From assembly GCF_013377855.1 (NCBI RefSeq), contig NZ_JABXYJ010000004.1:1-64000 (forward strand): a stretch of DNA of 64,000 nucleotides. Direction: 5' to 3'. Under the pieces are notes generated by a model. That model was not told the origin of the DNA, made no database searches, and saw only the letters and a list, made by a program, of their open reading frames with translations. Each line of letters starts with the position of its first letter. Within the stretch, counting starts at the first letter, position 1. Of the stretch, positions 1-64,000 are shown piece by piece. This DNA is from Cognatundibacterium oligocarboniphilum. GTDB taxonomy: Bacteria > Pseudomonadota > Gammaproteobacteria > Burkholderiales > Burkholderiaceae_D. The position numbers were made by a program, and so were the translations under genes.

Positions 1-190
1 TGAACGACTTACCTACCCATGTCAACTACCTGGCTTCAACAATCATCGTCCCGGACAATATTTGGATGGCATGCCACCCCCGATCAATCATTCGCGGTAT
101 CAGAAAATAGTTGCACTCAGCAACTGCTTACCAATGTCGATTGTGTCACACCATCGAGGAGTGGTAATTTAAGCGCGTCATTTGGAAGGG
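1..190. other. unassigned window edge
   Basis: Nothing recognisable is seen in this edge segment. A short open frame starting at 19 on the plus strand has no ribosome binding site, no recognisable domain and runs into the 3' end of the opposite-strand DUF1631 gene, so I do not call it. The segment is the region downstream of that gene, and no convincing hairpin with a T tract is visible. Confidence 0.5.
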
Positions 191-2638
191 TCACTTTTCC
201 AATAATTCGGCAGAGCGGATCAGCGTATGAATAGCCCGCTCAAATAAGGGCGCTGTTTCAAGCAGCCTTACTACGCCTTGCTGGGATAGCGCCACAAAAC
301 CGGGGACACTCAGGATAACCGGCACTTCCTGCCCCTTTACACTGAGGACGACATTACTGTTATTGGGATTGACCCAGTTAATGCAGCCTTGTCCCATCAG
401 ATCCGGCATATTAAAAATCACAGGGGTGCCGCTTACCAAAGAACGTGGCAGCACCCTGGGCGATGGTATTAATTTGACGGATTCGGCAATACCAATGATT
501 GGTCCTGCCATCTCTTCTGCTGGCGATCCATCGTCCAGCAAAATTGCCTCAACCCCGACTTTGGCCAATACGTCTCTCAGGTATACCGACATTTCTGCAT
601 ATTCCGCCTCAGTCAGACTAGCAGGTGGCATAACCGGTTGCTGTTGCAGGAATTCGCGAAATGCCTGACGCACGTCCCCCAGCGACTCTGCCGGCATATC
701 CCGCTCCGTTGTCCGCAACGCGCGGCCATGCGCATCATTGAGCCAATTTAGTAAGGCATTCTGTTTGAACTGACTCCAGGACAATAACTCCATTCCAAGC
801 TTCAGGTCGGCAAGTAACTGCGGTAACCTCACCGACAGCTGAGTGCCGTCTTCAGGGGATATCTTGGGCAGCATGCTCCATAGAATGTCAGGCACAAACA
901 TCCGGAGCCGCCGGGCCAGCGCAGAATCACGCCGCTCTGCCATGTAGATGACGCGTATCCAATCATTTTCAAGGATATTGCGGAACTGATCAGGAACTGC
1001 GCGGGTACTCAGTATTCCCTTCAGTAAGGTAGCCGTTTGTATAAACTGGGCATAACGGATCTGGGCTTCCTCAATCGATTTAACGACACGCCGGATTTGC
1101 TTATTATGGGACTTCAGCTCCCGTGCAACGAAAGTCTCAAAGCGATGATCAATCCGTTCAAACAATCCCGGTACACTGCAATCATGGCGTCCAAGGGTTT
1201 TGAAAATCCGGGTAATCTCTTCCTCCAGGCGGAGATTGAAGACAGGCAGGTGTTGAGCTCCGATGGTTACGGTGCTGATTCGGTTCAATAGTACTTGCGC
1301 AGGATGTTCCGGCTGATGCAAAAAATCCGGTTCCAGTAAAGCGAGCTGCAACAGCAGATAGGCCAGCCGCCCCAGTTCCGTGCGTAAGGAGGCGGTCAGC
1401 AGAGGATCTTTCAGCACAGATGCCATCAACATTGCCATCATGTCGATCGTCATGGACTCCTTACCGGAATCCGCAAGCGCCATCAAGCTTGTACGCTGTT
1501 CATAAATCAGGTTGCGGACCTCATCATCTTTCAACATTTGGGAGCAATCCGGCACCTGAGATTTGTGCATCTCCCCCAATGTGCGGATGAGTTGGTCACC
1601 GTGCACGGTCTGATCGACCTGATCAACCTCCCCGGACTTGCCGGTCACTGGCGCTGAGGCGCTCTCAGCAAAAAACATTTGTGCCAGCTGATCGCGCAAA
1701 CTGACCGCATGCGGCAACCAGTTTAAAGTCGAAGGTGCATGCGCAACAGGCTGCGGCATCTGCGGAGATACCTTTAATCCGGGTGCAGCCCAATCATTCC
1801 GCAAAACCTGAAACAGGCGCTCCATGCTGATTGCAGACACGGGTTCCAGCGGCGGAAAATGAGCGCCACTCACTCCGCCTGTATAAGAACCCGCAGGCAT
1901 CTCAGCAGATGGTGCATAACCGGCAGACGAGGTTGCACCATATCGGTATTCACCTGCCAGTTGGCCGACAGGATTGATACTCTCAGGGGCCTTATTAATC
2001 TTCAGCGTCAGCTGGGCATGAATGCCTTGCTTTTCTAAGGCGCTATTCGTTTCCTGATAAATGGTGGCAACTTTTTCTTCCAGGCATTGCCCCAGATGCG
2101 TTACCAGTATGCCGGTCACCTCCGGATTCAGCCGCAAAGCTTCCACCGACTGGGAAAGCGCACGCAATAACAGGTAGGGACGAAACGGATTTTCCCGCTC
2201 AATGATGTCATCCTGACTGAACAAAACCGCGATACGGATATTCAGATCAATCAATTCCTGTCCCGCGGCATCACGCAACAATTGCGTCAAACTGTTAAAG
2301 CGCAAGGAGTCTTCAAAAGCCGATGAATCGAGCAAACTCAGGGATTGGGCTGAAACGGATAAAGGCGATGAATTAGGGCGAAACGTCTGATAGGCCGTCT
2401 GCATGCTGCGGTCAAGCAACTGTTGCATGTTTCCGCCTAACAGCCGGAACAATTCGTCCCTGCGCTCCTGCAGCACCAGCCGTGCATTGAACACATCCGC
2501 CTTTTCGCCTGCCGGATAATCGCTATCCGATTTCAGATACAGTGACTCAATCGCGTTTGGAACAATATCGCTCGCCACACGTTCAAAGGCATTGAAAAAT
2601 GCCATGCGGGTACTCGAAAGAATATCAGTCAGTGCCAT
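191..2638 (-). CDS. DUF1631 family protein
   Basis: A large cytoplasmic protein of about 815 residues that I recognise as a DUF1631 family member, a family of unknown function common in Betaproteobacteria and Gammaproteobacteria (some members carry misleading thymidine phosphorylase labels). It has no signal peptide or membrane segment and is largely helical. An acidic and aromatic middle section (about residues 210-260, rich in Gly, Ser and Pro) looks like a linker between N- and C-terminal halves. The start was set at the internal Met followed by Ala-Leu-Thr-Asp, 12 codons inside the longest frame, because the sequence from there looks like the family N-terminus; neither start has a strong ribosome site. 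It lies 106 bases downstream of topB on the same strand and may be the last gene of that run. Family assignment is from recognition of overall sequence; function is unknown. Confidence 0.8.
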   Translation of the reverse strand: MALTDILSSTRMAFFNAFERVASDIVPNAIESLYLKSDSDYPAGEKADVFNARLVLQERRDELFRLLGGNMQQLLDRSMQTAYQTFRPNSSPLSVSAQSLSLLDSSAFEDSLRFNSLTQLLRDAAGQELIDLNIRIAVLFSQDDIIERENPFRPYLLLRALSQSVEALRLNPEVTGILVTHLGQCLEEKVATIYQETNSALEKQGIHAQLTLKINKAPESINPVGQLAGEYRYGATSSAGYAPSAEMPAGSYTGGVSGAHFPPLEPVSAISMERLFQVLRNDWAAPGLKVSPQMPQPVAHAPSTLNWLPHAVSLRDQLAQMFFAESASAPVTGKSGEVDQVDQTVHGDQLIRTLGEMHKSQVPDCSQMLKDDEVRNLIYEQRTSLMALADSGKESMTIDMMAMLMASVLKDPLLTASLRTELGRLAYLLLQLALLEPDFLHQPEHPAQVLLNRISTVTIGAQHLPVFNLRLEEEITRIFKTLGRHDCSVPGLFERIDHRFETFVARELKSHNKQIRRVVKSIEEAQIRYAQFIQTATLLKGILSTRAVPDQFRNILENDWIRVIYMAERRDSALARRLRMFVPDILWSMLPKISPEDGTQLSVRLPQLLADLKLGMELLSWSQFKQNALLNWLNDAHGRALRTTERDMPAESLGDVRQAFREFLQQQPVMPPASLTEAEYAEMSVYLRDVLAKVGVEAILLDDGSPAEEMAGPIIGIAESVKLIPSPRVLPRSLVSGTPVIFNMPDLMGQGCINWVNPNNSNVVLSVKGQEVPVILSVPGFVALSQQGVVRLLETAPLFERAIHTLIRSAELLEK

Positions 2639-2744
2639 TGATGTTTTTTTGATTGCAGGAAATGATCCATACAATATAACGAATCCACCATCCGCAGTAC
2701 AATCCCCGACACAAAACGGTCACAAAACCTCAGAAACCTTCCAT

Positions 2745-5333
2745 TCAGGCCGCCTTTTTCTTGCGAACGGTTTTCTTTGGCGCGATAGTTTCAGCAACAG
2801 CCTCCGCTTTGGCTGCTGCCGCTGCAGCACTCGTCTTTTTGGCCGCAGGAGCCTTTGCCTTGCGCTCTTCAAATTCGAAGCTGACCTTGCCATCCTTCCC
2901 GCGCACCAGGAACGCTTTAAATGGACGGCGGGTGCGCTGAGAAACAAAGCCGGGCAACAAATCCGTTTTGCCATCGACCAGCAGCTTCGTCATCTGCTCA
3001 GGCAAAATCTCTTGCTGCAGAATAATACGTCCGCTGCGGAAATCACAGGCCTTGGGTTTGGCAACCGTTTTTTCGCACACGTAAGTCAGTCCCATTTCGT
3101 ACACACTGCTGCCGCATTTCGGGCAAGGGCCAAGCGATTGCTGATTGCTGAAATCGACACCTTCGCCGTCTTCACCTTCATCCTGATTTTGTCCGAAATC
3201 AAATTCCAGCTTCAGATTATGGTGTTCCGTGTCGGGCACGATCTTGAGTATGGCGGCAAACGGTCTTCCCATTTTGGAACGGAATCCCTGCAGGGGACCG
3301 ATCTCGCGTTTCGCCAGCAACTCCTCGACCTCGGCAACTTCAAACTGCCGGCTGCCCGGCGTTTTACTCATGGAAAATTCGCATTTGGTACAGGCAAAAC
3401 GACGGTAATTTTCCTTAACAACACCACCACAATGCGGGCAGGGCGTATGCAACGTGGCATAGTCGCCGGGGATAGTATCGTTGTCGTATTCCTTTGCGCG
3501 TTTGACGATGATTTGCGTCATCTGAGCGATTTCACGCATGAATTCATCGCGGCTGATCTTGCCTTTTTCCATCTGCGACAACTTGTATTCCCATTCGCCG
3601 GTCAGCTCAGGGGAGGTCAGTTCGTCAACGCCGAGGCCACGCAGCAAAGTCATCAGCTGAAACGCTTTGGCGGTCGGCATCAGCTCACGGCCTTCGCGCA
3701 GTAAATATTTTTCGGTCAGCAAGCCTTCAATGATTGCCGCACGGGTCGCCGGTGTGCCGAGCCCCTTGCCGGCCATCGCTTCACGCAGATCGCCGTCGTC
3801 GACCAGTTTGCCAGCACCTTCCATTGCCGACAACAGGGTCGCTTCCGAATAGCGTGCAGGCGGTTTAGTGACGAGACCATGTGCGGCAATTTCCTCGGTC
3901 AGCACTTTTTCGCCTTTGGCGACCGGCACCAGCGTGCCTTTACCTTCACCGTCTTTTTCTTCCAGTGCTTCCTTACCGTAAATTGCCAGCCAGCCGGCAT
4001 TCGTCATGACCTTGCCTTCGGTTTTGAACTGATGGCCAGAGACTTCCGTGATACGGGTTGTGACCTGGAATTCGGCCGCCGGGAAAAACACTGCCATGAA
4101 GCGACGTGTCACCAGGTCATACAGTTTTTGTTCAGGCTCCGACAAATTCTTCGGCGCTTGTCCGGTCGGGATGATTGCAAAGTGATCGCTGATTTTGCTG
4201 TTGTCGAAAATCCGCTTGTTCGGCCTGATCCATTTATTTTTCAGAATCTGGGCGGCGAACTGTTGATAATTGTGATTTTCAGAAACGGTTTCCAGTATCT
4301 GTTTCGTCGTTTCCAGATAGTCTTCCGGCAGATGCCGGGAATCGGTACGCGGATAAGTCAGTACCTTGTGTTTTTCATACAGGGCTTGCGCCAGACCGAG
4401 GGTGTTTTTTGCTGAAAAACCAAACCGGGCATTGGCTTCGCGCTGCAGGCTGGTAAGGTCAAATAAGGCCGGCGCCATCTGGGTCGCTGGTTTGGATTCT
4501 TCGGTCACCGTGCCCTGACGGCTGCGGCAGGCTGCAACGATGGATTCCGCTGCGGCTTTGCTCCACAGACGCTCGGCTTTCTTTTCCGGGTCGTGTTCGT
4601 CTTTTTTGAATTGCGGGTCGAGCCAGCGCCCTTCATAAATACCGGCGGCGCAGACGAACTCAGCACGGACTTCCCAGAAGTCGCGCGAAACGAATTTCTT
4701 TATCTTTTCTTCACGCTCAACCACAATCGACAAGGTCGGCGTCTGTACCCGGCCAACCGTAGTCAGATAAAAACCGCCTTCTTTTGAATTGAACGCCGTC
4801 ATCGCGCGGGTGCCATTAATGCCGATCAGCCAGTCGGCTTCGGAACGGCAACGCGCCGCATCGGCCAGCGGCAACATTTCCGCGTCGCTGCGTAATTTAT
4901 GAAAACCGTCACGGATTGCAGCCGGCGTCATTGATTGCAACCACAGGCGCTGCACCGGCTGTTTGGCCTTGGCATGCTGCGCGATCAGACGGAAAATCAG
5001 TTCTCCTTCGCGGCCCGCGTCGCAGGCGTTGATCATGTTTGCCACATCTTTACGCCTGATCAGTTTGGTCAGCACCTTCAGGCGCGATTCCGTTTTGGCG
5101 ATCGGATTGAGCGCAAAATGCGGCGGGATCATCGGCAAATAGGTAAAACTCCATTTGCCACGTTTGACATCGTATTCTTCCGGAACGGTAATTTCGAGCA
5201 AATGGCCGACCGCGGAAGACAGCACGTAGTCGTCGGATTCAAAAAAGTCATCATGCTTCGTGAATCCCCCCAGCGCTTTCGCAATGTCAGCGGCAACAGA
5301 GGGTTTTTCGGCAATGATGAGGGTTTTTGTCAT
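2745..5333 (-). CDS. topB: DNA topoisomerase III (type IA)
   Basis: ATP-independent type IA topoisomerase that cuts one DNA strand through a tyrosine and resolves precatenanes and recombination intermediates. The N-terminal TOPRIM domain shows IIAEKPSVA near residue 6 and DAGREGELIF at about 105-114. The catalytic tyrosine is in LTYPRTDSRHLPE at about residue 327. The C-terminus carries zinc-ribbon-like CPHCGG and CPKCGS motifs, then a basic Ala/Lys tail typical of betaproteobacterial TopB. The ATG at 5331-5333 was chosen because the conserved MTKTLIIAEKPS begins there; the 11-codon upstream extension is not conserved-looking. Length (862 residues) is longer than E. coli TopB (about 650) because of the zinc-ribbon and basic tail. 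It follows smg in the minus-strand run. Confidence 0.95.
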   Translation of the reverse strand: MTKTLIIAEKPSVAADIAKALGGFTKHDDFFESDDYVLSSAVGHLLEITVPEEYDVKRGKWSFTYLPMIPPHFALNPIAKTESRLKVLTKLIRRKDVANMINACDAGREGELIFRLIAQHAKAKQPVQRLWLQSMTPAAIRDGFHKLRSDAEMLPLADAARCRSEADWLIGINGTRAMTAFNSKEGGFYLTTVGRVQTPTLSIVVEREEKIKKFVSRDFWEVRAEFVCAAGIYEGRWLDPQFKKDEHDPEKKAERLWSKAAAESIVAACRSRQGTVTEESKPATQMAPALFDLTSLQREANARFGFSAKNTLGLAQALYEKHKVLTYPRTDSRHLPEDYLETTKQILETVSENHNYQQFAAQILKNKWIRPNKRIFDNSKISDHFAIIPTGQAPKNLSEPEQKLYDLVTRRFMAVFFPAAEFQVTTRITEVSGHQFKTEGKVMTNAGWLAIYGKEALEEKDGEGKGTLVPVAKGEKVLTEEIAAHGLVTKPPARYSEATLLSAMEGAGKLVDDGDLREAMAGKGLGTPATRAAIIEGLLTEKYLLREGRELMPTAKAFQLMTLLRGLGVDELTSPELTGEWEYKLSQMEKGKISRDEFMREIAQMTQIIVKRAKEYDNDTIPGDYATLHTPCPHCGGVVKENYRRFACTKCEFSMSKTPGSRQFEVAEVEELLAKREIGPLQGFRSKMGRPFAAILKIVPDTEHHNLKLEFDFGQNQDEGEDGEGVDFSNQQSLGPCPKCGSSVYEMGLTYVCEKTVAKPKACDFRSGRIILQQEILPEQMTKLLVDGKTDLLPGFVSQRTRRPFKAFLVRGKDGKVSFEFEERKAKAPAAKKTSAAAAAAKAEAVAETIAPKKTVRKKKAA

Positions 5334-5500
5334 TTCGGAGTTCTCGAATAGTTTTTTGTGCCGCAAAAATGTCTAATAAACAACATTTTTGCAAAATAAG
5401 CGTAAGACTAACCTAAATCAACGCGGAATGATAAACGTACAGACCGGAAAATCGCGTTCTGGACACGATTTTTGTCAGAAATCCCCGATTCACGAAAAGA

Positions 5501-5965
5501 TTAATGCAAAAGATGCGGGGCACTGTCGTCATCTGACAACAATAACTCATCAAACATCAGCATATCGGGCTCGGCGCCCTGACTCCACAGCATCATCAGG
5601 ACAATGATCCGCAATTTATCCAACGGTAGCGGCGACTCGTTGACGGCCAGCGCCCGCTCGATCACGATTTCGCGTTGGATCGGAGTCAGCAGGCCAGCGG
5701 ACTCCAGAAACTGGATAAATCCAATGGCGGACATACCCAATGCAATCTGTTCTGGCTGGGCATAAATCCGGAAGCCCTCAGAAGTCCAGGTCGGTGTCTG
5801 TGTCTGCTGATTGGTATTGGCCAAGCCTGTGAGCCAGTCAATGGCTTCAGAAATTTCATCTTCAGGAAAGCCGACGGCAGACAGTTTTTTGACCAGCGCC
5901 GCCGTATCCGGACAGGCATCAGGACGATAATACGTTTCGTAGAGGTAAACAAGGATATCAAACAT
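5501..5965 (-). CDS. smg: Smg/DUF494 family protein
   Basis: A 154-residue protein of the Smg (DUF494) family. It begins [13 protein letters not shown] and has the family pattern of a helical N-terminal half and a C-terminal segment ending in [16 protein letters not shown]. Smg is found beside dprA and topA or topB in many proteobacteria; its biochemical role is not established. The start has a good ribosome site, AGGGG, just upstream. It is read after dprA and before topB, with a 23-base palindrome in the dprA-smg gap. Length matches the family (about 150-160 residues). Confidence 0.92.
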
Positions 5966-6102
5966 GCCCCTACTCTATCTGCTGAACGCTTTTCAAACAA
6001 GCCCCTTGCTCAGATATACCCTCCTGATATGGCGTTATCACAGCATAAAAGGGGAGTATCTTTCCTTTTCGACCAGAGCTCCGCATATCGACTAGCGACT
6101 CC

Positions 6103-6125
6103 AATATACTCCCAGGGAGTATATT
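6103..6125. repeat. 23-bp near-perfect palindrome in the dprA-smg gap
   Basis: The half AATATACTCCC is followed by one base and then its exact reverse complement GGGAGTATATT, centred at 6114. It lies 16 bases past the dprA stop codon and about 140 bases before the smg start. There is no T tract on either strand, so it is more like a protein-binding site or an RNA-stabilising hairpin than an intrinsic terminator. A related GGGGAGTATC sits about 60 bases away near 6053. The binding protein, if any, is unknown. Confidence 0.5.
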
Positions 6126-6140
6126 GAAGAGTTATTTTGC

Positions 6141-7247
6141 TCAGCCCAGACGTCGATAGAAGCCGCCGGGTAAAGATTCCAGCTCGCCAGCCAGTTCCAG
6201 CGTCAGCAGCTGAGTGCTGAGTTCGGCAATCTCCAGCCCGCTGCGCATAGCCAGCACATCCAGCGGCAGAGGATCAAACCCCATCACGGTCAGCAAGGCC
6301 GGCACATCGGCGGTCTGTAATGCAGCACCGTTCTGACTGGCAGATGCCGCCTGCTGGATCGCACTCAAACAATAGCCCGGGAGTTCGTCAAGAATATCCT
6401 GTGCGGTTTCCACCAGTTTTGCACCTTGCCTGATCAACTGATGGCAGCCTTTTGCCAGCGGAGAATGGATAGAGCCCGGAATCGCAAACACATCCCGTCC
6501 TTGTTCGGCGGCCATGCGGGCGGTAATCAGGGAACCGGACAGCGCCGCCGCCTCCACCACCAGCACGCCTTTGGACAAACCGGAAATAATCCGGTTACGA
6601 CGAGGGAAATTACTCGCAATCGCTGGCGTTCCCAATGAATATTCACTGACAAGACAGCCGGTTTCGGCAATCTGATGCGCCAGACTGCGGTGCCGGGCCG
6701 GATAAACAATATCAGCGCCGGTGCCGATCACGGCAATCGTGGAGCCCGCACCGCGCAGTGCGCCCTGATGTGCCGCTGCGTCGATACCGGCAGCCAGACC
6801 GGAAACCACCGTCAGTCCGGCCTGACTCAGTGCCGCCGCGAACTGTTCCGCATCACGGACGCCCTGCGTACTGGCATGACGGCTGCCGACCATGCCAATG
6901 CCAGCTGCGCGTAACAGTTCCACCCGACCCTTCACATATAAGATCAACGGAGGATCAGGAATTTCGAGCAAGTCAGAGGGGTAACGCGGATCAGCGCGGG
7001 TCAGCACCTGATTTCCGGCCATGGCACACCAGTCCTGTACACGGTCGTGCAACTGCTGCAGCGCTGTATCCGGGGCGCCCAGCAAGGCGGTCGCCACTCT
7101 GGCGGAGACCACGCTGCGCAAAGCCTCCGGGCTGGCCGTAAAAATGGCTTGCGGGGTTCCGAATGCGGAAAGCAATTGTGCCGCCGTCGCCGGGCCAACG
7201 CCCGGCGTCTGCTCCAGCCGGAGCCAGGAGAAAAAATCCTGTTCCAT
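6141..7247 (-). CDS. dprA: DNA-processing protein DprA
   Basis: Recombination mediator that binds incoming single-stranded DNA during natural transformation and loads RecA. The 368-residue protein has an N-terminal helix-hairpin-helix/SAM-like part (GVGPATAAQLL at 16-26), then the Rossmann-like core with GSRHAS at 121-126, SGLAAGID at 149-156 and NFPRRNRIISGLS at 213-225, and a C-terminal winged-helix domain at about 310-365. It is full length for the family. It lies 14 bases downstream of the LysM gene and upstream of smg, which is the usual betaproteobacterial order. Presence of dprA alone does not prove competence. Confidence 0.96.
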   Translation of the reverse strand: MEQDFFSWLRLEQTPGVGPATAAQLLSAFGTPQAIFTASPEALRSVVSARVATALLGAPDTALQQLHDRVQDWCAMAGNQVLTRADPRYPSDLLEIPDPPLILYVKGRVELLRAAGIGMVGSRHASTQGVRDAEQFAAALSQAGLTVVSGLAAGIDAAAHQGALRGAGSTIAVIGTGADIVYPARHRSLAHQIAETGCLVSEYSLGTPAIASNFPRRNRIISGLSKGVLVVEAAALSGSLITARMAAEQGRDVFAIPGSIHSPLAKGCHQLIRQGAKLVETAQDILDELPGYCLSAIQQAASASQNGAALQTADVPALLTVMGFDPLPLDVLAMRSGLEIAELSTQLLTLELAGELESLPGGFYRRLG

Positions 7248-7261
7248 CCGGACTTCAGGAA

Positions 7262-8386
7262 TTACTGCGGGGAACGCGCGACGTCGCCCACTTTGACAAA
7301 ATCAGTCACCTGCATCACCAGGCCGTAAGAAATAGTGCCAAAAACACGGAAAATAAACACATTTCCATAATGCACATCCGGCAATTTGATCTTACGGTTG
7401 TTATCCGTACGGTCATTCATCACCTGTCCGTACCGCTCCAGCGACAGTACCGTTCCGAGATCGAGTCCATGCTCCCGTCCGCGGTTGATGGCGATAATCT
7501 GATTCTGGCCCGCTACTGAAACACCGCCGTACACACTGACGACGCGCGCATTGACCTCATCAACCGGAGGATGCGGCACATAACTCAGGATCGGCGTCGG
7601 CGGAATCGGCAGCAAACGGTCGCCGATCGACATTTCTTCTTTGGTATTCACCACGCTGAACGTGTGTACGTCACTGCGCTCTGTGTCGTCCGGTTCACGC
7701 ACCAGCTTGACCGTACCGACAAAAGCCGCTTCATAGCCAATCACGCTACCGTTATCCGGATCTTTCAGCGGTACGCCAGGGCGGAATACCTGGAACGAGG
7801 TACCGCCATCGAGATCGCCACGGACATACGCCGTTTCGCCCTGCCCCAGATTGACGCGACTCTCGCTGGCTGAAACGATACGCGGCGTCCGCTCCAGCAC
7901 TGACGGCTCGACAATCAGCGGCTGCGACAAGAACGGTTCAATCGCAGAAGCCGGAATCGACGGAATCGCATTCGTCCCCAGCCCTTGCACCCGCGAACGC
8001 GGGGACAGTTTCACCGTTGGCACTCCGCCCTCCATACCGGAGGAACCGGTGGCATTCGCCAGCCGCAAACGCTGATTGGCCCGGTCAAAATAAATAATCT
8101 GCCCCGGATAAATCCAGTGCGGGTTACGGATTTCTTCCCGGTTCATTCCCCAGACCTGCGGCCAGCACCAGGGATTCCGGATAAACTGCCCGGCGATGCC
8201 CCACAGCGTGTCACCGCTGACAACCTCATGTTTATCCGGCGCATCCGCCAAAAACGCGCATTGACTGCTGCGGGCAATCGCCTGTGCCTGGGCGGTGGCC
8301 GCCTCGCCGGGCGCTGCCAGCGCGAGACTGGTCATCACTGACAAACCACCAACGAGAAAAGCGGCTATTGTGCTAAACTTTTTCAT
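7262..8386 (-). CDS. exported LysM peptidoglycan-binding protein
   Basis: Predicted periplasmic protein of 374 residues. It starts with a Sec-type signal peptide (MKKFSTIAAFLVGG then a hydrophobic stretch, likely cleaved after LALAAPG or a nearby Ala). A single LysM domain lies at about 53-100 (VVSGDTLWGIAGQF through YPGQIIYFD). The remaining 270 residues are beta-rich, with repeated blocks suggestive of carbohydrate-binding or structural modules I cannot name. Two Met codons lie close together; the one at 8384-8386 was chosen because GGA lies 8 bases upstream, whereas the one at 8392 would leave only 2 bases. It is the first gene of the minus-strand run leading into dprA and is divergent from def. 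The same arrangement is common in Burkholderiales; a cell-wall role is inferred from LysM. Confidence 0.9.
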   Translation of the reverse strand: MKKFSTIAAFLVGGLSVMTSLALAAPGEAATAQAQAIARSSQCAFLADAPDKHEVVSGDTLWGIAGQFIRNPWCWPQVWGMNREEIRNPHWIYPGQIIYFDRANQRLRLANATGSSGMEGGVPTVKLSPRSRVQGLGTNAIPSIPASAIEPFLSQPLIVEPSVLERTPRIVSASESRVNLGQGETAYVRGDLDGGTSFQVFRPGVPLKDPDNGSVIGYEAAFVGTVKLVREPDDTERSDVHTFSVVNTKEEMSIGDRLLPIPPTPILSYVPHPPVDEVNARVVSVYGGVSVAGQNQIIAINRGREHGLDLGTVLSLERYGQVMNDRTDNNRKIKLPDVHYGNVFIFRVFGTISYGLVMQVTDFVKVGDVARSPQ

Positions 8387-8555
8387 GAACATGATCCGAT
8401 GCAAAGTGCTGCAAAACAGCAAACTGGCTCGCAGACACCTGCGTACAGGCGGCAGCTTGCAAAACTTGCCAAATTGAATCAAATTCTGCCCATAAATCCT
8501 TGAACTAGCAAGAAAAACAGCGCAATAGCCATCCTGGTTTGTTGTGAAATGTCTT

Positions 8556-9083
8556 ATGTCTATATTAAATATTTTGCGTTATCCCGATTCACGCCTGCAT
8601 AAAGTGGCCAAACCAGTCACCGTTTTTGATGCACGGCTCAAGCAGCTGGTCGCTGATATGGCTGAAACCATGTATGAAGCACCAGGTGTTGGCCTGGCGG
8701 CAACCCAGGTGGATGTGCATGAACAACTGGTGGTGATTGACGTCTCGGAAACAAATGATCAGCTGCAGGTATTCATCAATCCTGAAATCATCTGGGCCAG
8801 CGCAGAAAAAAAGGTCTATGACGAAGGCTGCCTGTCAGTGCCCGGCATTTATGACGGCGTAGAACGCCCGGCTGAAGTCAAAGTCCGCGCGCTGGACGCC
8901 GACGGCAATCCATTTGAAATCCATGCAACGGATTTGCTGGCGGTCTGCATCCAGCACGAAATGGATCACCTGAAAGGCAAGGTGTTTGTTGAATATCTGT
9001 CGCCACTGAAGCGTAACCGCATCAAAACCAGATTGCAAAAAGAAGAACGGGAAATGCAGAAAAAATCGGGTGAACGCCGATGA
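8556..9083 (+). CDS. def: peptide deformylase
   Basis: Removes the N-formyl group from nascent proteins. This 175-residue metalloenzyme shows all three signatures: GVGLAATQ at 44-51, EGCLSV at 90-95 (Cys metal ligand) and HEMDH at 134-138 (two His ligands and the catalytic Glu). The ATG at 8556 was preferred over a GTG four codons upstream because [11 protein letters not shown] is the normal family start. The stop codon overlaps the fmt start (ATGA), so the two are translationally coupled, the classic def-fmt arrangement. Confidence 0.97.
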
Positions 9084-10042
9084 AAGTCGTTTTTGCCGGC
9101 ACACCGGAATTTGCTGCCGTCGCCCTCAAAGCCCTGCATGAAGCGGGATTTACCATACCGTTAGTGCTTACTCAGCCAGATCGCCCTGCGGGGCGTGGTA
9201 TGCAATTGCAGGCTTCTGCCGTGAAGCAGTACGCCATCACTCACGATATCCCGGTTGCGCAGCCGCAATCACTGAAACTGGACGGTAAATATCCGGATGT
9301 AGCGGCAGCAGCACATGCAATACTGAAAACAACGCCACACGATGTCATGGTGGTCGCTGCCTACGGCCTGATCCTGCCCTTATCGGTATTACAGATCCCG
9401 CGTCTGGGCTGTCTGAACATCCACGGCTCACTACTGCCGCGCTGGCGCGGTGCCGCCCCGATTCATCGCGCTATCGAAGCGGGTGATCATGAAACCGGCA
9501 TCACCATCATGCAAATGGAAGAGGGTCTCGATACCGGCCCGATGCTGCTCAGGCAAAGTCTCGCCATTGAAGAAAGCGACACTACCGGCAGCCTGCACGA
9601 CAGACTGGCGACCCTCGGCGGCCAGATGATAGTGCAAGCGCTCAGGCAACTTGAACAACAGGCATTGCCGGCAACCGTCCAGCCAGAAAACGGTGTGACG
9701 TATGCCGCCAAAATCAGCAAAGAAGAAGCAGCTCTGGATTTCCGTCTCACCGCATCGCAAATCGCCAGAAAAATCCGGGCATTCACCCCGTTTCCAGGCA
9801 CCCACGCCGCATACCAGGGACAAACGATCAAAATCTGGGCAGCAGAAGCCCTTGACATGCAATCAGATCAACCCGCCGGACAAATACTCAGTGCCCACCC
9901 GCACGACGGCGTTCTGGTCGCCTGCGGTCAAGGCGTGCTGAAACTCACCGAACTGCAAAAACCTGGCGGAAAACGCTTGTCTGCAGCGGGATTTTTGCAG
10001 GGATTTCATTTTCCCGACAATGCACACTTCGATTCTATTTGA
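9080..10042 (+). CDS. fmt: methionyl-tRNA formyltransferase
   Basis: Formylates the initiator Met-tRNA using 10-formyl-tetrahydrofolate. The 320-residue protein has the N-terminal formyltransferase fold with [17 protein letters not shown] at 115-131. The catalytic triad is visible as Asn113 and His115 (in NIHGS) and Asp151 (in LDTGPM). The C-terminal OB-fold domain, starting near [11 protein letters not shown], binds tRNA. It overlaps def by four bases. A hairpin follows the stop codon at 10050-10077. In related genomes an htpX or rsmB gene often follows fmt; here an unrelated lipoprotein gene does. Confidence 0.97.
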
Positions 10043-10049
10043 TCAAAAT

Positions 10050-10077
10050 GCGTTCATTTTTCATTGAAAAATGACGC
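10050..10077 (+). terminator. hairpin after fmt, terminator-like but without T tract
   Basis: GCGTTCATTTTTC and GAAAAATGACGC form a 12-bp stem with a one-base bulge and a three-base loop, starting 7 bases past the fmt stop. The following bases are not a T run, although the 3' arm itself follows an A/T-rich stretch. It could stabilise the def-fmt mRNA 3' end or act as a weak terminator. Confidence 0.4.
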
Positions 10078-10291
10078 CTATACATGCCATTCATTGTTGC
10101 AAAAAAATAACATCTTTCGGAAAATGCAGGTGCGAATAACACTATTCGACAATATTTTTGTGTTTTATCAATTGGTTAAATAGCAAATTCTTTATTCCAA
10201 AGCAAGACTTGCTGTATTCTCTCGGGCTGATTCCGGCTCGCCTGCGTGTTGCAGACGGGCTCCTATGAGAATACCTAGTGAAGGTGAACAC

Positions 10292-10969
10292 ATGAAGAAA
10301 ATTCTTCCGGTTGTCCTCGCGGCGATGACGCTTGCGGCTTGCTCCACGCAATACAGTGAAACACCCCTGGCAGGAAATTTTGCAACAAGCAAACAAAATA
10401 AATTACAAGCATCATCCCACTGGCTTTTGATTGCAAAGGACGTTGCTGAGCAAATCAAGTTGGGTACCGATAAAGTTGGCGCGCCAGTTTATGTGACGCC
10501 ACCCGCTCAAAATAGCAAATTTTCTCAGATTTTTTATGATCAGGTCATCACCTCTCTGGTCAATCAAGGAGTCACTGTGCGTCGTGTACACGATGTGACC
10601 GTACAGGTTGTTGATATTGACACGCATCTTGTTCGTTTTTCCGCAGACCGCACCCAGAACCGCCGCTTTACCAGCATGACGGCTCTCGCTGGTGGCATTG
10701 CCGCCTTGTATGGTGTCAACTGGACAGCCGGTACAAAAGCCGCAGTAGGTGGCTTAGCGGCAAGCGCAAGCTACGACTGGTTAAGCTGGGTTGATCAGGA
10801 ATATGCAAAAGGACGCACACCTTCCTACGAATTAATTGTCACCACGTCGTTGACAAAAAATGCGCAATATCTCGCACGTCGTACTGATGCTTACTATATC
10901 AATGATGACGATGCATCGTTGTATAACAAAGATAAAGATTACAGCTTCAAAGTCGTCGGAGGACAATAA
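10292..10969 (+). CDS. predicted lipoprotein of unknown function
   Basis: A 225-residue protein that I do not recognise as a named family. It begins MKKILPVVLAAMTLAACST, a lipoprotein signal peptide with lipobox LAAC and lipidated Cys17. Ser at +2 suggests transport to the outer membrane. The body has a hydrophobic Gly/Ala segment at about 140-170 that could be a membrane-associated helical hairpin. The ATG at 10292 follows GAAGGTGA at good spacing; an earlier in-frame ATG would spoil the signal peptide. It ends two bases before the next gene, which is FlgO-like and has its own lipoprotein signal, so the two are co-transcribed. By neighbourhood it may be an envelope component, possibly flagellum-associated, but no other flagellar gene is in the window. 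Confidence 0.75.
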   Translation: MKKILPVVLAAMTLAACSTQYSETPLAGNFATSKQNKLQASSHWLLIAKDVAEQIKLGTDKVGAPVYVTPPAQNSKFSQIFYDQVITSLVNQGVTVRRVHDVTVQVVDIDTHLVRFSADRTQNRRFTSMTALAGGIAALYGVNWTAGTKAAVGGLAASASYDWLSWVDQEYAKGRTPSYELIVTTSLTKNAQYLARRTDAYYINDDDASLYNKDKDYSFKVVGGQ

Positions 10970-10971
10970 GC

Positions 10972-11535
10972 ATGAAAAAAATTTTGCTCACATGCGTTTG
11001 CGCCATTGCTCTCTCGGCATGTTCCAATATGAATATGAACACGGCTGCAAGTAACACGTCCACGACACCAACGTGGAAAGATGCTCAGTCGAATGAATTT
11101 ATTCCTACAAATCAGAGAGCGGCAGCCGCTCTGATTGCCGCAGCAGGTAACAAACTAGACAAGTCTCGTCCACTGATCGTGGCAACGCTTGCCAACATTA
11201 ATGCGCTGGAAGAATCCTCTCCGTTTGGCCGCATAGTTGCCGAGCAGGTTTCCGGTGAATTCACCCACAGTGGCTACTAGATGGTAGAGATGAAATTTCG
11301 CGATAAAGTCTTCATCAAGCAAAATGTCGGTGAATTACTCCTGACTCGCGAAATTAAGGATGTCGCACAAAATCATAGCGCCCAAGCCGTGATTGTTGGT
11401 ACTTATACCGAAAGCGACAAGTTGCTGTTTGTTAATCTGAAGCTCATACGACCAGGTGACAACATCGTACTCGCAACCTATGATTACGCCGTTCCAATGG
11501 ATAAGACCACAAAATCGCTCATTGGTCGCCGCTGA
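10972..11535 (+). pseudogene. FlgO-like lipoprotein gene interrupted by an in-frame TAG
   Basis: The two halves (10972-11280 and 11281-11535) lie in the same frame and are separated only by TAG at 11278-11280, which is directly followed by ATG. Together they make about 187 codons of one FlgO-like domain. The first half has lipobox LSAC (Cys17), then the family's SSPFGRIVAEQ motif; the second half has MVEMKFRD, GELLLTREI and AVIVGTYTES. Family members normally run from a GY into a V-E-L/M-R/K motif through one basic or polar residue, exactly where the TAG sits. A single base change from CAG, AAG or TAC would produce it. Options are a recent nonsense mutation, reinitiation at the adjacent ATG giving two polypeptides, or an assembly error. 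FlgO is an outer membrane protein of the Vibrio flagellum; the role here is inferred. Confidence 0.75.
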
Positions 11536-11569
11536 TCATCCACATCAGGTACACTGGCCTGCAGACATC

Positions 11570-11604
11570 AAAATGCACCTGAAAATCAGGTGCATTTTGT
11601 TTTG
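11570..11604. terminator. intrinsic terminator after the FlgO-like gene, possibly bidirectional
   Basis: A perfect 13-bp stem, AAAATGCACCTGA and TCAGGTGCATTTT, with a 3-base loop, is followed on the plus strand by a GTTTTG tract. The stem's own A/T ends give a TTTT run on the minus strand as well, so it may also serve nhaR, which ends about 60 bases away. A second short inverted repeat (ACCCGA, AA, TCGGGT at 11608-11621) lies between it and nhaR. Confidence 0.85.
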
Positions 11605-11659
11605 TGACCCGAAATCGGGTGTGTTTCAACAACAGCCCAGCAGAACCAGACTGCCCCGG

Positions 11660-12565
11660 CTATGCGGGTTGCACCCGATTCTGCTGGGCAGCCTGGCTGA
11701 TGGCTAACACGGCAGGATGCGTCAATTTGCGCTGGACCGAGATGGCGTAGAACTGCTCCCAGATTTCATCGGTCTGCCCGATCAGCTGCACATCGTATTG
11801 CCGCATCACCATGCCGGCAATGACTGTCGGTGCGGCAAAAATACCTGCGCCCGCCTGACCGAATGCGCTCATGAGAGCACTGTCATCAAATTCCCCGGCA
11901 ATCCGGGGATGCAGCGCATGCTGATCCAACCATTGCAGCAAGCGGGCCCGCAATGCGGCATCCTCCCCCGGCAACAGAAAAGCCGCCCCCTCCAGGCACG
12001 CTGGAAAACCGGCACTGAGTTGCTGTTTTAAGCCAGCCGTCGCAAAGAAACTGATGCCGGACTCACCCAGCAAATGGCTGTAGGCGCGCACACTGGCAAT
12101 GGCGGGCATCGGACTGTCTGACAGCACAACATCGAGCTTATGTGCAGCCAGCTCTCCCAACAGAATTTCCAGTTTTCCTTCGCGGCAATTGATGCGCAGC
12201 GTCTGGGTCAATTGCAGTGCCGGTTCCAGGAGGCGGTAGGCCACTGTCTTGGGCAAGGCATCCGACACGCCTACCCGCAACTGCAGGGTGCGTTCCGTCG
12301 GGCGGTGATGTAAGACCTCCTCCAATTCCTGTCCCAGCGTGAAGATTTCATCAGCATAGCTCAGCACCAGGTGTCCGGCCTCGGTCAGTGCCAGATTTCT
12401 GCCATTTTTGCGGAACATCGCTTCGCCCTGCATTTCTTCAAATAAACTCAGTTGCGCGCTGATGGTCTGCGGCGTCAGATGCAGTTGCTCGCTGGCGCGG
12501 GCAATACTGCCGGCTTTTGCCACCACCCAGAAATAATGCAGATGTTTGTAATTCAATGTTGGCAT
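11660..12565 (-). CDS. nhaR: LysR-family activator of the NhaR type
   Basis: A 301-residue LysR-type regulator. The N-terminal winged helix-turn-helix (about 5-62) begins NYKHLHYFWVVAKAGSIARA and contains LTPQTISAQL, wording characteristic of NhaR. The C-terminal effector domain spans about 90-295. NhaR in E. coli responds to sodium and alkaline pH and activates nhaA; no nhaA is in this window. The start is preceded by AAGGTAA. It is divergent from the Bax-inhibitor-like and TerC genes across a 159-base gap, so regulation of that pair is plausible but untested. Confidence 0.85.
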   Translation of the reverse strand: MPTLNYKHLHYFWVVAKAGSIARASEQLHLTPQTISAQLSLFEEMQGEAMFRKNGRNLALTEAGHLVLSYADEIFTLGQELEEVLHHRPTERTLQLRVGVSDALPKTVAYRLLEPALQLTQTLRINCREGKLEILLGELAAHKLDVVLSDSPMPAIASVRAYSHLLGESGISFFATAGLKQQLSAGFPACLEGAAFLLPGEDAALRARLLQWLDQHALHPRIAGEFDDSALMSAFGQAGAGIFAAPTVIAGMVMRQYDVQLIGQTDEIWEQFYAISVQRKLTHPAVLAISQAAQQNRVQPA

Positions 12566-12724
12566 TTACCTTAAATCATCGATTTTTACGAAGTATTTAT
12601 CAATTATATTCGACTTTTATTGTTTATTATCCGCAACTACACTGAGTGAACCTTTAAAAAAAGGTTTTTCAGGCGCCCCCCCCTGCCGACCCCGGCAAGC
12701 GCTTTCCAATTTCAGGAGAAAAAC

Positions 12725-13423
12725 ATGAGAATTCTGAGTCGCTCCCTGGGCCGTACCGCCGCCCGTGATGTGCAGACTGTTGACTATAGCGATATTGGTG
12801 CAACCGACAGCCATCGGGTATTGCGCAATACCTATCTGCTACTGTCGATGACGCTGCTGTTTTCCGCGCTGACGGCTGCAGCGACGATCGCATTCGCGAT
12901 TCCCGGTCCCGGCATGTTTCTGACCCTGATCGTTTATTTCGGTCTGCTGTTTGCCACTAACCGACTGCGCAACAGCGCCTGGGGTATTGTGACTGTCTTT
13001 GCGCTGACCGGTTTCATGGGCTACACCCTGGGCCCTATCCTCAGTCATTATCTGCATATGCCGGGCGGCAATGGCATCGTGATGTCGGCAATGGGCATGA
13101 CGGGTCTGATCTTTCTCGGATTATCGGCTTATGTGCTGGTCAGCAAACGTGATTTCAGCTTCATTGGCGGCTTTCTGATCGCCGGCATGCTGGTCGCTCT
13201 GGTCGCCGGCCTGGGTGCGGTTTTCTTCCAGATTCCGGCTTTGTCGCTGACAATTTCAGCAGTCATGGTGTTACTGATGTCCGGCATGATTCTGTTTGAA
13301 ACCAGCAACATCCTTCACGGCGGCGAAACCAATTACATCATGGCGACCGTCAATCTGTATGTCACGCTGTTTAACCTGTTCACCAGCCTGCTGCAGTTGC
13401 TGGGCGTGATGGAAAAAGAGTAA
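12725..13423 (+). CDS. Bax inhibitor-1/YccA family membrane protein
   Basis: A 232-residue inner membrane protein with about seven hydrophobic segments, starting after a short soluble N-terminus (residues 1-35). The pattern and the C-terminal hydrophobic hairpin ending in VNLYVTLFNLFTSLLQLL match the YccA/YbhL branch of the TMBIM family. E. coli YccA modulates the FtsH protease, and bacterial homologues can conduct calcium in a pH-dependent way; neither is shown here. A clear ribosome site (CAGGAGAAAAAC) precedes the ATG. A small AACCTTT/AAAGGTT hairpin lies in the leader at about 12650-12667. The TerC gene begins 2 bases after the stop codon. Confidence 0.92.
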   Translation: MRILSRSLGRTAARDVQTVDYSDIGATDSHRVLRNTYLLLSMTLLFSALTAAATIAFAIPGPGMFLTLIVYFGLLFATNRLRNSAWGIVTVFALTGFMGYTLGPILSHYLHMPGGNGIVMSAMGMTGLIFLGLSAYVLVSKRDFSFIGGFLIAGMLVALVAGLGAVFFQIPALSLTISAVMVLLMSGMILFETSNILHGGETNYIMATVNLYVTLFNLFTSLLQLLGVMEKE

Positions 13424-13425
13424 AC

Positions 13426-14382
13426 ATGCTGCATTCTGTTGCCCAGCCCTGGATGTGGGTGATCTTTATCGGTTTTGTACTGACCATGCTGGCCGTCGAT
13501 GTCATCGCTCTCGGAGGCTCACGTGCACACAAAGTGAGCCTCCGCGAGGCCGCCGCCTGGTCAGTGGTCTGGGTCAGTCTGGCGCTCGCGTTTGATTTCG
13601 GCTTGTGGCTATACCTGACAGAAACCATAGGGCGCGAAGCAGCAACGGTAAAAGCAATGGAATTTCTGACCGGTTATGTGATCGAAAAATCGCTGTCGGT
13701 CGATAATATCTTCGTCTTTTTGATGATTTTCGGGCACTTTGCGGTTCCTCCCCAATATCAGCGCAAAGTCCTGCTGTACGGTGTGCTGGGAGCCATCGTG
13801 ATGCGTATTATCATGATTCTGGCCGGCAGCTGGGTAGTATCGCAATTTGCCTGGGTGATGTACCTGTTTGGTGTTTTCCTGGTCATCACCGGTCTGCGCA
13901 TGCTGGTTTCAAACGAGCAAAAACCCGATCTGGAAAACAACCCACTGCTGAAACTGGCTAAAAAACTGTTGCCCTTCACACCAGAATTTCATCAGGAAAA
14001 ATTCAGTTTCCGGCAACATGGCAAACGGGTATTTACACCTTTGCTGCTGGTACTGATCTTGATCGAAATATCCGATGTGGTGTTTGCCGTGGATTCCATC
14101 CCTGCCATTTTTGCAGTCACAACCGACCCGTTCATCGTGTTCACCTCCAATATTTTCGCCATCATGGGCTTGCGCGCGCTATATTTTCTGCTGGCAGACA
14201 TGGCGGACCGTTTTCATTTGCTGAAATTTGGCCTGGCATTCGTGCTGATGTTTGTCGGTCTCAAAATGCTGATCGTAAAATGGGTGCATATTCCCACGGA
14301 TGTCTCCCTGATGGTCATTGGCAGCATACTGTGCAGCGCGATTACCGCCAGCCTGTTTGTGACACGTCATAAAAACCATTGA
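13426..14382 (+). CDS. TerC family integral membrane protein (Alx-like)
   Basis: A 318-residue polytopic membrane protein with about eight or nine hydrophobic segments. Two family motifs with conserved Asp residues inside the membrane are visible: EKSLSVDNIFVFLMIF near 84-99 and EISDVVFAVDSIPAIFA near 213-229. TerC-family proteins such as E. coli Alx are linked to manganese export and pH or metal stress. The start is two bases after the upstream YccA-type gene, giving likely translational coupling. A strong intrinsic terminator at 14420-14455 ends the two-gene unit. No yybP-ykoY (manganese) riboswitch could be recognised upstream of the pair. Confidence 0.93.
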   Translation: MLHSVAQPWMWVIFIGFVLTMLAVDVIALGGSRAHKVSLREAAAWSVVWVSLALAFDFGLWLYLTETIGREAATVKAMEFLTGYVIEKSLSVDNIFVFLMIFGHFAVPPQYQRKVLLYGVLGAIVMRIIMILAGSWVVSQFAWVMYLFGVFLVITGLRMLVSNEQKPDLENNPLLKLAKKLLPFTPEFHQEKFSFRQHGKRVFTPLLLVLILIEISDVVFAVDSIPAIFAVTTDPFIVFTSNIFAIMGLRALYFLLADMADRFHLLKFGLAFVLMFVGLKMLIVKWVHIPTDVSLMVIGSILCSAITASLFVTRHKNH

Positions 14383-14419
14383 CATAGCAGCACATCAACC
14401 TGATCCATGCATTCCCTTT

Positions 14420-14455
14420 GGGTATATCTTTCTTGCGAGGATATGCCCTTTTTTT
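14420..14455 (+). terminator. intrinsic terminator after terC
   Basis: GGGTATATC and GATATGCCC form a 9-bp stem (one G-U pair) around an 11-base loop, followed directly by seven T residues. It lies 37 bases past the TerC stop codon. Confidence 0.85.
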
Positions 14456-14573
14456 ATTTTCTTTCTGCAAAGAGTTTGTCGTTTTTCCGTAAAGTTCATA
14501 AGCATCTGCCCAAAATGTATAAGCAAAATCTGGCAAAACCTTACCCTGACGGGTCCAAGCCCTTGATTTGACG

Positions 14574-14579
14574 TATAAT
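14574..14579 (+). promoter_or_regulatory. probable -10 box (TATAAT) of the metH leader
   Basis: A consensus TATAAT places the predicted start of transcription near 14586, immediately before the riboswitch aptamer. I see no good -35 box at 16-18 bases upstream, so the promoter may need an activator, or use a poor -35. The position relative to the aptamer is the main support. Confidence 0.6.
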
Positions 14580-14587
14580 TTACAATC

Positions 14588-14641
14588 CAGCGCCGATTTG
14601 AGATTCAGATTGCGGGCGCATAATAAATGCTGCTAAAAGGA
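14588..14641 (+). ncRNA. SAM-II riboswitch aptamer
   Basis: The segment matches the SAM-II (metA-motif) consensus in order: GCGCC at 14590-14594, GATTT, ATTGC at 14609-14613, the closing GGCGC at 14615-14619, then ATAAAT at 14623-14628 and GCTAAAAGG at 14632-14640. These are the P1 strands, the loop-1 U-rich stretch, and the 3' pseudoknot strand carrying the ligand-contacting residues in the known metagenomic metX structure. It sits about 130 bases before metH, whose product makes the methionine used for SAM. Expected behaviour is that SAM binding lowers metH expression. It is followed four bases later by an intrinsic terminator, so control may be at transcription rather than ribosome access. 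Identification is from sequence memory, not a covariance search. Confidence 0.88.
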
Positions 14642-14644
14642 CCC

Positions 14645-14684
14645 GACCCGATCCGCCTGCATGCATCAGCCGATCGGGTTTTTT
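14645..14684 (+). terminator. intrinsic terminator between SAM-II aptamer and metH (attenuator)
   Basis: CCCGATC at 14647-14653 and GATCGGG at 14672-14678 pair perfectly, extended by A-T and G-U pairs at the base, and are followed by six T residues at 14679-14684. It is positioned between the aptamer and the metH start. The P1 3' strand of the aptamer (CGGG and GGCG at 14613-14618) is complementary to CCCG and CGCC in the 5' part of this hairpin, so a mutually exclusive antiterminator is conceivable; that is inference. Confidence 0.85.
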
Positions 14685-14773
14685 ATTATCAGGACGCAGA
14701 GCGCAGCAGTCTGGATGACTGCGGCGATCATCCGCCGCACCGCTCCCGCCTCCTTGTTGAACGAGTAAACATC

Positions 14774-18526
<3,753 letters not shown>

Positions 18527-18557
18527 CAGCCGCGGTTTCGGCACACCCATCCGGAAA

Positions 18558-18595
18558 ACGGAAGACAATATGGTCTTCCGTGAAATATTTTTTTC
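18558..18595 (+). terminator. probable intrinsic terminator after metH
   Basis: ACGGAAGAC and GTCTTCCGT make a perfect 9-bp stem with a 6-base loop, 31 bases after the metH stop. A run of seven T residues begins six bases after the stem, which is a little far for a canonical terminator. Confidence 0.65.
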
Positions 18596-18662
18596 ATGCG
18601 CAGATCACGGCATCATAGGCGCTGCCTTACAATAGCAGCTACGTCATTGCATGAGAAATGAA

Positions 18663-19682
18663 ATGGTGCTGGATAATTTATCGTACGGTTCCGATCAGTC
18701 TGGTCTGGTGTGTGGTTACCTGTTCGAGCGCGGACAGGCCGGACGGGCGTTAGCGACTCATGAAGCACTGGAATGGCTGCGCCAGCCGCATCATGCCAAA
18801 GAAAACAGCTTCATCTGGCTACACTTCAATCTGAGCAACGTTGCCGCTGAAAAATGGCTGCATGAACATCTGCAATTGCCGCAGGAATTTTACGAAACCC
18901 TGCATGAAGGCTCGCGCTCCAGCCGCATCGAACACGCCGGTCATAATCTGATCGCGGTGATCAACGACGTTCTCCATGATTTTTCCTTTGAAGCATCCGA
19001 TATCGCCACACTCTGGCTCAGCGTCACCAGCAATGTCATGATCAGTGCGCGGCGCAAGCCTCTGCAGGCGATCGATCGTCTGCGCAATGCGGTAAATCGT
19101 GGCGAATCATTTCATTCTCCGGGTGCGCTGCTGATTCATCTGTTGCATGATCAGGGCGACGTGCTGGTCGGTATCGTGCGCGAAGTCGTTCGCAAGATTG
19201 ACGAGATCGAAGACACACTGCTGGCCAACCGGCTCAATCATAAACGTGCCAATCTCGGTGCCATCCGGCGCGTATTGGTACGTCTGCAGCGCCTGCTCGC
19301 GCCAGAGCCAGCTGCCTTGTTCCGCTTATTGCAAAAACCTCCGGTCTGGCTGGAAGAACACGACGTGCAGGAATTGCGTCAATCCACCGAAGAATTTGCC
19401 GTGGTACTGAGCGATATGGCAGCATTGCAGGAGCGCATAAAATTACTGCAGGAAGAAATCGCTGCCAGTGTCAACGAGCAAAATAACCGTTCATTATTTG
19501 TCCTGACCGTCGTCACCGTTCTGGCATTACCGATTAATATGATTGCCGGACTGCTGGGAATGAACGTCGGTGGCATTCCGTTGTCACAGCACGAGCACGG
19601 ATTCTGGATTATTGTTGCTATCGTAGTGACCTTTACTTTTATGGCCGGCTGGCTGGCATTCCGTAACAGAGATAGTGACTGA
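18663..19682 (+). CDS. zntB: ZntB/CorA-type divalent cation transporter
   Basis: A 339-residue inner membrane metal-ion transporter of the CorA superfamily. A long soluble N-terminal domain (about 1-275) with extended helices is followed by two membrane helices separated by GMNVGG, the signature loop; the flanking GLLGMNVGGIPL wording is closer to ZntB than to CorA. The C-terminus is short and charged (RNRDSD). The ATG at 18663 is chosen because GAGA lies 7 bases upstream; an ATG four codons earlier has no ribosome site. ZntB in enterobacteria imports zinc with protons. It is downstream of metH but probably separated by a terminator; a functional link (MetH needs zinc) is only a suggestion. 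Confidence 0.85.
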   Translation: MVLDNLSYGSDQSGLVCGYLFERGQAGRALATHEALEWLRQPHHAKENSFIWLHFNLSNVAAEKWLHEHLQLPQEFYETLHEGSRSSRIEHAGHNLIAVINDVLHDFSFEASDIATLWLSVTSNVMISARRKPLQAIDRLRNAVNRGESFHSPGALLIHLLHDQGDVLVGIVREVVRKIDEIEDTLLANRLNHKRANLGAIRRVLVRLQRLLAPEPAALFRLLQKPPVWLEEHDVQELRQSTEEFAVVLSDMAALQERIKLLQEEIAASVNEQNNRSLFVLTVVTVLALPINMIAGLLGMNVGGIPLSQHEHGFWIIVAIVVTFTFMAGWLAFRNRDSD

Positions 19683-19827
19683 AATTTATTCATGTCTGCC
19701 AGATCATTCAATGACTGCACGATAAAAAGTCAAATCAATAAAAAAATTCGCTTTTTTGGATGTTTAATGATAAATGTACAACTAGACGATTCATCGCAAT
19801 ATTCTCCGGTTTTCTTTGACGGATACC

Positions 19828-21102
19828 ATGGCTGATATCCATACACAGTTCATCGACATCTCCCAGTTGCGGGTAGGAATGTTCATTTATCTCGACGTTG
19901 GCTGGATGGATCATCCATTCCCGGTCAGCAATTTTAAAATCAGCAACCAGGAACAAATTGATTCCATACGTTCGCTGGGCATAGAACGTATCCGCTACGC
20001 CCCCGACCGAAGCACACCTGTGGTTGCGGAAACGGAAAAAAACGAATCCGCCGTAAATTCCAGGCCTGAAGAAACCCCGGAAGAAACCGCCACCAGAAAA
20101 CGGCGCGACCTTCTTGCCAGCCAGGCTGCCAGCCTGCAGGTCTGTGAACGTCAGTTCAACCATGCGGCGCAGACATTCAAGCAAATTACCGATGTGGTTC
20201 ACGCGCAGCCGGCTTTTGCCAAGCATCTCACCGAGCAGTTGATACAAGGGTTTCTCGGTCAGATACTGGGAGAAGACGAAGCAGCAATCCGCCTGCTGTC
20301 TGAAAAGGCCGGAGAAAAAACCTCGCTGCATTCGATTAATGTGGCCGTCATTTCCCTGCTGCTCGGCAAAGCGTTAAATCTCAGCAAAACAGACATGCTG
20401 AATCTGGGCGTCGGGGCGCTGGTGCATGATATCGGCAAAATCGAATTGCCTGACCGCCTGCGCTGGATGGATGAGCATTTCACTTCGGCGGAAAAGCAGA
20501 TTTACCATGAGCATGTGATGCACAGCGTCAATCTGGCACGTAAAATGGATCTGGCTCCAAATTCCATGCTGCTGATGGCACAGCATCACGAGCATTTTGA
20601 TGGCAGTGGCTATCCAAGCCGGATTCCGGGTGAAAAAATGTCGCCACTGAGCCGGATCGTGGCCCTGGTGAATCATTACGATAATCTCTGCAACCCGACA
20701 AATCCGGCACAGGCCATCACACCGCATGAAGCCCTTTCCCAGATATTCACGCAGTACAAAACATATTTTCATGTCCCGACGCTGACCTCCTTTATCCGCA
20801 TGATGGGTATTTATCCACCCGGCTCCGTCGTACAACTGACGGACCAGCGTTATGCCCTGGTGGTCTCCGTCAACTCCTCACGCCCAATCAAACCCAAAGT
20901 AGTGATTCATGACACGTCGATCAACCGGGAGGAAGCGCTGGTGATCAATCTTGAACATGAACAGCAGCTCTGCATTCACCGCAGTCTTCGTCCGGTGCAA
21001 CTGCCAAGAGCCGCCTATGATTACCTGTCGCCACGCAAGCGTCTCTGCTATTTCTTTGAACGGGGCACGGAAGTGAACGACCAGGCTGAAAGCCAGCTAT
21101 GA
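19828..21102 (+). CDS. HD-GYP domain c-di-GMP phosphodiesterase with DUF3391
   Basis: A 424-residue cytoplasmic protein. An N-terminal DUF3391 region (about 1-95, beginning FIDISQLRVGMFIYLD) is followed by an HD-GYP domain. Metal and catalytic motifs are intact: the His-Asp pair in LVHDIGKIELP at about 200-201 and HHEHFDGSGYP at about 253-263. HD-GYP enzymes hydrolyse c-di-GMP to GMP. The ATG at 19828 was chosen over a TTG four codons upstream. Its stop overlaps the start of the next gene (ATGA), which encodes a GGDEF-EAL protein, so the two are made together. Confidence 0.93.
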   Translation: MADIHTQFIDISQLRVGMFIYLDVGWMDHPFPVSNFKISNQEQIDSIRSLGIERIRYAPDRSTPVVAETEKNESAVNSRPEETPEETATRKRRDLLASQAASLQVCERQFNHAAQTFKQITDVVHAQPAFAKHLTEQLIQGFLGQILGEDEAAIRLLSEKAGEKTSLHSINVAVISLLLGKALNLSKTDMLNLGVGALVHDIGKIELPDRLRWMDEHFTSAEKQIYHEHVMHSVNLARKMDLAPNSMLLMAQHHEHFDGSGYPSRIPGEKMSPLSRIVALVNHYDNLCNPTNPAQAITPHEALSQIFTQYKTYFHVPTLTSFIRMMGIYPPGSVVQLTDQRYALVVSVNSSRPIKPKVVIHDTSINREEALVINLEHEQQLCIHRSLRPVQLPRAAYDYLSPRKRLCYFFERGTEVNDQAESQL

Positions 21103-23534
21103 AACCGCATCAGCTACAGGCGTTCATCGAAGGTATGCTGGAAGCCGTCATTCTGGTTGATCCGATCAATCTGCGTATTCTTGCTGCCAACCGTTCGGCG
21201 CACCAGTTGTTGAAAGTCCCGGAAAACAGCCTGCGCGACAAAGGTATCGTCGAACTGACTGCTGCACCGGAAGACCTGTTTTTCTGGGAAGACGTCGCTG
21301 CCGGTTTATCCGAAAGCATTTATTCGGAAACATTGCTGGAATGTGCCGACAAAACCATGATTCAGGTTGAGCGCCGGGTCAAACTGGTGCGCGTCGGCAT
21401 GGACACCTCTATCTTTGTGGTCGCAATCCGTGACCGGAGCAGCCAGAAGCAGACTGAGAATGAACTGGAAAAGTTGATTGCCGAACTGCGGGCCACGCTG
21501 GAATCCACCGCCGACGGCATTCTGGTGACCGATCTGAACGGTAGTATACGAAGTTACAACCATCTGTTCGCAAATCTGTGGGGGCTGCCCGATGAACTGA
21601 TGACGCAGCGCGACGATTTAGCCATTTATGCCTGGATGGATAAATCCATGATCGATCTGGCGCATTACAGCGAACGCCTGGACATGATTGCACGCTCCCC
21701 GCTGATGGAAGCCAGCGATGTGCTGGTACTGCGTTCCGGGAAAATTCTGGAACGTGTGACCTTACCGCAGTACGCCCGCGGCAGGCCGATCGGCCGGGTT
21801 TTTTCTTTCCGTGATATGACGCAAAAAATCACGGATGAAGCACGCCTGCAACTGGCCGCTAAGGTTTTTGAATCCAGCACTGACGCCATTTTCGTCACCG
21901 ATGCCAGTCAGAAAATCATTACCAGCAACCCCAGTTTTGAAACGCTGTGCAGTTATACCGAACTGGAAATGCGGCAAAAAACGCTGCGTGATTTTTTTGG
22001 ACAGGAAAGCGACATCACGCTGATTGACCAGTTACTGGACAAGTTGGAACAAGAAGGTTCCTGGGAAGGTGAACTCTGGAACCGCCGCAAGGATGGCTCG
22101 GCTTATCTGGCAATGGTCACGCTGGTCAAAGTACAGGACGAGCGCGGCAATACCCTACATTACATCGGCTTTCTGAAAGACCGAACAGAAAGCCATGCGG
22201 CCAAGCAAAAAATCGAGGAGCTGGCGTTTTCCGACGCGCTCACCGGCCTGCCAAACCGCCTGTTGCTATCCGAACGGATTCATCAGTGTATTACGATTTC
22301 CAGCAGAAATCACAGCACCTTTGCCCTGCTGTTTCTTGACCTCGATCATTTCAAGCAGATCAACGATGCGCTTGGTCATCCTTTCGGTGACCGGGTTTTA
22401 TTACAGGTCACCGAACGTCTGCAGCGCTGCGTCCGGCAGGTCGATACGGCGGCGCGCCTGGGCGGAGATGAATTTATCCTGCTGCTGCATGAAGCCGATG
22501 CAAATGGTGCTGAAATCTGCGCCCAGCGGGTGCTGGAAGAGCTGGCGGTTCCTTTCAATCTGGACGGCATGAATTTTACGGTGACTGCCAGTATCGGCAT
22601 TGCGCTGTATCCGGATGACGGCACCAGCATGGACGATCTGATCAAAAATGCAGACAGCGCCATGTATCACGTCAAGGAACGCGGTCGTTCCGATTTCCGC
22701 TTTTATCAGCGCCAGATGAACATCGGCCTGCTGTCCCGCATGAAACTCGATCATGCGATGCGGCAGGCGCTGGAGCACCAGTTATTCCGCCTGCATTATC
22801 AGCCCCAGATCAACCTGCATACCGGTGATATTTTTGGCGTCGAAGCCTTATTGCGCTGGAACGACAAGGATCTGGGCGAAATCAGCCCGAGCCAGTTTAT
22901 TCCGATCGCCGAAGAGTCCGGCGTGATCGTGCCTATCGGCCAGTGGGTCATTCAGCATGCGATACGTCAGGCGGCGCAGTGGAATCAGGCCGGTCATGTG
23001 CTGCGCATGGGATTCAATGTATCAGCGCTACAGTTCCAGCAGGCGAATTTTGTTGACCTGATTGCCACCACGCTGGCGGAAAATCAGCTCAGTCCAGACC
23101 GGATTGAACTGGAACTGACGGAGTCGGTGTTAATGCGCGATGTCGATGAAAATCTGAGAAAACTCGAATCGCTGGCAAAACTGGGGGTGAAATTATCCAT
23201 TGATGATTTCGGAACCGGCTATTCCAGCCTTAGCTATCTGAAACGCTTTCCGATTCATAAACTGAAAATCGACCGTTCATTTGTCGACGACCTGCCGCAG
23301 GATGACAGTGATGTCGCGATCGTGACGGCGATTATCCATCTGGCACATGCCTTGAAACTGCAGGTGATTGCCGAAGGTGTGGAAACGGAAGATCAAAAAG
23401 AATTTCTGCAAGCCATGCATTGCGATGAATATCAGGGCTATCTGTTTTCACCCGCAATTTCTGCCGAAGAATTTGAGCAAAAATTTCTCTCAAAAATTCA
23501 GAGTCCGGACTGCCAGTTACGTGTCTCGTCCTGA
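21099..23534 (+). CDS. PAS-PAS-GGDEF-EAL c-di-GMP turnover protein
   Basis: An 811-residue cytoplasmic sensor enzyme. Several PAS-like segments fill residues 1-365 (for example starting near 10, 125 and 255). The GGDEF domain has an intact GGDEF at about 456 preceded by the inhibitory RxxD site (RQVD, five residues before it). The EAL domain has EALLRW near 581, then NVSALQF, ELTESVLM, DDFGTGYSSL and LKIDRSFV, so all phosphodiesterase residues seem present. It may therefore both make and break c-di-GMP. It overlaps the HD-GYP gene by four bases at its start, and overlaps the 3' end of the convergent Sel1 gene by 37 bases. Confidence 0.94.
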   Translation: MKPHQLQAFIEGMLEAVILVDPINLRILAANRSAHQLLKVPENSLRDKGIVELTAAPEDLFFWEDVAAGLSESIYSETLLECADKTMIQVERRVKLVRVGMDTSIFVVAIRDRSSQKQTENELEKLIAELRATLESTADGILVTDLNGSIRSYNHLFANLWGLPDELMTQRDDLAIYAWMDKSMIDLAHYSERLDMIARSPLMEASDVLVLRSGKILERVTLPQYARGRPIGRVFSFRDMTQKITDEARLQLAAKVFESSTDAIFVTDASQKIITSNPSFETLCSYTELEMRQKTLRDFFGQESDITLIDQLLDKLEQEGSWEGELWNRRKDGSAYLAMVTLVKVQDERGNTLHYIGFLKDRTESHAAKQKIEELAFSDALTGLPNRLLLSERIHQCITISSRNHSTFALLFLDLDHFKQINDALGHPFGDRVLLQVTERLQRCVRQVDTAARLGGDEFILLLHEADANGAEICAQRVLEELAVPFNLDGMNFTVTASIGIALYPDDGTSMDDLIKNADSAMYHVKERGRSDFRFYQRQMNIGLLSRMKLDHAMRQALEHQLFRLHYQPQINLHTGDIFGVEALLRWNDKDLGEISPSQFIPIAEESGVIVPIGQWVIQHAIRQAAQWNQAGHVLRMGFNVSALQFQQANFVDLIATTLAENQLSPDRIELELTESVLMRDVDENLRKLESLAKLGVKLSIDDFGTGYSSLSYLKRFPIHKLKIDRSFVDDLPQDDSDVAIVTAIIHLAHALKLQVIAEGVETEDQKEFLQAMHCDEYQGYLFSPAISAEEFEQKFLSKIQSPDCQLRVSS

Positions 23535-24262
23535 ATTTCGGCGATCTGTTCGGCCGTCAGTGCGGCGTTGACCAGATCGCGGCTGTCAATCGCCTTGCTG
23601 CCGACATGAATACTGGCCATGATCAGGTATTGGTATGCAAGCAGCGTATTCTGTGCAACGCCACAACCATACAGATAATGCCGTCCCAGCTCAAACTGGG
23701 CAGACGACAATCCCTGATGTGCCGCCTGCTGCAGCCAGCGCACTGCCATCGGCTCATTCCTGGGAATACCGGATCCGTGGCTGTATAACAGGGCAAGATG
23801 ATACTGAGCGCTGGCATTTCCCTGCGCAGCAGCCTCCTGATACCAGACCACAGCATCCGCATTACTGCGGCTGACGGCCTTTCCGGTCTCATACAGATAA
23901 CCCAGCATGAATTCCGCGGCGCTGAAGTCCTGACGGGCGGCTTGCTGCAACAACTGGAATGCCCTGGCATCATCCGCCACCTCAATGCCGCTGGTCAGGT
24001 ACAGCAATCCCAGATTAGTCTGTGCCCCAGGATGCCCCTGTTCCGCTGCCCGTTCCAGCCACATTCTGGCTTCGTCCAGATTCTGGTAGCCGAAATCACC
24101 ATTCATATAAGACAGAGCTAATGCATTTTGTGCCTGCGTATCTCCCAGCAATGCCCAGTGCTGGATCTGATAGACATCTTCATCCAGATCATCATCACCG
24201 ACCGCTGTTGTGCACGAAGACATGATGGCGATAGCCAATAAAACATGGCGCCACTTTTTCAT
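23498..24262 (-). CDS. exported Sel1-like repeat protein
   Basis: A 254-residue protein with a signal peptide (MKKWRHVLLAIAIMSSCTTAVG; the Cys may be a lipobox-like site, but the +1 context is imperfect) and about five Sel1/TPR-like repeats from residue 35 onward. Each repeat has the pattern A-Q-x-x-L-A-x-x-Y plus G-x-x-x-A-x-W-x-x-x-A-A, for example at DTQAQNALALSY and NASAQYHLALLYSHG. Such proteins are protein-interaction scaffolds. The start at 24260-24262 follows a strong AGGAG site. Its 3' end runs 37 bases into the end of the opposite-strand GGDEF-EAL gene. Confidence 0.9.
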   Translation of the reverse strand: MKKWRHVLLAIAIMSSCTTAVGDDDLDEDVYQIQHWALLGDTQAQNALALSYMNGDFGYQNLDEARMWLERAAEQGHPGAQTNLGLLYLTSGIEVADDARAFQLLQQAARQDFSAAEFMLGYLYETGKAVSRSNADAVVWYQEAAAQGNASAQYHLALLYSHGSGIPRNEPMAVRWLQQAAHQGLSSAQFELGRHYLYGCGVAQNTLLAYQYLIMASIHVGSKAIDSRDLVNAALTAEQIAEIQDETRNWQSGL

Positions 24263-24426
24263 GATTTTCTCCTGCGATTCATTTTTTTCAAAGATGCTAC
24301 GTCGCCCCGGCTGACTGGCATATTTCCGTCCTGACTGTTTCAGTAACAAAATGTAGGGAAACTACTGACGGCAGAAACAAGTCCCGCTACACTGCCGGAT
24401 ATCTGCAACCGTTTCAGGATTTTACT

Positions 24427-25326
24427 GTGACTCTGCCATCTGTGAAAAAATTACGTATCGGCCTGATCGCCAACCGCTCTCATCAGGATGCGGCAAATTC
24501 CGCCCTGGTGCAACTGATCAGCGGCGCACGCCATGCGCTGCATTTTCTGCAGCCTGAATTTGTGGTCGTCGGCCGTACACTCGATGCCATGATAACGCAT
24601 GGCCTGCTGGATATCTGCCAGCATGTCGAACGTTTTCCTTATGGCCGCGAAGGTGGCCTGATGAAACTGGTGTCGCGGGTTGTCGATACTGATCCTGCGC
24701 GTGCCGTCGATGCCGTGATTTATCTGATTGATCCGGTCGATCCTTCTTCTGTGTTTCCTGAGGCCGTCGCACTGAAACGGCAATGCGTGATTCATAAAAA
24801 ACCCTTTCTGGCCACACTGGCCAGCGCCCGCGAGTGGCTGGAACTGGAGGCCATTTCGCGTGGTGCAATGGCCGATGCCAGTCTGCAGTCCAGCTTCGAT
24901 TTACAGCACGAAGGTATCGCCCTGATCGCGCATGATGCAATGAAAGAAAAAATGCTGACGCTGGCTGAAAAACACTTTGCCCTGCTGGACCGTTTTGCGC
25001 ACCGCTACGCCACTGGAACCACGGGTGGATTACTGAATCAGCTGGCACAGAAAATCAAAGGCGAGCAAGCCGGTCGCAACTGGGTCAGACCTTTTCTGTC
25101 CGGTCCGCTGGGTGGTGATGCCCAGCTTGCCGAGCTGGTGCTGGAACGCGCAATCCGTCGCATTCTCTTTTTGGAAGACCCGCATGTGGCGCGCCAGCAT
25201 GAAGCGGATATCCAGCTGCTGGAACGCGCTGCCCGCACCGTGACCGGCTTTGCGCAGGTGATCAGCGAAGCGGGTGGCGCAGACCATTGGCTGACTTGCC
25301 TGGATCAGCGTACCCGTCTGCCCTGA
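24427..25326 (+). CDS. tandem methylglyoxal-synthase-like protein
   Basis: A 299-residue protein made of two MGS-like domains; normal MgsA has about 150 residues and one domain. The C-terminal half (about 161-290) resembles active MgsA: YATGTTGG at 194-201, SGPLGGD with the catalytic Asp at 231, and DPHVARQHEAD with His258 and Asp261 in place. The N-terminal half (about 8-145) has the same outline (IGLIANRS, VVVGRTLDAM, FPYGREGGL, YLIDPVDP) but the three catalytic positions read Leu, Val and Glu. It probably converts dihydroxyacetone phosphate to methylglyoxal through the second domain, with the first regulatory or structural. The start is GTG with CAGGA upstream. Same strand and direction as the CII-like and chromate genes that follow. 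Confidence 0.8.
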   Translation: MTLPSVKKLRIGLIANRSHQDAANSALVQLISGARHALHFLQPEFVVVGRTLDAMITHGLLDICQHVERFPYGREGGLMKLVSRVVDTDPARAVDAVIYLIDPVDPSSVFPEAVALKRQCVIHKKPFLATLASAREWLELEAISRGAMADASLQSSFDLQHEGIALIAHDAMKEKMLTLAEKHFALLDRFAHRYATGTTGGLLNQLAQKIKGEQAGRNWVRPFLSGPLGGDAQLAELVLERAIRRILFLEDPHVARQHEADIQLLERAARTVTGFAQVISEAGGADHWLTCLDQRTRLP

Positions 25327-25385
25327 TACGTTTTCCAGTGTGATTTCTCCGTTGATTTTTGAGTCTATTTTTTTCAGCTATTTTT

Positions 25386-25874
25386 ATGACCCGCAAATAT
25401 TCCGATATGAACCAGCACGATGCGCTGTATAAGGTTGCCCGTGCCTACCCCGGCGGACTGGAAGCGCTGGCAGCCCGTCTGGATATGTCGGTCAATGTCC
25501 TGAGAAATAAACTGGCGCCGGGTATTGAAACCCATTACCCGTCTTTTGAAGAGCTGTCACTGATCATTGAGCACTGCCATGCAGCAGGTGTCAAAGAAGC
25601 CCATCTGCCTTTGCACGCGCTGCTCGGCAGACACGGACTGGCAGCGTTTGTCGTCCCGGAACCAACCGAAGTGCGTGAAGACGATCTGTCGCAAACCGTA
25701 TGCCGGGTCATGAGCCAGGTCGGCGATGTGGCAGAAGCGGTCTCTACCGCTTTGCTCGACGGCATTATCACGGACGCCGAGGCAGACCTGATTGAACGGG
25801 AATTTCAGGGGGCGCTGACCGTGCTGGGCGAGTGGCGCGCCCGCATCCGCGCGCGCCGCCGCGCACAGGACTGA
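25386..25874 (+). CDS. CII-like phage regulatory protein family (CP76)
   Basis: A small helical protein of about 162 residues. The section from MNQHDALYKVARAYPGG onward resembles the phage regulatory CII/CP76 family (an HTH near LEALAARLDMSVNVLRNKL), widespread in Betaproteobacteria outside prophages. No phage genes surround it. The start is uncertain: ATG at 25386 and ATG at 25407 both lack a good ribosome site, and the latter matches the usual family beginning. It lies 59 bases after the MGS-like gene and about 70 before the chromate transporter pair. It may be a DNA-binding regulator; the target is unknown. Confidence 0.75.
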   Translation: MTRKYSDMNQHDALYKVARAYPGGLEALAARLDMSVNVLRNKLAPGIETHYPSFEELSLIIEHCHAAGVKEAHLPLHALLGRHGLAAFVVPEPTEVREDDLSQTVCRVMSQVGDVAEAVSTALLDGIITDAEADLIEREFQGALTVLGEWRARIRARRRAQD

Positions 25875-25947
25875 AAACAGGCGATTGTCAGCACAACCGC
25901 CAACGCCGCATTACAATCAGGGCTCCGGCACCATTTCACAGCTAACG

Positions 25948-26520
25948 ATGTCCAGCGAACCGACCGAACCCCACCCGCAACCCGCTTCTCTGGCGGATCT
26001 GTTTTTTTCTTTCACCCTGCTTGCCTTGCAAGGTTTCGGCGGCGTGCTGGCGATTGTCCAGCGTGAGATCGTGGAACGCAAACGCTGGCTGACGCCGGAA
26101 GAATTCGTCGAAGACTGGGCCGTGGCGCAAATCATGCCGGGTCCGAATGTCATGAATCTGTCGATGATGGTCGGCAGCCGTTATTTCGGCCTGCCCGGTG
26201 CCATCGCCGCATTGGCTGGCATGCTGCTGGTACCCATGCTGATCGTCTTGCTGCTGGCGCTGGTGTATGCCCAATACGCGCAGCATCCTGGCGTCACGGG
26301 GGCGTTACGCGGCATGAGTGCGGTCACATCGGGGCTGATTTTTGCGACCGGTCTGAAATTAATCCCGGCGCTCAACAACCATCCTCTGGGACGCCGGCTG
26401 GCGCTGCTGTTTAGTCTGTTGTGCTTTATCTGCGTAGGCTTATTCCGCCTGCCGCTGGTGTATGTACTGCCCGGACTGGGTTTCCTCAGCGGATTTCTGG
26501 TCTACAGGAAACTGAAATGA
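25948..26520 (+). CDS. chrA: chromate transporter, first single-domain subunit
   Basis: A 190-residue membrane protein of the CHR family, short (single-domain) type. The N-terminal motif FTLLALQGFGGVLAIVQREIV and IMPGPNVMNLSMMVG are typical of the CHR N-half; about six membrane segments follow. Short-chain CHR proteins occur as pairs and are thought to form one exporter for chromate (with sulfate as related substrate). The ATG at 25948 was chosen over a TTG 21 codons upstream, as the extension is polar and has no family match. Its stop overlaps the ATG of the second subunit. Confidence 0.9.
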   Translation: MSSEPTEPHPQPASLADLFFSFTLLALQGFGGVLAIVQREIVERKRWLTPEEFVEDWAVAQIMPGPNVMNLSMMVGSRYFGLPGAIAALAGMLLVPMLIVLLLALVYAQYAQHPGVTGALRGMSAVTSGLIFATGLKLIPALNNHPLGRRLALLFSLLCFICVGLFRLPLVYVLPGLGFLSGFLVYRKLK

Positions 26521-27113
26521 TGACTTCCGCACCGCATTTACTGCACATTTCCATGAGTGGCGCAGAGTGGTTCGATCTATGGCTGCATTATCTGATGTTG
26601 TCGCTGCTGTCGGTCGGTGGCGCAATATCGGCTATGCCCGATATGCACCGTTATCTGGTCGATCATCAGCACTGGCTGACGGATGCGCAATTCAACGCTT
26701 CCGTGGCGATAGCGCAGGCAGCACCGGGACCGAACGTGTTGTTCATCGCCTTGATGGGCTGGAATGTCGGCATCAATACCGGCAGCATGTGGATGGGGCT
26801 GTTCGGGGTGCTGGTCACGATGACCGGTATCCTGCTGCCCAGCACCACCCTGACCTATACAGCGGCGCGCTGGGGGCATAAAAACCGGGAATTACGCGCA
26901 GTACGCAGTTTCAAACTCGGCATGGCACCGATTGTGATTGGCCTGTTGCTGGCAACCGGCTGGATCATGACCAGCGCTCAGCAAATAGCGCAGCGCGACT
27001 GGCCGCTGTGGCTGCTGTCGGCCTTGTGCGCGCTGGTAGTATGGCGCACGCGGCTGCATCTGCTGTGGCTGCTGGCGCTGGGTGCCGTGCTCGGCTGGTT
27101 CGGACTGGTCTGA
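26517..27113 (+). CDS. chrA: chromate transporter, second single-domain subunit
   Basis: A 198-residue membrane protein, second member of the short-chain CHR pair. It shows LLSVGGAISAMPDMHRYLV and QAAPGPNVLFIALMGWNVG, matching the family's G-G and P-G-P-N motifs, then further hydrophobic segments. It starts with ATGATG at the stop of the first subunit, so translational coupling is likely. A chrB regulator, common next to chrA, is not present; the CII-like gene upstream is the only candidate regulator nearby. The 3' end lies 8 bases from that of the opposite-strand DUF1501 gene. Confidence 0.88.
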   Translation: MMTSAPHLLHISMSGAEWFDLWLHYLMLSLLSVGGAISAMPDMHRYLVDHQHWLTDAQFNASVAIAQAAPGPNVLFIALMGWNVGINTGSMWMGLFGVLVTMTGILLPSTTLTYTAARWGHKNRELRAVRSFKLGMAPIVIGLLLATGWIMTSAQQIAQRDWPLWLLSALCALVVWRTRLHLLWLLALGAVLGWFGLV

Positions 27114-27121
27114 CCTGCTGA

Positions 27122-28522
27122 TCAGACAAAACCCAGATTGCGGCTGCCGGCGTTGTAATTCACCAGATTCGGCAACAGCATAAGCAGGTCGCTGTCTGAC
27201 ACGCCAAACCATTTTCCCAGCGTCGCTGCATACTGATCGACGGAAGTCGTCGGCAGCAATCTTCCCTGCCCCACATCATCCGGACCATTCGAGGCAATAA
27301 TCGGCGGGGTACCGAAATAGCGCTGGCCGTTCACTGCGCCGCCCAGCACGAAATGCATGCTGCCCCAGCCGTGATCGGAGCCATCATTATTCCCACTCAG
27401 GGTGCGGCCAAAATCAGAGGCTGTGAATGTCGTTACCTGATTCGCCACGCCCAATTCAACAGTCGCCTGATAAAAAGACGATAAAGCATCACCCAGCGTT
27501 TTCATCAGGTTCGGATGCACAGTCAGCAAACCATCGTGCGTATCAAAACCGCCGATAGAAACAAAAAATACCTGCCGCTTTGTACCCAGCGTCCCGGCTA
27601 CGGAAATCATGCGCGCAACCAGTTTGAGCTGATCCGCCAATCCATTTTTAGCAGGGAAAGCAGTCTGCAAGACCGGTGCTGCCGCCAGTGCTCCGGACAG
27701 TACGACGTTGGCATCAATCGCCCGCTGGCTGATGCGGTTGTATTCGTTTTCCAGCATATGCGTGCGGCTTTGCGTGACCAGCGCCTGCAGGGCTGCTGAA
27801 CAGGTCGCCGAACCAAATAAGGGTGTCTGCAGTCCGCTCAAAGGAACAGAACCATTTGTTGATACCTGGTATTGCACGGCAGTGTTACCTGACAAATAAA
27901 CGGCATTACCGGACACATTGACGCAGGTAAATGTCGAGTGGGTATTTCCCGCCTGAAACAGGTCACCAATACGCCCGCCCCAACCGGTCCGTGCGCCTTC
28001 CGGCGAACTGGATTGCCAGACCGATTGCTGGTCATTGTGTGAAAACAGCTTGGGCGGTAATGGCACACTTTTATTCATGTATTGCAGCTTGCTGGTCGGC
28101 TGCACCAATGTACCGACATTCAGCACGATCCCCATTTTTCCTGACTGAAACAGTGGCACCAGCGGCGCCAGATTCGGCGCCAGCGCATATTGGTGGCGAA
28201 ATCCGGCACTATCGGCCGGATCAGACAAAGCGGTCAATGCGGTCGCCGTCACAGCATCACGGCTGTAACCCAGCGTGGGACGCAACTGGTAGTAGGCGTT
28301 ATAGCCGCTGGTATCATAGGGAATCAGCGTGTTGCCGTAGTCATTGCCGCCATACAGAAACACGCAGACCATCGCCTTGTAATCGCTGGCCGTAGCCGCT
28401 GCAGCCTCCGACATGGCTGCCAGATTCACCGCCCAGGGCGTGGCGATGCCGGCGACGGACAAAGCAGAAGCACGTTGCAGGAAAGCACGGCGGGAAGCAT
28501 TCATCGAATCTGGGTTGCGCAT
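27122..28522 (-). CDS. DUF1501 family exported protein (Tat substrate)
   Basis: A 466-residue protein with a twin-arginine signal peptide (ASRRAFLQRASALSVAGIA, then a hydrophobic stretch ending in AAA). The body matches the DUF1501 family, which belongs to the alkaline-phosphatase-like superfamily; motifs such as FLYGGNDYGNT near the start and FDTHDG and SDFGRTLSGN later are typical. Function is unknown; DUF1501 is nearly always paired with DUF1800, as here. It starts 7 bases after the DUF1800 stop, so the pair is one transcript, DUF1800 first. Convergent with the chromate genes. Confidence 0.92.
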   Translation of the reverse strand: MRNPDSMNASRRAFLQRASALSVAGIATPWAVNLAAMSEAAAATASDYKAMVCVFLYGGNDYGNTLIPYDTSGYNAYYQLRPTLGYSRDAVTATALTALSDPADSAGFRHQYALAPNLAPLVPLFQSGKMGIVLNVGTLVQPTSKLQYMNKSVPLPPKLFSHNDQQSVWQSSSPEGARTGWGGRIGDLFQAGNTHSTFTCVNVSGNAVYLSGNTAVQYQVSTNGSVPLSGLQTPLFGSATCSAALQALVTQSRTHMLENEYNRISQRAIDANVVLSGALAAAPVLQTAFPAKNGLADQLKLVARMISVAGTLGTKRQVFFVSIGGFDTHDGLLTVHPNLMKTLGDALSSFYQATVELGVANQVTTFTASDFGRTLSGNNDGSDHGWGSMHFVLGGAVNGQRYFGTPPIIASNGPDDVGQGRLLPTTSVDQYAATLGKWFGVSDSDLLMLLPNLVNYNAGSRNLGFV

Positions 28523-28529
28523 AGTTGTC

Positions 28530-30260
28530 TCACTTCTGAACGATAAATTCCGGGGACGCCAGTACCAGCGTCAGGGCTGCATAGATTCGGTTGTAACGTT
28601 TCGCATCGGTTCCCACTGGCATACTGCTGATCGCTGTACTCAACTGGGACAAAGTTGCATCGCTAAGCTGGCCAGCTGCCAGCACCAGATTGATTTCATT
28701 CAACAGTGTCCGCTCATTTTCTGCCAGCGGCAGCAGGCTGCTGTAATCCGGCACCAGATCAGAATTCCCCTGGCTGACGATACGTTGCATAAAATTCACA
28801 TAACCCACTACCGTCGATTCATTGGTAATCTGAAATTCCGGCGCAACCAGTGTCGCAGCGGCAATCGCCGTATTCGGCGGCACATAACCGGGCCGGAAAA
28901 AATTAAATACTGAAGGTGAACGCAAAGGACTCTGTCCCAGGCGACTGGCGGTATCGCTGGTATTGCCGATATTCCACAGGTCGCTGGCAGAGCTGATGTT
29001 GTAGGCTCTGGCCCAATTCGTAAAACGCAACACCGGCTCACGCAATTTGCCAAACTGCGGACTGCTGGCAATTGACGTATTTCTTGCCTCATCGTCGAGC
29101 AAAATGGCTTTGATCACTGCACCGAGAGACCCCTTGACACCTTGACCATCGTTCAGAAATATCGCACTGATGCGCTGCACGTAAGCGGGGGAAGGATTGC
29201 TGGTCACCAGGCGTTGGATCAGTTGACGGCTGATAAACGGCGCAACATTCGGATGTGCAAAAATAATGTCCAGCGCTGCTTTCAGGCTTTGCTCACCCGT
29301 CAGGCCAGCAGGCACGGTATTGCCGAGAAAAGTCGAAGCGCCGGTTTCGTGACGGGCCGCAATCTGAATCATCGGACGGCGCAAGAAATCCGGCGTATCC
29401 GTTTTGCTGACTGTCAGGTCAAAATCCCAGCCAGTAAAAACTCTGGCCAGTCCGGTAATATCATTCAAGCCGTAAGTTTCCTGCGGCGCGCCATTTGCCA
29501 GCGCAGGCGTCCCATCGGCATTCAGTTTCAGCAGCCCGATGGAAAACAACTGCATGATTTCACGTGCATAATTCTCATCCGGCAAGGCACCGGTTTTCGG
29601 ATCATATTTCAGATTGCCGCGAAATGTCAGATATTGCCCCATCGGAGCACTGGTAGAGATCGTCTCCAGCAGTTTGCGGTAATTGCCGAAACAATTGGCT
29701 GCCAGCAAATCCACGTAAGCGGCAGCAGAAAAAGCCCGCCAGCCGGCACCGACCAGACCATCGATACTGACGACGAAAATTTCAGACAAAGCCAACGTGA
29801 CGCGCTGGCGCAGGGTATCTGTTGAGTAAATCAATTTACGCCAGATCGCCGAGTCAAAACCGTTCTCGGTATTCATGTTCGTTGCTGCGTTATACCCTTT
29901 TGCCATCAGCCAGTCCCAGCAGCTCATGGACAAAGGCAGCGCCATCTGCTCATCAATCCAGCCGGCATACCCTAAGGCCTGCACCCGCGTAATCTGGTCG
30001 TGCGTGGCGCCCATTGAAGCCTGCATCAGAAAACGTGATGCCTGCTGAGCAGAAATTACACCTCCACCCGTATTCGCCGGCGGAGTATTGTCCGGCGGGG
30101 TGGGGCTCTGCGAACCGCCTCCGCCTCCTCCGCCACAAGCACTCAGCAAAGCGGCACTGGCCGCCGCAGCGACAAGTGGCATTCTAGCGGTAAAACCTTC
30201 TGCAACCGGCGTCGTACCGGCGGACGTTACCGCCACCACATCATTATTCTCGTCCAGCAT
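28530..30260 (-). CDS. DUF1800 family exported protein
   Basis: A 576-residue protein of the DUF1800 family. The N-terminus contains a hydrophobic stretch with lipobox-like LLSACGGGGGGG at about 38-48, followed by a Gly/Pro-rich linker, suggesting a lipoprotein with the signal starting some 25 residues into the chain; the polar 25-residue leader is longer than usual. The body has DUF1800 wording (RFLMQASMGATHDQI, LPDENYAREIMQLFSIGL, ARVFTGW). A GAAGGGAAG ribosome site precedes the ATG at 30258-30260. The gene leads the DUF1800-DUF1501 unit. Function is not established. Confidence 0.92.
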   Translation of the reverse strand: MLDENNDVVAVTSAGTTPVAEGFTARMPLVAAAASAALLSACGGGGGGGSQSPTPPDNTPPANTGGGVISAQQASRFLMQASMGATHDQITRVQALGYAGWIDEQMALPLSMSCWDWLMAKGYNAATNMNTENGFDSAIWRKLIYSTDTLRQRVTLALSEIFVVSIDGLVGAGWRAFSAAAYVDLLAANCFGNYRKLLETISTSAPMGQYLTFRGNLKYDPKTGALPDENYAREIMQLFSIGLLKLNADGTPALANGAPQETYGLNDITGLARVFTGWDFDLTVSKTDTPDFLRRPMIQIAARHETGASTFLGNTVPAGLTGEQSLKAALDIIFAHPNVAPFISRQLIQRLVTSNPSPAYVQRISAIFLNDGQGVKGSLGAVIKAILLDDEARNTSIASSPQFGKLREPVLRFTNWARAYNISSASDLWNIGNTSDTASRLGQSPLRSPSVFNFFRPGYVPPNTAIAAATLVAPEFQITNESTVVGYVNFMQRIVSQGNSDLVPDYSSLLPLAENERTLLNEINLVLAAGQLSDATLSQLSTAISSMPVGTDAKRYNRIYAALTLVLASPEFIVQK

Positions 30261-30603
30261 GGATCTTCCCTTCTTTCAATACCCAATCAGCAGCGTTGCC
30301 ATTCGGCAGCAGGAGTCAAACTTGAGCTAGCTTAGAGGAATTTCAGAAAATTACCTATACACTTTTGTAAAAATGTAGGGTGGACTCGATGGAGTTTGGA
30401 AAGAACTTTTAAAGAAAACCGGCGTCCCAGAGGAGAAATCAGTTTTCGAAGCTGCTTTCAGGTTAACTCTTGTTACATTTTTCTTAAAGAAAACCGAATT
30501 TGATCAGCCTGACAATGGAAAATCTTCAATCTTTGTTACAGTGACCGACTGAGATTCGGTTATCCTTGCGAACTCGTCATACAGGCATTCCTGACCACTA
30601 TCC
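30261..30603. other. 343-bp divergent intergenic region with 13-bp direct repeats
   Basis: This gap separates the DUF1800-DUF1501 unit (minus) from the Pro-rich membrane protein gene (plus). The exact sequence TTAAAGAAAACCG occurs at 30409-30421 and again at 30484-30496, 75 bases apart. TTACATTTTT and TTTGTTACAG motifs lie near the second copy. I could not assign a promoter with confidence on either strand. It probably holds two divergent promoters and an operator. Confidence 0.55.
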
Positions 30604-31449
30604 ATGAAGTTGAGTATCGAAGCACCCGGCAATGAGGTGACAGAACCCGGTGAAATTCATCTGCACATCCGGTTCCGCCCTGCCAGCATCACCGGAATAG
30701 TGGTTGTTTTGCTGATTCATGCGCTGCTGCTGTATTTTCTGCTCAATATGCATCCGCTCAAGAAGCAGAAACAAGGTGACGATGCCGCCTCGCAGACGCC
30801 GATGGTGCTGATTCTGGATAAAACGGCCATCGCTAAAATGACCCCGCCGGAACCGAAAAAATCCGCACCGAAGCCACCGGTGATCCCGCATACCAAAAAA
30901 TCGATCACCCCGCCGACCCCGCAACAAACCGCTCCCGTCATCACCGCCCAGACCACGGTGACGCCCCCCGCACCGATTGTTGAAACACCGCCGGCACAAG
31001 ACATGATGAGCATGCTCAATGCTGCCCGTGAACGCCGGCGGGCGCAGGAAGAAGCGAATCAGGCTGCCAACCAGACCGGACGCGGCATGACGCCGCAGGA
31101 AGTGGCCGAGGCGAATGTACGACACAGTATGCAGCGTGCCGCCGGCCGGGAAGGCACTGGCGGAGTCTTCCAGATTCTCAGCAAAAGCACGCGCATGGGC
31201 AGTTTTTCCTTCCGCGGCTGGCGGCCAAACTCCAATAGCAGCTGGAAGCAGGTCATTGAAGTCGATGCAGGTCTGGGTGGCAATGTCGAACTCGCCATTG
31301 TCCGGCGCATGGTTGAATTGATACGAACCCATTATCAGGGTGATTTCAGCTGGGAATCACGCCGCCTTGGCCGCGTGATCACCCTGTCAGCGCGGCCGCA
31401 GGACAGCGCCGAGCTGGAAGCATTCATGATGAAAGAATTTTTCGACTGA
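30604..31449 (+). CDS. single-pass Pro-rich envelope protein, TonB/TolA-like architecture
   Basis: A 281-residue protein I cannot assign to a named family. A short cytoplasmic N-terminus is followed by one membrane helix (about 31-47, ITGIVVVLLIHALLLYFLL), a Pro/Lys-rich periplasmic stretch (about 78-130), a charged coiled-coil-like part (about 135-170), and a compact C-terminal domain (about 180-281) with GSFSFRGWRPNSN. The architecture recalls TonB or TolA, but the C-terminal domain shows no TonB signature and no exbB/exbD or tolQ/tolR lies nearby. It overlaps the convergent DUF2917 gene by 26 bases. Confidence 0.72.
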   Translation: MKLSIEAPGNEVTEPGEIHLHIRFRPASITGIVVVLLIHALLLYFLLNMHPLKKQKQGDDAASQTPMVLILDKTAIAKMTPPEPKKSAPKPPVIPHTKKSITPPTPQQTAPVITAQTTVTPPAPIVETPPAQDMMSMLNAARERRRAQEEANQAANQTGRGMTPQEVAEANVRHSMQRAAGREGTGGVFQILSKSTRMGSFSFRGWRPNSNSSWKQVIEVDAGLGGNVELAIVRRMVELIRTHYQGDFSWESRRLGRVITLSARPQDSAELEAFMMKEFFD

Positions 31450-31753
31450 GCATCCGCCATTGCGTACGCAGCCACACCAGCCATGCGGCATCCAGACGTA
31501 TCAGCGCCCCCTGTTCTGCCGGCGGTGCTTCATATAGCAATTCACTTGACCGGCAAGCCGTCAGCAACAGCCAGCCAGAATGGGGAACCGTATAAATCCC
31601 CCCTTCTTGCAGCGGTAACGCCACATCAAAGCGGAGCCCCTCCAAATCACGGCTTTCGCTCACTGTCACCTGACCTGTACTTAAATGAAGGCGGCTGCCT
31701 TGGCTGGCATAGAAATGTAACCTCTGCTGCGCCCGTAACGTCGTGATATGCAT
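31424..31753 (-). CDS. DUF2917 family protein
   Basis: A 109-residue protein of the DUF2917 family, small cupin-like beta proteins common in Burkholderiales and often next to a regulator. The start at 31751-31753 is supported by AGGAG just upstream; longer in-frame starts have no such site. Motifs include RLHLSTGQVTVSESRDLEG and YTVPHSGWLLLTACRSSEL. It is divergent from the MocR-type regulator across a 190-base gap, which suggests the regulator controls it. Function is unknown. Confidence 0.82.
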   Translation of the reverse strand: MHITTLRAQQRLHFYASQGSRLHLSTGQVTVSESRDLEGLRFDVALPLQEGGIYTVPHSGWLLLTACRSSELLYEAPPAEQGALIRLDAAWLVWLRTQWRMLSRKILSS

Positions 31754-31861
31754 GATGACTCCTGTCTGCTGCGTTGGGCAACTGGCGCAAAATGCCCGTT
31801 GCATGGAAAACCACAGCGTAAACAGAGACTGCCTTAGATAACAGGGACAGAAAAACACTAT

Positions 31862-31923
31862 CTGTATCGCATCACAGTGTTTTTTTTAAAGCTGTTATTA
31901 TCAAAATTTACTGAAACTGTATC
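31862..31923. promoter_or_regulatory. candidate MocR operator: two CTGTATC direct repeats
   Basis: CTGTATC occurs at 31862-31868 and 31917-31923, same orientation, 55 bases apart (about five helical turns), between DUF2917 and the MocR gene. MocR regulators such as GabR bind spaced direct repeats and often regulate themselves and a divergent gene. The intervening sequence is A/T-rich and could hold the promoters. Assignment is inference. Confidence 0.45.
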
Positions 31924-31943
31924 TTTGTTGCCCGCGCTCAAGG

Positions 31944-33416
31944 ATGGATCATCTGTTCATGCACACCACGCCTCTCTATCGCCAGCTTGCCGATTATTAT
32001 CTGAGCGCCATCCGTGCCGGAACGCTGACCACCGGCGACCGTATGCCATCTGTACGCAAACTGATGCAGAATCACGCCGTCAGTCTGTCGACTGCCCTGC
32101 AGATGTGCCGCCATCTGGAAGCCGAAGGCTGGCTGGAAGCGCGTCCGCGTTCCGGGTATTTCGTACGCCAGCCGCGCCGCATCCGGCTGGCGCCGACGTC
32201 CGAGCCGCGACCAGCTACCATGATCGATCCGGCGCAGTTTGTCGGCATCCACGAGCGGGTATCCGCCATCATCGCGCAGGGCCAGCGGCCAGTACGCATC
32301 AACCTGGCGCGCGCAACCGGCGCACCGGAACTGTATCCGCACCAGCAATTGCGCCAGCTGGCCAGCAGCCTGCTGCGCCAGCATCCCTACCTGCTGACCA
32401 AGGCAATTTCGCCCGGTGGCAACCGCGAATTAAAGGCAACACTGGCAAAACGGGCGCTGGATACAGGAATCAGCACCTCCACCGAGGAAATCACCATCAC
32501 GCATGGCTGCATTGAAGCGCTGAACCTGGCGCTGCGCGCCGTCGCCCATGCCGGGGACATCATCGCAGTTGAATCGCCGACGTTTTACGGTTTGCTGCAG
32601 GTACTGGAAAGCCTGGGCATGAAAGCGCTGGAAATCCCGACCAGCCCCAGCACCGGCATCTCTCTGGAAGCGCTGGAGCTGGCCATGCAGACCTATGACA
32701 ATATCAAAGCCGTGGTGGTGGTGCCGCATCTGCAAAATCCGCTCGGCAGCATCATGCCGGACAGCCACAAGCAAAAGCTGGTCAGGCTATGCGAAGCCCG
32801 GCAAATCCCGCTGATTGAGGATGACTCGTACAGCGCGCTTGCCAACAACGACCGCATCCCGACCGCGGCAAAACACTGGGACCATACCGGTAATGTGATT
32901 TATTGCGCTTCCCTGCACAAAGTGCTGGCGCCCGGTCTGCGCATCGGCTGGATGCTGGCGGGGCGCTGGCAGGCACGGGTGAATATGTTCAAGTATGCAC
33001 AGACCCGCTATAACGAAGAACTCTCGCAGCTGATCGTCGCTACCTTTATGCAATCGAGCAATTACGACCGGCACCTGCGCAAACTGCGGGCCACCCTGAG
33101 CGCGCAGAGAGAGCAGATGGCCGAAGCGATTGCCACTTATTTTCCGGAGGGAACACGCCTGACGGTGCCGGATGGCGGCGTCTCGGTCTGGGTCGAAATG
33201 CCGGAGCAGGTCTCATCGAAAGCCGTTTTTGAGTCTGCGTTGCAAAAAAACATCCTGATCTCGCCCGGTCTGTTGTATTCCAATTCAAATCGTTTTAACC
33301 ATTTTTTACGACTAAATTGCGGCACCCGCTATTCTGACGGACTCGACTCCGCCCTGCGGACACTGGGCAAAATCATCCTGGAAACCAGGGATTCCACCCA
33401 ATCTGCCGCCGCCTGA
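31944..33416 (+). CDS. MocR-family regulator (GntR HTH plus aminotransferase fold)
   Basis: A 490-residue protein with an N-terminal GntR-type winged HTH (about 10-75, YRQLADYYLSAIRAGTL and GDRMPSVRKLMQNHAVS) joined to a fold-type I aminotransferase domain (about 110-480). The PLP lysine is in YCASLHKVLAPGLRIGW, about residue 325. MocR proteins use PLP or its adducts as signal. Two start codons, 31944 and 31959, are possible; AGGATGG is at a long distance from the second, and the first was kept. It is divergent from DUF2917. Confidence 0.9.
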   Translation: MDHLFMHTTPLYRQLADYYLSAIRAGTLTTGDRMPSVRKLMQNHAVSLSTALQMCRHLEAEGWLEARPRSGYFVRQPRRIRLAPTSEPRPATMIDPAQFVGIHERVSAIIAQGQRPVRINLARATGAPELYPHQQLRQLASSLLRQHPYLLTKAISPGGNRELKATLAKRALDTGISTSTEEITITHGCIEALNLALRAVAHAGDIIAVESPTFYGLLQVLESLGMKALEIPTSPSTGISLEALELAMQTYDNIKAVVVVPHLQNPLGSIMPDSHKQKLVRLCEARQIPLIEDDSYSALANNDRIPTAAKHWDHTGNVIYCASLHKVLAPGLRIGWMLAGRWQARVNMFKYAQTRYNEELSQLIVATFMQSSNYDRHLRKLRATLSAQREQMAEAIATYFPEGTRLTVPDGGVSVWVEMPEQVSSKAVFESALQKNILISPGLLYSNSNRFNHFLRLNCGTRYSDGLDSALRTLGKIILETRDSTQSAAA

Positions 33417-33578
33417 ATCACAACAATCTGACAACAATTTGCTTAACGTGTGGAAAGCCACAATTGCCGCTGTCTGACGCATTTTCGATAATGCGCCCAT
33501 CCACGGAAATATATCCGTAGGGCTGTCACATATCTGCGTTCCGATCTGTGGCATGATCACTCACACCGGAGACTCAGT

Positions 33579-34889
33579 ATGCGTTCGCAACCTATTTATA
33601 AATCCCTGTATTTTCAGGTGATCTCTGCCATCGTGATCGGCGTTCTGCTCGGTCACTTTTATCCCGACACCGGCGCTGCCATGAAACCGCTGGGTGATGG
33701 CTTCATCAAACTCATCAAAATGATGATTGCCCCGATTATCTTCTGTACCGTCGTGGTCGGTATCGCAGGCATGGAAGACATGAAAAAAGTCGGTAAAACC
33801 GGCGGTATGGCTCTGCTGTATTTTGAAGTTGTCAGCACCCTCGCACTGATCGTCGGCCTGCTCATCGTGAATGTTCTGCAACCTGGCGCCGGTATGCATA
33901 TCGATGTGCACAGCCTGGATACCAAGGGCATCGCCGCCTATACCGGCCCGGGTAAAATGCAAACTGTGACTGACTTCGTGATGTCGATCATCCCCAGCAC
34001 TTTCCTGGACGCGTTTGCCAAGGGTGAAATCCTGCAGGTTCTGCTGATCGCCGTGTTCTTCGGCTTTGCCCTGCACCGTTTCGGCGGGCGCGGCACACTG
34101 ATTTTCGATTTTGTTGAAAAGTTCTCCCATGTTCTGTTCGTGATCGTCGGTTACATCATGAAAGCCGCCCCGATCGGCGCATTCGGCGCGATGGCATTCA
34201 CGATCGGTAAATTCGGCGTCAGTTCGCTGCTCTCGCTGGGTTATCTGATGATGACGTTTTACCTGACCTGCCTGATTTTTATCTTTGTCGTGCTGGGTGT
34301 GATCGCCAGATTCCACGGCTTCAGCGTCTGGAAATTTGTGAAATACATCAAGGAAGAATTACTGATCGTACTCGGTACCTCCTCTTCCGAATCCGCATTG
34401 CCGGGCATCATGGCAAAACTGGAAAAACTGGGCGTGAAAAAATCGGTAGTCGGCCTCGTGATCCCGACCGGTTATTCGTTCAACCTCGACGGCACCTCGA
34501 TTTATCTGACCATGGCCGCGGTATTCATTGCGCAGGCAACAGATACCCCGATGAGCCTGATGCAACAGATCACCCTGCTGGCCGTGCTGCTGCTGACTTC
34601 CAAAGGGGCGGCGGGCATTACCGGCAGCGGCTTCATCGTGCTGGCAGCAACACTGTCCGCAGTTGGCGGCATTCCGGTTGCCGGCCTTGCCCTGATTCTG
34701 GGAATCGACCGCTTCATGTCCGAAGCCCGTGCGCTGACCAACCTGGTCGGTAACGGCGTCGCCACCATCATCGTGGCGAAATGGGGTAACGATGTGGATA
34801 TGCGCAAGCTCAGCGACGGTCTGAATCAGGTCGCACAAGACGATGAAACCGATTATGAACATATGATCGCAACCCAGAAACATCTGTAA
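33579..34889 (+). CDS. dctA: C4-dicarboxylate/proton (cation) symporter DctA
   Basis: Imports succinate, fumarate and malate across the inner membrane. The 436-residue protein matches the dicarboxylate/amino acid:cation symporter family: N-terminal [19 protein letters not shown], the Ser-rich hairpin [15 protein letters not shown] near residue 266, and [19 protein letters not shown] near 296. It is full length for DctA. No DctB/DctD regulator is adjacent and I found no convincing sigma-54 site upstream. A strong terminator follows at 34921. Confidence 0.96.
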
Positions 34890-34920
34890 GCCATCACCGG
34901 CACAGCCAGCTTTTCCCAAC

Positions 34921-34950
34921 AGGCGGACACAAAGTGTCTGCCTTTTTTTT
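34921..34950 (+). terminator. intrinsic terminator after dctA
   Basis: AGGCGGACAC and GTGTCTGCCT form a 10-bp stem (one G-U pair) with a 3-base loop, followed by a run of T residues. It lies 31 bases past the dctA stop. Confidence 0.92.
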
Positions 34951-35048
34951 ATTGTCTGCCGAATCCGGCAAGGCAGCAGCGCTCGTGTCATTTTGCGGAT
35001 ACCTGCATGGTATATGATGCATGACATCTGAAGAACTGAGGAGTGAAC

Positions 35049-36353
35049 ATGGCTCTGTTTGATCACTTTCTGGTGATTGCCATTCTGGTTGCCTGCAGCG
35101 CTTTTTTCTCGATGGCAGAAATCTCGCTGGCAGCGGCGCGTAAAGTCAAACTGCAGGTGCTGGAAGCAGAAGGAGAAAGCCGCGCAGCGCGGGTGCTCGA
35201 ACTGCAGCAGGATCCGGGGCATTTTTTTACCGTGGTACAGATCGGCCTGAATGCGGTCGCGATTCTCGGCGGCATTCTGGGCGAACAGGCATTAACCCCG
35301 TATTTCGCCGGCGTGCTGCATTCACTGTTCGGCAACGACGCATGGATAGACAGCGCCGGCTTTCTCGGTTCTTTCCTGTTCGTTACCTCGCTGTTCATTC
35401 TGTTTGCGGATCTGATGCCGAAGAAACTCGCGATGATTGCGCCGGAAAAAGTGGCAATGCTGGTCGTCACGCCGATGCAATGGTGTGTGCGTCTGTTCAA
35501 GCCGCTGGTCTGGCTGTTTAACGGCTTGTCAGAGCTGCTGTCCCGCGCACTGCACCTGCCGACCGAACGCGATGAGCAGATCACGTCCGATGAAATCTAT
35601 GCGATGGTGGATGCCGGTGCAGAAGCCGGTGTCCTGCAGGCACGGGAACATCACATGATCGGCAATGTGTTTGAACTCGAAAGCCGCACGGTGCCGAGCG
35701 CCATGTCGCAGCGCGACAGCATCGTCTACTTCACCCTGCAAGACAGCGATGTCACGATCCGGCAAAAAATTGCCGATCATCCGCACACCAAATTCCTGGT
35801 CTGCGATGGCCACATTGATCACGTCGTCGGCTACGTCGAATCCAAAGACATCCTGAAACGGGTTCTGACCAATCAGGCATTTTCTAAAGTCCAGGAATTA
35901 TCCATTCGCACCGCACTCGCAGTGCCCGATTCGCTGACCTTGTCCGAAATGCTGGAGCAATTCAAAGGCACGCGGGAAGACTTTGCCGTCATCCTCAACG
36001 AGTATGCGCTGGTGGTCGGCGTCATCACACTCAACGATGTCCTCAGCACGCTGATGGGTAATCTGGTGCATCCTTTCCTGGAAGACCAGATCGTCCGGCG
36101 CGATGCCGATTCCTGGCTGATAGACGGCGCCACCACGATTGAGGACGTGTGCCGGGCGCTGGAAATCGATGCCTTGCCGGAACAGGGCAGCTATGAGACC
36201 ATTGCGGGTTTTATGATGACGATGCTCAAAAAAATCCCGAAACGCACCGATTTTGTGATGGTCGGGGATTACAAGTTTGAGGTCGTCGATATCGATCATT
36301 ACCGGATTGATCAGTTGCTGGTCGTGCGCTGCGGCGATAAAGCGACTTCGTAA
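35049..36353 (+). CDS. CNNM/CBS/CorC-HlyC family membrane protein (hemolysin-family type)
   Basis: A 434-residue inner membrane protein. The N-terminal DUF21 (CNNM) domain covers about 1-195 with three or four hydrophobic segments and FSMAEISLAAARK. Two CBS domains follow (about 205-330) and a CorC-HlyC domain ends the protein (about 345-425, near FEVVDIDHYRIDQLLV). E. coli relatives YtfL (PaeA) and CorC are linked to polyamine or Mg/Co efflux; hemolytic activity is not implied. The ATG at 35049 follows GAGGAG. It stands alone between dctA and the Hsp70-like gene. Confidence 0.9.
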   Translation: MALFDHFLVIAILVACSAFFSMAEISLAAARKVKLQVLEAEGESRAARVLELQQDPGHFFTVVQIGLNAVAILGGILGEQALTPYFAGVLHSLFGNDAWIDSAGFLGSFLFVTSLFILFADLMPKKLAMIAPEKVAMLVVTPMQWCVRLFKPLVWLFNGLSELLSRALHLPTERDEQITSDEIYAMVDAGAEAGVLQAREHHMIGNVFELESRTVPSAMSQRDSIVYFTLQDSDVTIRQKIADHPHTKFLVCDGHIDHVVGYVESKDILKRVLTNQAFSKVQELSIRTALAVPDSLTLSEMLEQFKGTREDFAVILNEYALVVGVITLNDVLSTLMGNLVHPFLEDQIVRRDADSWLIDGATTIEDVCRALEIDALPEQGSYETIAGFMMTMLKKIPKRTDFVMVGDYKFEVVDIDHYRIDQLLVVRCGDKATS

Positions 36354-36472
36354 ACGGAACCGGTGTAGCGCGCAGCGCATCAGTAACAGCAAACCGCACC
36401 CCGGATTCCGCCACCACCGTTAACCGTCATGCCCTCTTGCACCGGGAGACGTATTCGCTATCAGGAAGTTTC

Positions 36473-37762
36473 ATGTCACAGGCTTGTGGAGTAGATTTTG
36501 GCACCTCAAATTCAACCGTCGGCTGGCAGCATGCCGGACGCACCGGGCTGCTGGCGCTGGAGCAGGATAAGCTGACGTTGCCGTCGGTGGTTTTTTTCAA
36601 TGCGGAAGATCACCAGATCAGCTATGGTCGCGCAGCACTGGCCGATTATCTGGCAGGCTATGAAGGGCGGCTGATGCGGTCGATGAAAAGCCTGCTCGGC
36701 ACCAGCCTGATTGATGGCCAGACGGAGGTGGGGGGCAAGGCTCTGCCGTTCCGCGAATTGCTGTCACGGTTTATCGGCGAACTGAAGCGCCGCGCCGAGC
36801 AGTCGGCAGGCCGTTCCTTTTCGCAGGCAGTATTCGGGCGCCCGGTCTTTTTTGTTGATGATAACCCGCAAGCCGACCGGCAGGCGCAGGACACCCTGCA
36901 GGAAATTGCGCAGTCAGTGGGTTTCCGGGAAATTCATTTTCAGTTTGAACCGATCGCTGCTGCGTTTGATTATGAATCACGGATTGAGCGCGAAGAACTG
37001 GTGCTGATTGCCGATATCGGCGGCGGCACATCGGATTTTTCACTAGTACGCCTGTCGCCGCAAAGAGCGCATCTGACTGACCGGCGCGACGATATTCTGG
37101 GTAATGGCGGCGTTCATATCGGTGGAACTGATTTTGACAAATACCTGAGTCTCGCACACGTCATGCCGCTGTTGGGCATGGGCGGACAACTGTCTACCGG
37201 CGTGGATGTCCCGTCCAGCTATTATTTCAATCTGGCCACCTGGCACACCATTAATCTGGCCTATACGCAAAAAGTATGGCGCGAGCTGCAAGAAGTCTAC
37301 CGTGATATTCAAAGTCCGGAATTGCGGCAGAAATTTGAACGTCTGCTGCACCTGGTAGAAGACCGCGATGGTCACTGGCTGGCAATCAAATCCGAAGAAG
37401 CCAAAATTCTGCTGTCGAGTCAGCCAGATATCCTGCTGCCGCTGGAACGGCTGCGCAGCAAAACACCGGCCCCCGCCTGCACGCTGGCATTGGATCAGGC
37501 CGGGCTGGAATCAGCAATTGCCCATCTGAGCCAGAGCATCGCAGCAGCAGTCATCCATGTCATGCAGCAAGCCGGCGTCGCTGCGGAACAGATTGATACG
37601 ATCTTTTTCACCGGCGGCTCCAGCGGAGTGCGCGGTCTGCGCCAGCAGATCGCCAACGTGATTCCTCACGCCCGCCAGGTGGAAGGAGATCTGTTCGGCA
37701 GCATTGGCAGCGGTCTGGGCATGGATGCCGCACGACGTTTTTCCCAGGCTGGAACACGCTGA
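36473..37762 (+). CDS. YegD-like Hsp70 family protein
   Basis: A 429-residue actin-fold ATPase related to DnaK but lacking the substrate-binding half. Nucleotide motifs are present: GVDFGTSNSTVG at the start, IADIGGGTSDFSL near 177-189, and FFTGGSSGVRGL near 377-388. E. coli YegD has the same size and layout; its clients are unknown. The ATG at 36473 follows AGGAAG. It precedes the REC-DUF3369 gene by 57 bases on the same strand. Confidence 0.9.
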   Translation: MSQACGVDFGTSNSTVGWQHAGRTGLLALEQDKLTLPSVVFFNAEDHQISYGRAALADYLAGYEGRLMRSMKSLLGTSLIDGQTEVGGKALPFRELLSRFIGELKRRAEQSAGRSFSQAVFGRPVFFVDDNPQADRQAQDTLQEIAQSVGFREIHFQFEPIAAAFDYESRIEREELVLIADIGGGTSDFSLVRLSPQRAHLTDRRDDILGNGGVHIGGTDFDKYLSLAHVMPLLGMGGQLSTGVDVPSSYYFNLATWHTINLAYTQKVWRELQEVYRDIQSPELRQKFERLLHLVEDRDGHWLAIKSEEAKILLSSQPDILLPLERLRSKTPAPACTLALDQAGLESAIAHLSQSIAAAVIHVMQQAGVAAEQIDTIFFTGGSSGVRGLRQQIANVIPHARQVEGDLFGSIGSGLGMDAARRFSQAGTR

Positions 37763-37819
37763 CAGTCTGGGTTATACTCCAACGCGATTTCCCTGCAGGA
37801 TCATCCAACCGGAGGCGGC

Positions 37820-40069
37820 ATGTCTGATGACAACGATGAGGCGCTGTTCATTGAGGAAGATACCCACGCTCATGCGCCGCCGCTGCAAGAGCGCTACTGG
37901 AAAATCGCCATCGTCGATGACGACGAAGACGTCCACAAAACTACCTGTCTTGCGCTGCAGTTTTCACACATCCTGCAACGCCCGCTGAAATTCATTCATA
38001 CCTATTCCAAAGAAGAAACCCGTCGTGTCTTTTCCACTGAATCCGATATCGCCGTGATTCTGCTGGATGTCCTCATGGAGACCGAGCAGGCCGGACTGGA
38101 ACTGGTCAGTTACATCCGGGATGAATTGAAATGGCACGACACCCGGATTATTTTACGCACCGGGCAACCCGGCTATGCTCCTGAAGAAGACGCCATCCGC
38201 GACTATGACATCAATGATTACAAGACCAAGAGCGAACTAACCCGTAAAAAATTACTGACCTCGCTGACAGCAGCTATTCGTTCGTATGAACAGATCCGGA
38301 TGATCGATGCCAGCCGGCGCGGCCTGCAACAAATCATCGAATCGAGTGCGACCTTCGCCTTTGATCATGGGGTTCAGGCTTTCGCAGCCGGCGTCATCAC
38401 TCAGATTGCGGCATTGTGCGGCGTCCCGCCGGAAGGCCTGTTATGCGCACAAGGGGAGCCGGAAGAGGAAAACCGGATTCAGCAATTCAATGTGGTCGCC
38501 TCCGCCGGACAATACAGTCATCTGATGAATTGCAGTATTCACGACATTGCGCATCCCGGTATCCGCGATGCATTGCACTACGTGCTCACACGACACGAGC
38601 CGCTGTTCACGGAATACAGCATGACCCTGTATTTTTCCGGCCGGGACAAGCGCCCGCTGGCTGCTTATATTGATCTGCCTTATGCGCTCAGCGAGATCAA
38701 CCGGAATTTGCTGGAAGTGTTCTGTTCCAACATCGGCGTCTGCCTCGACAATCTGAATCTGGTAAATCAGCTCAAGAATCACGCTTACCGCGATCAACTG
38801 CTAAGCCTGCCGAACCGCGTCAGATTCATCGAGGAAATCAATGTCTGTATCTATCAGAAAAGCCCGCATCAGATGCTGGCGCTGATTGATATTGATGATT
38901 TTGCTGAAATGAACGACGTACTCGGTCATCATTACGGCGATCTGCTATTGAAAGCAGTGGCAGACCGCCTGCGTCAGCAACTGGGACAGAATATTTTTCT
39001 GGCGCGCATTTCCGGTGATGTTTTTGGCCTGCTCGGCGAAGAACAACAATTGCTCCCGGAGAGGCTCAAAGCATTGTTCGCCACCCCGTTCAGCTTTGAA
39101 GAAACAACCCATGCGGTTTCATCGTCGATCGGAATGGTGGCGCTCGACGGCTATGAAGGTGATGGCGCCGAAGCCCTCAAAGATGCCCGCATTGCGCTCA
39201 AGCGCAGTAAGACAATCCAGCGCGGCACTCACACGCTGTTTAGCCGCCAGATGGGAATCGAGATCCGGGAACGTGCAACGCTGATGCAGCATCTGCATAA
39301 GGCATTTGATGCCGGACGTCTGTTCCTGATGTATCAACCGCAACTCGACCTGCGCAGCGGCAGGCTGACCGGGCTGGAAGCGCTGATACGCTGGCGTATC
39401 GACAATGGCGAACTGATGCCGCCGAACGAATTTATTCCGCTGGCAGAATACTCCGGCCTGATCGTGAGCCTCGGAGCGTGGGTCATTCGTACCGCCTGCT
39501 TTGCCATGCGACGCCTGCAGCAAATGGGTATCGCTCTGGACACCATGGCGGTCAATGTATCGGTAGTCCAGTTCCGTCAAGATGACTTCGTCAACCATGT
39601 ACGTCAGGCGCTGGAAGACAGTGGATTATCGCCGCACAATCTGGAACTGGAAATGACCGAATCCGTCACGATGGAAGGGTCAAGGATATTCGAGCAGCAC
39701 CTGCATACACTGCGACAAATGGGGGTAAATATTGCGATTGACGATTTCGGCACCGGATTTTCGTCGCTGAGTTACCTCGAAAAACTGCCTGTCAACAAAC
39801 TGAAAATTGACCGCGCTTTTGTGCGGCAGATCGACACGCCGGATGGGCCGAAAATCGCTGAACTGATTCAGCAGTTGGGCCAGAAACTGGGTCTGCAAGT
39901 CATTGCCGAAGGCATAGAAACCCGTCATCACTGGGACACCCTGTTGCACATGGGCTGCGAGCAAGGCCAGGGATTTTTCATTGCCCATCCGATGCCGGAA
40001 GAAGCGCTGGCGGCATGGATACAGGCACACCAATCATCGACGAAGGACGAAAAAAAGGGCACGGTTTAA
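37820..40069 (+). CDS. REC-DUF3369-GGDEF-EAL protein with degenerate GGDEF
   Basis: A 749-residue cytoplasmic response regulator. The receiver domain (about 27-150) has IVDDDEDVH and the phospho-accepting Asp83 in VILLDVLMET. DUF3369 follows (about 160-320). The GGDEF domain (about 325-480) has SGDVF in place of GGDEF, so cyclase activity is unlikely. The EAL domain keeps EALIRW, NVSVVQF, EMTESVTM, DDFGTGFSSL, LKIDRAFV and AEGIET, so it is probably an active c-di-GMP phosphodiesterase controlled by phosphorylation. No cognate kinase is adjacent. DUF3369 response regulators are typical of c-di-GMP control in proteobacteria. Confidence 0.92.
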   Translation: MSDDNDEALFIEEDTHAHAPPLQERYWKIAIVDDDEDVHKTTCLALQFSHILQRPLKFIHTYSKEETRRVFSTESDIAVILLDVLMETEQAGLELVSYIRDELKWHDTRIILRTGQPGYAPEEDAIRDYDINDYKTKSELTRKKLLTSLTAAIRSYEQIRMIDASRRGLQQIIESSATFAFDHGVQAFAAGVITQIAALCGVPPEGLLCAQGEPEEENRIQQFNVVASAGQYSHLMNCSIHDIAHPGIRDALHYVLTRHEPLFTEYSMTLYFSGRDKRPLAAYIDLPYALSEINRNLLEVFCSNIGVCLDNLNLVNQLKNHAYRDQLLSLPNRVRFIEEINVCIYQKSPHQMLALIDIDDFAEMNDVLGHHYGDLLLKAVADRLRQQLGQNIFLARISGDVFGLLGEEQQLLPERLKALFATPFSFEETTHAVSSSIGMVALDGYEGDGAEALKDARIALKRSKTIQRGTHTLFSRQMGIEIRERATLMQHLHKAFDAGRLFLMYQPQLDLRSGRLTGLEALIRWRIDNGELMPPNEFIPLAEYSGLIVSLGAWVIRTACFAMRRLQQMGIALDTMAVNVSVVQFRQDDFVNHVRQALEDSGLSPHNLELEMTESVTMEGSRIFEQHLHTLRQMGVNIAIDDFGTGFSSLSYLEKLPVNKLKIDRAFVRQIDTPDGPKIAELIQQLGQKLGLQVIAEGIETRHHWDTLLHMGCEQGQGFFIAHPMPEEALAAWIQAHQSSTKDEKKGTV

Positions 40070-40101
40070 GCGCCCTGAAAGTGAGGGGAACCGGTGTCAG
40101 T

Positions 40102-40659
40102 TCAATGATGCGGGGTGTCGGGTTTATCCATCGGTGGTCTGTCCATCATACCGGGCATCTGGTCTTTTTTCTGCATTTGGTTTGCCATATTCTGCTGTGC
40201 ATCTTTGCGCATGCGCCGATGCGCTTCGTCAAACGCTTTCTGCTGTTCGGGCGTCAATACGGCATAGAAAGCTTTCACAGCGGCCAGACGATCCTGCATC
40301 TGCATCTGACGCTCTTTCATTCTTTCGAGTGATTTTTCCATACGTTGCGGCGTCGTCATTTTTTCCATCGCCTTCGGATCTTCAGGTACAGGCATGGTCT
40401 TTGGCGTCATCGATTGAACAAATGTCTTCCAGGCAGGTTCCTGTGCCGCAGTGATTTTCAGGGTGTCATGCAATTCTGCCTGATGCTTTGCCAGATGGTC
40501 TTTCATCATTTCTCGCATCTGTTCCGGTGTTTTTCCGGGTTCTCCTACCGGAGGACGCGACGGACGGGGATCCGATACTGACTGAGCCATAGCCCCTGCA
40601 CTGATGCTGCAACCGGCAGCAATCACGATTACCAATAAGCGCTGTTTGAAGTGATTCAT
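40102..40659 (-). CDS. Spy/CpxP-like periplasmic protein
   Basis: A 185-residue protein with a cleavable signal peptide (RLLVIVIAAGCSISAGAMA) and a highly charged, Met-rich helical body. Two LTPEQ-like segments of the Spy/CpxP (LTXXQ) family are seen: LKITAAQEPAWKTFVQSM and LTPEQQKAFDEAHRRM. Spy and CpxP are periplasmic chaperones or stress-system inhibitors. Met and His are abundant near the C-terminus (MPGMMDRPPMDKPDTPHH), which might bind metal. It is divergent from an OmpR-type regulator and kinase, as cpxP is from cpxRA in E. coli. Confidence 0.85.
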   Translation of the reverse strand: MNHFKQRLLVIVIAAGCSISAGAMAQSVSDPRPSRPPVGEPGKTPEQMREMMKDHLAKHQAELHDTLKITAAQEPAWKTFVQSMTPKTMPVPEDPKAMEKMTTPQRMEKSLERMKERQMQMQDRLAAVKAFYAVLTPEQQKAFDEAHRRMRKDAQQNMANQMQKKDQMPGMMDRPPMDKPDTPHH

Positions 40660-40869
40660 GATTTTCTCTCTCTTAATGCGTAAAATCCCGGTTCTATTTT
40701 CTCACTGGCAAAGGCTGTGTCTAGCCCCGGAAATCAATGCCTGCCACAAAATTTCTGCTCACTGCGTCAGGCAACGATGTCATTCTGCATGGCTCTTGTA
40801 TCCTGTAAATATCAATTTTTCCGTGCATTGTATCCCTGTGTAACAATGACAGACTGACAGTGATCCTGA

Positions 40870-40889
40870 TGTGTCGCACTGTGTCGCTC
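40870..40889. promoter_or_regulatory. candidate OmpR-family operator: tandem 10-bp direct repeats
   Basis: TGTGTCGCAC is followed directly by TGTGTCGCTC, giving an 8-base identity repeated with a 10-base period. A TGACAG repeat pair (40847-40852 and 40855-40860) lies just upstream. OmpR/PhoB-type regulators bind head-to-tail repeats spaced by about one helical turn. The site is in the 292-base gap between the Spy-like gene and the two-component genes, so it could control both. Confidence 0.5.
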
Positions 40890-40951
40890 CGGGTTTATCA
40901 TAACAAGACGATACAAACACCCCATTTTTTCCCCTGGAAACAAGGTTCATA

Positions 40952-41689
40952 ATGAAAAGCATGGATACTACAAACAAAATACTGATTGTTGATGATGACC
41001 GCGAAATCCGCAGTCTGCTGGCAGAATATCTGGATCACAACGGCTATACGGCGATCATGGCAGCCGACGGTAATGGCATGTGGGCGGCATTGCAGGAACA
41101 TCAGTTTGAGCTGGTGGTACTGGATCTGAACCTGCCCGGCGACGATGGGCTGACGCTGTGCCGGAATCTGCGCAGCAAGTCCAATATGCCGGTCATTATG
41201 CTGACCGCACGCAGCGAGCCGCTGGACCGGATTCTCGGACTGGAAATGGGCGCCGATGATTATCTGCCGAAACCGTTTGAACCCCGCGAATTACTGGCCC
41301 GCATCCGCAGTGTGCTGCGGCGGACCCAAAGTAACCAGATCACACTCAGTGCTGAGAATCTGCAAAAACTGAAATTCGCCGGCTGGACGCTGGACATGAC
41401 GGCACGGCACCTGGTCGCGCCCGACGGGATGATCGTGTCGCTGTCCGGTGCCGAATACCGGATGCTGAATATTTTCCTGGAACATCCGAACCGGATTCTG
41501 AACCGGGATCAGCTGCTGAATATGACGCATGGCCGGGATGCTGATCCGTTTGACCGCTCTATTGATATTCAGATCAGCCGTTTGCGTCAGAAACTGCGTG
41601 AAGATGCCCGCTCGCCGCAGATTATCAAAACCGTGCGCAACGGCGGCTATGTGCTGGCAGTGACGGTCACTGCGGAAAAAAATGGATAA
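40952..41689 (+). CDS. OmpR-family response regulator
   Basis: A 245-residue DNA-binding response regulator. The receiver domain (about 8-125) has acidic residues in ILIVDDDRE, the phosphorylation site Asp58 in VVLDLNLPGDDG, TAR near 86-88 and Lys in YLPKPFEPRE. The winged-helix Trans_reg_C domain (about 140-240) ends in IKTVRNGGYVLAVTV. The ATG at 40952 follows AAGGTTCATA. The kinase gene begins 6 bases after the stop, forming a two-component pair. Confidence 0.95.
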   Translation: MKSMDTTNKILIVDDDREIRSLLAEYLDHNGYTAIMAADGNGMWAALQEHQFELVVLDLNLPGDDGLTLCRNLRSKSNMPVIMLTARSEPLDRILGLEMGADDYLPKPFEPRELLARIRSVLRRTQSNQITLSAENLQKLKFAGWTLDMTARHLVAPDGMIVSLSGAEYRMLNIFLEHPNRILNRDQLLNMTHGRDADPFDRSIDIQISRLRQKLREDARSPQIIKTVRNGGYVLAVTVTAEKNG

Positions 41690-41695
41690 CCCCGG

Positions 41696-43048
41696 ATGAG
41701 GATTCTGCCATCCATGTGGGCCAGGGTACTGGCGGCGTTGCTGGTCGGCGTATTGCTGTCGGCAGCGCTGACCGTATTCCTGGCGTTTGGCGAACGTGAA
41801 AAGACCTTGATGCAATATCGCGAATCCCATTCGATTGAACGGGTCGAGCAACTGGTGCGGGCGCTGGATGCGCTGCCGACCGCAAACCGTGAAAATTTTC
41901 TGGAAACCGCACCCCGGCTTGGCCTGAAAGTCACGACCTTGCCGGAACATGCGACAGATACACAGCCCCATTCCAACTATGCGAAAGCCGTCAGTGAAAA
42001 GCTGGGCAGAACATTCAAGGTGCACTCCCTGCCGGCGGATCCTTCACTCTGCCCGCCCTCACCGTCGCAGCAGCATAATCCGAATATTGTCCGTCTTCCC
42101 TGCGAAGCATTGAGCATCACCCTGCATGACGGCACCATCTTACGCCTGACCGTCATGCCGCCACGCACTCCGGCGCCACCCTTACGTGACGATTTTGTGC
42201 AATATTTCCTGCTGTTTCTGGTCTTTATTGCGATCCTGGCGCTGATCATCGCCCGCATGACCATGCGCCCGCTGCAAAAAATGGCAGAAGCTGCCACTGC
42301 ACTCGGCCAGGACATCAACCGGCCACCGCTGCCAGAGACCGGCGCTTCCGAAATCGTGCAGGCGACCCGGGCTTTCAATGCCATGCAGGCGCGTATCCGC
42401 AACCACATTTCTCAGCGGACCCATATGCTGGCTGCCATCACGCATGATTTGCAGACGCCGCTGACCCGGCTGCGGCTGCGGCTGGAAAAGGTGAATGACC
42501 CTGAATTGCGTGAAAAACTGATTAACGATTTGTCCGGCATGCAGCTGATGATCCGGGAAGGGCTGGATCTGGCGCGCAGCATCGAAAGCAGTGAAGGCTT
42601 GCGTCCAGTGGACATTGATTCGCTGCTGGACAGCGTCTGCAGCGACGCCGGTGAAGCTGGGCAGAATGTCACTTTCGAGGGTAAGCCCGGAATCACCGTT
42701 CTGGCCAAACCGCAGGCGCTGCGGCGCTGTCTGACCAACCTGATCGACAATGCCGTCAAATACGGACATTACGCCAGAGTCAGCCTCGCCAAGGGCAAAG
42801 CCGCTGGCAACGATGTGCTGGATATCTTTATCCGTGACGGCGGCAGCGGCATTCCGCAGGAATTGCAAAGCAAGGTTTTTGAACCGTTCTTCCGGATTGA
42901 GACGTCACGTTCGCGTGAATCCGGCGGTACCGGACTGGGACTGACGATTGCACAGAATATCGTGCAACAGCACGGTGGCCGCCTGCAACTGCACAATCTG
43001 CCGGAAGGCGGACTGGAAGTGCAGCTGACCTTGCCGCTTCCCGCCTGA
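41696..43048 (+). CDS. EnvZ-like sensor histidine kinase
   Basis: A 450-residue inner membrane kinase. A first membrane helix near 10-27 and a second near 170-185 (YFLLFLVFIAILALIIAR) bracket a periplasmic sensor region of about 140 residues. HAMP follows (about 186-240), then the HisKA H-box ITHDLQTPLTRLRLRLE with the phospho-accepting His near 249, and an HATPase_c domain (about 340-450) with NLIDNAVKYG, GSGIP and GTGLGLTIAQNIVQQHGG. Overall layout resembles EnvZ or CpxA. It is co-transcribed with the preceding regulator. Confidence 0.94.
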   Translation: MRILPSMWARVLAALLVGVLLSAALTVFLAFGEREKTLMQYRESHSIERVEQLVRALDALPTANRENFLETAPRLGLKVTTLPEHATDTQPHSNYAKAVSEKLGRTFKVHSLPADPSLCPPSPSQQHNPNIVRLPCEALSITLHDGTILRLTVMPPRTPAPPLRDDFVQYFLLFLVFIAILALIIARMTMRPLQKMAEAATALGQDINRPPLPETGASEIVQATRAFNAMQARIRNHISQRTHMLAAITHDLQTPLTRLRLRLEKVNDPELREKLINDLSGMQLMIREGLDLARSIESSEGLRPVDIDSLLDSVCSDAGEAGQNVTFEGKPGITVLAKPQALRRCLTNLIDNAVKYGHYARVSLAKGKAAGNDVLDIFIRDGGSGIPQELQSKVFEPFFRIETSRSRESGGTGLGLTIAQNIVQQHGGRLQLHNLPEGGLEVQLTLPLPA

Positions 43049-43060
43049 CGCTGCCGCGGC

Positions 43061-43846
43061 TTACTGCGAGTTTGTCACCACGACCGACATCATGCTGATC
43101 GAGCCCAGGTCCATACCCTCCGCCACAATGCTGATCTGATCGTCAGCCGTCACGCTGCCCGCGATATACAGTAAGGGCAGGAAATGCTCGGTGGTCGGCA
43201 CTGATAAAGCAGCGTCCTGACCGAATTGCTCATAGTGAATCAGTTTATCCATGTCCTGAGTCAGGATCGCCTCCCGCATGACATCGTTAAAACGCTGCGC
43301 CCAGTCGTAAGCCGGCGCATGCAGCGCCACCCGGCGCAGGTTATGCACCACGTTACCGCTGCCCATCAGCAGGATTCCCTGTTCCCGTAAGGCACTCAAC
43401 CGGCGGCCGAGTTCAAAATGCCATTGCGCCGGCTGCGTCATGTCCAGACTGAGCTGCAATACCGGTATCTGCGCCTGCGGATACATTTTGACCAGCACCG
43501 ACCAGGTGCCATGATCCAGCCCCCATTCCTGATCCAGCGCCACAGGCAGCGGTGCCAGCGATGCGGCAATCTGCGCCGCCAGCGCCGGGTCGCCCGGAGC
43601 CGGGTAGCGGATATCAAACAACGCCTGGGGAAAACCGCCAAAATCATGGATCGTGGGAGGCGCAGCCATCGCCGTGATACCAACGCCATGCGTCATCCAG
43701 TGCGCAGAAATCATCAGGATCGCCTTCGGCGCCGGAAAGCGCTGCCCCAGCTGCTGCCATGCACGGGTGTAGTCATTATCTTCAATCGCATTCATCGGGC
43801 TGCCATGTCCGACAAAAATTGCTGGCATACGCTGGCTGGATTGCAT
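43061..43846 (-). CDS. ygiD: DODA-type extradiol aromatic ring-opening dioxygenase (YgiD family)
   Basis: A 261-residue class III extradiol dioxygenase. Metal-binding His residues are in MPAIFVGHGSPMNAI near the start and ILMISAHWMTHGVGIT near 50-65, with further family motifs VLQLSLDM and GSGNVVHNLRRV. E. coli YgiD cleaves DOPA at the 4,5 position; the natural substrate here is unknown. The start at 43844-43846 follows AGGAG at a slightly long spacing and leaves the conserved PAIFVGHGSP close to the N-terminus. Its 3' end lies 12 bases from that of the sensor kinase gene. Confidence 0.93.
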   Translation of the reverse strand: MQSSQRMPAIFVGHGSPMNAIEDNDYTRAWQQLGQRFPAPKAILMISAHWMTHGVGITAMAAPPTIHDFGGFPQALFDIRYPAPGDPALAAQIAASLAPLPVALDQEWGLDHGTWSVLVKMYPQAQIPVLQLSLDMTQPAQWHFELGRRLSALREQGILLMGSGNVVHNLRRVALHAPAYDWAQRFNDVMREAILTQDMDKLIHYEQFGQDAALSVPTTEHFLPLLYIAGSVTADDQISIVAEGMDLGSISMMSVVVTNSQ

Positions 43847-43971
43847 TATTTTTCCACTCCTGTGTGACAGATCAGGCTCCAGCATAGTGTATTTTCAGAA
43901 AACCGGTAAAGTTATGGCGCAAACCAGGCACGGAGCAAGGTAAAATTCCGCAAAAATGAAAGGACTGCATT

Positions 43972-44424
43972 ATGATCAATCTTCAGCTTGGCGATGTCAG
44001 CCACATTATTCAACTGGCGATTGCGCCCGTCTTTTTGCTGACCGGTGTCGGCACCAAACTGTCGGTTCTGACCAGCCGCCTGGCGCGTATCATCGATCGG
44101 GCGCGGGTAGTTGAAAATGCCTTGCAGAATAAGGAAACGACCCACCCCGGTCTGCAGGAAGAGCTGATCGAACTGTACCGTCGTTCTCATCTGATTAACC
44201 GGGCCATCACGCTCAGCGCCACCTGCGGCCTGTTGATCTGTCTCGTGATCGCCGCACTGTTCATGGGCGATGCGCTGGGCATCAATCTCGACAAACTGAT
44301 TGCCGCACTGTTCGTCAGCGGCGTGCTGTCGCTGATCGGCAGCTTCGTCTTTTTCATGCGTGAAATTTTCGTCGCGACACAGACACTATACCGCCAGCAT
44401 CAGCACGATAAAATCATCCACTGA
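43972..44424 (+). CDS. DUF2721 family membrane protein
   Basis: A 150-residue inner membrane protein of the DUF2721 family, with three hydrophobic segments (about 12-25, 82-102 and 110-130). A short cytoplasmic loop rich in charged residues (about 25-75, LTSRLARIIDRARVVENAL) is family-typical. AAAGGA precedes the ATG at 43972. Function unknown; it stands alone between divergent neighbours. Confidence 0.88.
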   Translation: MINLQLGDVSHIIQLAIAPVFLLTGVGTKLSVLTSRLARIIDRARVVENALQNKETTHPGLQEELIELYRRSHLINRAITLSATCGLLICLVIAALFMGDALGINLDKLIAALFVSGVLSLIGSFVFFMREIFVATQTLYRQHQHDKIIH

Positions 44425-44430
44425 TCCATC

Positions 44431-44462
44431 AAAAACGGCGTCCGGCAAAAATACCGGACGCC
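44431..44462 (-). terminator. intrinsic terminator for the lipoprotein gene (minus strand)
   Basis: GGCGTCCGG and CCGGACGCC form a perfect 9-bp stem with an 8-base loop. On the minus strand the stem is followed by GTTTTTG, so it ends the transcript of the lipoprotein gene read from 45881. On the plus strand, after the DUF2721 gene, there is no T tract directly behind the stem. Confidence 0.8.
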
Positions 44463-44495
44463 AGCAAATACGTCTCACCCAACCATGCTTGCCGT

Positions 44496-45881
44496 TCAGC
44501 TTTTCGGCAATACCTGAACCAGCAGATCTACGCTGGCACTGCCCGGATTGGCCACCGTGATCGGCTGATAATCTGCCGATACCCGGAAAGTCAGGGTGGT
44601 CGCCACCGTGACGGTCGGCGCAATGAAACCGGCAATCTGCGAATTCGTCCCCACCAGCGCCACGGCCGGCAGGCTGGTCTGGGTCCAGCTGAAATACAAA
44701 GGTGCGGAACCTGTGTAATTCGGCGTTTCCGCCTTCAGCTGCACGCTGGCGCCACTCTGCACCACCTGCACCAGATTGTAGGAAGTCAGCGTAATCGGCG
44801 GCAACGGGCTGACGACAAACACGACGTCGCGCTGTTTCACCGGGTCGGCAGAAGTACCGTCTGCAGCTATCGGCGCCGTCGAGGCATTGAGCGTGAATAC
44901 ATACATGGATGTGGTGGTCACCACACTTGGGAATACAACGCTGGCCACGCTGCTGGTCGCGTTATACACCTGCAGCGGCAGGGCTGAAGCCGGACCGGAT
45001 TTGAATTGCCAGAGGTAGTAAATCGTACCGCTGGTCAGATTGCCATTCGCATCGTACATCACCGTTTTGCTGCCATCGAGCGACACCGCCGCCCCCGGCT
45101 GCACAGTACCGCCGCTGTAAGAAATCGGCACCACGGTCGGTTTCACTACCGGGTTAATGGTGATTTTCTGGATTGCCGTGCCGGTCTTTTGTTTGTCATC
45201 GGTCACCCGGCACTGCAGCTTGACGGTCGTCGCCGTCTTGACCACCGGAGCAACAAAACTGTTGGCAGCACCGGTCGTGCCTGCCAGCGAAATCGTCAGT
45301 CCGGCAGCATCATTCACCACCCATTGATAAGAGTACGCGTCGCCCGTCGTTGCCGGCGTACCGCCGCTGCCGCTGCAGGTCAGGGAAACTTTGTCACCGG
45401 AAGTAACCGTGGCATCCGCCCCGACCTGCACAGTCGGATTATTGGTCACCGAAGCGGACTGCAATACCTGCAGCGTAGTGGAAGAACTGGAGGTATTGCC
45501 CTTCGCATCGACCGCAAAAAAGCTGAGCTTGTACGTATAGTCCGCCGTCAGCTTGGCCGGTGGCGTCACTTGCAGGACACAGTTCACCGTATTGCCGGAA
45601 GTCGTCGTGCTCTTGCAGTCCGCATTCGTGACCGAGGTCAGCGCATTGGCTCCCAGTGTCAGGGTATCAATCTGCCAGTACATCTTGGTAATCTGCCCGG
45701 CCGAACTGTTGGCCTGCCCGGTAAAACTCAGTGCATCACCGGAAGAAACGGTCGATGGCGCCGGTACCGAAACGATAACCGGGCTGGCGGCCGAACCGGA
45801 AGAGCTGCTGCCGCCACCGCCACATGCAGCCAGCAGCAGACTAGCTGCGGCCAGGAGAGTAAATCTGATTTCTGAGTACAC
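44496..45881 (-). CDS. lipoprotein with Ig/PKD-like repeats
   Basis: A 461-residue lipoprotein with signal MYSEIRFTLLAAASLLLAAC (Cys20) followed by a Gly/Ser linker (GGGGSSSSGSA). About four Ig-like or PKD-like beta domains of roughly 90-100 residues follow, for example starting at ASPVIVSVP, NPTVQVGADATVTSGDKVSL, VKPTVVPISYSGGTVQPGA and ITLTSYNLVQVVQSGASVQL. Such proteins sit on the outer membrane and are often surface or adhesion related, but nothing specific is visible. The start is GTG at 45879-45881, with GGAG six bases upstream. A terminator follows. Confidence 0.82.
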   Translation of the reverse strand: MYSEIRFTLLAAASLLLAACGGGGSSSSGSAASPVIVSVPAPSTVSSGDALSFTGQANSSAGQITKMYWQIDTLTLGANALTSVTNADCKSTTTSGNTVNCVLQVTPPAKLTADYTYKLSFFAVDAKGNTSSSSTTLQVLQSASVTNNPTVQVGADATVTSGDKVSLTCSGSGGTPATTGDAYSYQWVVNDAAGLTISLAGTTGAANSFVAPVVKTATTVKLQCRVTDDKQKTGTAIQKITINPVVKPTVVPISYSGGTVQPGAAVSLDGSKTVMYDANGNLTSGTIYYLWQFKSGPASALPLQVYNATSSVASVVFPSVVTTTSMYVFTLNASTAPIAADGTSADPVKQRDVVFVVSPLPPITLTSYNLVQVVQSGASVQLKAETPNYTGSAPLYFSWTQTSLPAVALVGTNSQIAGFIAPTVTVATTLTFRVSADYQPITVANPGSASVDLLVQVLPKS

Positions 45882-46129
45882 GTGCGCTCCAATCCGGCAG
45901 AGAAGATGAATGGCACATTGTAACTTTACCTGAGCGGGATGCGCATTTTCAAAAGCACAATTTTGCTATCCGCCTGCGCAATTTTCCGAACGATAGTGCA
46001 AAAAAAGTTTACCTATGGCACTCTACAAAAAACCCATCCGGAACCGGAGAACCGCAAACAGTGCATTCATATGGATGTCTCGTGCCAATCTTCGTTCCGG
46101 AAAATAATGATTCATTTCCGGAGACGTGT

Positions 46130-47797
46130 ATGAATACTGCGCATTACGCTCACTGGCCTCAGGGCCTGCCGCATCATCTGATTACTCCGTCCACCAGCGT
46201 GTATGAAAATTTGCGGATTTCAGCGTTGCGTTATCCGGATAAAGCGGCCATCATTTTTTACGATTCCGTGCTGACATATCGCCAGCTGCACCAGGAAGTG
46301 CTGGCATTGGCCGGCTATCTGCAACAGGTGGCAGGCGTAGGCAAGGGCGACCGCGTGTTACTGAACATGCAAAACAGCCCACAGTTTGTCATCAGCTTTT
46401 ATGCAATTTTACGAGCGGACGCGATGGTGGTGCCGGTCAATCCGATGCTGATGACGGATGAACTGGAACACTATCTGCAGGACAGCGGTGCCAAGGCTGC
46501 CATCGTGGCGCAGGAACTTTTTCCGCGTCTGCAACCACTGATCGGTCATGCAGAGTTAAAACATGTCATCGTCGCTACCTACGCCGATCACCTGACACGT
46601 GACACCAATCTCAAAGTACCGGAATTCGTGCAGACTGCCAGCCAGGTTCAGGACAATGCACAGGTATCGGGCTGGCGCACCGTGATGCAGGCAGCATTGC
46701 TGCCGTCGGAGCATCTGGCAGGTCCGGATGATCTGGCCTGCATGCCTTATACCTCCGGTACCACGGGCAAACCCAAAGGATGCATCCATACCCACAGTTC
46801 GGTGATGTTCAATATCGTCGGCAGCCCGACCTGGTCGGGTGCGATCGTACCGAACCATGTGTCGCTGGCGGTACTGCCATTTTTTCACGTCACAGGCATG
46901 CAGTCGGTGATGAACGCCATGATTTACTGCGGCGGTACGCTGGTCATTCTGCCGCGCTGGGACAGAGACACTGCCGGTCAGCTGATCACCCGCTACAACG
47001 TGACCAGCTGGACGCTGGTACCGTCAATGATGATCGATTTTTTATCGAATCCCCGTGTTGATGAATACGATCTTTCCCGCCTCAACCGGGTATCCGGCGG
47101 CGGTGCAGCGATGCCGGCGGCGATTGCGCAAAAATTACTGGATCTGTCCGGTCAGGTCTATATGGAAGGCTACGGCCTGTCCGAAACCATGGCGCCCTCG
47201 CATCTGAATCCGCCGCAAAAAATGAAACAGCAATGCCTGGGCGTTCCTTACTTCAATGTCGATTCGCGCATCGTTGATCCGACGACTTTACAGGAAGTCA
47301 GGCAGGGCGAAACCGGAGAAATCTGGATACACGGTCCGCAGGTTTTCAAAGGCTACTGGAACGATCCGCAAAAAACCGCCGAAGCCTTTGCCGAGCTGGA
47401 TGGAAAACAGTTTTTCCGCTCCGGCGACTTGGGTTATATCGACCCCGACGGTTTCTTCTTCTTCACCGACCGCCTGAAACGCATGATCAATGCCAGCGGT
47501 TTCAAAGTCTGGCCGGCGGAGGTCGAATCCATGATGTATCAGCATCCGGCGATTCAGGAATGCTGCATCATTGCGGCGCGTGACGCTTACCGGGGCGAAA
47601 CCGTCAAAGCGGTGGTCGTGCGCAAGCCAGGCAATGAAGTCAGCGCCGACGAGATCATCCGCTGGGCGCACGAAAAAATGGCTGCCTATAAAGTGCCGCG
47701 GCTGGTGGAGTTTGTCGAGACCCTGCCCAAATCAGGAACCGGCAAAGTCATGTGGCGCACCCTGCAGGAAAAGGAAGCCGCAACGCAGACCAGCTGA
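46130..47797 (+). CDS. AMP-dependent acyl-CoA ligase (long-chain type)
   Basis: A 555-residue member of the acyl-adenylate-forming family. The P-loop-like motif YTSGTTGKPKGCIHTH is near 206-221, YGLSETMAPSH near 350, and the C-terminal FFTDRLKRMINASGFKVWP and PKSGTGKVMWRTL with the catalytic Lys near 542. It activates a carboxylic acid, probably a medium- or long-chain fatty acid, with ATP and CoA; the exact substrate cannot be told. The ATG at 46130 follows GGAGACGTGT and gives the normal N-terminus; an upstream extension was rejected. A PaaI-type thioesterase gene is convergent 25 bases away. Confidence 0.92.
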   Translation: MNTAHYAHWPQGLPHHLITPSTSVYENLRISALRYPDKAAIIFYDSVLTYRQLHQEVLALAGYLQQVAGVGKGDRVLLNMQNSPQFVISFYAILRADAMVVPVNPMLMTDELEHYLQDSGAKAAIVAQELFPRLQPLIGHAELKHVIVATYADHLTRDTNLKVPEFVQTASQVQDNAQVSGWRTVMQAALLPSEHLAGPDDLACMPYTSGTTGKPKGCIHTHSSVMFNIVGSPTWSGAIVPNHVSLAVLPFFHVTGMQSVMNAMIYCGGTLVILPRWDRDTAGQLITRYNVTSWTLVPSMMIDFLSNPRVDEYDLSRLNRVSGGGAAMPAAIAQKLLDLSGQVYMEGYGLSETMAPSHLNPPQKMKQQCLGVPYFNVDSRIVDPTTLQEVRQGETGEIWIHGPQVFKGYWNDPQKTAEAFAELDGKQFFRSGDLGYIDPDGFFFFTDRLKRMINASGFKVWPAEVESMMYQHPAIQECCIIAARDAYRGETVKAVVVRKPGNEVSADEIIRWAHEKMAAYKVPRLVEFVETLPKSGTGKVMWRTLQEKEAATQTS

Positions 47798-47822
47798 CAC
47801 CAGCGTCTGACCGGCAAGCCGG

Positions 47823-48281
47823 TCAGACCTGCGGCTTTGGATACAACAGCATCTGGGTGCAACGGAACAACGCAATCACCTTGCCCTGATAGCTGACTTC
47901 CGCATCCCACAACTGCGTCGTCCGTCCCAGATGGCGCGCCGTCGCCAGCACTTCGATACTGCCGTCGCGTGCGGTACCGGTGTGATTCGATTTCAGCTCA
48001 ATGGTGGTAAAACTCTGAGCGCCTTCCGGCAGACTGTTCAAACAACCGTAGCCGCAAGCCGTGTCCGCCAGCGTCACCACGCTGCCGGCATGCAGATAGC
48101 CGTTTGGCGCCAGCAGATGCGGCAGCACCGGCAATTCAGCCGTAACCCTGCCCGGTTCCGCTGTCAAGATACGGATACCCAGATGCCCCGGTAAAAAGCC
48201 GCTGCCTGCAGCATTCATCTGCGCTGCCTTTTCCTCCGCACTGATTGTCATTGCTGTCATTTTTTCCTTGTTCATCGTCAT
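47823..48281 (-). CDS. PaaI-family hotdog-fold thioesterase
   Basis: A 152-residue single hotdog domain. The family segment LLAPNGYLHAGSVVTLADTACGYG (catalytic Asn/His and Asp region) is at about 58-80, shown here only by its ends: NGYLHAG and LADTACG. It hydrolyses acyl-CoA thioesters, likely aromatic or short-chain. Two starts are possible: Met1 with GGAAGAAAGAC upstream, and Met8 with AAGGAAAAA upstream; the first was kept. It is convergent with the acyl-CoA ligase gene, a natural functional pair. Confidence 0.88.
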   Translation of the reverse strand: MTMNKEKMTAMTISAEEKAAQMNAAGSGFLPGHLGIRILTAEPGRVTAELPVLPHLLAPNGYLHAGSVVTLADTACGYGCLNSLPEGAQSFTTIELKSNHTGTARDGSIEVLATARHLGRTTQLWDAEVSYQGKVIALFRCTQMLLYPKPQV

Positions 48282-48599
48282 GTCTTTCTTCCGGCCGGGA
48301 TAAATCCCGTGTCCCGGCAGCCTTTACATAGGTCACGCTATTTTGCGTATGGTTGCGCATTTTTCATAGTACCCCTGATTTCCACCCGCTGCTTTGAGCA
48401 GGTTTGATACAGTACAGACACGATGCGGCAAAACCTGCTTTGCGCTCAGGAAATTTTGGCATAGTATGGACACAGAGCATAAAATTTGCTGATATGCGGT
48501 CGGACAGAATTCTGTTTTTGTACTTCATACTTGGATTCTGTTTTGTGTTAATTAATTTAAATTCATCGATTTATATTCATTGATTTTCAGGGAGCCAGT
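48282..48599. other. 318-bp intergenic region between thioesterase and chemoreceptor genes
   Basis: The minus-strand thioesterase promoter should lie near the left end and the chemoreceptor promoter near the right. The last 60 bases are very A/T-rich and hold imperfect repeats TTCATCGATTT and TTCATTGATTT at about 48562-48592. A weak 18-base repeat (12 of 18 identical) is found at 48409 and 48461. No sigma-28 consensus (TAAA-N15-GCCGATAA) was seen. Nothing else recognisable. Confidence 0.5.
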
Positions 48600-50270
48600 A
48601 TGAATCTTCGTCAGCTGCGTATCGGAACACGCCTGTCCGTTGGCTTCGGCATCATCCTGCTGTCTCTGATGACGATGATCATCGTTGGCAGTATGCTAAG
48701 CGCCAGTAACCGTCAGCAGATGGTCGCCGGTATTGATGCTTCCCATCAGAAAACAACGCTGGCGGTCAGCATGAAAGTCAGCATCCTGGAAGGTGCGCTG
48801 GCAGTGCGTAATATCGGCCTGCAAACCGATCTGGGCGAAATCGACAAGCAAAAACAGCTGGTCAAAAAACAGCACGACAGCTTTGTTGCCGCACGCGACA
48901 AACTGGTGAAACTGGGGCTGACGGCGGATGAAAAGAAAGTGCTCGACAGTGTTTCTGACATCGACAGCCAGACCGATGCGCCGACCAAGGAAGCCTTCAA
49001 AATGCTGCTATCGTTTAACGGCGAGGAAGCCGTCAAACTGATCGCAACCCAGATCGATCCGTTGCAGCAGAAAGCACTGCAAGAGATCAACAAACTGATT
49101 GCCCAGCAGGACGCCGCCTCGGTGACTGTTTCACAGAATGCAGAAAGTGCTGCCAGCAAACTGGTGTTCTCGCTCGGTGCGGCCGGATTGCTGATTCTGA
49201 TTGCCGGCATCGCATTTTCCGTTTATCTGACCCGCAGCATCACCACGCCGCTCAAAGGCGCGCTGGAGATTGCCAAGCAAGTCGCCGCCGGCGAGCTGTT
49301 TCACCATGATGCAGCGGAAGGCGAGGATGAAATCAGCGAATTGCTGGATGCCTTAAAAGACATGAATGACAATCTGTACCGGATCGTCAGCGAGGTGCGG
49401 CAGGGCACGGATGCCATCGCTACGGCTTCCGGTGAAATCTCGACCGGCAATGCCGATCTGTCATCCCGCACCGAACATCAGGCCGGTGCACTGGAAGAAA
49501 CCGCCAGCTCGATGGAACAGATCACCGCTACCGTCCGCCACAATGCCGATAATGCCCGCCAGGCAAATGGTCTGGTAACATCCGCTTCCGGTTTCGCCAT
49601 CAAGGGCGGAGAGGAAGTCGGCAAAGTTGTCGACACCATGAATTCCATTAAGGAAAGTTCGCGTAAAATAGTCGACATCATCAGTGTGATCGATGGTATT
49701 GCCTTTCAGACCAATATTCTGGCATTGAACGCTGCGGTGGAAGCCGCACGTGCCGGTGAACAGGGCAGGGGATTTGCGGTCGTTGCTTCAGAAGTCAGGA
49801 ATCTGGCGCAGCGCAGCGCCAGCGCCGCCAAGGAGATTAAAACCCTCATCGGCGACTCGGTGGAAAAAGTGGAGGCGGGCGACAAGCTGGTTGAAGCCGC
49901 CGGAAAAACCATGCATGAGATTGTCAATTCCGTGCGGCATGTGGCCGATATCATGAGTGAAATCACCGCAGCCGGTCAGGAGCAAAGCGCCGGTATCGAA
50001 GAGGTGAACCGTGCCATCACACAAATGGATGAAATGACCCAGCAAAATGCAGCCCTGGTGGAACAGGCTGCCGCTGCCGCGGAAAGCCTGGAAGAACAGG
50101 CCGCCAATCTGGCGCAAACGGTGTCGGCATTTAAGCTGGCAAACGATCTGCAGCATCAGCGTCCGGCATACCATGCCGGTCCGGCGGGAACCGGTGCCCA
50201 TAGCTCGGCATCCATACTGTCCGGTGCGGCAGGAAAAATAGTCAAAGCAATAGGAATGAAAAAAGAATAA
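48600..50270 (+). CDS. methyl-accepting chemotaxis protein
   Basis: A 556-residue chemoreceptor: a membrane helix near 10-32, a periplasmic helical sensor domain (about 33-190), a second membrane helix (about 191-212), HAMP (about 213-265) and a long cytoplasmic coiled-coil ending in a signalling tip with [19 protein letters not shown] and [15 protein letters not shown]. Tip wording is that of the 36-heptad class typical of Betaproteobacteria. The C-terminus ends in KAIGMKKE and lacks a CheR-binding pentapeptide, unlike the second receptor at 55003. CAGGGAG precedes the ATG. An HDOD gene follows 49 bases downstream. Confidence 0.95.
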
Positions 50271-50319
50271 CCGCGATCCGACTGGCAGCGCCAGCAGAAA
50301 AAGGTTATTGCTGTCAGTT

Positions 50320-51168
50320 ATGAATAAGTTGGAAGCATTACAAAATATCGTCAGACAGGCAGATGCCGGTGATCTGATTTTCCCCACCAATGTGCGCGCA
50401 ACCCTGAAAATTCAGGAAGCGCTGGATGCGCCGGATTGCGGCATTGAATCGGCGGCCCGGCTGTTATTACAGGAGCCGCTGATCACCACCCGAATCATTG
50501 CGATTGCCAACTCCGTCGCCTACAGCCGGTTTGGCGGCGGCATCACCCATATCCGCACCGCGATCACCATCCTCGGTTTCAGCACGCTGCGTTCCGTTGT
50601 CGCCGCGATCATCATGCGGCAGCTGATGCAAGCCGTCACCACACCGGCAATCGTAGCGAAGATGGAAGCCTTGTGGGAACACTCCGCGCACGTTGCGGCG
50701 ATGACACATCTGCTGGCACGCAAGGTCAGCAAAATCGATCCGGAAACGGCGCTGTTTGCCGGGATCGTGCATGAAGTCGGCTGTTTCTATCTGCTGTCGC
50801 GGGCAGAGGAATTTCCCTCCCTGCTCGAACCGCATCGACCGGCATCTGACAATCCGCTGGAAGAACCACTGGAAATCGTGATCGGGCGCGCAGTCCTGCA
50901 TAAGCTGATGGTACCGAAACAGGTCGTCAGTGCGATTGAAACGCTGTGGTACGGTATGCAGATGATTCCACCGGAAAACCTCGGCGACACGCTGTTGCTG
51001 GCTAACAGTCTGACCATTCCGGCCTCGCCGCTTGATCTGCGCAGCACTGCCGAGATCACAGAAACTGCCGGAAAACTTGATTTCCCCCTGGAAACGGACA
51101 GCCTGCGCCAGTTGCTCAACGAATCAGGCGACGAGTTGCAATCGCTGGCGAACGCGCTGATTCATTGA
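50320..51168 (+). CDS. HDOD domain protein
   Basis: A 282-residue protein of the HDOD family (a signalling output domain related to HD hydrolases, usually lacking full metal ligands). Typical sections are RLLLQEPLITTRIIAIANSV, HIRTAITILGFSTLRSVV and LFAGIVHEVGCFYLLSRA, where HD is replaced by HE. Function in bacteria is signalling, often tied to motility or c-di-GMP. Start at ATG 50320 chosen by homology; a TTG at 50308 has AAAGG close upstream and is possible. Located directly after a chemoreceptor gene. Confidence 0.85.
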   Translation: MNKLEALQNIVRQADAGDLIFPTNVRATLKIQEALDAPDCGIESAARLLLQEPLITTRIIAIANSVAYSRFGGGITHIRTAITILGFSTLRSVVAAIIMRQLMQAVTTPAIVAKMEALWEHSAHVAAMTHLLARKVSKIDPETALFAGIVHEVGCFYLLSRAEEFPSLLEPHRPASDNPLEEPLEIVIGRAVLHKLMVPKQVVSAIETLWYGMQMIPPENLGDTLLLANSLTIPASPLDLRSTAEITETAGKLDFPLETDSLRQLLNESGDELQSLANALIH

Positions 51169-51316
51169 ATCCGGCGCCTCGTTTCCGGAACGCCATAGCG
51201 ACAACGGCGCGTTCCGCCCTGCTCAGCAGGTTTCCGATTTCTTAGGCATAATCAGTGCCTCTGCTTCACCCGTTTCTGCATTCATTGCCCCATCACTGAT
51301 CTCAAAGGAACAACTC

Positions 51317-52288
51317 ATGAAAGCATCATCACTGATTACTGCCATTACTGCCGCTGTGCTGACTCTGTCGGCAGGTATCGCTATGTCTCCGTCCGCTGCC
51401 CTTGCCGCCGCACCACAGGTCAAGAGCACGGCTCCCGGCTTTTACCGCACCATGCTGGGCGACTTTGAAATTACTGCCTTGTCTGATGGCACCGTGCAGC
51501 TGCCGGTCGATCAGCTGCTCAATGCCGACCCCAAAAAAACTGGACAGGCGCTGGCGAAATGGCATCAGCACAGTCCGCTGGAGACTTCGGTAAACGGTTA
51601 CCTGATCAATACCGGCAGCAAACTGGTGCTGATCGACACCGGTGCGGGCGCACTGTTCGGGCCGACACTGGGCAGGTTGGCGGCCAATCTGAAAGCGGCA
51701 GGTTATCAGCCTGAGCAGGTCGATGAAATTTACATCACCCACATGCATGCAGACCATGTCGGCGGCCTGATGAGCGGTGAAGCAATGACCTTCCCGCATG
51801 CCATCGTCCGTGCAGACCAGCACGATGCCGATTTCTGGCTGAGCCAGGCCAATATGGACAAGGCACCGGAAGACAAAAAAGGCTTTTTCCAGGGCGCGAT
51901 GGCTTCGCTGAACCCCTATGTCAAAGCAGGCCAGTTCAAAGCCTTTGAGGGTGAAACCGAATTACAGCCGGGCATCCGCGCTATCCCGGCACATGGCCAT
52001 ACTGCCGGTCACAGCATTTATCGGATTGAAAGCAAAGGGCAGGTTCTGATGCTGTGGGGTGATCTGATGCACGTCGCTGCCGTTCAATTTGAAAATCCGG
52101 CAATCACCATCAAGTTTGATTCGGATACCAAAGCCGCCGCCGCCGAACGCAAAAAAGCGTATGCCAGCGCAGCGCAACAAGCCTATCTGGTCGGTGCGGC
52201 CCACCTGTCGTTCCCTGGGTTGGGCTATCTGCGCAAAGACGGCAAGGGTTACACCTTCACTCCGCTGAACTACGCACCGCAGCCCTGA
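51317..52288 (+). CDS. exported metallo-beta-lactamase-fold hydrolase
   Basis: A 323-residue MBL-fold protein with a signal peptide (SLITAITAAVLTLSAGIAM, cleaved near ALAAAP). The metal-binding HMHADHVGG is near 141-149, and later metal His/Asp residues are in PAHGHTAGHSIY and LWGDLMH. It is a periplasmic zinc hydrolase; the sequence resembles quorum-quenching or Ahp-like lactonase and general MBL hydrolases, so antibiotic resistance cannot be claimed. Good ribosome site (AAGGAACAACTC). A bidirectional terminator separates it from slyX. Confidence 0.88.
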   Translation: MKASSLITAITAAVLTLSAGIAMSPSAALAAAPQVKSTAPGFYRTMLGDFEITALSDGTVQLPVDQLLNADPKKTGQALAKWHQHSPLETSVNGYLINTGSKLVLIDTGAGALFGPTLGRLAANLKAAGYQPEQVDEIYITHMHADHVGGLMSGEAMTFPHAIVRADQHDADFWLSQANMDKAPEDKKGFFQGAMASLNPYVKAGQFKAFEGETELQPGIRAIPAHGHTAGHSIYRIESKGQVLMLWGDLMHVAAVQFENPAITIKFDSDTKAAAAERKKAYASAAQQAYLVGAAHLSFPGLGYLRKDGKGYTFTPLNYAPQP

Positions 52289-52325
52289 TCCGCGCGGTCA
52301 GCCACAGGTAATCAGCACAAAACAG

Positions 52326-52357
52326 AAAAGGGCGGCCGGTAACAGCCGCCCTTTTTT
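52326..52357. terminator. bidirectional intrinsic terminator between MBL gene and slyX
   Basis: GGGCGGC and GCCGCCC form a perfect 7-bp GC stem with an 8-base loop, flanked by AAAA on the left and TTTTTT on the right, so it terminates both the plus-strand MBL gene and the minus-strand slyX gene. Confidence 0.9.
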
Positions 52358-52383
52358 ATCTTCCCATGCTTTCGCCGGCGCTC

Positions 52384-52596
52384 TCAGTAGTGCGGCGGTT
52401 TTTCATCGATCACGGTATTTTTCTGTGCCGCCATCACCGCCAGTTCTTTCAGGCGTCCCGCCAACGCCACGCACAGGGCTTCGAGTTCATCGATTTTCTT
52501 TTGCTGGCGGTAGACCTGGGTATTGAGCGTGTCCACCAGGTCATCCTGACGCGACAACCGCAGCTCCAGATCAATTAAACGTTCTTCGGTATTCAT
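52384..52596 (-). CDS. slyX: SlyX family protein
   Basis: A 70-residue coiled-coil protein of the SlyX family (about 70 residues normally), starting MNTEERLIDLELRLSRQDDLV and ending KPPHY, the family's conserved C-terminus. The function of SlyX is unknown. The ATG at 52594-52596 was chosen over an upstream GTG. It is convergent with the MBL-fold gene over a shared terminator and divergent from the chitinase gene. Confidence 0.93.
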   Translation of the reverse strand: MNTEERLIDLELRLSRQDDLVDTLNTQVYRQQKKIDELEALCVALAGRLKELAVMAAQKNTVIDEKPPHY

Positions 52597-52781
52597 TGCA
52601 TATCCATTCACGGCATTTATTTACTGTATCGGCTCATGCCGCAGTATGCCATACCAGTTCACGGCAACGCTGCTGCTGGTCTGCGCCCGGTCAGGGAGCA
52701 GGCAGGGCAGTGGTATCTGCAATGGTGCCGGCAGATGAAAAACCTGTTGACCAGCGTCGCCATAAGCCGCATTCTCCGGTC

Positions 52782-54191
52782 ATGTATCTACGCCTCCTTC
52801 ACGCCAGCCTGCTGACGCTGGCCGCGGTCCTTCTGCCCGACGCCGGCGCGGCTGCCAGACCAGTCGTCATCGGTTATTACCATCTGGATACGGCCGATAT
52901 CAATCAGTATCGCAGCGGCCGTGTCGCCTTTCCGGTCTCGCGCATCACGCCGGAGCAGGCGCGCATGCTGACGCATATTAATTTTTCTTTCATCGCACTG
53001 GATCAGCAAGGCCGTTGCAGCTTTCCGGAAGGTAGCGATAGCGCGCAAGCGGCCGGGGTGCTGCAGGCATTGCGTCAGCTCAAACGTTTTAACTCCGGAC
53101 TGCGCATCCTGTTTTCTGTCGGTGGCTGGAGCGCTACCAATGACGACAGCCCGGGCGTCGCCCGTTATCGCCAGGCCGCTGCCACGGCGACTGCCCGCAG
53201 GCAGACTGTCGCCTCCTGCATCGCGCTGATGCAGAAACACGGGCTGGATGGCATCGATATCGACTGGGAATATCCGCGTGCAGACGATGCAGACAATTTT
53301 GTCGCGCTGTTGCAGGAATTCCGTCAGCAACTCGACCAGCTGACACCGGATGCCACCCGCCGCCGCTACCAGCTCACGATAGCTGCCGCCGGGGGGGCAT
53401 TCAACATGGCGCGAACCTATACTAGTCTGCCCGCGATCGCAGCTCAAGTGGATTACATCAATCTGATGACCTATGATCTGAACGGTCCCTGGGAAAAGAA
53501 AACCGGCCACAATGCGCACCTGTTCGGTGATCCGGCGGAAGCCCTGTTCGACAACCCTCTGCGCGCTGTACAGCGTGCACCGGCAGAGAAAACAGAAATT
53601 ATGGCAACATCGTTCCCGTCACCGTTTGCGCTGACAGTGGATGCCGCCGTACAGCAATACCTGCAAGCCGGCGTGCCGCCCGGAAAACTGGTGCTGGGCG
53701 TGCCTTTTTACGGACGCGCCTATTTTGACGTGGCGACTGAGCAGCATGGCCTGCACCAGCCTTTCAATACACCGGCCGGCGATGATTACCACGGCGAGGT
53801 GCAACTGCTGCCGGGCTGCACATCCTGTCTCCGTCTACAAGACCCGCGCCTGCCGGCGTATGCCGATATCCGGAACATGCGGGCTGCAGATATGGGTTAT
53901 GAGCGCTATTTTTCAGAAGACAGTAAAGTTCCCTGGCTTTACCATCCGCAGCGACACATTTTCGTGAGCTACGAAGATGCAGAATCGCTACGCTATAAAG
54001 TCGCCTATCTGCGGCACTATCGACTGGCTGGCGTCATGTTCTGGCACTTGGGGCAGGATGATTCGCAGGCGACCTTGCTGCGCACGCTGCATCAGGCCCT
54101 GCATCAGCCGCCGCTGCCAGCGGATAAACTGTTTTCCGGCCATGGCCTACGCTATCTGCCGCGGCCTGTCGCAGGCAGGCAAAACCCATGA
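52782..54191 (+). CDS. secreted GH18 chitinase-like glycoside hydrolase
   Basis: A 469-residue glycoside hydrolase family 18 protein with a signal peptide (MYLRLLHASLLTLAAVLL, cleaved after GAAA). The catalytic DxxDxDxE motif reads DGIDIDWE at about 156-163, with the acid Glu near 163. Other GH18 segments are FSVGGWS near 105, MTYDLNGPW near 228 and the C-terminal GVMFWHLGQDD. It should cleave beta-1,4-GlcNAc polymers. No chitin-binding domain is present. The start at 52782 is chosen because the signal peptide begins there; ribosome site is weak. Confidence 0.9.
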   Translation: MYLRLLHASLLTLAAVLLPDAGAAARPVVIGYYHLDTADINQYRSGRVAFPVSRITPEQARMLTHINFSFIALDQQGRCSFPEGSDSAQAAGVLQALRQLKRFNSGLRILFSVGGWSATNDDSPGVARYRQAAATATARRQTVASCIALMQKHGLDGIDIDWEYPRADDADNFVALLQEFRQQLDQLTPDATRRRYQLTIAAAGGAFNMARTYTSLPAIAAQVDYINLMTYDLNGPWEKKTGHNAHLFGDPAEALFDNPLRAVQRAPAEKTEIMATSFPSPFALTVDAAVQQYLQAGVPPGKLVLGVPFYGRAYFDVATEQHGLHQPFNTPAGDDYHGEVQLLPGCTSCLRLQDPRLPAYADIRNMRAADMGYERYFSEDSKVPWLYHPQRHIFVSYEDAESLRYKVAYLRHYRLAGVMFWHLGQDDSQATLLRTLHQALHQPPLPADKLFSGHGLRYLPRPVAGRQNP

Positions 54192-54383
54192 CGGCAGACA
54201 GTCGTCATGGCACCAGCCACACCAGATCAGATCACATCTGATGCCGCCATCAACGGCGAAACCGGATTCTCAAAGCAAAATACACGCAACCTCAGTACAG
54301 CAGTCTCTCAGGGGGAAGGCATAGCACTTTGCTTTGACAACACAGCCTGCAGCGAAGTCATGCTTGTCAGTCATCAACACAAC

Positions 54384-54701
54384 TCAGATAGCAGACTGGC
54401 GAGCGGCGGCGTCTGCCACACTTTTTTGCGCAAATTCCTGTTCCTGATCCATGGCCAGTTTCTGTTCTGAAGTCAGTTTTCTGGCGCTGATGACGACCGT
54501 CTGAATGCCGGATTCTGCGGCGTCGTAAGCCAGTTTCTGGTCGGATGTCATCCGCGCTGCGGTGATCGTCACGGTCTGCATCGCAGCGCTGGCGGTGTTG
54601 CCCGTGGCGACGCCGGACACGCTGAATGCCGAGCCGAGCGCGCAGGCAGCGGCAACAACCGCAGTCATGATCACAACGCGTGTTTTGAATATAGCAGTCA
54701 T
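54384..54701 (-). CDS. small secreted protein with two imperfect 25-residue repeats
   Basis: A 105-residue protein I do not recognise. A signal peptide (VVIMTAVVAAACALGSAFS) is followed by two related blocks: QTVTITAARMTSDQKLAYD (42-60) and QTVVISARKLTSEQKLAMD (67-85), 25 residues apart. After that comes a charged tail with QEQEFAQKSVADAAARQ. A strong AAGGAG site precedes the ATG. Ala-rich, compatible with a periplasmic helical protein. It is convergent with the chitinase gene; function unknown. Confidence 0.75.
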   Translation of the reverse strand: MTAIFKTRVVIMTAVVAAACALGSAFSVSGVATGNTASAAMQTVTITAARMTSDQKLAYDAAESGIQTVVISARKLTSEQKLAMDQEQEFAQKSVADAAARQSAI

Positions 54702-55002
54702 TTCATTTCTCCTTCAGTGGTGAGTGGATGGTGTCACTGTAGAACACCCCTCATCCGACCGCGAGCGCGATGCGACGAACTGCAGAAAAGCGGGAATAGA
54801 AGCACAAATCGGCGTCTTTACCATCATGGCATCCGGTCTTTACCAATGTTAACTTTTGTCAGTTTTACTCAACGAAACATTTTTTCGGTAAATTCACTTT
54901 TAAAATCCTATTGTGTAGAAAATAGTATCATCATGCATCCGTTTTCGTGTCTGTCCATCGCCCCTTCATTACCGATTGCTTTTTCAAAAAAGGAACACCA
55001 CC
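54702..55002. other. 301-bp divergent intergenic region
   Basis: This gap lies between the small repeat protein (minus) and the second chemoreceptor (plus). It contains a short inverted repeat near the left end (CAGTG and CACTG around 54716-54739) and an A/T-rich stretch at about 54890-54920. No clear sigma-28 site or riboswitch was found. Confidence 0.45.
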
Positions 55003-56733
55003 ATGACCATCGCCAGACGGTTGTATCTGCTGATTTTCGTATCGTTTCTCGGCCTGTTCATCACCGCCGGTATTGGCGTGTATCAGATGAACAAGGTCTA
55101 CACGATCACGAATTACACCAACGTGAATGTTGTGCCGAGCATCACTGAATTGCAGCAATTGAACGGCTATGCCCTCGAAACCCGCTCCAAGATGTGGCAA
55201 TACTTCATCGCCGATAATGCGGAGAAAAGAGACCGCGTGCTTCAGGCCATGCGATCCAGCGAAGCAAAGCTGCAGGAATCGCTGAACCGCTATGAAAAAA
55301 ACGATCTCAGCGACGACAAAGATGCGGCCCTGCTGAAAGAAGTCCGCCGGACATACGGCGAATTTGCGGCGCTACGCAGCAAAGCCATCGCGATGATGGA
55401 TGATGGACGGGCTGCATCCGAAGCGGGCGACTTTGTTATGGCTAACCAGGCAACCGTCGATAATTTTCTGAATGCGATGAAAGCCCACAACGCGTATAAG
55501 ACGGAAATCGGGCAACGCGCTTCTCAAAATGCGGAGGAGACGCTGAACAGCTCGTATATTTTTGCGCTTGTCTTCACCCTGATCGCCGTTGCCGGCATCA
55601 GCTTCATGGGCATCCTGATTATCCGCAATATCGTCGCATCGCTGACCTATGCCGTGGAAGTGGCTGAAACCGTCGCGCGCGGTGACCTGACCAGCACTAT
55701 CAGTGTGCAATCTGACGACGAAGCCGGTAAGGTATTGCATGCGCTGAGAGACATGAACAACAGTCTGCTCAATATCGTCTCACAGGTGCGCAGCAGCACC
55801 GACTATATCACGTCGGCATCGACGGAGATCGCCACCGGAAATATGGATCTGTCGGCACGTACCGAGCAGCAGGCTGGTTCGCTGGAAGAAACCGCCTCCT
55901 CCATGGAAGAGCTGACCAGCACCGTGCGCCAGAATGCGGACAATGCCCGTCAGGCCAATCAGCTGGCGGTATCGGCGTCCGAAGTGGCGGTCAAGGGCGG
56001 CTCGGTGGTGTCGGATGTGGTGGATACGATGAACGGCATCAATGATTCTTCCAAGAAAATTGTCGATATCATCAGCGTGATTGATGGCATCGCCTTCCAG
56101 ACCAATATTCTGGCATTGAATGCAGCGGTGGAAGCAGCGCGCGCCGGTGAACAGGGTCGTGGTTTTGCAGTGGTGGCGGCAGAAGTACGCAATCTGGCGC
56201 AGCGCAGCGCCAGCGCCGCCAAGGAAATCAAAACCCTGATCGATGATTCTGTCGAAAAAACCGAGCGCGGCACACGTCTGGTGAATGAAGCCGGTGTCAC
56301 CATCAGCGAGGTGGTCAACAGTGTGCGACGCGTGACGGATGTAGTCAGTGAAATTACCGCTGCCAGCCAGGAGCAGTCCGCCGGCATCGACCAGATCAAT
56401 CTGGCAATCACGCACATGGATGAAGCCACGCAACAAAATGCCGCACTGGTAGAGCAAGCGGCAGCAGCGGCGGCATCAATGCAGGATCAGGCCAATACGC
56501 TGTCCCAGGTGGTCAGCGTCTTCAAAATCAATCAGCATCAGGCTGCTACACCAGCACCGCGCGTAACGCCAGCACCAGCCGTCACTGCTGCCAGAGCGGC
56601 GACTCCGGCTGCGCAGCGCGCCTTGCCGCACAAGACGGCGACGGTGCAAAAATCAGCGAAAACTGAAAAGACCGCATCGACCAGAAAAGCCATGCCCACC
56701 TCCGATGCCGGGGGCGACTGGGAAGAGTTTTAA
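55003..56733 (+). CDS. methyl-accepting chemotaxis protein with C-terminal CheR tether
   Basis: A 576-residue chemoreceptor: membrane helix about 8-30, periplasmic four-helix-type sensor (about 31-185), second membrane helix (about 187-209), HAMP and signalling domain. The tip contains [19 protein letters not shown] and [18 protein letters not shown], nearly identical in both protein and DNA to the receptor at 48600. After an Ala/Pro/Thr-rich linker (about 520-565) it ends in DWEEF, a match to the NWETF-type pentapeptide that recruits CheR and CheB. The ATG at 55003 follows AAAAAAGGAACACC; an earlier TTG was rejected. Confidence 0.95.
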
Positions 56734-56877
56734 ACGTATTTTCCTATTCTGACATTGCCGGACAAGTACCGGAGCATGCGTCCTCCCATCCGGCTGCGGC
56801 GCTGCCCGCAGTGATGGAAAGGGCGGCAGCGCGGCATCAGCGTACAATAGCGGATTGATTGCTGTTTCTGTTGCGCC

Positions 56878-58413
56878 ATGACTATCCTGCTGACCACCCT
56901 GAACGCCCGCTATGCCCATGCCTCGCTGGGTTTGCGCTATCTGCTCGCTAACATGGACGAGCTGGCGGCGCAGACGCAGCTGCATGAATTCGTGATCGGG
57001 GCGCGCAGCACTGATATCGTTGAAAAAATCCTGAGTTATCAGCTTCCCGGTGAATCGCTGATTGTCGGTTTCGGCGTGTATATCTGGAATGTGACCGAGA
57101 TCACGCAGGTCGTTGCCGTGCTCAAACGGGTGGCTCCCGAAGTGGTGATTGTGCTGGGCGGCCCGGAAGTGTCGCATGAAACCGGCGATCAGGAAATTAT
57201 CCGCCTCGCCGACTACGTGATTACCGGCTGGGGCGACGTCACGTTTCCGGCGCTGTGCCGCCAGATATTGCAGGGCCCCAAACCACTGATGAAAATCCAT
57301 GCCGGCCAGCAGCCGCCGATGAACGAGATCCGCCTGCCGTACCACCTGTACACTGATCAGGATATCCGTCACCGTACGCTGTATGTGGAAGCATCACGCG
57401 GCTGTCCTTTCAAATGTGAATTCTGCCTGTCGGCGCTGGATAAAACCGCCTGGCCGTTCGACATCGACCAGTTTCTGGCTGAGATGGAAAGCCTGTATCA
57501 GCGCGGGGCGCGGCTGTTCAAATTCGTTGACCGCACGTTTAATCTGAACGTCAAGACCAGCCTCAAAATCATGCAGTTTTTCCTGGATAAGCTCGCTGCC
57601 GCACCGCACGATCCGGTGTTTGCGCACTTTGAGGTCGTGCCCGATCATCTGCCGGATGCGCTGAAAGATTCAATCCGGCAGTTTCCGGAAGGGGCGCTGC
57701 AGTTTGAAATCGGCATCCAGAGTTTCAATCCTGACGTGCAGAGCCTGATCAGCCGCAAGCAGAATAACGACAAAGCCGCCGACAATATCCGCTGGCTGAC
57801 CACGCAGTCGCATGCGCATCTGCATGTCGATCTGATTGCCGGACTGCCCGGAGAAACCATTGCCAGCTTTGCTGACGGGTTTAACCAGCTGGTGGCGCTC
57901 GGCCCGCATGAAATCCAGTTCGGCATTTTAAAACGTCTGCGCGGCACGCCGATTATCCGCCATACCGAAGCCTATGCACTGGCATTTGACCCCCAGCCAC
58001 CGTACACGATCCTGGCGAACCGGGACATCTCTTTTGCCGACATGCAAAGACTGGTGCGATTTGCCCGTTACTGGGACATGATTGCGAATTCGGGCCGATT
58101 TGCGCACACCCTGCCGGTGATTCTGCACGATGCGCCGTTTGAAAATTTCATGGAATTGTCAGACTGGATTTATGCCAATACCGACGCCACGCACCGCATT
58201 GCACTTGACCGGCTGGCAGGGCTGGTGGCGACCTGGCTGCAGGAACAACGCGGCATGCCGCAGGCCAGCGCCGTGATGCTGATCAGCAGCGATTATGCCG
58301 GCAACGCCAAGCATATTCAGGGCGGCGAAAAATCAAGGTCAACCGGACAGACTCAGGAGCCGGCCGTAGCGCGCGCCACACCGCAACGCCAGAGTCGCCA
58401 TCTGGCGGCCTGA
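56878..58413 (+). CDS. B12-binding-domain radical SAM protein (DUF4080 type)
   Basis: A 511-residue class B-type radical SAM protein. The N-terminal cobalamin-binding-like Rossmann domain (about 1-150) contains LGGPEVS and ITGWGDVTF. The radical SAM core has CPFKCEFC (CxxxCxxC cluster ligands near 176, 180 and 183). The C-terminal part shows DUF4080 wording (near QFGILKRLRGTPI and DWIYANTDATHRIALDRLAGL). Such enzymes may methylate unactivated carbons or modify small molecules; the substrate is unknown. It probably needs cobalamin, as metH does. The C-terminal 40 residues are low-complexity and basic. Confidence 0.9.
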   Translation: MTILLTTLNARYAHASLGLRYLLANMDELAAQTQLHEFVIGARSTDIVEKILSYQLPGESLIVGFGVYIWNVTEITQVVAVLKRVAPEVVIVLGGPEVSHETGDQEIIRLADYVITGWGDVTFPALCRQILQGPKPLMKIHAGQQPPMNEIRLPYHLYTDQDIRHRTLYVEASRGCPFKCEFCLSALDKTAWPFDIDQFLAEMESLYQRGARLFKFVDRTFNLNVKTSLKIMQFFLDKLAAAPHDPVFAHFEVVPDHLPDALKDSIRQFPEGALQFEIGIQSFNPDVQSLISRKQNNDKAADNIRWLTTQSHAHLHVDLIAGLPGETIASFADGFNQLVALGPHEIQFGILKRLRGTPIIRHTEAYALAFDPQPPYTILANRDISFADMQRLVRFARYWDMIANSGRFAHTLPVILHDAPFENFMELSDWIYANTDATHRIALDRLAGLVATWLQEQRGMPQASAVMLISSDYAGNAKHIQGGEKSRSTGQTQEPAVARATPQRQSRHLAA

Positions 58414-58414
58414 G

Positions 58415-59245
58415 TCACTTGCGGCCTGCATTCATGATGCGGGCAATGTCGCCGTTTTTCTTTCCGGAACGGATCACGCCGTTGAGCTTGCGTATCCAGA
58501 GATCGTAACGGCCGGGTGTGGCGGCAAAACACAGTTCATCCACCAGCAGCGGTTTCGGCAAAACCGTGAAGTCCGGTTGATTACCGTCAGCACGCACCAT
58601 GTCACGCGCAGTGACCTGATGCAAATAGGCCGCCACCTCGTCTGCCCGCTCATGAAAATCCCCGAACAGCATGGCATCCATGCGGCGGTTCATCAGCTTT
58701 TTCAGGCGGGGAATATCGGAACTGACGTCTTCTTCAACGTTGAATTTCACCTGCCGCTGCGCCTCGAATGCATCGCCATAACTGGAACCGCGGGTGATGC
58801 CGATGGTTTTTCCCTGCAGATCCGCCACACTGTCAAACGGAAACACCGCATCGCTGCGCACCACCAGCCACACATAATTGGCATAGAAAACGTCGGAAAA
58901 TGCCAGATCAGACAGGAGCTTTCCCTTACTCAGTCCAAACGCCAGACCTTCGCCCTGACGCACATTATCAATCAGACGGGGATAGGTGTAACGGCGGATA
59001 TCGAAACGGATTTGCAGACGCCGTTCAACATAGTCCAGTAAATGCCGCACTTCGGGACGCAAAGGCTGCATGTCGCCGGATTCGTTGCGGTTTTCCCGGA
59101 TCAGCAGTACCAGTGTGGCCGGCTCGGTCGCTGCGGCCTGTACCGGAGACATCATCAGTAGCCAGGACAGGAGCAGGCAGCCGCAAGTGCGCACGCTGCG
59201 CCGCCTGAACCATTCAACACTCCTGCTGCCCATTATTGATGCCAT
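58415..59245 (-). CDS. periplasmic substrate-binding protein (SBP family 3-like)
   Basis: A 276-residue exported protein. A signal peptide (CGCLLLSWLLMMSPVQA) precedes a bilobed binding domain with LVLLIRENR, YVERRLQIRFDIRRYTY and LQGKTIGITRGSSYGDAF, features of extracellular solute-binding family 3. No ABC transporter subunits lie nearby, so it may be an orphan or act in sensing. AGAGGAAATAGC precedes the ATG at 59243-59245. It ends one base after the radical SAM stop on the opposite strand. Confidence 0.82.
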   Translation of the reverse strand: MASIMGSRSVEWFRRRSVRTCGCLLLSWLLMMSPVQAAATEPATLVLLIRENRNESGDMQPLRPEVRHLLDYVERRLQIRFDIRRYTYPRLIDNVRQGEGLAFGLSKGKLLSDLAFSDVFYANYVWLVVRSDAVFPFDSVADLQGKTIGITRGSSYGDAFEAQRQVKFNVEEDVSSDIPRLKKLMNRRMDAMLFGDFHERADEVAAYLHQVTARDMVRADGNQPDFTVLPKPLLVDELCFAATPGRYDLWIRKLNGVIRSGKKNGDIARIMNAGRK

Positions 59246-59302
59246 GCTATTTCCTCTGCATATCACTTCATCATAATGCACAGCGGGGAAATAAAATTTC
59301 TT

Positions 59303-59617
59303 TCAGGCAAATTTTTCCAATAAGGTGGCAAGACGCTGACTACTGATCAGCATTTCTTCTCTGGTTGTCGCCTGTCCGGCATGAGTCGTTACGGAATCCG
59401 TCAGCAAGGTCACAAAGGAGCGATCGAGCGCTTTGCGGGCCGCAGACATCTGCTGCGCAATGCCTTCGCAATCGGCAGGGTCGTCGGCCTTGGCGATCAG
59501 CTTCTGCACGCCGCGCAACTGACCTTCGATACGCGCCAGACGATGTAATAAATCTTTTTTCTGGGCATCGCTCAGTGCCTTGCCAGAGATGATTTTTAAT
59601 GGGGGAGTATCGGACAT
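59303..59617 (-). CDS. CsoR/RcnR/FrmR-family transcriptional repressor
   Basis: A 104-residue all-helical repressor of the DUF156 family, starting MSDTPPLK with a helix RLARIEGQLRGVQKLIAKADD. The family Cys is present (DDPADCEGIAQQMSAARKAL), but 25 residues later, where CsoR, RcnR and FrmR have His, this protein has Ser, and the position of CsoR's second Cys is His (SVTTHAG). The ligand set would be Cys-Ser-His, unusual for copper or nickel sensing. The start at 59615-59617 was chosen because AGAAAGAG lies upstream and the earlier in-frame Mets are not family-like. A TACT-N6-AGTA operator lies about 50 bases upstream. No metal transporter is adjacent. Confidence 0.88.
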   Translation of the reverse strand: MSDTPPLKIISGKALSDAQKKDLLHRLARIEGQLRGVQKLIAKADDPADCEGIAQQMSAARKALDRSFVTLLTDSVTTHAGQATTREEMLISSQRLATLLEKFA

Positions 59618-59941
59618 ATTGCTCTTTCTGCTGTGATGAAATAAGGGGTTCTGTGCTACCAAAAGACATACTCTGCCCAGTATATATCTCACATTCAAGA
59701 AGGGTGCAAAATATCACTTCGCCTCTTGTGCGACGGCACGACAGACTTACCCGGTACAGATCCGCTCAGGCAAAGAAATTTCCGTCAAAAAATATTTATT
59801 TCCAAGAAGAATTTCACTATGGAAATTTTATTGCCGGATTCGGCCACGATTCACAATTTAACGTCGCTAAACAACGTGCAAATGCCATTTGTCTGCAGCT
59901 TATGCCGCATAATAAAGTCTGTCTGATTCTGTTTTTCTGCC
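59618..59941. other. 324-bp divergent intergenic region holding the CsoR-type operator
   Basis: This gap separates the CsoR-family gene (minus) and the MASE1-GGDEF-EAL gene (plus). The operator at 59668-59683 lies near the repressor start. The right part is A/T-rich (about 59790-59830) and likely holds the plus-strand promoter, but no clear -10/-35 pair could be named. Confidence 0.55.
59668..59683 (-). promoter_or_regulatory. CsoR/RcnR-type operator upstream of the repressor
   Basis: On the minus strand the site reads ATACTGGGCAGAGTAT: TACT, six bases beginning GGG, then AGTA. This matches the type 2 operator of the CsoR/RcnR family (TACT-G-rich six-base core-AGTA). It begins 50 bases upstream of the repressor start codon, consistent with autoregulation. 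It may also affect the divergent gene whose start is 258 bases away. Confidence 0.7.
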
Positions 59942-62911
59942 ATGCCGAATTCGCTGCAAGCGCACCTCCCCGTTTTGTCATCCGCCAAACCCAGGTTTTC
60001 TCTGGTGTTGCTGGTCATGCTGTTGTATTTTCTGGCGAGCAAAATGACGTTTGCGGTGTCTCACAGTTACCCGAATGTCAGCCTGATCTGGCTGCCGTCC
60101 GGCATTGCCACGGCAGCATTGTTCCGGTTTGGCCGTCCGATGATGGCGGTGATTTTTGTTGCCGGCCTGCTCATGGAACTGAGCTGGAGCCTGAAGCTCC
60201 ACGTCGCCGTACCGCTGGCGCTGGGCAATCTGCTCGGTCCGCTGCTGGCAAGCTGGATCATGCGCCGGCAGCGCTTCAATCCGCGCTTTGCCCGGCGACG
60301 CGATGTCGTCGGCTTTACCGCTGCCGCCATGCTGGGCGCGGCCTTGTCCTCGTCCGCCGGCATACTGACCGTGATGGCGCTTGGGCGACAACCCGTCTCC
60401 GGCAGCTCCTGGTTCAGCTGGTGGGCGGGCGATGCGGTGGGCACATTGCTGATCGCTCCCATGCTGCTGAGCCTGTCTGCGCATTTTCCGACCGCATTAC
60501 AGAGACGAACCAAGGAACTCCTGACTTTCCTCGTGGTGCTGTGCAGCGTGCACTGGTTTGTGTTCCTGTCGCCTTACAATCACCTGAACATGATTTTTAT
60601 CGTAGTCGGCACGCTGATCTGGGCAGCAATCCGCTTTGACCTGACACTGGTCAGCAGCTCCACCCTGGCTTCGGCATTATTTGCCGCCTGGGCCGCCTCT
60701 CAGCATCAGGGGCCGTTTTCAGATGACGACTCTGCCAGTTTGTTTACCCTGTGGGCTTATGCCACGACGATTGCGCTGATTACGCTGCTGATTGCGTCCC
60801 TGCAATCGGAAAACCGCGCTGCACGCAAGCAGATCCATGATGCTTACCAGCGCATTCACAAAGTGGCTTCGCGGCTGCCCGGACTGGTCATGCAATACCG
60901 GGTCCGGGATCAACATACCTCCAGCGTACCGTTTGCCAGTGACACCATCCGGCAAATGTTTGAAGTCGCCGCCGACGAGGTCAGAGAAAATGCACGCCCC
61001 CTGTTTCAACGGATCGACCGGCGCGACTTCGAAACCGGTAAGCGCCGCCTGTACGAAGCCGCCGCTCAGTTATCTGCCTGGCAAACCGAATTCCGCCTGC
61101 ACCGCCGCGATGGCAGCATACGCTGGCTGTATATCGATGCGCTGCCAGAACCGGAGCCCGATGGTGCGATGCTGTGGCACTGTTTCGTCACCGATATCAC
61201 CGACCGCAAGCAGGCCGATACCGAGCTGAGGATTGCAGCCTGTACCTTTGAATCGCAGGAAGGTATTTTCGTCACGGATCCCAACTGGCGGATTTTGAAA
61301 GTCAACCAGACCTTCACCCGCCTGACCGGTTACGAAGCAACCGAGCTGACCGGTTGTCACCCGCCAATATTGCGCAACCGGGAGCAGCACGAAGGATTTT
61401 TCCAGGAAATTGTTGACGCCCTGCATCAGCATCATTTCTGGCACGGAGAATTATGGAGCTCCAGAAAAAACGGTGATATTTATCCCCAGATGATCACCCT
61501 GACTGCCATCATGGACGATAATGGCGAGGTCAGCAATTACATCGGCTCATTCACCGATATCAGCCAGCACAAAGGTTATGAAGCCGAAATCCGCAATCTG
61601 GCTTTTTACGATTCCCTGACGCAGCTTCCGAATCGCCGGTTGCTGATGGACCGGCTGGCGCATCTGATTTCCATCCACCAGCGCAACAGCAGCCACAGCG
61701 CGATTTTCTTTATCGATCTCGACAACTTCAAAGCCCTCAACGATACACGCGGCCATGATGCCGGCGATCTGTTGCTGGTTGAAACGGCAAAACGGCTGTG
61801 CGAATGTGTGCGGGATAGCGACACCGTGGCACGGCTGGGCGGCGACGAATTCGTGGTGGTGCTGGAAGAACTCAGCGACAGCAAGGAAGAAGCCCTGCAA
61901 CAGGCCGGCAAAGTCGCAGAAAAAGTGCGTCAGGTGTTAAGTGAGCCATATCAGATCACCGATTTTGAACATCATGGTTCCAGCAGTATCGGCGTCTGCC
62001 TGTTTCAGGGCGGCGACATTACCGTCAAAGACCTGTTCAAGCGCGCCGATACCGCCATGTATGAAGCCAAAACCGCCGGCAGGAACGCGGTACGCTTTTT
62101 TGATCCGGCAATGCAGGCCATCCTGGTGGTGCGCATGCTGATGGAATCGAACCTGCGCGCGGCGCTGGCCAACAACCAGTTCCAGCTGCATTATCAGGTA
62201 CAGGTCAATGCCGATGGCAAGCTGATTGGCGCAGAAGCCCTGCTGCGCTGGAAACATTCTGACCGCGGCTTTATTTCACCCGCCGATTTCATTCCTGTTG
62301 CCGAGGAAACCGGGCTGATCCTGCCGATCGGAAAATGGGTGCTGGAAACTGCCTGCGTCCAGCTCAAAAAATGGGAGGCCGACCCGGATACGGCCGATCT
62401 GACACTGGCGGTGAATGTCAGCGCCAAACAATTCCAACAGCATGATTTTGTCGATACGCTGTGCGACATGGTCAGCCGGCATCAGATTAATCCGACCCGG
62501 CTGAAACTGGAGCTGACAGAAAGCACGATTCTGGATAATGTCGATGCGACGACAGAAAAAATGCATCTGCTCAGAAAGATCGGCATTGCCTTTTCGATGG
62601 ACGATTTCGGCACTGGCTACTCCTCGCTGGCCTACCTGCAACGGCTGCCACTGAATCAGCTGAAAATCGACCAGTCGTTTGTGCGTGACCTGAGTGAAGA
62701 TGAAAATAACGCCACTATCGTCAGAGCGATTATCTCGCTGGGCGTGAATCTGGGACTGAACGTGATTGCCGAGGGCGTGGAAACCAAGGCGCAGCGCGCC
62801 TTCCTGATTGCGCATAACTGCTACGCCTTTCAAGGCTACCTGTTTTCCAGACCCTTGCCGCAGGAAGGCTTTCTGGCCATGATCAAAGAGCCGCCATCAA
62901 ACGATGCCTAA
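59942..62911 (+). CDS. MASE1-PAS-GGDEF-EAL membrane c-di-GMP protein
   Basis: A 989-residue inner membrane protein. The N-terminal MASE1 sensor domain covers about 15-300 with eight or so membrane helices and YPNVSLIWLPSGIATAALFRFG. Two PAS domains follow (about 310-420 and 425-545). The GGDEF domain is intact (RLGGDEF near 633) with an RxxD inhibitory site (RDSD) before it. The EAL domain has AEALLRW near 764, NVSAKQF, ELTESTIL, DDFGTGYSSL and LKIDQSFV, so both activities are possible. A weak ribosome site precedes the ATG at 59942. It is divergent from the CsoR-family repressor and overlaps the convergent peroxidase gene by 15 bases. Confidence 0.94.
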   Translation: MPNSLQAHLPVLSSAKPRFSLVLLVMLLYFLASKMTFAVSHSYPNVSLIWLPSGIATAALFRFGRPMMAVIFVAGLLMELSWSLKLHVAVPLALGNLLGPLLASWIMRRQRFNPRFARRRDVVGFTAAAMLGAALSSSAGILTVMALGRQPVSGSSWFSWWAGDAVGTLLIAPMLLSLSAHFPTALQRRTKELLTFLVVLCSVHWFVFLSPYNHLNMIFIVVGTLIWAAIRFDLTLVSSSTLASALFAAWAASQHQGPFSDDDSASLFTLWAYATTIALITLLIASLQSENRAARKQIHDAYQRIHKVASRLPGLVMQYRVRDQHTSSVPFASDTIRQMFEVAADEVRENARPLFQRIDRRDFETGKRRLYEAAAQLSAWQTEFRLHRRDGSIRWLYIDALPEPEPDGAMLWHCFVTDITDRKQADTELRIAACTFESQEGIFVTDPNWRILKVNQTFTRLTGYEATELTGCHPPILRNREQHEGFFQEIVDALHQHHFWHGELWSSRKNGDIYPQMITLTAIMDDNGEVSNYIGSFTDISQHKGYEAEIRNLAFYDSLTQLPNRRLLMDRLAHLISIHQRNSSHSAIFFIDLDNFKALNDTRGHDAGDLLLVETAKRLCECVRDSDTVARLGGDEFVVVLEELSDSKEEALQQAGKVAEKVRQVLSEPYQITDFEHHGSSSIGVCLFQGGDITVKDLFKRADTAMYEAKTAGRNAVRFFDPAMQAILVVRMLMESNLRAALANNQFQLHYQVQVNADGKLIGAEALLRWKHSDRGFISPADFIPVAEETGLILPIGKWVLETACVQLKKWEADPDTADLTLAVNVSAKQFQQHDFVDTLCDMVSRHQINPTRLKLELTESTILDNVDATTEKMHLLRKIGIAFSMDDFGTGYSSLAYLQRLPLNQLKIDQSFVRDLSEDENNATIVRAIISLGVNLGLNVIAEGVETKAQRAFLIAHNCYAFQGYLFSRPLPQEGFLAMIKEPPSNDA

Positions 62912-63772
62912 GGCGCTCCAGTCCACCTTATCATCCCGTACCGGCGGGCACCAGAAATAACTGGTGGTCAGCGGCAAGGTAAAACGGAACAGGGCATCGG
63001 TGATGCCGTCTTCCGCACCGGACATGCGCCGCAGCTGCGCTTCAAACGCGGCGAACGAGGCGGCAAACGCCACGAACACCAAGCCGGCCTGCTGCCCGTC
63101 CGCCCAGGGCATGGAACGGCGCAGCATAAATGCTTCCGGCTCAAAATCTTCCTGCGCGGTACGTTTCACATGCGCCGATGTGGGAGCATCTTCCAGTTCT
63201 TCATTGTCCGACGCACGCCGCCCTATCATCTGATCGCGCTCGTCCTGCGAGATGGCGTCCAATTTGTCGAAACGGTGTTCCCATTGCTGAACTGCGGCAA
63301 AGCTGCCGCCGTCTGCCGTCAGCGCCACCTGCAGCGCTTCCTCGCCCTGCGGATTTTCAGTGCCGTCTTCATAACCGCTGAGATCGCGTCCGTCCTGATA
63401 GCGGAAAGCGCAGATTGCCTGCCGCAAAACGAAGGCCGGTGCCAGCATCTGCTGCACATGGCGCTGCACGTGCACCAGCGCCCCGCGCTCGCTGTCGCGG
63501 CACCACAGCCATAATGCCGCCGGTGTCGCGGGCAGATGCATTGTCGCTCCCGGAATTTCCGTAAAATCGTACAGACCGGGAATCGCCGCGCCGAACAAGG
63601 CAGCCAGTTGCGCACCGATACCGGCCACCACCCGCTCGCCGTCTGCCAGTGACTGCAGTGCGCGTAACGCCGCCTCTGCGGCAGAACGGTCTGCCTGCGG
63701 CGAGAGCTCAAAACTCAGATAAACCGCCTGCGCCGGAATCGCCTGCAAAATCCCTTTCTGATACGCCTTCAT
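62897..63772 (-). CDS. Dyp-type heme peroxidase (YfeX-like)
   Basis: A 291-residue dye-decolourising peroxidase. The GxxDG motif is GYEDGTENP at 133-141, giving the catalytic Asp136, and the proximal heme ligand is probably His201 in APTSAHVKRT; the distal Arg is in LRRSMPW at about 219. No signal peptide or Tat motif is present, so it is cytoplasmic, as for YfeX of E. coli. A very strong site (GGAGGAAGGAA) precedes the ATG at 63770-63772. Its 3' end overlaps that of the GGDEF-EAL gene by 15 bases. Confidence 0.92.
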   Translation of the reverse strand: MKAYQKGILQAIPAQAVYLSFELSPQADRSAAEAALRALQSLADGERVVAGIGAQLAALFGAAIPGLYDFTEIPGATMHLPATPAALWLWCRDSERGALVHVQRHVQQMLAPAFVLRQAICAFRYQDGRDLSGYEDGTENPQGEEALQVALTADGGSFAAVQQWEHRFDKLDAISQDERDQMIGRRASDNEELEDAPTSAHVKRTAQEDFEPEAFMLRRSMPWADGQQAGLVFVAFAASFAAFEAQLRRMSGAEDGITDALFRFTLPLTTSYFWCPPVRDDKVDWSALGIV

Positions 63773-63985
63773 TTCCTTCCTCCATCATTGCCGAAACCGG
63801 ATCACTGTCCAGACCATAGTGTAATGCGGCGCAGCCCACCCTGCACAGAGCCTGACAAAAGGCTTGTGATCTCATCGCGTTCGTGATTACAATGAATCCG
63901 GCTGCAGGTTTTCACAAGAAGCCTTGTCACCACGTCGCTCGGACGGTTCCGGGCGTTACGTCACCCTACAATTTACTTTTCTGTC
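63773..63985. other. intergenic region at the right edge with an imperfect inverted repeat
   Basis: AAGGCTTGTGA near 63860 and TCACAAGAAGCCTT near 63914 are inverted copies of each other apart from two extra bases, with about 45 bases between. No terminator or riboswitch was recognised. It separates the peroxidase gene (minus) from a possible gene starting at the window edge. Confidence 0.4.
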
Positions 63986-64000
63986 ATGACTACTACACTA
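63986..64000 (+). CDS. possible start of a gene running off the window
   Basis: ATG followed by four further sense codons (Thr-Thr-Thr-Leu) continues to the window edge. There is no strong ribosome site and the product cannot be named; it could be the start of the next plus-strand gene or chance. Confidence 0.25.

Follow-up and report, generated by a model that had tools for sequence, protein, structure and literature searches.

How metH, the gene for B12-dependent methionine synthase, is controlled in this Undibacterium genome is the question raised by the bases directly ahead of it. The original prediction had read these bases as a SAM-II riboswitch joined to an intrinsic terminator. The window is the whole stretch of DNA analysed, 64,000 nucleotides long.

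The metH leader and its probable SAM-II class

Direct reading of the letters finds all six conserved SAM-II blocks, in the predicted order, within 14574–14684; the TATAAT box and the hairpin with six T also lie where they had been placed. The features of the leader are listed below, where RF00521 is the Rfam SAM_alpha model, R2 a model described further on and A1 an alignment of 49 sequences.

14574–14579, plus strand: TATAAT, probable −10 box (letters); start expected a few bases before P1
14587–14642, plus strand: SAM-II aptamer core (RF00521, 32.7 bits; R2, 60.5 bits)
14590–14594, plus strand: P1 5′ strand, GCGCC (letters and alignment A1)
14595–14599, plus strand: GATTT block (letters)
14609–14613, plus strand: ATTGC block (letters)
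14610–14613, plus strand: P2 pseudoknot 5′ strand, TTGC, pairing with GC(T)AA
14615–14619, plus strand: P1 3′ strand, GGCGC (letters and alignment A1)
14623–14628, plus strand: ATAAAT block (letters)
14632–14640, plus strand: P2 pseudoknot 3′ strand, GCTAAAAGG (letters and alignment)
14645–14684, plus strand: intrinsic terminator, stem and six T (predicted −16.3 kcal/mol for 14644–14683)
14645–14653 and 14672–14680, plus strand: terminator outer arms, GACCCGATC and GATCGGGTT (letters)
14679–14684, plus strand: terminator T run, six T (letters)
14654–14661, plus strand: candidate antiterminator 1, putative; loop segment CGCCTGCA, complementary to TGCGGGCG at 14611–14618
14627–14633, plus strand: candidate antiterminator 2, putative; L3/P2 segment ATGCTGC, which would pair with 14659–14666 before the 3′ arm is made
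14774–18526, plus strand: metH, B12-dependent methionine synthase, 1250 aa (TIGR02082 and NF007024 above cut-off)

The target is metH, as predicted (TIGR02082, 1712 bits; NF007024, 2118 bits). Its closest named relatives are the metH genes of Undibacterium hunanense and U. terreum, with best segments 90% and 87% identical, and the host group is Undibacterium (Oxalobacteraceae, Burkholderiales), so that the betaproteobacterial context is also correct. An open frame running from 14627 into metH was considered as a leader extension of the gene and dropped, the frame listing of the relatives holding no consistent extension. A second terminator-like hairpin, with seven T, lies at 14420–14448 of the window, 3′ of the gene upstream of the riboswitch.

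The SAM-II class is borne out by covariance models. In a search of 451 bases, RF00521 matches 14580–14656 at E 1e-5, and the remaining five Rfam matches listed have E values of 0.22–4.6; in a whole-genome search the metH leader is the best SAM_alpha match (E 2e-5). This agrees with the prediction by E value but not by score, since 32.7 bits is less than the curated gathering score of 36; a gathering-score Rfam scan of the window gave zero matches reaching the cut-off. The cut-off is strict for this group, because at E ≤ 0.01 the model matches none of 14 control genomes but does match 52 of 98 others, made up of 97 relatives and the genome that holds the window, with only 4 of the 98 above the curated cut-off and 48 of the 52 matching genomes below it. 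At a loose limit of E ≤ 1, some SAM_alpha match occurs in 10 of the 14 controls, none of them above the cut-off.

Two further models were built: R1 from 49 elements, the window's own included, and R2 from 26 sequences of other genera only, without Undibacterium and without the metK variant described below, all first found by the Rfam model. R2 scores the window element at E 6e-15 (38 chosen sources, 234,888 bases). A likeness to SAM-II by chance, in whose favour the score under the Rfam threshold might be cited, is very unlikely, close to negligible, given these two E values and an element kept at the same gene in the right pathway.

Structure adds evidence of uneven weight. The conserved loop and P2-strand letters (GATTTGA, TTGC, AAAT and GCTAAA) are kept, as judged against the Rfam consensus and A1. 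Covariation, proposed as a check, is present in P1, where two of six pairs change on both sides among the 49 sequences; the outer pair takes six standard types (UG, CG, AU, GC, GU and UA), is unpaired in 19 of the 49, and at the window's own outermost position is A-A. The four core pairs of P2, TTGC with GC(T)AA, form in 49/49 sequences and never vary; covariation is therefore silent on P2, which is left with complementarity only, and was dropped as proof of it. The overall covariation score is weak evidence, because a control with the structure slid by +2 scores as high as the structure itself (0.084 versus 0.069; 0.068 versus 0.063 in a second computation). The share of paired cells in A1 is a stronger measure, reaching 88.9% for the structure and no more than 55.8% for any slid version. 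Where other genera commonly have two P2a pairs, the window and most Undibacterium metH leaders have A-A and G-G. A similar AUUGC...GCUAAAA occurs in the SAM-II RNA used in PMC8494917.

Compared with the class as represented by RF00521 and by its 2005 description (PMC1273637), the metH leader is alike in block order, P1, the P2 pseudoknot, the promoter before P1, the terminator after P2 and the methionine-pathway gene. It differs in its target, metH, in its score under the cut-off and in a P2a weaker than in most beta elements aligned.

A SAM-II-like fold with another ligand, such as SAH, is an alternative reading. The same genome does hold an SAH riboswitch, and SAH riboswitches have been published for metH in Comamonadaceae. 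Yet the genome's SAH riboswitch is a separate element, the Rfam SAM-II blocks are kept at metH, the SAH, SAM-V and SAM/SAH Rfam models have no match listed up to E 5 at 14400–14850, and SAM-II RNA is reported to prefer SAM over SAH more than 1000-fold; a different ligand is quite improbable. The metH leader is, judging by its sequence, very probably a SAM-II element.

Conservation and possible loss of the element at metH

The element is kept at metH through most of the genus. With the Rfam model at E ≤ 0.01, a match is found in 33 of 42 other genomes of the genus. Altogether 34 Undibacterium metH leaders were gathered, the window's own included, and the DNA after every one of them is metH by tblastn. 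They give 28 unique leaders (G028, with an off-pattern terminator, left out), across which the core blocks are near-identical and the spacers and loops differ. R2 finds some SAM-II in all 43 genus genomes and a strong metH copy, of at least 56 bits, in the same 34 of them. Among the other nine, metH was found in six and not found in three (G009, G016 and G024). Four of these six further leaders have a longer or altered aptamer (L292, L294, L295 and L298), one of which, in G025, scores 27 bits by R2; in the remaining two (L293 and L296) the aptamer is lost or decayed and the terminator is kept.

Outside the genus the element is scattered. Of 80 named metH loci, two lack upstream DNA; an element is present in 13 of the other 78, two of these being Undibacterium; 11 were found at E ≤ 0.001, and the weaker L045 and L054 were read by eye. 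The other carriers belong to Methyloversatilis, Accumulibacter, Noviherbaspirillum, Herminiimonas and Polynucleobacter. Extra sequence follows P1 in six elements from Herminiimonas, Polynucleobacter, Noviherbaspirillum and MAGs (L037, L041, L045, L052, L054 and L103). The printed metH leaders of Massilia, Duganella and Janthinobacterium have a TATAAT box without an aptamer, and those of Herminiimonas fonticola (L036) and Herbaspirillum (L038) have a promoter-like box and a terminator, again without an aptamer. L036 and L038, like L293 and L296 within the genus, are possible relics of a lost riboswitch, and we infer from the pattern that the metH sensor may have been lost stepwise across relatives.

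The same decay (L036, L038 and, within the genus, L293 and L296), together with the loss of two P2a pairs in Undibacterium, would fit an aptamer that is itself a degenerate relic without SAM sensing, with only promoter and terminator still acting. Against this, the core blocks stay near-constant in the 28 unique genus leaders while spacers and loops vary, and a model built without the genus still gives the window element 60.5 bits; the odds that the window's copy is such a relic are very low. A working SAM-II sensor ahead of metH is the reading followed below.

Probable transcription attenuation ahead of metH

The layout fits transcription attenuation, as predicted, with a strong and conserved predicted terminator placed immediately behind P2, between sensor and metH. 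Ahead of the sensor, a TATAAT box stands 9–17 bases before GCGCC in 33 of the 34 Undibacterium metH leaders; the box is thus present as claimed, but a clear −35 box is absent and the promoter scan does not list it. Behind the sensor, CGGGTTTT follows within 170 bases of the aptamer start, likewise in 33 of 34. The hairpin had been called perfect, which is true of its outer 9 pairs, followed by six T, but not of its inner part, where there are mismatches. The terminator scan does not list the metH-leader hairpin, probably because it allows loops of 3–8 only.

Such a layout is no novelty for the class. The 2005 description (PMC1273637) already places a promoter within a few nucleotides upstream of P1 and puts terminators downstream of P2, an arrangement from which an OFF switch was inferred there; the surprise that the original prediction saw in it mostly falls away. 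SAM-II RNAs of alpha- and beta-Proteobacteria described in 2007 (PMC2258182) share the terminator platform with the metH leader, in the same bacterial class; unlike the target here, the word metH is absent from the main text of that paper. The SAM-II of Sinorhizobium meliloti metZ (Scheuer et al. 2022, PMC9373788) has a predicted transcription termination on SAM binding, like the proposal for metH, although the metZ and metA elements of that study belong to an alphaproteobacterium and to other genes. For the Pelagibacter bhmT SAM-II, transcription termination is stated in the literature.

Terminators are common across the wider set. From 125 inputs, one without GCTAAA (L201) and 15 duplicates were removed, leaving 109 leaders, and a simple rule finds a terminator in 85 of them. 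The rule is crude: it calls G062_C1, L165 and L177 terminator-free, yet a hairpin and T run are visible by eye, and it accepted the wrong hairpin in L149 and L175.

A riboswitch of this kind needs an alternative to the terminator. In the fold of the finished leader the predicted terminator forms even without SAM, and the switching must therefore be kinetic. Complementarity between terminator loops and aptamer strands was scored in unique terminator-bearing leaders (60 outside Undibacterium and 25 within) against loops with their bases simply shuffled; because of this, and because the leaders are related to one another, the p-values are rough. Outside Undibacterium the loop is complementary to the P2 3′ strand (GCTAAAGCG), with a mean z of −1.5 and p ≤ 0.05 in 23 of 60 leaders, as in the example ...CCCGATCCGCTTTAG... 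Within Undibacterium it is complementary to the P1 3′ strand (mean z −1.24; p ≤ 0.05 in 11/25). The antiterminator signal is partial, for the reverse combinations are weak (P2 3′ strand, 1 of 25 in Undibacterium; P1 3′ strand, 8 of 60 in the others). For the window itself, the P1 3′ strand against the terminator loop gives −15.0 kcal/mol, with z −2.1 relative to shuffled loops. The fold of the unfinished window transcript favours yet another pairing, in which the loop meets L3 and the first bases of the P2 3′ strand; for a transcript cut at 14668, 5.7 pairs are expected to join L3 to the terminator loop. Each candidate antiterminator pairing would, according to these models, prevent the complete SAM-II aptamer, as a SAM-dependent attenuator needs. 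The linker base G in TTGCGGGCGC was considered as an antiterminator feature and dropped, being present also in Alcaligenaceae metX leaders in which no terminator was found.

A rival reading gives SAM-II a chiefly translational role, either like that of the Sargasso Sea element or exerted from afar like that of Sinorhizobium metA, with the terminator serving as a constitutive damper. In PMC9373788, SAM-II controls a Shine–Dalgarno sequence acting 74 nucleotides downstream and a terminator has an unclear link to SAM; other beta elements also look translational, the AUG of Alcaligenaceae metX following a few bases after GCTAAAGAGGT. At metH, however, the start codon lies 134 bases beyond the aptamer end (14774 versus 14640), so that P2 does not directly cover the metH ribosome site; the terminator falls within the 134 bases that separate AAAAGG from the metH start, and the terminator loops are complementary to aptamer strands. 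A mainly translational role at metH is unlikely.

Control of metH by a SAM-II riboswitch through transcription attenuation is thus the favoured reading and a highly probable one. That SAM binds, that termination follows, that the switch is an OFF switch and that an antiterminator opposes the hairpin are inferred from the leader and its folds, and the sequence of events would be as follows. Transcription would start just before P1. SAM bound to the fresh aptamer would lock P1 and the P2 pseudoknot and keep the aptamer's 3′ strands occupied; the strong hairpin and U run could then form, and the polymerase would halt about 90 bases before the metH start codon. When SAM is lacking, the P1 3′ strand (TGCGGGCG) or the L3/P2 segment would pair with the 5′ half or the loop of the terminator, delaying the hairpin and allowing read-through into metH. 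The outcome would be that an abundance of the methyl donor SAM turns metH off.

SAM-II elsewhere in Betaproteobacteria

The original prediction had also regarded a betaproteobacterial host as a surprise for SAM-II. This does not stand: with R1 at E ≤ 0.001, SAM-II is detected in 301 of the 399 genomes searched from the order, which represent 131 of its 158 genera, and beta SAM-II elements with terminators had already been published. The novelty seen in the original prediction comes chiefly from a view of SAM-II that takes in less than has been published.

Genomes reached via named loci tell the same, with an R1 match at E ≤ 0.01 in 27 of 29. We take 28 of these 29 to be betaproteobacteria; 26 of the 28 match, and two Nitrosomonas have no match. 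The remaining genome is that of a gammaproteobacterium, Litchfieldella, whose weak matches (25.4 and 23.8 bits) are discounted as probably due to chance. By tblastn, the genes after 62 Rfam-found elements are 39 metH (34 of them Undibacterium), 11 metZ-like, 4 metX, 2 metK and 6 unassigned. Those after 63 loci found later are 12 metH, 23 metZ-like, 11 metX, 10 metK and 7 unassigned; this later set holds the best-scoring loci, is non-random and overlaps with the 62. The host genome itself has three SAM-II elements, ahead of metH, metK and metX. The third (C1:300585–300657, L207) has extra sequence after P1 and precedes metX of the homoserine O-succinyltransferase type.

Leyn et al. (2014, PMC4239095) reported SAM_alpha from no groups other than Rhizobiales and Rhodobacterales. 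They describe a "novel" metXZ RNA element, which precedes metXW or, in Methylophilales, Nitrosospira and Thiobacillus, metZ. It has six conserved regions, a pseudoknot of regions 1–4 and 2–6, and a terminator. Compared by that text description, its blocks fit SAM-II GCGCC, GATTTG, CTTGC, GGGCGC, AAAT and GCTAAAG. In the present searches metX is preceded by SAM-II in Thauera, Aromatoleum, Herminiimonas, five Alcaligenaceae, Paraburkholderia and Caballeronia, and metZ is so in Methylobacillus, Methylovorus and Nitrosovibrio; these sister elements have a terminator, although some metX copies lack one by the simple rule. Because the described blocks fit, and the genes are the same in the same groups or their relatives, the metXZ element, set against its text description, is very probably SAM-II. 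The literature examined yielded no paper on a metXZ riboswitch beyond PMC4239095. That the 2014 survey reported no SAM-II in this class and named one anew is probably due to the Rfam cut-off.

In five Alcaligenaceae metX leaders (L187, L188, L189, L190 and L193) the last bases of SAM-II are GCTAAAGAGGT (GCTAAAAAGGT in L187), an ATG follows after a few more bases, and the metX ribosome site seems, by its letters, to lie inside P2. Tandem SAM-II elements were seen at L008, L013, L118, L125, L127, L142, L150, L163, L182 and L183/L204, the first copy with a terminator; the second copy often belongs to the metK-like variant. In 7 of the 10 the next feature is a small ORF whose product begins MYDC or MFDC, and at L008, L013, L142 and L204 a putative MATE-type transporter, judged by eye, follows. 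Tandem SAM-II has been published, with 44 cases (PMC9481103); the ORF and transporter context is absent from that paper's section on tandem SAM-II.

The metK elements form a variant. The host copy (C31:324541–324597, L206) lies about 60 bases before metK; the host's SAH riboswitch (C31:348213–348356, above the Rfam cut-off) is on the same contig. The variant differs in having GAGTTAA and in GACAACTTGC with GCTAAAGCGTC, which give three more P2 pairs (GAC/GTC); in the Burkholderia-like genomes read it also has an inserted hairpin. R2, built without metK variants, still gives metK elements 49.2 bits in Methyloversatilis, 38.0 in Janthinobacterium and 35.5 in Massilia, and variants with long insertions score low or match partially (15.5 bits in Trinickia, 13.6 in Paraburkholderia). 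An Rfam scan of 12 metK loci found no family at cut-off save a separate SAH riboswitch; SAM_alpha is weak in three (L141, E 0.1; L002, E 0.37; L202, E 0.8), and apart from these and the SAH riboswitch only matches at chance level were listed. Among 70 sampled metK leaders of the order, including one with almost no upstream DNA (L241), R1 matches 18 at E ≤ 0.01, and 17 of these, when read, belong to the variant type. The eighteenth (L223, in G162) is instead a terminator-bearing SAM-II of the classical kind, directly before one of two metK genes.

Complementarity between the bases after P2 and the metK ribosome site has a mean z of −1.97, with p ≤ 0.05 in 14 of 34 leaders; of 35 leaders taken, G070 was dropped as no start was found, and the starts of G098 and G167 are probably misassigned. 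In the 11 metK leaders that come from the window's family, folding places these bases in the stem of a local hairpin, for example GTCGCAG/CTGCGAC. This modelling suggests that the metK variant is a translational OFF switch, in which the bases after P2 would lie in the local hairpin without SAM and on the metK ribosome site with SAM.

The papers examined gave no report of SAM-II ahead of metK or of metH; a metH mention in PMC2704228 concerns another motif and not SAM-II.

SAM-II is more widespread in the class than the 2014 survey reported, and the metH element is ordinary there; most beta elements seem to be missed because of the Rfam cut-off, which is exceeded in 4 of 98 genomes, against 52 of 98 with a match at E ≤ 0.01. 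The metH element extends the SAM-II target list to B12-dependent methionine synthase. If the reading of the metK variant is true, the SAM-making enzyme would also be under feedback control. That SAM-II is a main and largely overlooked regulator of methionine genes in Betaproteobacteria, with the metXZ element being SAM-II, metH controlled by it and the metK variant hiding the ribosome site, is a likely picture.
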